Position numbers and translations under genes: made by a program. A DNA stretch of 36,114 nucleotides, taken from NCBI GenBank assembly GCA_008017155.1, contig SSGX01000030.1:1-36114 (forward strand), read 5' to 3'. Positions 1-36,114 of the stretch are shown piece after piece; positions within the stretch are counted from its first letter, which is position 1; each line of letters begins with the position of its first letter. The notes beneath the pieces were generated by a model. That model was not told where the DNA came from and made no database searches. It saw nothing but the letters and a program-made list of their open reading frames with translations. The DNA comes from Neisseriales bacterium (GTDB lineage: Bacteria > Pseudomonadota > Gammaproteobacteria > Burkholderiales > UBA11063).

Positions 1-118
1 AGCTTTCTGCAACCTCAAACTGTTTGCATATATCTGGTATTGGTTGACCACTTAAAGCTGCTAATGCCACTTTTAGTTTTATTGATGCAGGATGAGTCTT
101 TCTCATTCTAATTCCCAT
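1..118 (-). CDS. IS3-family transposase OrfA, N-terminal part (partial)
   Basis: The reading frame starts at ATG 118 and continues past the left edge. The 39 visible residues begin MGIRMRKTHPASIKLKVALA and include DICKQFEVAES. This matches the N-terminal helix-turn-helix of IS3-family OrfA proteins (the K-x-K-V-A-L-x-A-x-x-G pattern). A second in-frame ATG at 106 could also be the start. OrfA binds the element ends and is normally joined to OrfB by frameshifting, but OrfB is not visible here. Confidence 0.72.
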   Translation of the reverse strand, partial: MGIRMRKTHPASIKLKVALAALSGQPIPDICKQFEVAES

Positions 119-191
119 TAAACCATTGTCAAAATAATGTGATTTTACATCACTTGACTCTCTTAATTAATGGTCTAGTTTTCAGGGGGCA
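1..191 (-). mobile_element. IS3-family insertion sequence, right-hand part only
   Basis: The element runs off the left edge of the window. Its visible end is at about 191, where the minus strand begins with a TG terminus (TGCCCCCTGAAAACTAGACC), a layout typical of IS3-family inverted repeats. The OrfA start lies about 70 bases inside this end. The other end and any target duplication are outside the window. The insertion sits next to a coding stub (198-428), so it probably interrupted a gene of the peptide locus. Confidence 0.7.
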
Positions 192-197
192 TTATAG

Positions 198-428
198 ACC
201 ACTACAGATAAAATCGACGAACTGCTAGAACTAACTCACTATCCACAATTGATGGAAGCCAGTAACAATACCCGCAACTCGTTTAAACTGGCGGTACAGT
301 TAGCCAATAACTGTAATATTCTAAAAATAACCCGACCAACCAAATATAATTATCAGCAATTTGCTCATGAAGTACACGTGAAATTACTTGAAAATTCATT
401 GATAACAATAGGAAAAAGCAATGAGTAA
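198..428 (+). pseudogene. C-terminal stub of an unidentified protein cut off by the IS3 end
   Basis: An open frame of about 76 codons runs from just after an in-frame TAG at 195 to TAA at 426-428. It overlaps the sulfotransferase start by eight bases (ATGAGTAA), which suggests the two genes were translationally coupled. The peptide includes NSFKLAVQLANNCNILKITR and ends VKLLENSLITIGKSNE. It has no start codon of its own near the IS end, so it reads as the tail of a longer gene. The pattern of an A-x-x-L-A helix followed by a short strand recalls the C-terminus of HPr-kinase-like proteins, some of which phosphorylate the C-terminal Ser of lasso precursors. That link is a guess from very little sequence. 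Confidence 0.5.
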
Positions 429-1257
429 AAATATTATTTGGCTGGCATCCTATCCAAAATCTGGAAATACTTGGTGCCGTGCCTTAATCAGTAATCTATT
501 AAATGAAACGACAGTAAACATTAACGAATTACAAACTGATGGTATTGCTAGTGCCCGCGGCAGTTTTGAAAATACTACCTTGATTAATTCTGCCATGTTA
601 GGCTATGATGAAATTGATATGATGCGCCCTGATGTCTATATCTATCAGTCAGAATCAAGCGATAAACTACTTTATATAAAAGTTCACGATGCATATACTC
701 TCAATACAAAAAATAAACCAATTTTCCCAGTAAATGCTAGCAAAGGAGTTGTTTATATTGTTCGTAATCCGCTAGATGTAGCAATTTCATATGCCGCTCA
801 TAATAATTCTTCCATTGATAAAGCTATTGAGTTATTAAATGACTCAAGCCACTGCATGTCAGTCAAAACTACTGGTGTAAATAATCAATTTCGTCAAAAG
901 CTATTGAATTGGAGCGAACATGTGAATAGCTGGCTTACGCAAACCGAAATTCCAATACTATTGATTCGCTATGAAGATTTACATATAAAACCAAAGGAAA
1001 CAGTAGCCCAATTAGCAAAATTTTGTGAGCTTGCCGCAGATGCTGTCAATGTGAACAGAAGCATTCTAAATTCAGACTTTAAAAATCTGCAATCACAGGA
1101 ACAGCAGCTTAGTTTCCGTGAAAAACCACAAAATATGAAAAATTTTTTCCGTAAAGGGATTATCGGTAGCTGGCAGAATGAGTTAACCGCGGCACAAATT
1201 GAGACAATCACCAATATGCATCGCCCAATGATGCAGCAATTAGGCTATCTATCATGA
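421..1257 (+). CDS. PAPS-dependent sulfotransferase (probable RiPP tailoring enzyme)
   Basis: This 278-residue protein is a complete cytosolic sulfotransferase of the Sulfotransfer_1 fold. The 5'-phosphosulfate loop YPKSGNTW is at residues 11-18. The 3'-phosphate-binding strand RNPLDVAIS is at about 115-123. The C-terminal RKGxxGxW segment that caps PAPS is at 244-251. The family transfers sulfate from PAPS to a hydroxyl or amine. The substrate is not evident, but the gene converges on the cyclase gene with only 27 bases between them, and two precursor-like peptides lie nearby, so sulfation of the peptide product is plausible. The start codon overlaps the stop of the upstream stub. A sulfated polysaccharide substrate remains possible. 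Confidence 0.85.
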   Translation: MSKNIIWLASYPKSGNTWCRALISNLLNETTVNINELQTDGIASARGSFENTTLINSAMLGYDEIDMMRPDVYIYQSESSDKLLYIKVHDAYTLNTKNKPIFPVNASKGVVYIVRNPLDVAISYAAHNNSSIDKAIELLNDSSHCMSVKTTGVNNQFRQKLLNWSEHVNSWLTQTEIPILLIRYEDLHIKPKETVAQLAKFCELAADAVNVNRSILNSDFKNLQSQEQQLSFREKPQNMKNFFRKGIIGSWQNELTAAQIETITNMHRPMMQQLGYLS

Positions 1258-1284
1258 AAAACAGTTAAGTCTAAGGTTGCCACT

Positions 1285-2997
1285 TTACGAGAATGTATTC
1301 AAAAAATACGCCAGACTAATTGCTGGCGGCACCACCATCACAAAGTTTTGTGGACTTAGTTTGGTAATATGGGTACTACCATCACCACATAATTCTGACA
1401 ACTTATCTAAATCCAAAATTTGAGCTGCATTGCTATCACGAGGAATCTCGCGAATTAACTGCTGAAAATCACTCGCATACGCCAAAGCCTGCTCAGGAAA
1501 ACACGGGGTTGCCTCACCCTTGGTTAGACGCGTACAAATCTTATCCGGCATAATCCCGCGCATACTCCGCCGAATAATATTACGACGGTATCCATTGTTT
1601 ACTTTCATCCACCCCGGTGCCGCAAGACAAATTTCAACCACTCGTCGATCCAAGAATGGAAAACTCCGTGGCAGTCCATCACTTTCAAGGATTGCACCGA
1701 CATTCATTTCCATCACTCGATTAATCATATCAACTTGATACTGACGATGATTGGTAGCCGCAAACATCTTACCGTAGCCGGGTTTCTTTAATTGTGAATG
1801 CTGGGCTAAAAAATTATCTTTGAATGGGATTTGTGCGAGTTTACTTTCTTCCCGCAAGCGGGGGCTAAAAACATAAAGCAGCCATTCGGGAATTAATGGA
1901 CGCATAACATCGGAGATAAATAATTTAAGCCAGTTGCGCTTCATTAATTTTGCCATTGCCCGCGTTTGTTGCAACAATACTACCCAGTGCCCAGTCAAGA
2001 ATAACTCGGTGAAATAACCAAAACCATAACCCGACATTCCCAGCTCACTAAAGGTACCAACCAATAAATTTGTTACGTTCTTTTCTTTAACCAGATTAGC
2101 CAGTTTCTGTTGGGTAAAAAAACTGGTCAATGATACTGTTGTGTGGCGATCGCCAGCCACTTCGCGCAGGTCAGCTAAGCTGGCATCACTGATTTTATCC
2201 AGATAATTTATCTCGATGTTTTTTTCTCTGAATAACTCAATATATTCACGTTCATCCCGAGCTTTACCATGATAATCTAGCGGTAACACATGACTAAAGG
2301 CATAAAGTTTTTTACCTTTTGCTGCCAAAGTTTTTTCGGCAACTGATGCCATTGCCGAAGAATCCAACCCGCCACTTAATAAAACCCCCTGTTCTCCCTC
2401 GCCCAGTATTCGGCAATTCACTGCTTCACCAAATACCGCCGCAATTGCATCTGCCCACTGTTGTTCAGTTTTATAATCATAATACTTGTTAATATCTGGC
2501 GACCAATACTGATGTTTACTGATACCATCCGCATTAAAACGATAGATCTGTCCACCGGGTAGATAATAGACATTGTGAAAAATGGTTTCTGCCGATTGAT
2601 TTTGGCTATGAATTCGCTGATTAATATTCGCGATATAATGTAGATTAGGTTTACGTGGAATTTGTTCATCATAAAAGAGTAGATCAATTTCATTGGCAGC
2701 AGCAAATAAATGTTTATCATAGTAATAATACAAAGGAAAAACTGTAAAAACACTACTCAAACACACCACTTCATGACGTAAACAATGCCAGTAGCTGATT
2801 GCAAAATCGCCCTCGATGGCATTTAAAGCACTATCGCCATGTTTCTCAAATAAATTACAGATAAACTCTGCTTCACCATCCACTCCCATTTCACCGCAAT
2901 ACTCTGGTGCAATATAGTCAAGTCGGACTTTTGCACACAACATTACGATTGGTTCACTCTTTTGGCTATCAAAAATTTTACTACTAATGACTTTCAT
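1285..2997 (-). CDS. Asparagine-synthetase-like lasso peptide cyclase (McjC-type)
   Basis: The protein has 570 residues: a degenerate class II amidotransferase-like N-terminal domain (about 1-170), then an AsnB-type synthetase domain with the PPi loop SGGLDSS at 208-214. The N-terminus is MKVISSKIF, so the catalytic Cys2 needed for glutamine hydrolysis in true AsnB is absent. That is the usual state of lasso macrolactam synthetases, which adenylate an Asp/Glu side chain and close a ring on the core N-terminus. AAGGA lies eight bases before the ATG. The 30 bases upstream resemble the spacer between precursor 2 and the decayed second copy, so a precursor gene once lay directly upstream. A reverse-transcriptase remnant now separates it from precursor 1. 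Other ATP-dependent amide-forming roles are possible. Confidence 0.8.
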   Translation of the reverse strand: MKVISSKIFDSQKSEPIVMLCAKVRLDYIAPEYCGEMGVDGEAEFICNLFEKHGDSALNAIEGDFAISYWHCLRHEVVCLSSVFTVFPLYYYYDKHLFAAANEIDLLFYDEQIPRKPNLHYIANINQRIHSQNQSAETIFHNVYYLPGGQIYRFNADGISKHQYWSPDINKYYDYKTEQQWADAIAAVFGEAVNCRILGEGEQGVLLSGGLDSSAMASVAEKTLAAKGKKLYAFSHVLPLDYHGKARDEREYIELFREKNIEINYLDKISDASLADLREVAGDRHTTVSLTSFFTQQKLANLVKEKNVTNLLVGTFSELGMSGYGFGYFTELFLTGHWVVLLQQTRAMAKLMKRNWLKLFISDVMRPLIPEWLLYVFSPRLREESKLAQIPFKDNFLAQHSQLKKPGYGKMFAATNHRQYQVDMINRVMEMNVGAILESDGLPRSFPFLDRRVVEICLAAPGWMKVNNGYRRNIIRRSMRGIMPDKICTRLTKGEATPCFPEQALAYASDFQQLIREIPRDSNAAQILDLDKLSELCGDGSTHITKLSPQNFVMVVPPAISLAYFLNTFS

Positions 2998-3082
2998 TCG
3001 CTATTCCTTATGCTATACTCTACATATATCAATAAATAATATGACCAAGAACCGATTATCTCGCTTTGCTGGAATTATAAAC

Positions 3083-3790
3083 ATGCAAATTAATCTAATT
3101 AAACAACTAACCAGCCCAAAAACACTAAATCAGGCACGGCAATGGCTAATAACAGCCCGTAAAGAATATTCAGCCAATAACGACATCTGGCATTTATTAC
3201 AAGATTAGGAAGATATTTCTGTTCGCCTTCGCCAACAACTCCGTGATGGTAGTTTTAAATTTTCACCACTGCAAATTTACGAATTTCCGGATAAAAAAAT
3301 AGCGCTGTATAACTCGATTGACTCGCTGGTGCTAAAAGCCATCAGCCTGATTTTAAGCGAGTATCTCCGGGATAAGCTCACCTTTAACTGTGTACACCTA
3401 AAAAATCACGGTGGACTCAAACAAACGGTACAAGAAATCTGGGATCAGCTTCCTCAATACAAATATATGCAAAACTAGAAATCAACTCAAAAAAGCCGTT
3501 AAACTGATGTGGCAAATTCTAAATCGTTGCCAACTTACCATTGCCATTGAGAAAACCCATATTGGCAAAATTTCTCATGGTTTTACTTTTCTGGGCTATT
3601 CATTTACCATTGATCAATTTACAATCGCCAATCAAACCATATTGAAACATCCTCTAAATCGCAATCGGATTTTTGAGCACGGCGCTTCACCGACAGCGCT
3701 GGCTGCTTTTCAGAAAAATTTTAATTTTGGTGCACCGCTGGAGTCCGGTTAATGTGCAACTGGCACAAAAAACCAGTTACACGATCAATA
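3083..3790 (+). pseudogene. Reverse transcriptase remnant (RT family), broken and internally deleted
   Basis: Frame 2 from ATG 3083 encodes an RT N-terminus (NQARQWLITARKEY, then RLRQQLRDGSFKFSP and YEFPDKKIALYNSIDSLVLK). It is broken by TAG at 3206-3208 and TAG at 3476-3478. The sequence then jumps to frame 3 with KTRNQLKKAVKLM and EKTHIGKISHGFTFLGY, which are the segments that normally follow the YxDD box. The palm section with the catalytic Asp pair is absent, so roughly 100 codons were lost at a junction near 3460-3470. A last frameshift affects the RIFEHGAS tail. No template or variable repeat and no intron RNA structure was recognised, so the original class (stand-alone, intron or mobile RT) is uncertain. 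Confidence 0.75.
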
Positions 3791-3860
3791 TGCTGAAATA
3801 TTTTTCCCAACCTACGGTTAACTCCTGCGCGTTCGCAGTATGAGTTTTTGTGATGGGGGA

Positions 3861-4022
3861 TTAGCTTGGTCCGATGTTTCCGAATTCGTATGAATTACGA
3901 GGTTTTTCTGTGCTTCGATGTGTTGTATGTATTCCTATTGTTGGTGGATGATATGTTTCTTGAGGTTGTGTGTGATTGGGCTTGTTGTCCTGATGCTGAG
4001 GGGGTTGTGTGTGTGCTGTCAT
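3861..4022 (-). CDS. RiPP (lasso-like) precursor peptide 1
   Basis: This is a 53-codon gene with an excellent ribosome binding site: AAGGAG at 4031-4036, eight bases before ATG 4022. The hydrophilic leader is rich in Gln, His and Pro and contains YHPPTI at residues 24-29, matching the YxxPxI/L motif that RRE (B1) proteins recognise in lasso leaders. The C-terminal part reads EKPRNSYEFGNIGPS. It aligns with precursor 2 in Y..PTI, R, EK, YE.G, G and the final Ser. Glu46 would be core position 7 if the core starts at Lys40, with Thr38 at the -2 position where lasso leaders usually carry Thr. A Lys at core position 1 would be unusual. The intact cyclase lies downstream on the same strand beyond the RT remnant. 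Confidence 0.65.
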   Translation of the reverse strand: MTAHTQPPQHQDNKPNHTQPQETYHPPTIGIHTTHRSTEKPRNSYEFGNIGPS

Positions 4023-4164
4023 ATTTTTTACTCCTTGTTTAATGAAGAATATAATTGAGTGTACTAACTTAATTTTATCATATATTTATTACGCCGATAT
4101 AGTATCTATGAATCTTTTTGTGATTTTTTATAAATTATGTTTTGTATATTTTCTTGGGTAGTCC

Positions 4165-4593
4165 GATGTATTTGTTTGCGTAATCCGTCTTTACTAAAAC
4201 GATACACCCTCCCGCTTGGAATATAATGCACATTTTCAAAGAGAGTTTCCGCGGAATCTGTTATTTACTAAACAATTTATCAATTTCATTTGCCACAGCA
4301 AATAGCTGTTTATCATAGTAATAATATAACAAATACACAGTAAAAGCACTAGTTAAACACACTACTTCTTGCCGCAAAAGGTGCCAGTAGCTGATTGCAA
4401 AATCGCCCTCAATGGGATTTTAACCACCGTAGCCATACTCTTCAAACAATTGACAAATAAATTCAGCAGGATTATTAGATTCACACTTTAGTTGATACTG
4501 CGACGCAATATAATCTATCCGAGCTTTGGCGCATAAAATAAAAATAGTTTTGTTTGTTGAACTCTCAAAGTCTTTACTCCCAATAACCCTCAC
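4165..4593 (-). pseudogene. Decayed second copy of the lasso-type cyclase (N-terminal part)
   Basis: Reading from a GTG at 4593, with AAAGGA upstream, the sequence matches residues 1 to about 160 of the intact cyclase: LCAKARIDYIA, AEFICQLFEEYG, PIEGDFAISYWH, EVVCLTSAFTV, LLYYYYDK and NEID. It is interrupted by TAA at 4420-4422, then by a second stop after the NEID block. It then resumes in another frame with SAETLFENVHYIPSGRVYR after a deletion of about 35 codons. The deletion joint could have arisen between two similar stretches (the QIPRK and SAET codons look alike in the copy). No synthetase domain follows. The copy lies directly downstream of precursor 2. Confidence 0.85.
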
Positions 4594-4648
4594 TTATTTT
4601 TCCTTTATGTCATAACTCTATGCCACAAATTTCTTTCTTATCCCTCGA

Positions 4649-4828
4649 TTAACTAGCACCGAAACCTTGAACTCCGGACTCATATGCGCCTGGGGCTTTC
4701 TCTATATTTCTTGATAATGAGTATGTTTTTATGGTGGGTTGTTTATAGGCTAGTTTTATAGGTGCCTGAGTGGATGTAGATGCTACGGCTGGGTCGAGGT
4801 GAATTTTTTCATTTGACATGATTTTCAT
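4649..4828 (-). CDS. RiPP (lasso-like) precursor peptide 2
   Basis: This gene encodes 59 residues from ATG 4828, or 56 from ATG 4819; neither start has a strong Shine-Dalgarno sequence. The leader has YKQPTI, the YxxPxI motif of lasso leaders, about 15 residues before a core-like tail EKAPGAYESGVQGFGAS. It shares with precursor 1 the spacing Y-x2-PTI, Arg, EK, Tyr-Glu, Gly and a C-terminal Ser. The stop is 55 bases before the start of the decayed cyclase copy, the expected precursor-then-cyclase order. With cyclase 2 dead, this peptide could only mature through the surviving cyclase, if it is expressed. Too short for standard gene callers; the strongest support is its similarity to precursor 1. 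Confidence 0.62.
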   Translation of the reverse strand: MKIMSNEKIHLDPAVASTSTQAPIKLAYKQPTIKTYSLSRNIEKAPGAYESGVQGFGAS

Positions 4829-4952
4829 TCTAAATTAAATATAATTACGTGGATATAAAATATCCAGTAGGATTAACACAAGAAAAACTATTTTACATTA
4901 TAGCACAAAACATCAAATAAATGGATGACTTTCTACTGGGAATAACACTTCA

Positions 4953-5555
4953 TCACCGAGTAAGTTCACATCTGATTTTTCCAGATGGAATTCCGCTAAA
5001 ATTACCATTAGAAAGATTTAACTGCATTTGCTTCTGAATTTGCGGAGTTAGTCCAGTTTTACTAGCCTCAGTAAATTTATCACAATTCTGTTTATTCGCA
5101 ATAGTTACAGCTGATTGCCAATAACTAAGCTGGTTTTTAATAATGCTGATTGGTTCAACGTAAGTATCATTAAATTGCTGAATATGACTATTAATATCAA
5201 AAATTGAAATCTGACGCAAGTCAGGACCAGTACCATTATCAACAAAAATAAGATTCTGGAATTTACCAAAATAATAATTTGCAGGTCCCGTGATTTTCCA
5301 TGCAGACTTATCCCACTTACATTTTTTATCTGCTATTGTTTTTATTAAAATGACTTCTCCTACCTCGGAACCATTATTTTTTGTGATAACCGTAGTATCT
5401 GAATATAAATAACACTTTCCATTTGGAATATTCGTTACAGAAACGGGAGATTCACTTCCGGATAATAAATCATTATTTGCCGCAAAAACGTTAGTTATCG
5501 CAAAAACATTTAGAACAATTACAGATAAAGGTTTTAGCACAAAATACCCCCTCAT
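4953..5555 (-). CDS. Secreted protein of unknown function
   Basis: I do not recognise this 200-residue protein. The N-terminus (MRGYFVLKPLSVIVLNVFAI) is a signal peptide with probable cleavage after NVFA, about residue 29. The mature part has Cys residues at about 48, 79, 158 and 197 that could form disulfides in the periplasm. It contains NYYFGKFQNLIFVDNGTGPD, then a polar helical stretch ending in KQMQLNLSNG. It stands alone between the RiPP locus and mutL, with gaps of about 100 bases to each side. The flanks are AT-rich, and no operon partner is apparent. Confidence 0.7.
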   Translation of the reverse strand: MRGYFVLKPLSVIVLNVFAITNVFAANNDLLSGSESPVSVTNIPNGKCYLYSDTTVITKNNGSEVGEVILIKTIADKKCKWDKSAWKITGPANYYFGKFQNLIFVDNGTGPDLRQISIFDINSHIQQFNDTYVEPISIIKNQLSYWQSAVTIANKQNCDKFTEASKTGLTPQIQKQMQLNLSNGNFSGIPSGKIRCELTR

Positions 5556-5653
5556 ATATATTATGATATAGTCGTATACAAATAATATACTATAAAATTC
5601 AAATAATTAACAATTAGTTAAATTCAGATTAGATTATTAATATGAATATTAGC

Positions 5654-7558
5654 CTACTTTCCACGCATGAACATACCATCTAATTCATTCATGGTTAATT
5701 TAAACCAAGTCGGGCGACCGTGATTACAATAAGCAGAACGTTCTGTCCTTTCCATTTCACGGAGTAAGGCATTCATTTCAGCAATGGTTAGTTGATGATT
5801 AGCGCGTACAGCACAGTGGCATGCCATCGTCGAAAGAAGCTCTTCCTGATGCTCAATGATTGCATTCGACTTACCATAGTTGATAAAATCATTAAGAACA
5901 TCCAAAACCAGTTGCTCAGTCTGACCATCATCAAGAAGCATCGGGATTGCACGAATAGCTAATTGCCCTTCTCCGATTACATCGATCTCAAAACCAAGCA
6001 TCTGTAATTCAGTTTTATGCCGTTCGAATGCCTCAAGCTGAACAGGTTCAACACTTAAAGCTAATGGCATCAACAGCTGTTGTGCCGCAATCGAGTTATC
6101 ACCTAGTTGCTGCTTTAAGCGTTCAAGAATGACTCTCTCATGTGCCGCATGCATATCAACAACAATCATCCCATCTTTGGTCTGGGAGAGAATATAAATC
6201 CCTTTTAATTGCGCAAGTGCATGTCCTAAAGGCGGAAACGTCTGATCATCCTCAGCATCATCGCTTTCTGTAAAGAGACTACTTTCCTTATATTTTGGCT
6301 GAACCAAATAATTTTCATTCGGTAAGTTATCCCCCAACCACTCACGAACCAAATTATGGTTAATATTTTGAGGTGAATTATATTGATTATTATTCGTACG
6401 ACTTGAATAGTTTTGATGATCTCCATCAAAATCATTTACCGAATAAGAGAATGAGTCAGAAATATTATGATTGCGTGGCTGGTTAAATTCTGATTGCTGC
6501 CAAGTTGATCCGCTATTATTACTGGATTCAGAAAAAGTTGTACTATTTCCTAATGGTACAGCCAGTGATTTTTTTAGTGACCGGCTAATAAAGCTATGAA
6601 TTGCTCCCGAATCTTTAAACCTAACTTCGCTTTTGCTTGGATGAACATTCACATCTATATCGCTAGGATTTATAGTTAGGAATAGTATATAATTCGGATT
6701 ATGCTCATGGTGTAGTACTCCAGAAAAGCCCTGCTTGATGGCATTTTGAATAACTTTATCGCGGACATAACGCCCATTTACAAAAAATAGCTGAACATTT
6801 TTATTATTTTCAAGATAAGCCGGGTGATAAACATAACCACTTAGACTTAATTCCTCACCGGCTAATTCAGTAATAGCAAAATAACGCTCTTTATATTGTT
6901 TGCCAAATAGACTACTTATTCTAGTTAATAAGTCACCATCTGTAAGGTTATAAATTTCTTTACTGTTATGATTAAGCTTCATTGTAATTTGCGGATATGA
7001 AACAGCAATTCGTTCAAATACTGTCCTACAATGCTGATACTCAGTAGTCTCACTCTTCATGAATTTTTTACGGGCAGGAATATTGTGATAGATGTCTTTG
7101 ACTTCAACTACCGTTCCGGAATTAATCCCAACAGGAGTAATCTCGCGGATTTCACCAAAGTGACTACTAATCTGATAACCGATATTTTCCCCAGTTACTT
7201 TACTAGCAAGAGTAAACCAAGATACTGATGCAATCGATGCCAAGCCCTCGCCCCTGAAGCCAAGTGTTCGGATAGCATAAAGACCATCCTCATTCTCAAG
7301 TTTACTGGTTGCGTGACGTTCAAGAGCTAGAGATAGATCATCCTTGATGATCCCACTACCATTATCAATAACCTTGATAAGTTTACTACCACCTTCAGCT
7401 AGCTCAATACTAATTGATGTCGCACCCGCATCTACACTATTTTCCAGAATTTCCTTCAATGCTGAAGCTGGGCGTTCAACGACCTCTCCAGCGCAAATCC
7501 GATTTACTAAATTATCATTAAGCCGATGAATCCGATTAACAATCAAATTTTTCTCCAT
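5654..7558 (-). CDS. mutL: DNA mismatch repair protein MutL (endonuclease type)
   Basis: MutL links mismatch recognition by MutS to strand removal. This 634-residue copy has the GHKL ATPase domain with the E-N-x-V-D-A-G box at 39-45, DNGSG at 65-69 and GFRGEGLAS at 100-108. A Ser/Asn-rich linker lies at about 335-440. The C-terminal dimerisation domain carries DMHAAHERVILE at 468-479, a variant of the DQHAx2Ex4E nicking motif with Met for Gln, plus ACHCAVRAN and CNHGRPTW near the end. These metal-site motifs are absent from MutL proteins that depend on MutH, so this one probably nicks DNA itself. Length is normal. The DedA gene follows 23 bases downstream on the same strand. Confidence 0.96.
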   Translation of the reverse strand: MEKNLIVNRIHRLNDNLVNRICAGEVVERPASALKEILENSVDAGATSISIELAEGGSKLIKVIDNGSGIIKDDLSLALERHATSKLENEDGLYAIRTLGFRGEGLASIASVSWFTLASKVTGENIGYQISSHFGEIREITPVGINSGTVVEVKDIYHNIPARKKFMKSETTEYQHCRTVFERIAVSYPQITMKLNHNSKEIYNLTDGDLLTRISSLFGKQYKERYFAITELAGEELSLSGYVYHPAYLENNKNVQLFFVNGRYVRDKVIQNAIKQGFSGVLHHEHNPNYILFLTINPSDIDVNVHPSKSEVRFKDSGAIHSFISRSLKKSLAVPLGNSTTFSESSNNSGSTWQQSEFNQPRNHNISDSFSYSVNDFDGDHQNYSSRTNNNQYNSPQNINHNLVREWLGDNLPNENYLVQPKYKESSLFTESDDAEDDQTFPPLGHALAQLKGIYILSQTKDGMIVVDMHAAHERVILERLKQQLGDNSIAAQQLLMPLALSVEPVQLEAFERHKTELQMLGFEIDVIGEGQLAIRAIPMLLDDGQTEQLVLDVLNDFINYGKSNAIIEHQEELLSTMACHCAVRANHQLTIAEMNALLREMERTERSAYCNHGRPTWFKLTMNELDGMFMRGK

Positions 7559-7581
7559 AGCAACTATTACCTGTTAATCTT

Positions 7582-8208
7582 CTATTTCTTAAACTTAGTA
7601 TCCCAGATCATTTTTAATGCTGGTAGTACCGAAACTACCATTACCGCTAATATAATTAATGACATATGTTCTTTAATTACCGGAATATTACCAAACATAA
7701 AACCACCAAACAGAAATATGACTACCCACAATAATGAAGCAACAATACTAAACAAAAGAAATTTACGATAAGTCATCTGTCCAACACCCGCGACAAACGG
7801 TGCAAATGTCCGGACTAAAGGAATAAATCTAGCGATAATTATGGCTTTAGAACCATGTTTCTCATAAAATTCGTGGGTTTTATCCAAAATATCTTTTCTA
7901 AATATTTTCGAGTTTGGATTGGAAAATAATTTCTGCCCGATAAATTTCCCAACAAAGAAATTAGTATTATCACCAAGAAAAGCAGCCAAGATAAGAATAA
8001 TAGCAAGTACACCAATATGTAATTGCCCAGCACCAGCAAAAGCACCAGCAACAAAAAGTAATGAATCACCGGGTAAAAAAGGTGTAACTACTAGTCCAGT
8101 TTCAGCATAAACGACAAGAAAAAATAAAAGATAGAAATAATCATGATAATTAGCAAGAACGACACCGATATATTTATCAAGGTGTAAAATAATATTGATT
8201 AATTCCAT
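7582..8208 (-). CDS. DedA-family membrane protein
   Basis: DedA proteins are inner-membrane proteins of the SNARE-associated/VTT family, implicated in undecaprenyl-phosphate and phospholipid flipping and in envelope homeostasis. The protein has 208 residues from ATG 8208. An upstream in-frame start exists, but AGGGA lies the right distance before 8208. Typical features are PFLPGDSLLFVAGAFAG, the GDNTNFFVGKFIGQKLF segment, FYEKHGSKAIIIARFIPLVR with the conserved Arg/Pro pair, and FAPFVAGVGQMTYRKF. Two hydrophobic segments close the C-terminus. The gene is downstream of a clear terminator belonging to the preceding gene, and just upstream of mutL in the direction of transcription. Confidence 0.92.
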   Translation of the reverse strand: MELINIILHLDKYIGVVLANYHDYFYLLFFLVVYAETGLVVTPFLPGDSLLFVAGAFAGAGQLHIGVLAIILILAAFLGDNTNFFVGKFIGQKLFSNPNSKIFRKDILDKTHEFYEKHGSKAIIIARFIPLVRTFAPFVAGVGQMTYRKFLLFSIVASLLWVVIFLFGGFMFGNIPVIKEHMSLIILAVMVVSVLPALKMIWDTKFKK

Positions 8209-8229
8209 CTTTATTTCCCTTATAAAAAC

Positions 8230-8251
8230 AAAAAGGGCGTAAATAACGCCC
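8230..8251 (-). terminator. Rho-independent terminator for the propeller-like gene
   Basis: On the minus strand GGGCG and CGCCC (8235-8239 and 8247-8251) pair around a seven-base loop, followed by TTTTTG. It lies between the stop at 8273 and the DedA start at 8208, so it should end transcription of the secreted protein gene. Confidence 0.75.
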
Positions 8252-8272
8252 ACTTCTTTAATTTAATCAGCT

Positions 8273-9226
8273 TTAGTGGCTGACTACAACAGTTTTATTT
8301 ACATAGTCATAGCGAATTAGTTTATTATCTTTTATTCCAGAATATAAATAATTACCATTCACAAACAAAGAGCCAGAAACTGTATTATTATCCAACTGAG
8401 CATTAATTTTGCTCCAATGTGAACCATCATACTGAAATAATTCGCCAAGGTCATTACTAGCAAATATAAATTTTTCATCTGCAGCAACATAGCCAACGGC
8501 CTTATTTTGAGTACTTTTTAGATTCAATGATTTTAATGATTTACCATTAAAAATCAAAACATCGCCAGATTGAGTTCCTAATACTAACTGATTATTAACT
8601 TCAGCAATCGTCCAAATTAAGCTACCAACTTGTGCTATTTTATGCCAACTTTGCTTACTGGTATTATATTTATAAAGATTACCATTTTCCGAACCAATAT
8701 ATACACCACTAGAACTTACAAATAGTTTCTTTGGAATATCACCATTCTGAATTTTTGGTAAGGCAGTAACTTTTGCGTTATCTAACTGATAAACCAAATG
8801 ATCCGTATCATCAAGAGCAAATAAACTATTTTTATTATTAGCAATATCCCAAATATCGTGATCTGAAAGATTATTAAATATTTTAGTAAACTTACAATCG
8901 CTCAAATTACAAGTATAGACACCATTTCTAGCAGCTACATATAAATTATGCTTTAACTCTATTGCTTCCCAGATATACTCATTATCTGGAAGAAAATCGC
9001 CTATTTGGATAGCTTTTCTATCTACAAAATTATAATAAAAAACACCACCACGAGCAGAAGTAAAGCCAATTTTGCCATCAACAGCAAAAAAACTTGTTAC
9101 TGGAGAAACTCCAATTGGTGCTTTGTTAATTACTTGATTAGTTGATGTTACACCACTACTACTAATATTCGCAAATACGAAATTTAAAGAACTTAATAAA
9201 GCTAAAGATATTAATATTTTTTTCAT
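8273..9226 (-). CDS. Secreted beta-propeller-like protein of unknown function
   Basis: The 317-residue protein has a clear signal peptide (MKKILISLALLSSLNFVFA) with cleavage after residue 19. The mature part is built of about six repeats of 40 to 45 residues with the pattern hydrophobic-x-Gly-(Asn/Asp)-x-hydrophobic-Tyr, for example LYVAARNGVYTC, VYIGSENGNLYKY, LVLGTQSGDVLIF, FIFASNDLGELFQY and LYSGIKDNKLIRYD. This is typical of a beta-propeller (WD/PQQ/two-component-regulator type blades). No catalytic residues are recognisable, so a binding role in the periplasm or outside is the likely guess. The ribosome binding site and start codon lie in an inverted repeat (9225-9263), and a terminator closes the gene. 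Confidence 0.75.
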   Translation of the reverse strand: MKKILISLALLSSLNFVFANISSSGVTSTNQVINKAPIGVSPVTSFFAVDGKIGFTSARGGVFYYNFVDRKAIQIGDFLPDNEYIWEAIELKHNLYVAARNGVYTCNLSDCKFTKIFNNLSDHDIWDIANNKNSLFALDDTDHLVYQLDNAKVTALPKIQNGDIPKKLFVSSSGVYIGSENGNLYKYNTSKQSWHKIAQVGSLIWTIAEVNNQLVLGTQSGDVLIFNGKSLKSLNLKSTQNKAVGYVAADEKFIFASNDLGELFQYDGSHWSKINAQLDNNTVSGSLFVNGNYLYSGIKDNKLIRYDYVNKTVVVSH

Positions 9227-9263
9227 TGTGCCTCACATATTCAAACATAAATTAAGGCACAAT
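9225..9263 (-). promoter_or_regulatory. Inverted repeat that can sequester the start of the propeller-like gene
   Basis: ATTGTGCCT (9225-9233) and AGGCACAAT (9255-9263) are a perfect 9-bp inverted repeat with a 21-base loop. In the minus-strand transcript the 3' arm contains GAGG-like Shine-Dalgarno bases and the first two bases of the ATG. A folded stem would hide the start. It could instead be a protein operator. Confidence 0.5.
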
Positions 9264-9327
9264 AGTATCACTTTAGCCCACAAACTCCAATAGAAATTAT
9301 AGCTATTTACTTTAAGCCAATTAAAGC

Positions 9328-10257
9328 TTAAACTACAGCTTCTTCTTTACGTTTAGTCTGTTTTACCAAGTTTTCTCTGGAAACCCCCAACCACATAACA
9401 AGTGGTGAAGCAACCAGAACTGATGAGTAAATACCAAATAAAATCCCAATAGTTAATGCTAATGCGAAGTAATGCAAACTTGCACCACCAAAAAATAGCA
9501 TGGATAAAACCATCATTTCAGTACAACCATGGGTAATAATAGTTCGACTAATTGTAGCAGTAATTGCATTATTAATAATATCTGAAACTGTTCCACCACG
9601 AATAGTCCGGAAATTCTCACGAATCCGATCAAAGACAACCACAGATTCATTCACCGAGTAACCAAGAACCGCAAGAATCGCCGCCAATACAGTTAATGAA
9701 AATTCCCACTGAAAAGCTGCGAAGCAACCAAGGATTATCACAACATCATGCATATTAGCAATAATTGCTGATACCGCAAAACGCCATTCGAAGCGTAATG
9801 CAAGGTAAGCCATGATTCCAATACAGACAAAAGCTATTGCCATTAAGCCACTATTAACCAAGTCTTTCCCAACCTGAGGACCAATATATTCAACACTTTT
9901 TAGTTGAACATCTGGTGCTTCAATCTTAAGTGCAGCAAGTACATTATTTGAAAGTGATGCGCCATTTACATCTTTTTTATTAGGTAAACGTAACATTACA
10001 TTCTTTGAGCTACCATAGTTTTGCACCGTAGCCTGATCAAGCCCCATCGTATTTAGCTTATTCCGGATAGCATCAAGGTTTGCAGCTTGAGAATACTGAA
10101 CCTCCATCAATGTTCCGCCAGTAAATTCAACCGATAAATTTAATCCACGCGTAAACAGAAAAAATAATGCCAGAATAAAAGTAAGTAACGAAATACTAGT
10201 TGTAAGTTTCCCGTAACTCATAAACGGGATGTCTTTTTTTATCTTGAAAAATTCCAT
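9328..10257 (-). CDS. secF: Protein translocase subunit SecF
   Basis: SecF forms the SecDF complex, which uses the proton motive force to pull proteins through SecYEG on the periplasmic side. At 309 residues this is a normal length. Transmembrane helix 1 is at about 17-37, followed by the family signature RGLNLSVEFTGGTLMEVQYS. The periplasmic domain runs to about residue 130, then five more membrane segments follow. The conserved LGYSVNESVVVFDRIREN motif (usually GYSxNDTVVVxDR) carries Glu where many copies have Asp. The gene starts 14 bases after secD and is cotranscribed with it. Confidence 0.96.
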   Translation of the reverse strand: MEFFKIKKDIPFMSYGKLTTSISLLTFILALFFLFTRGLNLSVEFTGGTLMEVQYSQAANLDAIRNKLNTMGLDQATVQNYGSSKNVMLRLPNKKDVNGASLSNNVLAALKIEAPDVQLKSVEYIGPQVGKDLVNSGLMAIAFVCIGIMAYLALRFEWRFAVSAIIANMHDVVIILGCFAAFQWEFSLTVLAAILAVLGYSVNESVVVFDRIRENFRTIRGGTVSDIINNAITATISRTIITHGCTEMMVLSMLFFGGASLHYFALALTIGILFGIYSSVLVASPLVMWLGVSRENLVKQTKRKEEAVV

Positions 10258-10271
10258 CGTTAGACCTTAAA

Positions 10272-12089
10272 TTAAATTGGTAATTTTTTTATACGCTTAT
10301 TCGCATATAAAAGACCAGTTATACCACGAGAGACCAAAACGGCACTAAACATAGAAGTCAAAATACCAAGACAATGTACAACAGCAAAACCTTTTACTGG
10401 ACCAGAACCAAATGCGAGTAATGCCAAACCAGCAATCAAGGTTGTCACGTTTGAATCAAGTATCGTTGCCCATGCATGTTCGTAACCAGCTTCAATCGCA
10501 GCATGAGGCTTCTGACCATTACGTAACTCTTCACGAATCCGCTCATTAATAAGTACATTTGAATCAATTGCCATACCAAGTGTTAGTGCTATCGCTGCAA
10601 TACCCGGTAGGGTTAATGTTGCCTGTAGCATAGACAAAACTGCAATTAAAAGTAGTAAATTTACACCAAGAGAAACTACGGAAACCGCGCCAAAAACCAT
10701 ATAATAAATACACATAAATACGGCAATAGCAACAAATCCCCACAATACTGAGTGGAAGCCTTTATCAATATTTTCTTGCCCTAGTGAAGGTCCAACAGTG
10801 CGTTCTTCAATAATATTCATTGGTGCTGCTAGTGACCCTGAGCGTAGTAATAATGCCACATCATTCGCATCCTGAACACTCATAGCGCCGGAAATCTGCA
10901 CCTGACCACCACCGATCTGGGTACGAATTACTGGTGCCGTTACAACTTGACTTTTACCATGATCAACCAGTACCATCGCCATCCGTTTACCGACATTATC
11001 TCCAGTAACTTGTTTGAATATTGAAGAACCAGTACCATCAAGACTGATATTTACTGCGGGTGAACCATTTTCGTCAAAACCAGCTTGTGCATCATTAATA
11101 TTATCACCCGTTAATTCTACATCTTTTTTCACGAGCAATTTAGTCATGCTACCATCACTATTTGGCTCATCAAGTAATTCTTCACCAACTGGCACATTGC
11201 CATTTAAAGACTGAGTTAACGTAGGTTTATCATCATCAACCATGCGTACTTCAAGTGTTGCAGTACGCCCAAGAATATCTTTAGCGCGTGCAGTATCCTG
11301 TACCCCCGGCAACTCAACTACAATCCGTTCAGGTCCTTGCTGTTGGATAATTGGTTCAGCAACACCTAATTCGTTTACCCGATTATGTAAAATCAGGATA
11401 TTTTGTTTAACCGCTGCTTCTTTGATTTTTTGCACTTCATCTGGTGAAACGACTACACGAACATTAGTATCACCATCTTTAACTGCCTGTAATTTAGGTA
11501 AATCTTTGCGTAATTGATCAATAACTGCTGCTGCTGTTGCTTCATCACGTAATTGAATTAATACCGATGAACCATTATCAACAGCAACTGAACCATAGCG
11601 TATTTGGTTATTACGTAAATCACGGCGAATCTCACCGACATATTTATCAAGAGTTTTCTTGATTGCTGCATCCATATCAACTTCTAGTAAGAAATGAACC
11701 CCGCCGCGTAAATCCAAGCCCAAGAACATTGGATTAGCATTCATTTTACTCATCCAGTCTGGAGAGGCAGAAATCAAATTTAGCGCAACAATAAAATTAT
11801 CACCTAAAGTCTGAGCAATAATATCGCGCGCTTTTAATTGATCATCGGTCGTTTTAAACTTGAACTTTAATGTTTTACCATCAAAAACTTCACCTTGTGG
11901 TTGAACACTTTGAGTAAGCAACGCATCCGTAGTTTTTTTGATTAAATCATCACCGATCTGAACTGAGCTTCGGCTACTTGAGATTTGTACTGCTGGTACT
12001 TCACCATAAAAGTTCGGCAGAGTATATAATAAGCCAACTATTATTGCGACAATAATAATTAGATATTTCCAGACCGGAAATTTAGTCAT
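10272..12089 (-). CDS. secD: Protein translocase subunit SecD
   Basis: SecD is the larger partner of SecF in the membrane. The 605 residues begin with one transmembrane helix (MTKFPVWKYLIIIVAIIVGL). A large periplasmic P1 domain follows, with LGLDLRGGVHFLLEVD at about 122-137. The C-terminal five-helix module includes LTLPGIAAIALTLGMAIDSN and LINERIREELRNG. The gene follows yajC after a terminator and before secF with a short gap. It may therefore be read from its own promoter, or by partial read-through from yajC. Confidence 0.97.
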   Translation of the reverse strand: MTKFPVWKYLIIIVAIIVGLLYTLPNFYGEVPAVQISSSRSSVQIGDDLIKKTTDALLTQSVQPQGEVFDGKTLKFKFKTTDDQLKARDIIAQTLGDNFIVALNLISASPDWMSKMNANPMFLGLDLRGGVHFLLEVDMDAAIKKTLDKYVGEIRRDLRNNQIRYGSVAVDNGSSVLIQLRDEATAAAVIDQLRKDLPKLQAVKDGDTNVRVVVSPDEVQKIKEAAVKQNILILHNRVNELGVAEPIIQQQGPERIVVELPGVQDTARAKDILGRTATLEVRMVDDDKPTLTQSLNGNVPVGEELLDEPNSDGSMTKLLVKKDVELTGDNINDAQAGFDENGSPAVNISLDGTGSSIFKQVTGDNVGKRMAMVLVDHGKSQVVTAPVIRTQIGGGQVQISGAMSVQDANDVALLLRSGSLAAPMNIIEERTVGPSLGQENIDKGFHSVLWGFVAIAVFMCIYYMVFGAVSVVSLGVNLLLLIAVLSMLQATLTLPGIAAIALTLGMAIDSNVLINERIREELRNGQKPHAAIEAGYEHAWATILDSNVTTLIAGLALLAFGSGPVKGFAVVHCLGILTSMFSAVLVSRGITGLLYANKRIKKLPI

Positions 12090-12187
12090 TTATTCACCCA
12101 TATAATATAAAAAAATTTAATAGTTTCCCGAAAACCAGAAAACTAGCAAATTTATTTCAGCATAAAAAAGCTATTTAAAAACCAGAA

Positions 12188-12224
12188 ATAAAAAGATGCC
12201 AGCACCGATAAACAGGCTAGCATC
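12188..12224 (-). terminator. Terminator between yajC and secD
   Basis: On the minus strand GATGCTAGC (12216-12224) pairs with GCTGGCATC (12195-12203), nine pairs with one G-U, around a 12-base loop, followed by TTTTTATTT. It is a convincing intrinsic terminator inside the yajC-secD-secF set. Confidence 0.75.
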
Positions 12225-12232
12225 AATCATAA

Positions 12233-12574
12233 TTATTTGCTTGCTACTGCAGCAACCTGATTATTTGCATCAAATTTACCAGCAATTGCACTGCGCTCAA
12301 TAGTAATAACTACATTATCAGCAATCTCTAGATCCATAAATTGTTCATCAATTTTTACTATTTTGCCAACAATTCCACCAGTAGTAAGAACTTTATTGCC
12401 TTTTTCAAGAGCAGAAATCATTTGATTATGAAGCTTCATTTTTCGTTGTTGTGGTCTGATTAACAAAAACCAGAACAAAACAAAAATAACTACCATCGGC
12501 AACAACAAACTATTTGTTCCGCCAGTAGCTGCAGTTGCAGCACCATCAGCAAAAGCACTAGGAATTAAAGACAT
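12233..12574 (-). CDS. yajC: Sec translocase accessory protein YajC
   Basis: YajC is a small single-span inner-membrane protein that co-purifies with SecDF. Here it has 113 residues: a short periplasmic N-terminus, a transmembrane helix (LLLPMVVIFVLFWFLLIRPQ), then the diagnostic QQRKMKLHNQMI segment and KVLTTGGIVGKIVKIDEQ. It precedes secD in the usual order, but a terminator lies in between. A possible promoter is at 12616-12645. The tgt gene that often precedes yajC is not here. Confidence 0.95.
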   Translation of the reverse strand: MSLIPSAFADGAATAATGGTNSLLLPMVVIFVLFWFLLIRPQQRKMKLHNQMISALEKGNKVLTTGGIVGKIVKIDEQFMDLEIADNVVITIERSAIAGKFDANNQVAAVASK

Positions 12575-12615
12575 AATTAGACCTTATTAACAATTTTTTA
12601 TTAAGACAGTCCGTT

Positions 12616-12645
12616 ATTATAATATAATTTGATGACATTCCCCAA
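12616..12645 (-). promoter_or_regulatory. Possible sigma-70 promoter of yajC
   Basis: The minus strand has TTGGGG (12640-12645) and TATAAT (12616-12621) separated by 18 bases. The -10 box is perfect, while the -35 box keeps only TTG. It lies about 40 bases before the yajC start. Confidence 0.35.
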
Positions 12646-12764
12646 ATTAATCGTAAACTAGCCACACATGACTCGTATAAATCAATGGATAGTAAAATAG
12701 ATGCAAATAGTATAGCTCTTAAAAGGAACTTTTATAAGAGATTTGCTAAGTTGAGCCAATAGAA

Positions 12765-12794
12765 AAATCAGGTACGATAATGTGTACCTGATTT
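12765..12794 (-). terminator. Terminator of the DUF3465-like gene
   Basis: An 11-bp perfect stem (12765-12775 with 12784-12794) has an 8-base loop and is followed on the minus strand by a run of T. It starts within ten bases of the stop codon at 12800. The plus strand also has a short T-rich tail, so it may act weakly in both directions. Confidence 0.78.
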
Positions 12795-12799
12795 ATTAT

Positions 12800-13510
12800 T
12801 TACCAAGGAAGAAGTGCAGATTGGGCGATTGATATGCTACGTGGCGTATATGGCACAAGCGGTGCATCAGTAGGTAGATTACAATCTGTAGTAGGACTAT
12901 GCCATAAGCAAAAGTACTCTGAAGCCCCCTCAAGATTATCACCAACATTCCCGCTAGAATCAACTTCTTTCAGCCAGCCATTAGTTGTATGCCCAGGTGA
13001 GATTGGCTGATCATTTGAATGAACCCAGTGAATTCCATTATTAGCTTGAAAAACTGAACCACCTTTAAATGGTGTTTGAGAATAAGTCAAACCACAAGCT
13101 TCAATAACCTGCCCTACCTGTAAGCTAGATAATGGTGCAGGAACAGCCTTATTTGGTTGAGCCTGATCATAACCAGCAGCAAAAACATTATCAGCCGCAA
13201 TTTCATAAGCATCTGCCGGATTACTATCATTAAGTGGTTGCACCAAGATATGCGTATGAGATAATAAAATCCCTTGATTTTGTGGCTTGCCATCAACTAC
13301 CAGTGGCTGAATAGTTTTGCTTCCTACATATGCTGGGGTAGCCTCTACCGTTCCAACTAGCAAATGTGCGCCAACAGCTTCACAACTAGCAACATCAGTA
13401 GCAAACTGTGCAGGAGGAGCTGGAGGAATTGGCGTGACGTCATCATTATCAGCAAATGCGTTAAGACTTATGCCAGCAGCTAAAGTAAGCACGATTAAAA
13501 GTTTTTTCAT
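12800..13510 (-). CDS. Secreted protein with a DUF3465-like region
   Basis: The 236-residue protein starts with a signal peptide (MKKLLIVLTLAAGISLNAFA) and a Pro-rich spacer. The middle region contains LSHTHILVQPL, VGQVIEACGLTYSQ and NNGIHWVHSNDQP followed by HTTNGWLKE. That order (a buried His, a G-x-V-I-x-C strand, then IHWxH and GWL) recalls the DUF3465 family of small secreted proteins. An extra C-terminal tail with two Cys residues (EYFCLWHSPTTDCNLPT) goes beyond the usual domain. Function is unknown. It is monocistronic, with a strong terminator right behind the stop. Confidence 0.6.
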   Translation of the reverse strand: MKKLLIVLTLAAGISLNAFADNDDVTPIPPAPPAQFATDVASCEAVGAHLLVGTVEATPAYVGSKTIQPLVVDGKPQNQGILLSHTHILVQPLNDSNPADAYEIAADNVFAAGYDQAQPNKAVPAPLSSLQVGQVIEACGLTYSQTPFKGGSVFQANNGIHWVHSNDQPISPGHTTNGWLKEVDSSGNVGDNLEGASEYFCLWHSPTTDCNLPTDAPLVPYTPRSISIAQSALLPW

Positions 13511-13971
13511 AATTTCTTCCCTTTAAAGATTTTTGTTTTTTGCTGACGATATTTTCACCGAAACCAGAATTTTTTAAAATAGTACTTTTGCTCTACTAGC
13601 TTTAACTAAAAGTGTAAGATTGCTTTTTTGATATTTCTAGCAGTATTATTGCTTAGCCTAATTTCCCTCTAACCCAACTAGAGCAATTGCATTAATAAAC
13701 AGAACTCAGCCATTCAAAGATTTACCATAATTACGTAAGATTAATAGTTGCATTAGTTATTGATTTGTATTATCCTTACGAAAGGGATATATTAACTAAA
13801 AACTTACAAAAGAGGGATATCTAAAAAGCTAATTTAAATAAACAAAAAATGATAAAATGTTAACTATTATTTAACTCCAATTAATTTTAATTGACTACTA
13901 TTATATGAGATGATTTTAGCAATTAAATGGCTCAAGATTTTCAATACAGATAAACTATACTTGGATTTGTT
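13511..13971. other. Intergenic interval between divergent genes, nothing recognised
   Basis: This 461-base AT-rich stretch separates two divergently transcribed genes and should hold both promoters. I found no ORF with a convincing ribosome binding site, no tRNA-like fold and no strong hairpin. Two GGGATAT copies lie near 13786 and 13815. Confidence 0.4.
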
Positions 13972-14523
13972 ATGACTAAAACTAAAAGTACTATTCGTTA
14001 TTTTAAAGTTGCAATGCTTTTTCATTGGTCAATGGCAATTCTTATAATTTTAAATATTCTTGGCGGACTACTAAAACATTATGAAATTCTTGATTTGCCT
14101 ATTATCATAGAGCTACATACAAGAACTGGAATAATCATTCTTACTCTAGCAATACTTAGAATATTTTGGCGCTTAACTCATAAATATCCAAGCCTCAACA
14201 ATATTATTCCAAATAGTGAGAAAATCTTAGCTTATTTTAGCCATCTTTTATTATATGTATTAATGATAGCTGTGCCAGTTAGTGGAATGCTTTTTTTTCA
14301 GAGCATTGGAGAAAAAGTCTATTTTTTACAAATCGAGTTACCTCAATTTATAATGCGCCAGCCGATTGCAGAAGCAAAAAAGATTCTTAATATTCATCAG
14401 TCTTTAGCATTAATTTTTCTAACACTAATTGCATATCATATTCTGGCAGCATTAAAGCATCATTTTATTGATAAAAACCATGTATTAACCAGAATGTTAC
14501 CTAAATGGATATATAGAAAGTAA
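13972..14523 (+). CDS. Cytochrome b561 family protein
   Basis: This 183-residue membrane protein has four transmembrane helices. Histidines suited to ligate two b hemes are at residues 18 (LFHWSMA), 49 (ELHTRTG), 91 (YFSHLLLY), 142 (NIHQSLAL) and 156. It belongs to the bacterial CybB-type family, which oxidises ubiquinol and can quench superoxide in the inner membrane. The signature segments LFHWSMAILIILNI and HTRTGIIIL are clear. It is followed after only six bases by an MFS-like membrane gene, with which it is probably cotranscribed. Confidence 0.9.
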   Translation: MTKTKSTIRYFKVAMLFHWSMAILIILNILGGLLKHYEILDLPIIIELHTRTGIIILTLAILRIFWRLTHKYPSLNNIIPNSEKILAYFSHLLLYVLMIAVPVSGMLFFQSIGEKVYFLQIELPQFIMRQPIAEAKKILNIHQSLALIFLTLIAYHILAALKHHFIDKNHVLTRMLPKWIYRK

Positions 14524-14529
14524 GCTTTA

Positions 14530-15819
14530 ATGAAACTTATCAAGCTTTCCTTTTTATTGGGTAAATCGCGGATAAATTCAATACATAAGAAATATATTTT
14601 TATTATTACCGCTATTTTATGCCTTGAATATCTTGATTTAATTATCTATATTAAAAATGCGCGGGTTTTAACTGATTTATATTTATCAAAATCGGTAAGC
14701 CGTGGACTTGGTATTTTTATACTATTCATGATTTTATGGCTTGCAAACTTCCTTGCTAAGTCAATTGCGGGTAAATTACTTGAGTATCTACAAAAAAAAT
14801 ATGATAATGCAACGCTAGTAATAGTCTCCTCAATCGTAATCATCTGCTCTTTTTCACTTCAGGCAGTGATTTTATTATTCTATTGTAATAAGCTAGTCAC
14901 TTCATTACTAATTTATTTCTTTTTTGCCCGGCTCATATACCAACTAGCATTAGCTATAATCATACATGATACCTATGAATTTTTACTGAATACAAAAGAG
15001 CTTTCAGATGATTTTATATCCTTAATACTAAATAGTCTAGAATTAAGTGTATTAATCAGCATCGTTGGTTATAAAACCTTATTATTATTTCAATTATCAA
15101 TTACAAATTCAATTATTACGTTTATCTTATTTATTAACCTATTATGGCTAATAATCGCAATTTATTTTGCTTTCAATTATCAAGAATTAAATCAGATAAA
15201 TGTACAGCAAGTCAAATCTACCGCCGCCAAGAGTTTTTCATTAATGCTAAAACATAATTTAAAAGATACCTTAACCGCATTTAGCATTGTTGGCGTCAGG
15301 AGTAGTCTTTGTATAATAAGTGTAATTTATATGCCGATTTATTTAATAGGTAGCTTGCACTTCGTACCAAAAATTGCCAATGATGTTATATTAACATCAA
15401 GCTTTCTAGCTCTTTCACTATGTTTTATTGTTGACAAATACGTACATAAATACAATCACATAAGTATTGTTAGAAATGGGTTGGTAGGTTTAATTATTGG
15501 AAGTTTGATCAGCTACTCTTTACTATTTTTTAAAGTCATTCCTTTTCTTGGAATTACTATACTAATTGTCTTTCAAAGTCTTTTTGCTTTATGTTGTCCA
15601 TTGATTCTTAATAAACTATTTGAAATAAATATCCGTCAGCTAGCAATAGTCTCATGCTACCGAAATAGCTTTCTGGTATTTGCTTCTTTTACTTTTCTGT
15701 TATTATCGCTGTTTACCGAAATTTTTACACACTATATAGCTGCACCCGCAATATTTTTAATTTCAGTGACAGCCATCTGCTACTTTTGCTTAATAATATT
15801 TAACAAACAAAGCGAATAA
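14530..15819 (+). CDS. Polytopic membrane protein, MFS-transporter-like
   Basis: The 429-residue protein has about twelve hydrophobic segments with short loops, the layout of a major facilitator. The loop after the second segment (LANFLAKSIAGKLLEYLQKK) sits where MFS proteins have the motif A loop, but the motif itself is poorly kept. I cannot name a substrate. It lies six bases behind the cytochrome b561 gene. No obvious Shine-Dalgarno sequence precedes ATG 14530, so translation may be coupled to the upstream gene. The next gene converges on it with a 72-base gap. Confidence 0.65.
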   Translation: MKLIKLSFLLGKSRINSIHKKYIFIITAILCLEYLDLIIYIKNARVLTDLYLSKSVSRGLGIFILFMILWLANFLAKSIAGKLLEYLQKKYDNATLVIVSSIVIICSFSLQAVILLFYCNKLVTSLLIYFFFARLIYQLALAIIIHDTYEFLLNTKELSDDFISLILNSLELSVLISIVGYKTLLLFQLSITNSIITFILFINLLWLIIAIYFAFNYQELNQINVQQVKSTAAKSFSLMLKHNLKDTLTAFSIVGVRSSLCIISVIYMPIYLIGSLHFVPKIANDVILTSSFLALSLCFIVDKYVHKYNHISIVRNGLVGLIIGSLISYSLLFFKVIPFLGITILIVFQSLFALCCPLILNKLFEINIRQLAIVSCYRNSFLVFASFTFLLLSLFTEIFTHYIAAPAIFLISVTAICYFCLIIFNKQSE

Positions 15820-15891
15820 TGTAACAAATTCTTGCTGCTATAAACTAATAAAATTAGATTTACGCTAACCGAATAATCAATTCGCTAAGAT

Positions 15892-17616
15892 TCAATATTC
15901 TAAATGACGAATTGGCTCATTTATATAACCAATAGCATAGCTATCTTTATCGGTATGAATACCAGAAACACTAGATACTTCAGTAATAAATAAAGGTGTC
16001 ATATTCGTTTTACGATTAATGTATTTACCAAAAAATTTAGCTCGCTCATCAGAATCAGAGTGGACAACGGCAATTGATTTTAGTTGCTCTTTATTCTTTA
16101 ATTCGTTTAACTTTTTACAAATCTTCTTCCAGCCACCACGCTTAGAAAAACTTGCACCAATTACTTTTGGCTTACCAGTATTAACATCTATTTGGATAAT
16201 TGGCTTGAGGCGAAATAGCCCTGCAAGCATTCCCATAGACTTGGATAATCGACCCGATCGAATCAATCCTTTTAGCGAGTTTAAAACAATCAATATATTA
16301 GCATTAGCCTTGGCTTCATCTAGTGATTTAACGATAGCATCATGAGAACTACCATCTTTTATCATCTGTGCCGCCAGTGTAACCAGTAATGATAATGGAG
16401 CTGAATTAAGTTTTGAATCAATCACACTAATTTTTTTATGTTTAAATTTAGCTGCCTGATTGGCAATTACATCATATGTAGAACTAAGACTACTACCAAC
16501 AGTAATGATGATAATTGAATCATAAAATTGCTCAAGAAAATGTAACGCCCTTGAAACGATCGCGGCCGAAGGTGCTGCAGTTCCAATTTTATTATCATTA
16601 TTGTTGAGATAATCTAAAATCTGATGATAGTTTATTGAAATTTGATCAAGAAACGAATGATTATTTACTTTTACCTGTAATGGAATTCTATAGATATTAT
16701 TTGACTGGATAAATTCAAGAGGTAGATCCGCCATAGTATCAACGACTAAAGCAATCTTATTTCCAGCAGAATGATTATGTGCAATATTATATTGAAGCAT
16801 CATATCATCAATTTTTTGATAAAGAATATCTCCAGTTTCTGCCAATAAAGAGGTTACAGTATCAGGTTCATTAGTATGAATATGGAGCTTAAGCATTTGA
16901 GGTCCTTTACCTACAACTATGCTATCCCCTAACCTATCTAATTTTTTTCTTTCTTCATCTGAAAACCCAGCTTTTGCAGTACGAACAACAGTTTCAAAAC
17001 AATACCTTAAATCAGGAACTTCGGTTACATCTTCAAACTCATGCGATAACTTTGCAGTATTTTCTGTATCGGCACTTCCAGCAAGAATTTTCTCTCTTTC
17101 ATCCTTGCTACCAACAAGATAACCAAGCATTCCTTCAAGGAAAGTTACAAACCCCTGAGCTCCAGCATCAACCACATGGTTATTACGCAAGACCTCCAAT
17201 TGATTCATAGTCTCTTTAAGAGCTACTCTAGATTTCTCAACACTACTTTTAAAACTATCAGCAAGGTTCATCCCTGCGCTCTTAAGTAAGTCTCGATAGC
17301 TTTCTACCCATTTTTCCATAACAGTCAATATTGTCCCTGCTTTTGGATTACTTACTGACGCATAGGCACTTTGATAACCCTTAGAAATCATCTCAACAAA
17401 ATCATGAAGTTTAATAAGAGTTTTTTCTCTAAGGCTATGTTGTGTGAGTCCATAAAAAAACTGAGAAAATATTAATCCAGAATTACCCGAACAACCAACT
17501 AACCCGTGTTGAGCAAGCTGATGCAACAATTCAGGAGTATCTTTAGTTAATGATAGATTATCAACTATATATCTCATCATTGAGGCGAGATTAGTACCCG
17601 TGTCTTTATCAGCCAC
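15892..17616 (-). CDS. Fused Dak2-DegV protein (fatty acid kinase FakA-FakB-like), N-terminus interrupted
   Basis: The frame open from GTG 17616 encodes 574 residues. The first 230 or so form a Dak2/FakA-type kinase domain that starts at DKDTGTN, the metal- and ATP-binding loop, with GLVGCSGNSGLIFSQFF and DAGAQGFVTFLEGM behind. Residues from about 290 form a DegV/FakB lipid-binding domain (IALVVDTMADLP, TVGSSLSSTYD, LKGLIRSGRLSK). FakA and FakB together phosphorylate fatty acids for phospholipid synthesis. The expected N-terminal helix of the Dak2 domain is encoded in the same frame upstream (17617-17721) but is cut by TGA at 17638-17640. The annotated start is therefore only what remains open, and the gene may be a young pseudogene. 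Confidence 0.8.
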   Translation of the reverse strand: MADKDTGTNLASMMRYIVDNLSLTKDTPELLHQLAQHGLVGCSGNSGLIFSQFFYGLTQHSLREKTLIKLHDFVEMISKGYQSAYASVSNPKAGTILTVMEKWVESYRDLLKSAGMNLADSFKSSVEKSRVALKETMNQLEVLRNNHVVDAGAQGFVTFLEGMLGYLVGSKDEREKILAGSADTENTAKLSHEFEDVTEVPDLRYCFETVVRTAKAGFSDEERKKLDRLGDSIVVGKGPQMLKLHIHTNEPDTVTSLLAETGDILYQKIDDMMLQYNIAHNHSAGNKIALVVDTMADLPLEFIQSNNIYRIPLQVKVNNHSFLDQISINYHQILDYLNNNDNKIGTAAPSAAIVSRALHFLEQFYDSIIIITVGSSLSSTYDVIANQAAKFKHKKISVIDSKLNSAPLSLLVTLAAQMIKDGSSHDAIVKSLDEAKANANILIVLNSLKGLIRSGRLSKSMGMLAGLFRLKPIIQIDVNTGKPKVIGASFSKRGGWKKICKKLNELKNKEQLKSIAVVHSDSDERAKFFGKYINRKTNMTPLFITEVSSVSGIHTDKDSYAIGYINEPIRHLEY

Positions 17617-17721
17617 AGGAAATACATTTAGTTCATTTCATTTATTTTCATCATTAATTACTTGTTTAGCACCAGACATAATCATGCCATAAAAAGTATC
17701 AGTTGATAATAAAGCATCCAT
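17617..17721 (-). other. N-terminal coding segment of the Dak2-DegV gene with in-frame TGA
   Basis: From ATG 17721 the same frame encodes MDALLSTDTFYGMIMSGAKQ and then VINDENK, stops at TGA (17638-17640, codon 28), and continues NELNVFPVADKDTGTN. FakA proteins have just this order (helix, then LNVFPVPDGDTGTN), so the stop lies inside the conserved domain. No frameshift is needed. The stop position aligns with an ordinary hydrophobic residue in relatives. Confidence 0.75.
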
Positions 17722-17809
17722 GATTTTTACCCATTTATATTTTTTATAATTTTAGCATAAATATAAATATCTAACAATGTAAGTTTGATTTGTTTAGAAT
17801 GAAAAGATT

Positions 17810-17852
17810 GTCTATATTAAATAGACGCGTCTCAGGAACTAATTGTTAGTTC
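17810..17852 (-). terminator. Possible terminator after the polyprenyl-phosphate sugar operon
   Basis: Three symmetric elements lie in a row at the end of the GT2 gene: GAACTAA/TTAGTTC (17836-17852, overlapping the stop), the palindrome AGACGCGTCT (17823-17832), and GTCTAT/ATAGAC (17810-17826), which is followed on the minus strand by AATCTTTTC. The T-run is imperfect. Confidence 0.4.
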
Positions 17853-18571
17853 ACTATAAATTTATTTTTATTAAGCCGCATTTTTAAAACCATCAAAAAA
17901 GCTTCTTTAAAAATACTTCCAGACATTTTTGACTGTCCAAGAACTCGATCCTCAAATATTATAGGAATCTCCTTAACTTTGAATCCATTAAGATATGTTT
18001 TATATGTTGTTTCAATTTGAAATGAATAGCCAGTTGATTTAAGCTCATTAATACCTATAGTTTCGAGAACCTTCCGCTTAAAGCACTTAAAACCACCAGT
18101 CAAGTCATTTAACGGTAAGCCTAGTACTATTTTTGCATACAAACTACCGCCACGACTGATAATTTTGCGTTTTAAATCCCAGTTAACTACCCCACCACCT
18201 TTTACATAGCGGCTACCAAGAACTAGATCATATCCATTTTGCAACGCTCCAAACATCGCTGGAAGATATTTTGGATTATGCGAAAAATCAGCATCCATAT
18301 GACCAATCACATCATAATCACGCTCAAGTGCCCAGTTAAAACCAGCCACATAGGCTGTACCTAAGCCAAGCTTACCGGCTCTTTTCATCAAATGCAATTG
18401 TCCAGAATAGTTATTTGTCATTAACCCTTCAACAATTTCATAAGTTTTATCAGGAGAGTTGTCATCTATAACTAGTATATTTACATCTGGAACTACTGAA
18501 AATACATCAGCTAGCATTTTTGCTATATTATCTTTTTCATTATACGTAGCTATAATTATCAGTTTTTTCAT
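17846..18571 (-). CDS. GT2 polyprenyl-phosphate sugar synthase (dolichyl-phosphate mannosyltransferase-like)
   Basis: Members of this family move a sugar from a nucleotide donor to undecaprenyl phosphate on the cytosolic face. The 241 residues from ATG 18571 start with the GT-A fold (IIATYNEKDNIAKML), then LVIDDNSPDKT, HMDADFSHNP with the DxD metal site, VLGSRYVKGGGVVNW, and NDLTGGFKCFKR. The C-terminus has FEDRVLGQSKMS, as in DPM1-type enzymes without added membrane helices. An upstream in-frame GTG (18583) exists, but ATG 18571 is the more likely start. The upstream glycosyltransferase ends 17 bases before, so the lipid-linked sugar made here is probably its donor. Confidence 0.88.
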   Translation of the reverse strand: MKKLIIIATYNEKDNIAKMLADVFSVVPDVNILVIDDNSPDKTYEIVEGLMTNNYSGQLHLMKRAGKLGLGTAYVAGFNWALERDYDVIGHMDADFSHNPKYLPAMFGALQNGYDLVLGSRYVKGGGVVNWDLKRKIISRGGSLYAKIVLGLPLNDLTGGFKCFKRKVLETIGINELKSTGYSFQIETTYKTYLNGFKVKEIPIIFEDRVLGQSKMSGSIFKEAFLMVLKMRLNKNKFIVN

Positions 18572-18588
18572 TATATAACCCACAAAAA

Positions 18589-19995
18589 TTAATTGGATAA
18601 ACGATAAAGATATAATTTATTATCTACAAACGAGTCTCTATAAGAGATACTACCCAATGGCTTTATTTCTTTAAAGTATGACTTCAACAGTTCAAGGTTC
18701 CCAGCATCATCATTATCGCAGTAATATAGAGCATTCTCGATTGGATATGAAAGTTTATCATTCCAGTATTGATAATTATCGGTAAATTTAAAGTTGCTTA
18801 AAACATAAGTTCTACCATGATTAAGATAGTACCAACCACGTGAAGCATTACCGTAGTCACAAGATAAAACGACATCATTTGCGCGCAAATAGTTCACTTT
18901 TATTTTATCATAAAGCTGCTGATTGCCCATAAAAGCATTAACCGCAGGAATCTTACTTTGAAACTGACGAGGTACAAATTTGCCCGGCATCTTAGCAATT
19001 GGTAATAAAATCAAAATTAACGTTATTGCAACACGATAAACCCATTTTATATTATACTCAGCAAGACAAGCAGCAGCAAAAATTATTCCACTGATATAGG
19101 CTGGTGCAACCCAATTAGCTTCCATAAATTTAAATAAGCTATTATAGCCAAAGAAAAATACAACAAATAGAAATATCGAAACCAATAGTAAATATTTTTC
19201 ATTCCTAAGTATCTCTTTGCGCTTAATAAAAATAAAAGCAAAAATTGTCAATGAAATAAACGGATTTGCTGCACCTATAGTGCTACCAATATAATCACCA
19301 AAACTAGCGAAATTAATACTCTTATCTGAAGAAATTCCATGCTTAAATTGGAAAGCAAACGATACCCACTCATGTTCGGCATTCCAGATGATTACTGGAC
19401 TAAAGACCACAAGCGCTAAAGCTAATGCCAAATAGGTATTAAAATTCCATAAATACTTTCTTTTTACCGAAGATAAAAGTAGAAATATCAAGATTCCAGG
19501 CAAAATAAGAACTGCGGTATATTTGGAGAGTAAGCTACAACCAAGAAAAACTCCTGCTAAGTAAATAAATCTTAGCTCGTTTTCAAGAAATCCACGTGCT
19601 ACGCAATATAAAGTTATGCTCCAGAACATTAGTAGTGGACTATCAATGGTAGTGATAAAGAAAGTTCCCTCAAGAATTGGCCATGCCAAAGCGAGTAAGA
19701 CCGTAATGTCCGCAGCCTTTTGCCCAAACATTCGGAGTGCAGTCTTATACATCATAATCACTGTAGTAGTACTGCAAAGAACGGCAGCAAGCCGGACAAA
19801 AAATTCTTTATCCGAAAAAAGTGTTGTTAATCGAATAATATAAGCAATCATCGGTGGATGATCGTAGTAAGAAAGCGCTAAATTTTTACTCCATACCCAG
19901 TAATAAGCTTCGTCATAGTGCAACTGTAATGTCTGATTAAAAAGGATATGCATAAATACAATCCAGATAAAAATCAGAAGAACTTTACGATCCAT
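18589..19995 (-). CDS. ArnT/GT83-like lipid-linked sugar transferase
   Basis: This 468-residue integral membrane glycosyltransferase belongs to the ArnT/PMT superfamily, which takes a sugar from a polyprenyl-phosphate carrier on the periplasmic side. The first periplasmic loop has HYDEAYYWVWSKNLALSYYD followed by HPP (Asp28-Glu29 and Asp45-His46), the metal and acceptor site of the family. About eleven membrane segments follow, and the soluble C-terminal part from about residue 360 contains DYGNASRGWYYLNHGR. It overlaps the upstream PAP2 gene by 11 bases and precedes the GT2 enzyme. The acceptor (lipid A, another glycolipid or protein) cannot be told from sequence. Confidence 0.85.
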   Translation of the reverse strand: MDRKVLLIFIWIVFMHILFNQTLQLHYDEAYYWVWSKNLALSYYDHPPMIAYIIRLTTLFSDKEFFVRLAAVLCSTTTVIMMYKTALRMFGQKAADITVLLALAWPILEGTFFITTIDSPLLMFWSITLYCVARGFLENELRFIYLAGVFLGCSLLSKYTAVLILPGILIFLLLSSVKRKYLWNFNTYLALALALVVFSPVIIWNAEHEWVSFAFQFKHGISSDKSINFASFGDYIGSTIGAANPFISLTIFAFIFIKRKEILRNEKYLLLVSIFLFVVFFFGYNSLFKFMEANWVAPAYISGIIFAAACLAEYNIKWVYRVAITLILILLPIAKMPGKFVPRQFQSKIPAVNAFMGNQQLYDKIKVNYLRANDVVLSCDYGNASRGWYYLNHGRTYVLSNFKFTDNYQYWNDKLSYPIENALYYCDNDDAGNLELLKSYFKEIKPLGSISYRDSFVDNKLYLYRLSN

Positions 19996-20656
19996 ATTTA
20001 TCCTTAGTTAGGTATTTATCTACCATTATAGTTACAAAAACATTTACAAGCCAAACTATGATAGCAGCCATCAAAATATCACTAAAGTAATGTCCACCTT
20101 GTAAGAATCTTACGACACCAACAACAATAGTTCCCAAAAGACATAAAGAAACACCCAAATATTTCCTTCTAGCCGCTATAAATGGAACACCAATAAATGC
20201 ACCAATAGAAACGTGACCAGATGGAAAACTATTATCTTTTGAATTACCCAAATGTGGTTGCCAAGGATATGAAAATGGCTTATGATCACGAATTACTTGA
20301 TAAGGTCTAGGTCTTCCCCACTCGTCTTTAAAAAAAGTATTCACCAGTAAACCAGGACCAATCGCAAGACTAATATAAGTTATCAAAACCATTCTTTTTA
20401 TAATATTTGCATTAAAGAGTAACTTATTTTTTACTGCTAATATTACGATAATGAGTGGAATTAGGATAAGTAAAAAAGTTGTAACATTTACCGAATAATA
20501 GACAACTTTACACCAAGCTGACATTTCACCGTAAAAATATTTAGTTTGATAATTATAAGGTAATGAGGCTAGTTGCTGATCCAGATATGGGCTTAATGCC
20601 AGAACTATTGCACCCAAAACTATTAAAAAGAGCGTAATCGGCAACTTTGATGACAT
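19985..20656 (-). CDS. PAP2-family membrane phosphatase
   Basis: The 223-residue membrane protein carries all three PAP2 motifs: KDEWGRPRP (K-x6-RP), FPSGHVS, and RFLQGGHYFSD (R-x5-H-x3-D). The family removes phosphate from lipid phosphates such as undecaprenyl pyrophosphate or the lipid A 1-phosphate. It is the first gene of a set that overlaps the ArnT-like transferase by 11 bases and ends with a polyprenyl-phosphate sugar synthase. A role in recycling the carrier lipid or in trimming the acceptor glycolipid is likely. The exact substrate is open. Confidence 0.88.
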   Translation of the reverse strand: MSSKLPITLFLIVLGAIVLALSPYLDQQLASLPYNYQTKYFYGEMSAWCKVVYYSVNVTTFLLILIPLIIVILAVKNKLLFNANIIKRMVLITYISLAIGPGLLVNTFFKDEWGRPRPYQVIRDHKPFSYPWQPHLGNSKDNSFPSGHVSIGAFIGVPFIAARRKYLGVSLCLLGTIVVGVVRFLQGGHYFSDILMAAIIVWLVNVFVTIMVDKYLTKDKYGS

Positions 20657-20736
20657 ATATAGGCTAATGCTTAAAATTTATTAACCCAGTTATTTTAACA
20701 TGTTTTACCACTCACCCGAAGAAAGAGAGCAATTAA

Positions 20737-21393
20737 CTAGCTAAATAGCTTTAAAAGTTCATGTGGATAATCAACGATTAATTTAGCACCGTTATTCACA
20801 AGCACGTCCCGTTTACGAAATCCCCAAGCAACACCTACTGAATATAGTCCGGCTGCGTTTGCTGTCTGCATATCAATTTCGGTATCGCCAACATAAACTA
20901 CTTCAGATGGACTTAATTGCATAATTTGTAGCATTTCAAATACTGAGTATGGGTTTGGTTTGGTTGGAACATTTTTACGTGCGCCAAAAACCACCTCAAA
21001 AGACCAATTTTTAAAGTAGCTATTTACAACATCTGCCATAAATTCATGTGCTTTATTGGAGAGAATTGCCATTTTTATATTTTTAGAAGTTAAGCCATCC
21101 AGTAGCTCATCAATCCCTTGATATGGTTTAGTATAGCGATCAAGATTTTTTGCATATTCGTTTATTACTTCCGAATATATTTTTTTTAAAAAGCTTTCGG
21201 TATGTTTTTCTCGAGGTGTTGCCTGCTCGACAAGCTTTGCAATACCACGACCAACAAAAAGCCGATAATCATCAAGTGTATGACAAGGTAAATTATTTTC
21301 GGTTAGAACCTTATTAACCGAAACAGCAATATCTTCAACTGTATCAAGTAATGTCCCATCCAAATCAAAAATCACAGCTTTAAATTTTTTCAT
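20737..21393 (-). CDS. gph: Phosphoglycolate phosphatase, HAD family
   Basis: The 218-residue enzyme is a HAD hydrolase with a Gph-type helical cap. Motif I is DLDGTLLDT, with the nucleophile Asp10 and acid Asp12. Motif II is AILSNKAHEF and the Lys is in RKNVPTKPNP. Motif IV is VGDTEIDMQTANAAG. The cap carries VGRGIAKLVEQA. Gph removes 2-phosphoglycolate formed during DNA repair. A related phosphatase specificity cannot be excluded. The gene is 80 bases upstream of the PAP2 gene on the same strand and divergent from the GNAT gene. Confidence 0.88.
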   Translation of the reverse strand: MKKFKAVIFDLDGTLLDTVEDIAVSVNKVLTENNLPCHTLDDYRLFVGRGIAKLVEQATPREKHTESFLKKIYSEVINEYAKNLDRYTKPYQGIDELLDGLTSKNIKMAILSNKAHEFMADVVNSYFKNWSFEVVFGARKNVPTKPNPYSVFEMLQIMQLSPSEVVYVGDTEIDMQTANAAGLYSVGVAWGFRKRDVLVNNGAKLIVDYPHELLKLFS

Positions 21394-21525
21394 TTTACTT
21401 ACATCAATAATAGTACTCAGGAATGATTATACTAAATCCAACCGCCCTAACTTCGACTATCCATTAATTAACGTCATTTCCTTTTTCTTGTTAAAATAAG
21501 TACTTTAAAGAGTTAAGGAACACTC

Positions 21526-22074
21526 ATGTATGAAACTAGCCGCCTGATCCTTAGACCATGGCAAGATAAAGATATTGCTCCATTTGCACAGATGGGACAA
21601 GATCATCAGGTAATGGAGTATTTTCCTAAACTTCTTAACAAAGATGAAAGCATTTCCATGATTGAACGGATGAAAGCTAGATTCAATCAATATGGATTTT
21701 GTTTTTACGCTTGTGAACTAAAACAAGATCAGAGTTTTATTGGCTTTATTGGGCTCAACGTTCCCACATTCTCAGCACCTTTTACTCCATGTGTAGAAAT
21801 TGGTTGGCGAATTGCTAGTCCATATTGGGGAAATGGTTATGCTACCGAAGGTGCACTTAAATGCCTTGAAATTGGCTTCAATCAGTTTAAACTGAAGGAA
21901 ATCGTTAGCATTGCGGTAAAAGATAATCTCAAATCAATTCACGTAATGGAAAAAATTGGCATGCAAAGAGATTATTCAGGTGATTTTCTTCATCCCTTAT
22001 TACCAGAATCAAATAAACTTGCACCACATATCCTATATCGTATGCAAGAGCAGCATTTCTCACGCAAAAAATGA
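21526..22074 (+). CDS. GNAT-family N-acetyltransferase (RimJ/RimL-like)
   Basis: The 182 residues form an Acetyltransf_3-type GNAT domain: TSRLILRPWQDKDIAPFAQM at the start, FIGFIGLNVP for strand 4, EIGWRIASPYWGNGYATEGA covering the acetyl-CoA pyrophosphate loop, and NLKSIHVMEKIGMQ near the end. The family acetylates protein N-termini or small amines. The substrate here is unknown. AAGGA is correctly placed before ATG 21526. The last four bases (ATGA) overlap the start of the lipase-like gene, so both are coupled. Confidence 0.88.
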   Translation: MYETSRLILRPWQDKDIAPFAQMGQDHQVMEYFPKLLNKDESISMIERMKARFNQYGFCFYACELKQDQSFIGFIGLNVPTFSAPFTPCVEIGWRIASPYWGNGYATEGALKCLEIGFNQFKLKEIVSIAVKDNLKSIHVMEKIGMQRDYSGDFLHPLLPESNKLAPHILYRMQEQHFSRKK

Positions 22075-23585
22075 ACTCTATCAATAAAATCATACTATTA
22101 AGTATATTATATTTTTGTAAGTTTCTTTGGGCTGATGAGATTACACAAGATATAAATGCGAAATTATATCCGCAACTGGAGAGTATAATTCTAAATCGTC
22201 CAGCTGAATCAATCATGTCAGTAGCAACGATCTATTCAAACTACCAAAAAATAAGCTCGCGTTGGATTGGTAAAAAAAATACTACTAGCAATATAAAACT
22301 AATTGAGAATAATCCATTATTTGCCAAAACAGCAATTTTTGCTAAATCTTATGATCACGGGGAATCAGCCCAAAATGTATTATTTAAACGACTTAAATAT
22401 ACAACAAGATATAACGGAAAAAACCACAACCTTTCAGGCTTAATGTTAGTACCACTTTTTCAGCCAACTAAAGGTGTAATTTTATTTTTTCACTCTACCA
22501 TTAATGGTAAATTAAATGTACCCTCAATGCGCTTTGCTGATTATAAATCACAGATGTTAGCCGCAGTTTTTGCTGCCAATGGCTATATCGTAATTGCGCC
22601 AGATTATATTGGCATGGGTACCGATTATAAAGTTGCTCACCCCTATATTTTATATCCACAAATAAATGTAGATGATGCTAAAAACATGCTGATTGCTAGT
22701 ATGCTCTATTTGAAAAAAAACTCCTACCTACAGAATGATAAGGAGTATAGACTATATGTCAGCGGGTATTCCGAAGGTTCTTCCTATGCCTTATGGTTTA
22801 GTAGAATCTATCAAGAACAGGCTAAGTTTAGACAAACTCTCAATCAGCACCAATTACAACTAAGAAAGACAATACCAATTGATGGAGCATATAACCTTAC
22901 CGGAGTAATGCTGCCATTTTTATTAACAAGTCAAGTAAATGACATGGTTAATCGTTTTTCAATTATTACTCCGTGGTGGGGAACTTTATTAAAACCAAGC
23001 CTCCTTGCAAATGTAATGCTCGCATATGCCCATTACAATGACTTCCCGATTGATCGATTACTTAACGCTGATTTTTATAAGTTACAGTGTATTTGGCCAT
23101 TTGGCTTTGGCTGTAATAGCGATGAAAACATCACCCAGAATATTGAAACATTCCTGCTTTCTCCGCTAAAGAACTTTTCAATTACTTTAAGCTATTTCTT
23201 TGCCGCAATCTTAAAGACTGACTTAGGTATAATTTACTCACCACTATTTAATAGTATTGCCCCACTTATTCCTCATGATATTATAGAAGATAAATCTTTC
23301 ATTAAGACGATGGAAAATGCAAACATTATTAAATGGCATAGCAAGTTGCCTGTTACTTTGATTTCATTAGCCCAAGACTCACTCGTCCCAGAACAAAATA
23401 GTGCCGATGCGTATCAAGGAATGCTTGAAGCACAATCAAAACAACTAAAATATATCAAATTCAACAATCAATTAATTACGGTCCAGTCACTTTTTGGCAA
23501 TAGTATTGTTGATCATGTAAGTTTTGAATTATTTGCGCTACTAATTGCACTAAAAGAAATTCAATCTGAAAGCAATAATGACTAA
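22071..23585 (+). CDS. Secreted alpha/beta hydrolase, lipase-like
   Basis: The 504-residue protein has a signal peptide (MNSINKIILLSILYFCKFLW, cleavage near ADE). The alpha/beta hydrolase core contains the oxyanion-side strand GVILFFHSTINGK, IVIAPDYIGMGTDYKVAHPY, and the nucleophile elbow SGYSEGSS with Ser234. Asp in LAQDSLVP and His in VDHVSF are the likely remaining triad members. The APDYxGxG plus GYSxGG-like layout resembles the secretory lipase (LIP) family. The elbow has G-x-S-x-G. It is presumably exported to the periplasm or medium to split esters. It starts inside the stop of the GNAT gene. Confidence 0.8.
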   Translation: MNSINKIILLSILYFCKFLWADEITQDINAKLYPQLESIILNRPAESIMSVATIYSNYQKISSRWIGKKNTTSNIKLIENNPLFAKTAIFAKSYDHGESAQNVLFKRLKYTTRYNGKNHNLSGLMLVPLFQPTKGVILFFHSTINGKLNVPSMRFADYKSQMLAAVFAANGYIVIAPDYIGMGTDYKVAHPYILYPQINVDDAKNMLIASMLYLKKNSYLQNDKEYRLYVSGYSEGSSYALWFSRIYQEQAKFRQTLNQHQLQLRKTIPIDGAYNLTGVMLPFLLTSQVNDMVNRFSIITPWWGTLLKPSLLANVMLAYAHYNDFPIDRLLNADFYKLQCIWPFGFGCNSDENITQNIETFLLSPLKNFSITLSYFFAAILKTDLGIIYSPLFNSIAPLIPHDIIEDKSFIKTMENANIIKWHSKLPVTLISLAQDSLVPEQNSADAYQGMLEAQSKQLKYIKFNNQLITVQSLFGNSIVDHVSFELFALLIALKEIQSESNND

Positions 23586-23668
23586 AATCATGATGTATAA
23601 ACATCTAAAAAAACAGACTACCAGATTAAGGTTTCTAGTTATAAAGCATAAAGACTCTTAACTTCTGA

Positions 23669-24844
23669 TTACTTATCTTTCGATGACGACATACTTGTAC
23701 AAATGACGCAACACAAAAATAATGCTGCATAACCTATTACTAAAGGAATTTGATTATTAGTAGTAATCAACTTACTCAAAATTCCACAAGTGGCAGATGA
23801 AAGTAATGCAAAAGCACCAGCCATAAATGCAGCTGCAGTTGCCGAAAATTTTGGAAATAAAGTCGGCGAATGAACAAATAAATTTGAGAATATTACCGAA
23901 GCAGCAATCAACAAAATACAAACTGGGATGATTATTACATAAAGATTAAACCAAAATAACGCAAGCACAAACATAATAACAATGTCTATTAAGCCAATCA
24001 ATAAAGAATACTTGATTTTTTGTTTCCGATCCAAGTCAATTAATAAGCGATTAGTTAAGTTCCCTGCAAACCAAGATACTCCACATAATAGAGCCATCTG
24101 TCCAAATATTACAGCTGAATAATGAAGTTTATTTTGAACCAAAAAAGGTCCAATCAATGCAAATAGCATTAGAGCAGTATTTAACATACAAAGCATAATT
24201 ACATTTAGCATATATTCTTTATTGCCTAACATTGCACTATAACGATGGATTATTAATTTGATTTCCATCTTACTTCTATGAACAATTGTTTCGGGGATGT
24301 AAAAATAAACAATAGCTATTCCGAGCAGTGAATATATAACCAGAAAATAAAAACAAGCTTTCCAGCCAAGCAAATACTCTAAATAGCCACCAATAGCTGG
24401 CGCAATAATCGGACCAATTGAATAAGCAATCGTCATATAGCTAGCTTTTTTGTAATATTCCTCCCCACTATATAAATCAACAAAAATACTTCGTGCAGAA
24501 ACAGCTATAAAACCCATTGCTATTCCCTGAAAAAGTCTTAAAATGCTAACATGGGTAATAGAATGCATATGAATGATCAAATTTGCTAATATAAAATATA
24601 AAATTAAACTAATTAATAGTGGCTTACGGCGCCCATAATGATCAATAATATTTCCGCAAAATAGCTGGCTTAGCCCTAAACCCAAGATATATATAGATAT
24701 TGTATTTTGTGCCTCGTGTGCTGTTGTTGCAAAATAATGACTTAATGTCGGAAGAGAAGGAACATAGATATCTATACTAAGTCCGGTTAGTGGAATAATG
24801 TATAGCGCTGCTAGCATAATTAAATTTTTATTTAGAGGTTTCAT
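23669..24844 (-). CDS. Bcr/CflA-type MFS drug efflux transporter
   Basis: The 391-residue protein has twelve membrane segments and the hallmarks of the DHA1 Bcr/CflA group: GLSIDIYVPSLPTL in helix 1 with the conserved Asp, motif A as GNIIDHYGRRKPLLISL, RLFQGIAMGFIAVSAR in helix 4, and AYSIGPIIAPAIGGYLEYLL in helix 5 (motif C). Family members export drugs or amino acids, including Cys-containing peptides, by proton antiport. The substrate cannot be assigned. The neighbour upstream is a PatB-like C-S lyase, so export of a sulfur metabolite is conceivable. Confidence 0.88.
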   Translation of the reverse strand: MKPLNKNLIMLAALYIIPLTGLSIDIYVPSLPTLSHYFATTAHEAQNTISIYILGLGLSQLFCGNIIDHYGRRKPLLISLILYFILANLIIHMHSITHVSILRLFQGIAMGFIAVSARSIFVDLYSGEEYYKKASYMTIAYSIGPIIAPAIGGYLEYLLGWKACFYFLVIYSLLGIAIVYFYIPETIVHRSKMEIKLIIHRYSAMLGNKEYMLNVIMLCMLNTALMLFALIGPFLVQNKLHYSAVIFGQMALLCGVSWFAGNLTNRLLIDLDRKQKIKYSLLIGLIDIVIMFVLALFWFNLYVIIIPVCILLIAASVIFSNLFVHSPTLFPKFSATAAAFMAGAFALLSSATCGILSKLITTNNQIPLVIGYAALFLCCVICTSMSSSKDK

Positions 24845-24953
24845 AGTTATAATTAGCTTTTTATCAAGTTTAGCACATTATATTAGCAGAAATTTTTAAA
24901 TAAGTCACCAGCATATTTATGCTAGTCAATTGAGCAAAATATTAGTATCATTA

Positions 24954-26114
24954 TTAATATGTTTGAATGGCATTATGAATTCTGTTTAATGCTCTAGTTA
25001 GCTGCTCTTTTGGACAGGCAAAATTAAGCCTAAAATGATTACCCATGCCAAAATCAGCACCATTGCCAAATGCAACTCCATGCTTTTCAAATAGGCTAAA
25101 TGGATTGATTATACCCCTTTTATCACAAAACTCCTTGCTATTCACCCATAACAAATAGGTAGCTTCAGATTTTTTTGCCATCAAGCCAGATATCTTATTT
25201 ATCTTTTCTAATGCAAAATTATGGTTGTTTCGTAAGTATCCTATTAATTGAGTTTTCCATTCCTGACATTGAGTTAATGCTGTTTTGCAGGCAATTAACC
25301 CCATAATGTTTATTTGTGGGTATAGCCCGCGTATAAAGTTTTCAAAACTCTCTCTTACTACTGGGTTCTGAATTACTGCAAAAGCACAACTTAATCCGGG
25401 AATATTAAAGGTCTTTGCGGGCGACATGAGTACGACACTTCTGGCAGCTGCCTCTAGATTAAGGCTTGCAAATGGGGTGTGTTTTAGATTTTTATCCAAA
25501 ATCAGATCGCAGTGAATTTCATCTGAGCAAACTTTTAGATTATATTTGCAGGTAATTTCAAGTAATTTTTCTAACTCATCGTATAACCATACTCTACCTG
25601 TCGGATTATGTGGATTACATAATAGCAGTAGTCCGCCATCGGTTTTATTTTGTGCTAGCTGCTTATCTAGGTTAGCAAAATCCCATTCCCAATGTTCATT
25701 CAAGACTAATTGGGTTTTAATTAGTTGACGATTACTATTTATGGCGGATTGAAAAAATGGTGGGTAAATTGGTGTTGCTGTGATTAGTGGCTGATTATTG
25801 TTAGTCAAAATCCGACTACAAATATTCATCCCAGCAACAATACTTGGTAGCCAGATAATCTCTTCTTCTTGTACTCTCCATGAATATTCATTTTTAAGAT
25901 AATTAACAACAGTTTGTTTTAGTTCTGTCTGATAAAGAGTATAACCCAAAATGCCATGATCAATTTCTTTTGCTAGGGCATTTAGTATCGGTGGTGGAGC
26001 AGCAAACTCCATATCTGCAACACTCATTGCAATCACATCAGAATTTCGATATTTCTGCCATTTTTTGCTATAAGCGTTACGCCGATCAATTATCTGGTCA
26101 AAATTATAGTTCAT
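24954..26114 (-). CDS. patB: MalY/PatB-family PLP C-S lyase or aminotransferase (cystathionine beta-lyase-like)
   Basis: This 386-residue class I/II aminotransferase-fold enzyme belongs to the MalY/PatB branch. The N-terminus has SVADMEFAAPPPI and ILGYTLYQ. LLLLCNPHNPTGRVW precedes KVCSDEIHCDL. SPAKTFNIPGL carries the PLP lysine at residue 234. Family enzymes split cystathionine or cysteine conjugates to pyruvate, ammonia and a thiol such as homocysteine. The gene follows ruvA after 51 bases in a run that also holds metNIQ, which fits a place in methionine synthesis. The exact substrate is inferred. Confidence 0.85.
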   Translation of the reverse strand: MNYNFDQIIDRRNAYSKKWQKYRNSDVIAMSVADMEFAAPPPILNALAKEIDHGILGYTLYQTELKQTVVNYLKNEYSWRVQEEEIIWLPSIVAGMNICSRILTNNNQPLITATPIYPPFFQSAINSNRQLIKTQLVLNEHWEWDFANLDKQLAQNKTDGGLLLLCNPHNPTGRVWLYDELEKLLEITCKYNLKVCSDEIHCDLILDKNLKHTPFASLNLEAAARSVVLMSPAKTFNIPGLSCAFAVIQNPVVRESFENFIRGLYPQINIMGLIACKTALTQCQEWKTQLIGYLRNNHNFALEKINKISGLMAKKSEATYLLWVNSKEFCDKRGIINPFSLFEKHGVAFGNGADFGMGNHFRLNFACPKEQLTRALNRIHNAIQTY

Positions 26115-26165
26115 GTGTTTAGCATCTGCTGGAAAATAGATGTTGGGGATATTTACATAAGCCAG

Positions 26166-26762
26166 TTATTTACCAAGTAATTTTAAGGCTTCCTTGATAC
26201 CCTGACTAATGTCCGTTAATTCGGGTAGCTGTTTTATTACCTGACTAATCTCTTTCGCATTATAGCCTAAGCTTTCCAATGCGGTTGCAATATCTTTACG
26301 GATATTGCCATCACTAGCTTTACTATTAAATAAACCATTAGTTGGCGTAAAATCAATATTACCGACTAATTTCCCTTTTAGTTCAAGAAGCATCCGTTCT
26401 GCCATCTTTTTGCCGATTCCTGGCGTCAAACAAAGAGTATTAAGGTCTGCTTCCTCAATTGCCTGTTGTAATTGTTGACTTGACATTGTTGATAATAGTG
26501 CCAGCGCAATCCGAGGTCCGATTCCAGAGACTTTTATTAATTGACGAAAGCAGTCGCGTTCAGTTTTATTGATAAAGCCAAAAAGCAAATGAGCATCTTC
26601 GCGAATTACCAAATGCGTATAGAGCTGTAACTCATGACCGATAGCTGGCAATTGAGCAATATGTGAAATAGGCAAATCAAGCTCATAACCAACTCCACCA
26701 CAGGAGAGTGTGATTTGTGGTGGAGTTATTTCTAGTAATTTACCAGTTAAAATACTAATCAT
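26166..26762 (-). CDS. ruvA: Holliday junction branch migration protein RuvA
   Basis: RuvA binds four-way DNA junctions as a tetramer and loads the RuvB motor. The 198 residues show domain I (MISILTGKLLEITPPQITLSCGG with GYELDLPIS), domain II with two helix-hairpin-helix motifs (VSGIGPRIALALLS and TPGIGKKMAERMLLELK), and the C-terminal RuvB-binding domain (about 150-198). The ruvB and ruvC genes are not next to it. It starts nine bases after metQ, so it is probably translated from the yajQ-metNIQ transcript. Confidence 0.97.
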   Translation of the reverse strand: MISILTGKLLEITPPQITLSCGGVGYELDLPISHIAQLPAIGHELQLYTHLVIREDAHLLFGFINKTERDCFRQLIKVSGIGPRIALALLSTMSSQQLQQAIEEADLNTLCLTPGIGKKMAERMLLELKGKLVGNIDFTPTNGLFNSKASDGNIRKDIATALESLGYNAKEISQVIKQLPELTDISQGIKEALKLLGK

Positions 26763-26771
26763 GAATATAGT

Positions 26772-27578
26772 CTAAAATGCTGGAATTACAGCGCCATCGT
26801 ACTTCTGTTCAATGAATTTTTTCATTTCAGGTGAAGTCATAGCTTTTGCTAAAGCCTTCATTTTTGGCTGATTTACTTCATCCGGTCTAACCGCGATCAA
26901 ATTAGCAAATGGGCTATCTTTACTTTCAAGAATGACTGCATCACGAGTAGGTTTCATTCCAGATTGCATCGCTATATTTGAATTAATGACTGCAAGATTA
27001 ATCTGGCTACCTTTTAGTGAGCGTGGTAGCATTGCTGGATCTAATTCAATAATCTGTACATTATAGGGATTAGCAGCTATATCTTTTTTGGTTGGGTAAG
27101 GGACACCGGCCTTAATTTTTAAGATTCCATTAGCCTGTAATATATTTAGCGCTCGCCCCTCATTGGTTGGATCGTTAGGAACCCCAATTTTTGCACCTTT
27201 GGTTATATCAGTTGCTTTTTTAGAAGTAGCAAATTTTGCTTCAGTAGTTTTATCTACATATATTCCCATCGGTTCAAGATGAACTTTTACCAAAGCAACT
27301 AAATTACTACCGTGATCTTTATTATATTGATCAAGGTATGGCTGATGTTGGAAGAAATTTGCATCAAGTTGCTTCTGGATAACAGCAAGATTGGGAGTAA
27401 TATAATCTGAAAATTCGGTGATTTTTAAATCATAACCTTCTTTTGCTAGTGTCGGTTTGACAAATTTAAGCATTTCGGCATGTGGTACTGGAGATGCTCC
27501 AATTGTAATTGTTTCATTTGCATAAACAGAGCTAAGTGCCCCAGTTGTTAAAGCTAGTATTAATAATAATTTACGCAT
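26772..27578 (-). CDS. metQ: Methionine ABC transporter substrate-binding protein MetQ
   Basis: The 268-residue protein belongs to the NlpA/MetQ family: ITIGASPVPHAEMLKFVKPT, DANFFQHQPYLDQYN, GVPNDPTNEGRALNILQANG, LAVINSNIAMQSGM. It binds methionine and delivers it to MetNI. The N-terminal signal (MRKLLLILALTTGALSSVYA) has no lipobox Cys, unlike the E. coli lipoprotein. The mature protein may therefore be free in the periplasm. It sits 14 bases behind metI and nine bases before ruvA. Confidence 0.94.
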   Translation of the reverse strand: MRKLLLILALTTGALSSVYANETITIGASPVPHAEMLKFVKPTLAKEGYDLKITEFSDYITPNLAVIQKQLDANFFQHQPYLDQYNKDHGSNLVALVKVHLEPMGIYVDKTTEAKFATSKKATDITKGAKIGVPNDPTNEGRALNILQANGILKIKAGVPYPTKKDIAANPYNVQIIELDPAMLPRSLKGSQINLAVINSNIAMQSGMKPTRDAVILESKDSPFANLIAVRPDEVNQPKMKALAKAMTSPEMKKFIEQKYDGAVIPAF

Positions 27579-27592
27579 AAATTTTCCCTTTC

Positions 27593-28279
27593 TTATTTTT
27601 TACGAATGATTTTTACTAAAAAATCACCCAGAAACTGTATTACTTGTACCATGATTACCATCAATACTACTGTTGTAATCATAACTTCAGTCTCAAACCT
27701 TTGGTAACCATAACGAATTGCCAAATCGCCCAATCCACCACCACCGACAGCTCCAGCCATTGCGGTATAAGAAACTAATGCAATAGCTGTAACCGTGATA
27801 CTTGCAACTAGACTAGGCATGATTTCTGGTAAAAGGATATGCCAAATAATCTGCCAAGTTGTAGCACCGCACGACTCAGCCATGTGAAATATTCCTTTTT
27901 CAATTTCTTTTAATGAGTTTTCAACAAGCCTTGCAAAAAAAGGAAATGCACCAACAACCAATGGCGGGATTGTTCCTTTTGCGCCAAGTGAAGTACCAAC
28001 CAAAAAAGTTGTAGTTGGAATCATTACGATTAGAAGAATAATGAAAGGAATAGATCGTAAGACATTAACTACGAAAGATAATAAACTATAAACCAGTCGG
28101 TTTTGTAAGATTCCACCTTTATTGGTCAAAAATAATAATAATCCTACGGGTATCCCAATAATAGTACTAAATAAAACTGCAAAACCAAGCATGAAAAGAG
28201 TATCAAGCGTTGCCTGATTTATCTCGCTCCAATCAAGTGTGCCAAGAATATCGTTGATAGCCGCTAAAGCCATAGCCAA
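27593..28279 (-). CDS. metI: Methionine ABC transporter permease MetI
   Basis: The 228-residue permease has five to six membrane helices and the family features: TLFMLGFAVLFSTIIGIPVG, SFVVNVLRSIPFIILLI, and the EAA loop ENSLKEIEKGIFHMAESCGA followed by TTWQIIWHILLPEIMP, which contacts the ATPase MetN. GAVGGGGLGDLAIRYGYQRF is near the C-terminus. It lies 17 bases behind metN and 14 before metQ and forms the MetNI importer in the inner membrane. Confidence 0.95.
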   Translation of the reverse strand: MAMALAAINDILGTLDWSEINQATLDTLFMLGFAVLFSTIIGIPVGLLLFLTNKGGILQNRLVYSLLSFVVNVLRSIPFIILLIVMIPTTTFLVGTSLGAKGTIPPLVVGAFPFFARLVENSLKEIEKGIFHMAESCGATTWQIIWHILLPEIMPSLVASITVTAIALVSYTAMAGAVGGGGLGDLAIRYGYQRFETEVMITTVVLMVIMVQVIQFLGDFLVKIIRKK

Positions 28280-28296
28280 CCCTTAATAAATCAAAA

Positions 28297-29322
28297 TTAG
28301 TGAAGTATTTCGTAATGAACGCCCATACCCTGCATGATTTCACAAGCTTTACCCAAGCTATTGTGATCGCCATTAAACTCAATTAAAAGCTGCCCAAATG
28401 GCATTTTTTTGATACGATCTAGTTCGCCACGCAAGATGCTAAAATCAAGATCAGTCTGCCGCGCAATTGTATTCAAGATAGGCTGGTAAGTTGTCTCACC
28501 AACAAAGGATAATAACAAAATGTGTTTACCAGAATTCTTCTCAAATTTATAGAAATGCCGCACCTGTTCCAGATACATGTCTGAAGTTTCTTCAATGATT
28601 AGCTTACGCGTAAGTGGCTCTTTTGGATGCATTAGGACATCAAAAGCTTTGCCTTCTTCAATAATCTTGCCAGCATCAATAACGGCAACTTTATCACAGA
28701 TTTTACGCACAACCTCGATTTCATGAGTGATTAGAACAATTGTGATACCAAGAGTTTCATTGATTTCAAGTAATAAATCAAGGATGCTTGCAGTTGTTTG
28801 CGGATCAAGAGCAGAAGTCGCCTCATCGCTAAGTAATAGCTTGGGCTTAGTAATTAATGCCCGGGCAATACCAACCCGTTGTTTTTGTCCACCAGAAAGG
28901 CTTGAAGGATACTTATGCGCAAACTCAGTTAGTCCAACTAGTTTCAACATTTCATCAACTGCAGCTTTGGTCTCTTCTTTACTATGATTACCCTGTAATT
29001 TCAATGGTAACGCAACATTATCAAAAATGGTTTTTGAACTAAGAAGGTTAAAGTGCTGAAAAATTACGCCAATTTGCTGACGCGCCAAGCGTAGTTCTTT
29101 TTTACTGATTTTAGCTAAATCAATTCCATCAACAATCACATTGCCAGTATCTGGTTTCTCAAGCAAATTTAGGCATTTTAGTAAAGTAGATTTACCTGCA
29201 CCAGAACGTCCGATGATGCCATAAACTTCACCTTTTTTGACCTCTAGACTAACGTCATCAAGAACTTTTATGGTTTTGCCTTTGGCTTTATAGGCTTTAG
29301 TTAAATTTTCAATCTTGATCAT
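28297..29322 (-). CDS. metN: Methionine ABC transporter ATPase MetN
   Basis: The 341-residue ATPase has Walker A GRSGAGKST (38-46), the Q-loop at QHFNLL, the signature LSGGQKQR, Walker B LLLSDEATSALD and the switch His in LITHE. The C-terminal NIL domain (about 265-341, HILLLSFVGETTYQP to MGVHYEILH) binds methionine and inhibits transport when methionine is plentiful. The gene begins four bases after yajQ, which makes yajQ the likely first gene of the methionine transport operon. Confidence 0.96.
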   Translation of the reverse strand: MIKIENLTKAYKAKGKTIKVLDDVSLEVKKGEVYGIIGRSGAGKSTLLKCLNLLEKPDTGNVIVDGIDLAKISKKELRLARQQIGVIFQHFNLLSSKTIFDNVALPLKLQGNHSKEETKAAVDEMLKLVGLTEFAHKYPSSLSGGQKQRVGIARALITKPKLLLSDEATSALDPQTTASILDLLLEINETLGITIVLITHEIEVVRKICDKVAVIDAGKIIEEGKAFDVLMHPKEPLTRKLIIEETSDMYLEQVRHFYKFEKNSGKHILLLSFVGETTYQPILNTIARQTDLDFSILRGELDRIKKMPFGQLLIEFNGDHNSLGKACEIMQGMGVHYEILH

Positions 29323-29326
29323 GGTC

Positions 29327-29812
29327 TTAATCGCGGAAATTGATAAATTGTAATGGTAAGTCAGTTACATCTTTTTGTAATAGCTGAATGGTTGCCTGCA
29401 AATCATCACGTTTAGCACCGCTAACACGAACCGCTTCACCCTGAATTGAGCCTTGAACTTTTATTTTACTGTCTTTAATCAATTTAGTGATTTTCTTCGC
29501 CTGTTCTTGTTCAATGCCATTTTTAACTTTGATAATTTCTTTTAGCTTATTGCCGCTGACTTTTTCCTGCTTGCCTTCAGCAAGAGAGCGTACATCAACA
29601 CCACGTTTGGTAAGTTTACCAATTAGGATATCCTTAACCTGAGTTAGCTGAAAATCATTATCAGCATAAATAGTTACTTCCAGATCTTTTAGTTCGATTC
29701 TGGCATCGCTACCTTTGAAATCAAAGCGATTGGTGATTTCTTTATTTGATTGGTCAATTGAATTGGTTAATTCAACCTTATTGACCTCTGAGACTACATC
29801 GAAAGATGGCAT
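29327..29812 (-). CDS. yajQ: YajQ-family nucleotide-binding protein
   Basis: The 161-residue protein is a full YajQ homologue: [74 protein letters not shown] and the closing [10 protein letters not shown]. Relatives bind nucleic acid or cyclic-di-GMP. Its role here is unknown. It comes directly before metN with a four-base gap, so it shares that transcript. The upstream neighbour comEA ends 28 bases earlier. Confidence 0.94.
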
Positions 29813-29840
29813 AAAACCCTCACTAATGAATTTAATTTAT

Positions 29841-30095
29841 TTAATAAATAGCTTCTACCTGACCACTAAGCTTATTAATAGTATTGCTACTAAACCCTTT
29901 GACATTATCAAGTTCCTGCAAATTGTGAAATTTCCCGTGAATATTACGGTATTCAATAATCGCCTGAGCTTTTTTTGCACCAATGCCTTTGACTGACTTT
30001 AATTCTTCATAGCTTGCAGTATTGATGTCTGTTATCGCAAAGACACTAATATTGACAAGCATAAAAGCGCTAAAAAGCAATATATTTTTAAGCAT
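29841..30095 (-). CDS. ComEA-like helix-hairpin-helix DNA-binding protein
   Basis: The 84-residue protein has a signal peptide (MLKNILLFSAFMLVNISVFA) and a ComEA-type HhH domain: INTASYEELKSVKGIGAKKA, IIEYRNIHGKFHNLQELDNV, and KGFSSNTINKLSGQ. ComEA binds incoming DNA in the periplasm during natural transformation. Short Gram-negative versions like this one lack the membrane anchor. It stands 97 bases after the mccA-like gene and is followed by yajQ. Whether the strain is competent cannot be read from this window. Confidence 0.88.
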   Translation of the reverse strand: MLKNILLFSAFMLVNISVFAITDINTASYEELKSVKGIGAKKAQAIIEYRNIHGKFHNLQELDNVKGFSSNTINKLSGQVEAIY

Positions 30096-30192
30096 TTTTC
30101 TGATTTTTACCAGATTGAAAATTTAACTTTTGATTATAGCATAAATACCCCATTAAAATAGTAAAATATTGTGCGTTGCGGTATCAATAATC

Positions 30193-31110
30193 TTAATGAC
30201 TATAAAGGTTCTTGCTAAAATAACGATCACCACGGTCAGGGAAAATGGTAACAATATTTCCAGAGTTAAGCTGCGATATAAATTTTAGTGTTGCTGCCAT
30301 CGCTGCCCCAGACGAAGAGCCAACAATAACTCCTTCTTTCCTGGTTAGTTCACTAGCTGCATTAAAAGCATCGGCATCGTTAATCTTAATTACGTGATCA
30401 ACCAGATTTATATCCATCGTTTGTGGAATAAAATCATTACCAATACCTTCCATATTGTAGCAGCCAGCTTCGCCACCACCCATAGTTGAGCCTTCTGGAT
30501 CAGCAAGAATGGTTTGTATCTGTGGGTTTTGTTCTTTAAGGTAGCGTGCAATGCCGCTAAATGTTCCGCCACTGCCAGCGCCAGCTACCAGATAGTCAAT
30601 TTTACCGTTTAAGGCATTATATATTTCTGGTCCGGTAGTTTGATAATGAACATCTGGGTTTGCCTGATTTTCAAACTGTTTTAGCGAGATAGAATCTGGT
30701 ATTTCTGCTAATAATTGAGCTGCCTTACGACCAGCCCCAAGCATCCCTTCCTCTCGTGGAGTAATTATGATTTCTGCGCCTAGCGCCTTCATAAGCATCT
30801 GTTTTTCTTGTGAGAATTTCTCGGGAACAGTAAAGATTACCCGATAACCTTTATTTAGTGCAGCTAATGACACGCCAAGCCCGGTATTACCAGCAGTTGC
30901 TTCAACTATCGTTGCCCCTGGTTTTAATTTACCTTCAGCTTCGGCTTTATTTATCATCGCAATACCAATTCGATCTTTAACACTTCCTGCCGGATTATAG
31001 TATTCAAGTTTGGCAAAAAGATTAATATTTGGTTTTAGATTAAAGTTATTAATTTTCAATAATGGTGTATTTCCAATTAGCTCTCGTATATCATTAATAT
31101 AGCTAGTCAT
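30193..31110 (-). CDS. Cysteine synthase / cystathionine beta-synthase-type enzyme (MccA-like)
   Basis: The 305-residue PLP enzyme of fold type II starts at ATG 31110 (MTSYINDIRELIGNTPLLKI). AAGGA is correctly spaced, and the previous gene ends one base before. The PLP lysine is in NPAGSVKDR (Lys45). The substrate loop is EATAGNTGLG, and the phosphate loop GAGSGGTFSG. Asn-Thr-Gly and the GSSSGAA end are typical. The family makes cysteine from O-acetylserine or cystathionine from homocysteine. Adjacency to a CGS/CGL gene suggests the O-acetylserine-dependent MccA role. A plain CysK cannot be excluded. Confidence 0.88.
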   Translation of the reverse strand: MTSYINDIRELIGNTPLLKINNFNLKPNINLFAKLEYYNPAGSVKDRIGIAMINKAEAEGKLKPGATIVEATAGNTGLGVSLAALNKGYRVIFTVPEKFSQEKQMLMKALGAEIIITPREEGMLGAGRKAAQLLAEIPDSISLKQFENQANPDVHYQTTGPEIYNALNGKIDYLVAGAGSGGTFSGIARYLKEQNPQIQTILADPEGSTMGGGEAGCYNMEGIGNDFIPQTMDINLVDHVIKINDADAFNAASELTRKEGVIVGSSSGAAMAATLKFISQLNSGNIVTIFPDRGDRYFSKNLYSH

Positions 31111-31111
31111 T

Positions 31112-32260
31112 TTATGCATCCTTAGCAGTAGATAGCGCATGTTCAATGTCATGGATCAGATCATTAATATTTTCTATTCCGACCGATAAGCGGATTAAAT
31201 TATCAACAATTCCCAATTCAGCTCTAATTTCTGCCGGGATTGCCGCATGAGTCATAGTTGCTGGATGAGAAATTAATGATTCAATCCCACCAAGACTCTC
31301 AGCTAAAGTAATCAGTTTAAGGCTCTGTAAAAATTTGTCTGGATTATATGCATTATCTAAAACAAAGGAGATCATAGCACCACCTTTAGTTGCCTGAAGA
31401 TTGTGAATCCTATTGTCTTCGTTGCTATTTACTCCCGGATAATATATTTTAATAATAGCCTTATTTTGCTGTAAGAAGTCAATTAATTTACCGGTATTTT
31501 CAATATGCCTATCCATCCGAACGGCAAGGGTTTTTATACCTCGAATCAGAAGCCAAGAATCAAAAGGTGAGAGAACGCCACCTGTTGCATTTTGAATAAA
31601 ATGAAGCCGTTCTGCCAACTCCTTGCTATTTACTACCGCAAGCCCAGCAATAAGATCACTATGCCCACCAAGATATTTGGTTGCACTATGTAGCACTATA
31701 TCTGCACCAAGCTTGATTGGTTGTTGCAAATATGGAGTCATAAACGTATTATCAACGATTGTTAATAATCCATGCTCTTTTGCTAGCCCACTTATGCCTT
31801 CTATATCAGTAATATGCATTAATGGGTTAGTTGGTGTTTCAATAAAAATAGCTTTTACATCTTTTGTTATTTTGCTTGCTACTAACTCAAGGTTACTAGT
31901 ATCAACCAGCTCATATTCAAGTTTGAAATTTTTAAATACTTTATCTAATACACGAAATGTACCGCCATAAACATTAGAAGATAGGAGTATTTTATCGTGA
32001 GCCTTAAATAGCATCATAACCGCAGTTGTTGCTGCCATCCCCGAGGCAAAGCCAAAGCCCGCAACGCCACCTTCAAGTTCGGCAATAAGAGCTTCTACTG
32101 CTTCACGCGTAGGATTACCTGTTCGTGAATATTCATAACCGCGATGGTTACCGATACCGTCTTGCTTATAAGTTGAAGTTAAATATAAGGGTACTGTAAC
32201 CGCTCCTGTATGCGGATCGCCATCAATACCGCCATGAATTAATTGTGTTTCTATATTCAT
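31112..32260 (-). CDS. Cystathionine gamma-lyase / gamma-synthase (MccB/MetB family)
   Basis: The 382-residue PLP enzyme belongs to the Cys/Met metabolism family: TQLIHGGIDGDPHTGAVTVP, YEYSRTGNPTREAVEALIAE, FASGMAA, ETPTNPLMHITD, and HSATKYLGGHSD with the PLP lysine at residue 195. The family interconverts cystathionine with cysteine or homoserine esters. Together with the MccA-like gene, which starts one base later, it fits reverse transsulfuration (methionine to cysteine), though a MetB role in the forward path is possible. The start has a purine-rich AAAGAG upstream. Confidence 0.88.
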   Translation of the reverse strand: MNIETQLIHGGIDGDPHTGAVTVPLYLTSTYKQDGIGNHRGYEYSRTGNPTREAVEALIAELEGGVAGFGFASGMAATTAVMMLFKAHDKILLSSNVYGGTFRVLDKVFKNFKLEYELVDTSNLELVASKITKDVKAIFIETPTNPLMHITDIEGISGLAKEHGLLTIVDNTFMTPYLQQPIKLGADIVLHSATKYLGGHSDLIAGLAVVNSKELAERLHFIQNATGGVLSPFDSWLLIRGIKTLAVRMDRHIENTGKLIDFLQQNKAIIKIYYPGVNSNEDNRIHNLQATKGGAMISFVLDNAYNPDKFLQSLKLITLAESLGGIESLISHPATMTHAAIPAEIRAELGIVDNLIRLSVGIENINDLIHDIEHALSTAKDA

Positions 32261-32302
32261 TAAGATCTCTTTTTTAAATAGTTACTTATTGGTTATCTAG
32301 GA

Positions 32303-32704
32303 TTAGGCGCTTTGTAGGCAGAAATCTGGAATTGGTAGATTGATTTCTCGATAAATATTTACATAATTAGCGGTTATTTCTTCGCCAACACTGATTTTAC
32401 GTAAGGCATAGGCTACGACCTGTGTCCCATAGTATTCAAGGCGAATATTCCCTTCTACGGCATGATTAATAAATCTGGCACCGATAACCCGGAGCCATTC
32501 ATCTTCGCTACTTGCTCCATAACCTTCAATTAAGTGTTCCTGATAATTACTCGCAGCTGATTTCTTTATCATTGCGATACCCAGATAAGCACCTTGCGGA
32601 ATTTCGCGACGAGAAAACAATCCCAAGCCATGAATGTGTGATTTTTGAATATTAAACCAGTTAAAAATTGGATTTAAAATAAATGATAATGATTTGTGTT
32701 GCAT
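32303..32704 (-). CDS. Small SET-domain protein
   Basis: The 133 residues form little more than a SET domain: SHIHGLGLFSRREIPQGAYL at the start, RFINHAVEGNIRLEYYGT carrying the N-H motif, and VGEEITANYVNI at the end. SET proteins are S-adenosylmethionine-dependent lysine methyltransferases; stand-alone bacterial ones are sparsely studied. The substrate is unknown. AGAGG lies six bases before the ATG. The gene lies 42 bases upstream of mccB and 265 bases downstream of the Cys-tailed peptide gene on the same strand. Confidence 0.8.
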   Translation of the reverse strand: MQHKSLSFILNPIFNWFNIQKSHIHGLGLFSRREIPQGAYLGIAMIKKSAASNYQEHLIEGYGASSEDEWLRVIGARFINHAVEGNIRLEYYGTQVVAYALRKISVGEEITANYVNIYREINLPIPDFCLQSA

Positions 32705-32969
32705 AATAAACCTCTAATGTAAATATTTTTTAGTATTTACCTGATCCTTTTATTTAGCAGAATAGCACAAGCTTAAAATGTATTTTGAATATTAATACAA
32801 ATTAATCCAGCAAGAATGCTCGAATAAAATAGTTTAATCAGATAATATAGATTAAATTTTGGTTTAAAATGTAGCAAACAAAAATATATGCTTAGAAAAT
32901 ATATTTTTAGTTATTAAATAGCTACAGAATAAACAGTAAAGTAAAAATTTGGGATTTTTTGGCTAGAGA

Positions 32970-33074
32970 TTAGCAACAACAAGAAGAGAATGAAGAAGCG
33001 ATAGAAATAGATTTAGAAGATAGATTAGCTAAAACTTCAGTTTTTTCCAGATGAACATTAAAATTGTGTATCAT
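32970..33074 (-). CDS. 34-residue Ser-rich peptide ending in Cys-Cys-Cys, possible RiPP precursor
   Basis: ATG 33074 is preceded by AAGGAAG with 5 to 7 bases spacing and by a near-consensus promoter (TTGACA, 18 bases, TAGAAT). The peptide begins MIHNFNVHLEKTEVLANL, which looks like a polar leader, and ends SSKSISIASSFSSCCC, a tail made almost only of Ser, Ile, Ala, Phe and Cys. Such a leader plus Ser/Cys tail is the make-up of precursors that are heterocyclised or turned into lanthionines. No modifying enzyme of those classes is next to it. A metal-binding or redox microprotein is another option. I recognise no family. Confidence 0.6.
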   Translation of the reverse strand: MIHNFNVHLEKTEVLANLSSKSISIASSFSSCCC

Positions 33075-33106
33075 TTTTGCTTCCTTTTCTCATAGTGATA
33101 CAGTTT

Positions 33107-33125
33107 ATCAGTCTTTATAACTGAT
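33107..33125 (-). promoter_or_regulatory. Short hairpin at the 5' end of the Cys-tailed peptide transcript
   Basis: ATCAGT (33107-33112) and ACTGAT (33120-33125) form a six-pair stem with a seven-base loop, right behind the predicted transcription start. It may stabilise the message. Confidence 0.35.
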
Positions 33126-33134
33126 TATCCTGTT

Positions 33135-33164
33135 ATTCTAACCTAGCAATAGGATTTGTGTCAA
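33135..33164 (-). promoter_or_regulatory. Strong sigma-70-type promoter for the Cys-tailed peptide
   Basis: The minus strand has TTGACA (33159-33164), a perfect -35 box, and TAGAAT (33135-33140), one mismatch from TATAAT, with an 18-base spacer. The predicted start near 33128 leaves a leader of about 54 bases before ATG 33074. Confidence 0.65.
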
Positions 33165-33367
33165 TAAATTTTATCTATTTTTTCTTTATATTCTATAAAA
33201 TTTGATTCATTAAAGCAGTTAATACAAGCAAAATTTAAAAGATTTGTAATTACTTAAACTACTAATAAAAATATACATTAAGTAATTATTACCCAGAAAA
33301 ATAAATGATCACAGTCAATTTTAGCCTGTGTATCTAATTAGTTGACTAAAATACTAGGTTATGTATA

Positions 33368-33376
33368 TGCTATAAT
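33368..33376 (+). promoter_or_regulatory. Extended -10 promoter of fdx
   Basis: TGCTATAAT at 33368-33376 is a perfect extended -10 element, 29 bases before the fdx start. No good -35 box is present at the right distance, which extended -10 promoters tolerate. Confidence 0.55.
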
Positions 33377-33405
33377 ATTGACCTAAATTATATTGATGAG
33401 AAATT

Positions 33406-33744
33406 TTGATGCCTATAATTAAGATATTACCACACGAAGAAATTTGTCCAAATGGTGCAGAGTTTGAGCTTGAAGCTGGTGCTAACCTTTGCGAATCAAT
33501 GTTAAATAAAGGTATAGATATTGAACATGCTTGCGATATGGCATGCGCTTGTACTACCTGCCATGTAATTGTACGTGAAGGATATAGCTCATTAAATGAA
33601 GCCAACGAAATTGAAGAAGATTTACTTGATCGTGCATGGGGATTGACCGCAGTATCAAGATTATCTTGCCAGATAAAGGTTGCTAGTAAAGATCTTACAA
33701 TAGAAATTCCAAAATATACAATTAATCATGCTAAAGAAGGGTAA
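33406..33744 (+). CDS. fdx: ISC-type 2Fe-2S ferredoxin
   Basis: The 112-residue ferredoxin belongs to the adrenodoxin-like group that serves Fe-S cluster assembly. The cluster-binding Cys residues are in HACDMACACTTCHVIV (C-x5-C-x2-C), with the fourth in SRLSCQI. The start PIIKILPHEEICPNGAEFE and the acidic helix NEIEEDLLDRAWGL are typical. The usual isc neighbours (iscS, iscU, hscA, hscB) are absent here, so this copy is detached from the operon. A cation exporter gene follows after 15 bases. Confidence 0.95.
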   Translation: MMPIIKILPHEEICPNGAEFELEAGANLCESMLNKGIDIEHACDMACACTTCHVIVREGYSSLNEANEIEEDLLDRAWGLTAVSRLSCQIKVASKDLTIEIPKYTINHAKEG

Positions 33745-33759
33745 CTTGGGAGAATAGTT

Positions 33760-34803
33760 ATGACAAAGCATAGTCAATTTTTATCACATGACGAAACTGG
33801 GCATGAAGCACACAGTGATGCAACACATAATAATATTGAACATAATCATAAGGATCATTCTTCGCATGATCACACACATCATCATGGGCATAACCATGAT
33901 CATGATGGACATAGTCATAACCATGCGGAGATGATACGTGAGACTAGTGGCAAGGTGCTATTCTGGTGTTTGATTGCTACATTCACTTTCTCACTGGTTG
34001 AGGGTATTGCTGGTTATCTAATTAATTCAATCGCTCTACAGTCAGATGCGGTTCATATGATGACTGACGCGGCTGGTTTAATGATAGCTTATTTTGCCAA
34101 TGTAATCAGTAAAAAGCCAGCAACAGTGCAGCTTAGTTTTGGTTACGGCAAGGCAGAGGTTGTTGGTGCGCTGATTAATTGCATGTTTACTACTGTTTTA
34201 ACTATCTGGTTATTATTTGAAGTAGTTAATCGTTTTATGCAGCCAGTTGAAGTTCATGGAACAAGCCTGTTTATCGTAGCTGCACTAGGTTTTTTTGTTA
34301 ATGGTGTAATAGTTTTTGTCTTATCAAAAAACTCACATTCATTAAATACTCGTGCAGCAATGATTCATGCTATGGGTGATCTATTAGGCTCTCTAGTTGC
34401 AATTATTGCTGGTGCGATAATTTATTTTACTAATTGGTCAATAGTTGATCCGCTGCTATCTCTTGTAGTTATTATTCTATTAATCGTGTCAAACTTTAGT
34501 CTAATGAAAAAATCAGTAATAATCCTCATGGCTGGCGTTCCTGAACATCTTGATTATGAAAGTGTAGGTAAAGATTTGGAGGCAGTTGATGGGATTATTG
34601 AAGTTCATGATTTGCATATCTGGTATATGTCGGCAAATAAAGCTGCGCTTGCAGCTCATGTGGTAGCTTGTAAACCGGAAGCATGGCCAGAGATTCTAAA
34701 AAATTGCCAAAAAATGTTACTAGATAAATATCAAATTGATCATGTAACTTTGCAATATGAATTTGATGATCTGAAATGTAAAGAAGTTGGTTGTTGCCCA
34801 TAA
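33760..34803 (+). CDS. Cation diffusion facilitator, zinc exporter-like (CzcD/ZitB type)
   Basis: The 347 residues begin with a His/Asp-rich cytosolic tail (about residues 9-56, with HDHTHHHGHNHDHDGHSHNH), typical of zinc-binding CDF tails. Six membrane helices follow. The transport site is formed by SDAVHMMTDAAG in helix 2 and HAMGDLLGS in helix 5 (HxxxD pairs). The C-terminal domain has HDLHIWYMSANKAALAAHVV, the CDF ferredoxin-like fold with metal-binding His. It ends in CKEVGCCP, an additional Cys cluster. It exports Zn2+ (possibly Cd2+ or Co2+) by proton antiport. GGGAG precedes the ATG. It is likely cotranscribed with fdx. Confidence 0.92.
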   Translation: MTKHSQFLSHDETGHEAHSDATHNNIEHNHKDHSSHDHTHHHGHNHDHDGHSHNHAEMIRETSGKVLFWCLIATFTFSLVEGIAGYLINSIALQSDAVHMMTDAAGLMIAYFANVISKKPATVQLSFGYGKAEVVGALINCMFTTVLTIWLLFEVVNRFMQPVEVHGTSLFIVAALGFFVNGVIVFVLSKNSHSLNTRAAMIHAMGDLLGSLVAIIAGAIIYFTNWSIVDPLLSLVVIILLIVSNFSLMKKSVIILMAGVPEHLDYESVGKDLEAVDGIIEVHDLHIWYMSANKAALAAHVVACKPEAWPEILKNCQKMLLDKYQIDHVTLQYEFDDLKCKEVGCCP

Positions 34804-34820
34804 AAAGCCATCTAGGATTT

Positions 34821-34858
34821 AAGATTATCTCATTTTGGATTAAAAATGAGATAATCTT
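34821..34858. terminator. Bidirectional intrinsic terminator
   Basis: AAGATTATCTCATTTT (34821-34836) pairs perfectly with 34843-34858, giving a 16-bp stem with a six-base loop. It lies between two convergent genes (stops at 34803 and 34871) and can serve both. Confidence 0.8.
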
Positions 34859-34870
34859 GTCTATCCTTAA

Positions 34871-35269
34871 TTAATGGTTAAACCACCCTAACTTTACTAA
34901 GATACATGGACCACCTGCAATCACATTTATTCCGTACTCATCACATTTCTCTATGGCTATCTGGCTCTCAGCTCCCGGCTGCATCCAAATATTTTTAATA
35001 CCTTTTTTATAAGCTTCATCAACAAGCTTTTCTGTAATTGCTGGCGGTGTTATTATCGAAAGACTTTCCACATTTTCTGGCAAGTCTAGAAGCGATTTAA
35101 AGCATGAAATATTTTCAATTTCAGTTGCTACGGGATGTATCGGATATACCTTAGTATAATGACTCAAAAGACAGCGAAAAACTTTATTACCGTACTTCTC
35201 GCGATTATTTGATACACCAGCAACAGCGTATGCAGCTGAACCAAAGAATGTTTTTATTAAATCACTCAC
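34871..35269 (-). CDS. CoA-binding domain protein (YccU-like)
   Basis: The 132 residues form one Rossmann-type CoA_binding domain: YAVAGVSNNREKYGNKVFRC with the nucleotide loop, YPIHPVATEIENISCFKSL, LSIITPPAITEKLVDEAYKK, and KNIWMQPGAESQIAIEKCDE followed by NVIAGGPCILV. It resembles E. coli YccU, whose function is not settled. It is a single gene closed by the shared terminator. No operon partner is seen. Confidence 0.88.
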   Translation of the reverse strand: MSDLIKTFFGSAAYAVAGVSNNREKYGNKVFRCLLSHYTKVYPIHPVATEIENISCFKSLLDLPENVESLSIITPPAITEKLVDEAYKKGIKNIWMQPGAESQIAIEKCDEYGINVIAGGPCILVKLGWFNH

Positions 35270-35314
35270 GATTACACCATAAAATAGTTAAACCAACTAT
35301 GACCCAAAAATAGA

Positions 35315-35857
35315 TTAATTTGCTTGCTGTACACAATATAAATGCTGAACAAGATTACAAGGCGCCGTAGCTACTACACCCCAGTTGGTATCAGCAGCAG
35401 TTGAGAGCCCTATCAATCCTTCTGGTATTGACGAATCTGCACTCGTCCAATCTTGACAAGTAAGTACTGTTGTGTTAGTACTAAGCCCGGTCCAGACAAT
35501 TGGTACTGGAGTTGATACTGGAACTATTGAATTAATAAGACTATAATCGCCATCCGAATTTATAAAAGTTAAGTTTTCCCCCATTGCTTTTGCTATAAGA
35601 GTACTATAATCAGATCTATAATAGTTTATGTTTATTGCCGTAGAAGCATTATTATAAACTAATGCGCGCCATAAACTACCAGCTCCACGAGATGGCAAAT
35701 TTGAATCCGTCTGACATAAATAATCAGCACCTGTAAAGCCACTAAATATACCAGATGGATTTCTAGCGCTAGCTTCAGCTTGTAAATTTCCTGTAAACTG
35801 TGATTCTGTTACAAAAATTGCGGGCACAAATGATTCTGGCAATGATACTATCTGCAA
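35315..35857 (-). pseudogene. DUF1554-like protein, N-terminus removed by IS insertion
   Basis: About 180 residues remain, with only a TTG as a possible start. The segment reads IFVTESQFTGNLQAE, GADYLCQTDSNLPSRGAGSL, WRALVYNN, VWTGLSTNTT, CQDWTSADSS, and HLYCVQQAN at the end. This is the Cys-paired DUF1554 domain found in secreted proteins (IFVTS-x-x-YTGNLGG ... CQ, WTG, C-x-x-WTS, LYCF). A signal peptide and any preceding domains are missing. The coding frame continues upstream without a stop to the IS200-type element (stop at 35896), so the gene was probably cut there. The remaining piece is unlikely to be exported. Confidence 0.65.
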
Positions 35858-35869
35858 GCTAATGAATCT

Positions 35870-35890
35870 CCGCGCTGCAAGCAGACGCGG
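35870..35890 (-). repeat. Subterminal hairpin with a bulged base, IS200/IS605 right end
   Basis: On the minus strand CCGCG-T-CTGC pairs with GCAG-CGCGG: nine pairs, a tiny loop and a single bulged T. IS200/IS605 transposases recognise such hairpins. It lies three bases behind the tnpA stop. Confidence 0.6.
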
Positions 35891-35893
35891 TAT

Positions 35894-36114
35894 CTACCCA
35901 AATAACACTAATTGCTTCTTTTCATGAAGCTTTCTATAATCTTCCCTTCCTTGGTTTTTCACGTAATTTGCTATGCTTGCTTCATTACCATGCTGACCAA
36001 CTGTAGCTGCAAAATAGCCACTACTCCAGAACTCGCCTCCCCAAAGCTGCTTTTTTACTTCTGGACATAACTGAAATACTTCTCGTGCCGTTAGGCTTTT
36101 CACAATTTTGACTA
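35894..36114 (-). CDS. tnpA: IS200/IS605 transposase TnpA, C-terminal part (partial)
   Basis: The frame enters from the right edge and ends at TAG 35894-35896. The 73 residues read VKIVKSLTAREVFQLCPEVK, LWGGEFWSSGYFAATVGQHG, and ANYVKNQGREDYRKLHEKKQ. The Tyr in ANYVKNQ (Y-x3-Q) is the catalytic Tyr of Y1 transposases, and WGGxFWSxGYF precedes it as in the IS200 group. The HUH motif lies outside the window. TnpA moves single-stranded element copies. No tnpB is visible. Confidence 0.85.
   Translation of the reverse strand, partial: VKIVKSLTAREVFQLCPEVKKQLWGGEFWSSGYFAATVGQHGNEASIANYVKNQGREDYRKLHEKKQLVLFG

Follow-up and report, generated by a model that had tools for sequence, protein, structure and literature searches.

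Phosphorylation, glycosylation, methylation and other tailoring steps of lasso peptides have been validated, according to the section of PMC9266682 on this subject, and several of the described systems closest to the locus presented here encode a kinase. Passages on the pseudomycoidin cluster of Bacillus pseudomycoides describe an HPr-type kinase and an NTP-transferase-like gene (PsmK, PsmN) alongside the lasso machinery (PMC8498205), as in our locus, and a modified C-terminal serine (PMC8498205; PMC9266682), as we propose below. Paeninodin and the proteobacterial SyanA-type phosphorylated lasso peptides also combine an H-K-D-D kinase with a conserved C-terminal Ser, as summarized in part of PMC9266682. 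The Bsf cluster of Bradymonas, which includes a kinase, has a YxxPxL leader with Ile at -2, a phosphorylated Ser3 and a predicted Gly1-Asp8 ring in the account given in the relevant part of PMC10368454. A seven-residue macrolactam ring is named for xanthomonins I-III in the title of a work cited by PMC13352647. A 2014 passage mentions sulfotransferase genes among the lasso clusters of anaerobes and of Firmicutes and calls their role unclear (PMC4289311); a 2021 passage lists such genes again (PMC8498205). No characterised sulfated lasso peptide was found in the literature searched.

The window, by which we mean the whole 36,114-nucleotide stretch analysed (on contig C33), comes from a freshwater bacterium of the genus Aquella. 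We consider it probable that an insertion sequence (IS) has split a lasso-peptide cluster of the kinase plus sulfotransferase type and that this window holds one of the halves; we propose products of the cluster below. Compared with pseudomycoidin, the locus adds a sulfotransferase, a probable second kinase (present as a stub), an ATP sulfurylase/APS kinase, a methyltransferase and a DUF2061 gene; moreover, its predicted ring is K1-E7, its precursors are in tandem and a second cyclase is present in decayed form. Sulfation genes are also what separates it from the paeninodin and SyanA-type systems. The predicted ring size is that of the xanthomonins, whereas Lys is first in the core and kinase and sulfotransferase genes are present. 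Ile(-2) of Bsf recurs in one of our precursors, whereas the leader Tyr lies at -17 in Bsf and, by register, at -16 here. Finally, the 2014 and 2021 passages are sightings of genes; here, we trace the pairing of sulfotransferase and kinase through 80 loci and connect it with a gene for making PAPS.

Precursors and cyclases in the window

The precursor and cyclase genes lie on the minus strand at the coordinates originally predicted. Precursor 2 (4649..4828, 59 aa, leader YKQPTI) and precursor 1 (3861..4022, 53 aa, leader YHPPTI, with AAGGAG upstream of its ATG) were claimed to be related, and they are: a gapless alignment over 25 residues has 10 identities and a score of 48, reached by none of 2000 shuffles, with no significant match between the two found at the DNA level. 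Both leaders have the lasso register, with Thr (precursor 1) or Ile (precursor 2) at position 15, the penultimate leader position (-2); Thr holds this place in 24 of 33 other tabulated candidates. On this register, from which the core start is inferred, the predicted core of precursor 1 is KPRNSYEFGNIGPS and that of precursor 2 is KAPGAYESGVQGFGAS. E7 is the sole acidic residue of each predicted core and falls within the 7-9 positions of a ring-closer, which predicts a K1-E7 ring and leaves Ser at both C-termini. Cleavage one residue earlier would make the ring E1-E8. A seven-residue ring is unusual: of the 35 tabulated precursors, these two alone have an acidic residue at position 7 and at none of the other first ten positions.

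Precursor 2 had no match at E<=1 in the 22 other genus genomes; however, the nearest in-genus cyclase, that of L042, is likewise immediately preceded by a tandem pair of YxxP precursors. All five other Aquella precursors likewise end in Ser.

Cyclase 1, the C protein (1285..2997, minus strand), is 570 aa long without internal stops and contains SGGLDSS, which we take to be the ATP-binding motif. The second copy (about 4157..4593, minus strand) retains only the N-terminal part; it aligns at 61% identity with residues 2-120 of cyclase 1, across two in-frame TAA stops, and at 46% with residues 133-167, which bears out the pairing of a live and a dead cyclase. Over 119 codons the copies share 241 of 357 bases, with identities of 85, 94 and 62 at codon positions 1, 2 and 3. 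The estimates of dN (0.28) and dS (2.1, near saturation) give an omega of 0.13, which means that protein-level selection acted on both copies through most of their divergence. The alignments and this ratio support the history put forward in the original prediction, duplication followed by decay of one cyclase. Two further elements of it fared less well. The claimed resemblance between the spacers ahead of the two cyclases is slight, since scores this high were reached by 261 of 5000 shuffles and by 30 of 3000 35-mers drawn at random from the window. The idea that a reverse-transcriptase gene was inserted between precursor 1 and cyclase 1 is plausible, with weak support: the possible remnant (3411..3752, plus strand) scores 17.9 bits against RVT_1, short of the 29.6 cut-off, and two adjoining ORFs tested gave no match.

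The best NCBIfam model for cyclase 1 is that of lasso cyclases (NF033535), at 214.5 bits, under the curated cut-off of 525; all five other Aquella lasso cyclases tested also miss this cut-off (120-253 bits). A close-relative scan of a collection of genome contigs with the cyclase confirmed no relative. Genus and order searches returned relatives of at most 35% identity, with the top values over short stretches and several of them AsnB. The 25 listed matches, of 154 records, in a plasmid tblastn search were mostly AsnB by annotation, and included UR115, Tistrella and a Priestia lasso cyclase. Within the tree set, the highest pairwise identity of cyclase 1 is to the genome's own AsnB-like protein on contig C31 (24% over 537 columns). 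A rival reading, which we regard as very improbable, is that the enzyme belongs to a glycan cluster as an amidotransferase of AsnB type and that the small ORFs are there by chance. Cyclase 1 is AsnB-like yet starts MKVISSK, with no Cys at position 2 and hence without the N-terminal Met-Cys-Gly of O-antigen type asparagine synthases, an MCG start that is present in 8 of 11 rows of the AsnB clade. The tree sets cyclase 1 apart from that clade, joining it to the Aquella lasso cyclase of L042 (99/93) and then to a Mucilaginibacter lasso cyclase (82/83), although an AU test against AsnB placement came only near rejection (p 0.052) and is not decisive. The small ORFs are related to each other and share the lasso leader register, and the genome has B1, B2 and kinase genes. 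The best model, the tree position and these remaining lasso genes, located on contig C4, support the placement among lasso peptides that was first suggested from the window.

Sulfotransferase, probable kinase stub and the proposed second half

At its left edge the window ends in the left end of a multi-copy IS element (1..196, minus strand), presumably of IS3 type, a family name based on the transposase fragments (rve_3). Immediately beyond it, 198..428 (plus strand) is probably a stub, the C-terminal remainder of a second HPr-kinase-like gene whose N-terminus would have been lost at the IS. The stub aligns weakly with the C-termini of kinases (11 and 16 of 500 shuffles were as good), and neither Pfam nor NCBIfam matched residues from 249 on. 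It overlaps the sulfotransferase start by 8 bases; kinase-sulfotransferase overlaps elsewhere are 13, 1 and 4 bases, in a second genome of the genus (G001), UR115 and Tistrella. The sulfotransferase itself (421..1257, plus strand, convergent with cyclase 1) matches PF00685 at 108.7 bits and is of the cytosolic, PAPS-dependent type: YPKSG.TW, the RxPxxxxxS motif, His89 and Arg115 are invariant in an alignment of six homologues. We take the two motifs to be PAPS-binding and the His to be catalytic. In the PDB 47 sequences matched, the best being SULT1C3 (2.7e-13), and the phage records searched gave no match.

The rest of the machinery is on C4 of the same genome, outside the window, and its physical linkage is inferred: C33 and C4 are each bounded by the same IS, whose matching right end opens C4. 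This second contig, the module of sulfotransferase and kinase and the core register did not figure in the original prediction. C4 carries a truncated ATP sulfurylase/APS kinase, a DUF2061 gene, a methyltransferase, B2, kinase, B1 (PqqD), NTP_transf_5 (NTP5) and an ABC exporter, with B2, B1, kinase, NTP5 and ABC in a row. B2 matches NF033537 (75.7 bits; cut-off 33), and the genome has no other PF13471 match; B1 matches PF05402 (63.1 bits; cut-off 23.4) and stays below the lasso-specific PqqD cut-off (63.6 vs 80). The kinase is intact, with H-K-D-D (PF07475, 39 bits; cut-off 33.3), and together with precursors ending in Ser it has the make-up of a kinase-tailored cluster. The PF00733 matches of the genome all lie on contigs other than C4. 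Two candidate precursors in the first 20 kb of C4 were taken as noise, with Phe in place of Tyr/Trp and a position outside the lasso genes.

The draft contains six left and five right IS ends at contig ends. No target-site duplication common to C33 and C4 was found, whereas three other end pairs (C39/C28 start, C27/C38 and C6/C63) share three bases and seem on inspection to be halves of the same genes; this leaves C33, the C28 end and C23 to be paired with C4 and C36. The draft genome is 81% complete, and other machinery may therefore be missing. The decayed cyclase, the truncated kinase and the truncated ATP sulfurylase, together with the possible reverse-transcriptase remnant, could describe a dying locus that yields no product any more. 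This is rather unlikely, as the frames of cyclase 1, both precursors, the sulfotransferase, B2, kinase, B1, NTP5 and ABC are all open.

Sulfotransferase relatives across genomes

The sulfotransferase could be a chance neighbour, acting elsewhere (for instance on a surface glycan), beside an ordinary kinase-type cluster of the paeninodin/pseudomycoidin kind. The kinase and NTP5 alone already match what is described for pseudomycoidin in part of PMC8498205, sulfotransferase and cyclase are on opposite strands, and the gene occurs in only two of 23 genus genomes, five other Aquella genomes with lasso genes being without it. Its relatives nevertheless make this explanation unlikely. Among the best 80 of 571 relatives, ranked by similarity to sulfotransferases picked from lasso or kinase neighbourhoods and scanned with HMMs seeded from such loci, 76 have an HPr-kinase-like gene just upstream and 66, in ten phyla, have lasso-type B1 and/or B2 as well. 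A cyclase HMM, which matches ordinary AsnB too, hit 58 of the 80 loci, and B1, B2 and cyclase are all present in 40. By comparison, kinase, B1, B2 and NTP5 were all absent at three of three distant plasmid sulfotransferases, and kinase, B1 or B2 occurred at 3 of the 31 loci in a background set, which was mostly centred on AsnB and shorter, two of these three being Aquella lasso loci. That paired kinases might be degenerate, as three of five lacking the catalytic His had suggested, was ruled out in the wider set, where 62 of 76 have H-K-D-D.

Gene order also argues against a chance neighbour. Cyclase and sulfotransferase are also convergent in UR115 and in G059, G330, G273 and G103, four genomes that belong to a single other genus of the order. 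In G001, the sulfotransferase is flanked by kinase and B1, in one row with an ATP sulfurylase/APS kinase of 561 aa. The bifunctional ATP sulfurylase/APS kinase and a window-type sulfotransferase occur in the same two of the 23 genus genomes. Within the stretches scanned, UR115 has a precursor, kinase, sulfotransferase, B1 and cyclase, with no B2 seen, and two Tistrella kinase-sulfotransferase pairs had no cyclase, B1 or B2. An argument that the genus has no sulfate assimilation, from the missing strong PF01507 match, was undercut by matches of 20-30 bits in 9 of the 23 genomes, and we keep it as weak support.

Precursor candidates from the sulfotransferase loci end in Ser in 23 of 28 cases, against a Tyr in the core in 18 of 28; these 28 comprise 27 of 36 regex candidates and one added from another search, the nine others, one of them ending in Ser, having been dropped by eye as likely noise.

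Proposed pathway and significance

We predict that the cluster's products are phosphorylated, ancestrally sulfated lasso peptides with the two cores and K1-E7 rings given above. B1 would bind the YxxPTI leaders, the C4 kinase would phosphorylate the C-terminal Ser of the linear precursor, and the B2 cut would fall one residue past Thr/Ile(-2). Cyclase 1 would then join the K1 alpha-amine to E7, giving seven-residue-ring lassos from both precursors, for export via the ABC protein. PAPS in the intact ancestor would have come from the ATP sulfurylase/APS kinase, and sulfotransferase and paired kinase would together have added sulfate to the peptide, most likely at the C-terminal Ser and less likely at Tyr6; Ser is favoured, not proven, because of the higher count of C-terminal Ser among the candidates. 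In this strain, the paired kinase and the ATP sulfurylase both appear to have lost their 5' ends to the IS, and sulfation has therefore probably been lost, while a phosphorylated, possibly glycosylated, lasso could still form.

A broader proposal, to which we would give somewhat less than an even chance, is that kinase-sulfotransferase pairs are the signature of sulfated lasso peptides that form an uncharacterised class spanning phyla. One C-terminal Ser, behind the threaded ring, would receive alternative or stacked charged caps from the kinase, the sulfotransferase and the NTP-transferase, with a cluster-encoded PAPS synthase feeding the system in some lineages. Aquella would then offer both an apparently intact state, in G001, and the IS-broken state of the window, which illustrates the decay of a locus: the second cyclase is gone, and the IS has apparently interrupted the supply of PAPS. 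Lasso peptides are stable scaffolds, of which sulfation is a little-explored modification, and the sulfotransferase as a marker would help to choose intact clusters in harmless bacteria across several phyla (UR115 included).

A kinase-sulfotransferase pair in lasso loci

The gene at 421-1257 on the plus strand encodes a PF00685 sulfotransferase whose plasmid relatives (9 records) include lasso loci. On the UR115 plasmid, a precursor, an HPr-kinase-like gene, the sulfotransferase and B1 (PqqD/RRE) stand with a convergent cyclase. The Thalassobaculum plasmid locus holds B1, two kinases, a cyclase, the sulfotransferase, the leader peptidase B2, a second PqqD, an ABC gene and NTP5 (NTP_transf_5). 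The Tistrella plasmid has two kinase-sulfotransferase pairs, one of them near two precursor candidates; no cyclase, B1 or B2 was found near these pairs in the scanned stretches, and the first pair is about 37 kb away from a set of cyclase, kinase and PqqD genes on that plasmid. In G001, another Aquella genome, the ATP sulfurylase/APS kinase (561 aa) comes first, then the kinase, the sulfotransferase and B1, and there the contig stops.

We scanned genome contigs with six sulfotransferases, which returned at least 571 relatives, and scored the neighbors of the best 80 loci with HMMs built for this analysis. Among these best 80 of at least 571, the kinase lay immediately upstream of the sulfotransferase in 76; B1 was present in 64, B2 in 53 and one or both in 66. 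A cyclase match occurred in 58 (40 with B1 and B2 together), NTP5 in 39 and an ATP sulfurylase/APS kinase match, sometimes partial, in 8. All of kinase, B1, B2, NTP5 and cyclase were missing at a single locus, L156. These counts are lower bounds, because many contigs end close to the sulfotransferase gene. The 66 loci of this set with kinase plus B1 and/or B2 span ten phyla, including one candidate phylum, with one locus unassigned. As controls, none of three distant plasmid sulfotransferases had the kinase, B1, B2 or NTP5 nearby (one had an AsnB matching the cyclase HMM), and 3 of 31 background loci, which were shorter on average, did; two of those three are lasso loci.

Where a cyclase match was present (58 loci, again from the best 80 of at least 571), the cyclase and sulfotransferase were convergent in 16, on the same strand in 31 and divergent in 11. 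The convergent layout is also found in G059, G330, G273 and G103, all from one other genus of the order. At loci L119, L121 and L123 (two Legionellaceae MAGs and one gammaproteobacterial MAG), the kinase and sulfotransferase are accompanied by B1, B2, NTP5 and a long match to ATP sulfurylase/APS kinase, modules resembling that of G001; no cyclase match fell within the stretch scanned.

Lasso cyclase and duplicated precursors

The best NCBIfam model for cyclase 1, the live copy, is the lasso cyclase, at 214.5 bits against a curated cut-off of 525. Five further lasso cyclases of Aquella reach 120-253 bits with this model; therefore, the cut-off is not discriminating here. The original placement of the enzyme near lasso peptides is supported: in a 48-row tree, with long branches flagged, it falls outside the AsnB clade, pairing first with the Aquella cyclase L042 (99/93) and then with a Mucilaginibacter lasso cyclase (82/83). 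Constraining it into the AsnB clade gave a p-AU of 0.052 in the AU test. L042 resembles the window in having two paralogous YxxPTI precursors directly upstream.

Both precursors, the live cyclase and the dead cyclase have the coordinates first assigned to them. The precursors, proposed as duplicates, are homologous over a single ungapped block (10/25 identical; none of 2000 shuffles was equally good). The dead cyclase is indeed a decayed copy of the live one, matched at residues 2-120 and 133-167 and not beyond. Over 119 codons, positions 1, 2 and 3 are identical at 85, 94 and 62. Because this divergence is mainly third-position, with a dN/dS of 0.13 (dS near saturation), the decayed copy was a functional gene during most of its history. 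The tandem precursors and decayed cyclase are an ordinary gene duplication. Two further elements of the original prediction, an RT remnant between precursor 1 and cyclase 1 and a spacer shared by the two cyclases, were weakly supported.

The ORF at 4953-5555, immediately upstream of precursor 2 and in the same orientation, encodes 200 aa; by eye the protein has a probable signal peptide, and Pfam gave no match at E<=0.1. At 8273-9226, close to mutL and to a gene with a VTT domain (DedA-like), is the gene for a probably secreted beta-propeller-like protein with many weak WD40-type Pfam matches. The lasso genes of Aquella loci L058, L056, L055 and L042 adjoin genes for large proteins that are probably secreted, and in some of these RCC1- or kelch-like repeats can be seen by eye; a similar-looking gene in the window's genome is split between contigs C27 and C38 by the multi-copy IS described below.

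Contig C4, a probable IS join and PAPS supply

The window is contig C33 of draft genome G000 (63 contigs, 2.47 Mb, 81% complete). Its genus, Aquella, is among the freshwater Betaproteobacteria. A genome search placed PF13471, the leader peptidase family, solely at the start of a second contig, C4. There, a truncated ATP sulfurylase/APS kinase (260-1012; model matched from position 321 or 326) is followed by DUF2061, a methyltransferase, B2 (2044-2520), the HPr-like kinase with H-K-D-D present (2504-3385), B1/PqqD (3404-3691), NTP_transf_5 (3692-4849) and an ABC exporter (4998-6695). In another Aquella genome, G020, loci L055 (G020:C107) and L042 (G020:C71) divide such genes between two contigs: one, of 7.7 kb, bears a lasso cyclase and three precursors and showed no B1 or B2; the other bears a different cyclase together with B2, kinase, B1 and NTP5 62-73% identical to the C4 set. 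Several precursor-cyclase units may share one maturation set.

C4 opens with one end of an IS, and the first bases of C33 lie inside that element's left end. The genes abutting it, a probable kinase stub on C33 (198-428) and the C4 ATP sulfurylase, have both lost their N-termini, the outcome expected of a single IS-linked deletion between two divergently oriented genes. No target duplication is common to C33 and C4; three other end pairs have 3 bases in common. We consider the C33-IS-C4 join very probably real. The IS has six left ends in G000, each at most about 60 bases from a contig end. At C39/C28, C6/C63 and C23 it seems to split DNA-methylase-like and GAF-like genes and abuts a transposase-like gene (by eye).

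Across 23 genus genomes, the bifunctional ATP sulfurylase/APS kinase model is matched solely in G000 and G001, the same two with the sulfotransferase. PF01507 (PAPS reductase/CysD-type) has no match in G000, candidate matches at 20-30 bits in 9 of the 23 and matches above cut-off in 14/14 control genomes, a weak hint that these cells use PAPS for sulfation rather than assimilation. Since the ATP sulfurylase domain is truncated, the PAPS supply is probably broken in G000, as far as this 81% complete genome goes.

Predicted cores and candidate sulfation sites

With the YxxP Tyr/Trp as the starting point, we aligned 35 predicted precursors. Thr occupies position 15 in 25 of them, which places the predicted core start at 17. 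The residue is T15 in precursor 1 and I15 in precursor 2, the latter as in the experimentally studied BsfA (PMC10368454). The predicted cores, KPRNSYEFGNIGPS for precursor 1 and KAPGAYESGVQGFGAS for precursor 2, have one acidic residue apiece, E7. Seven-residue rings are known from the xanthomonins (see also PMC4675943). Lys as core residue 1 appears in one further prediction in this register, from G059 (KAKFTTPVEGGPSGHTS). Alternatively, cleavage one residue earlier would give a ring E1-E8.

Among 28 precursor candidates of sulfotransferase loci, 23 end in Ser and 18 have Tyr in the core. Paeninodin-type lasso kinases use the C-terminal Ser (PMC8498205), and BsfK uses Ser3 (PMC10368454). In the window cores, the more likely predicted sulfation site is the C-terminal Ser; Tyr6, conserved in both as is the terminal Ser, is a less likely candidate.

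Lasso clusters with sulfotransferase genes were mentioned in 2014 (PMC4289311), and PMC8498205 credits Firmicutes cases to Zhu et al. 2016. No report of a sulfated lasso peptide was recognized among the open-access journal papers that the searches returned, PMC12325987 and PMC9484694 among them. The part of the locus worth pursuing is the sulfotransferase-kinase family, not the tandem precursors and decayed cyclase.
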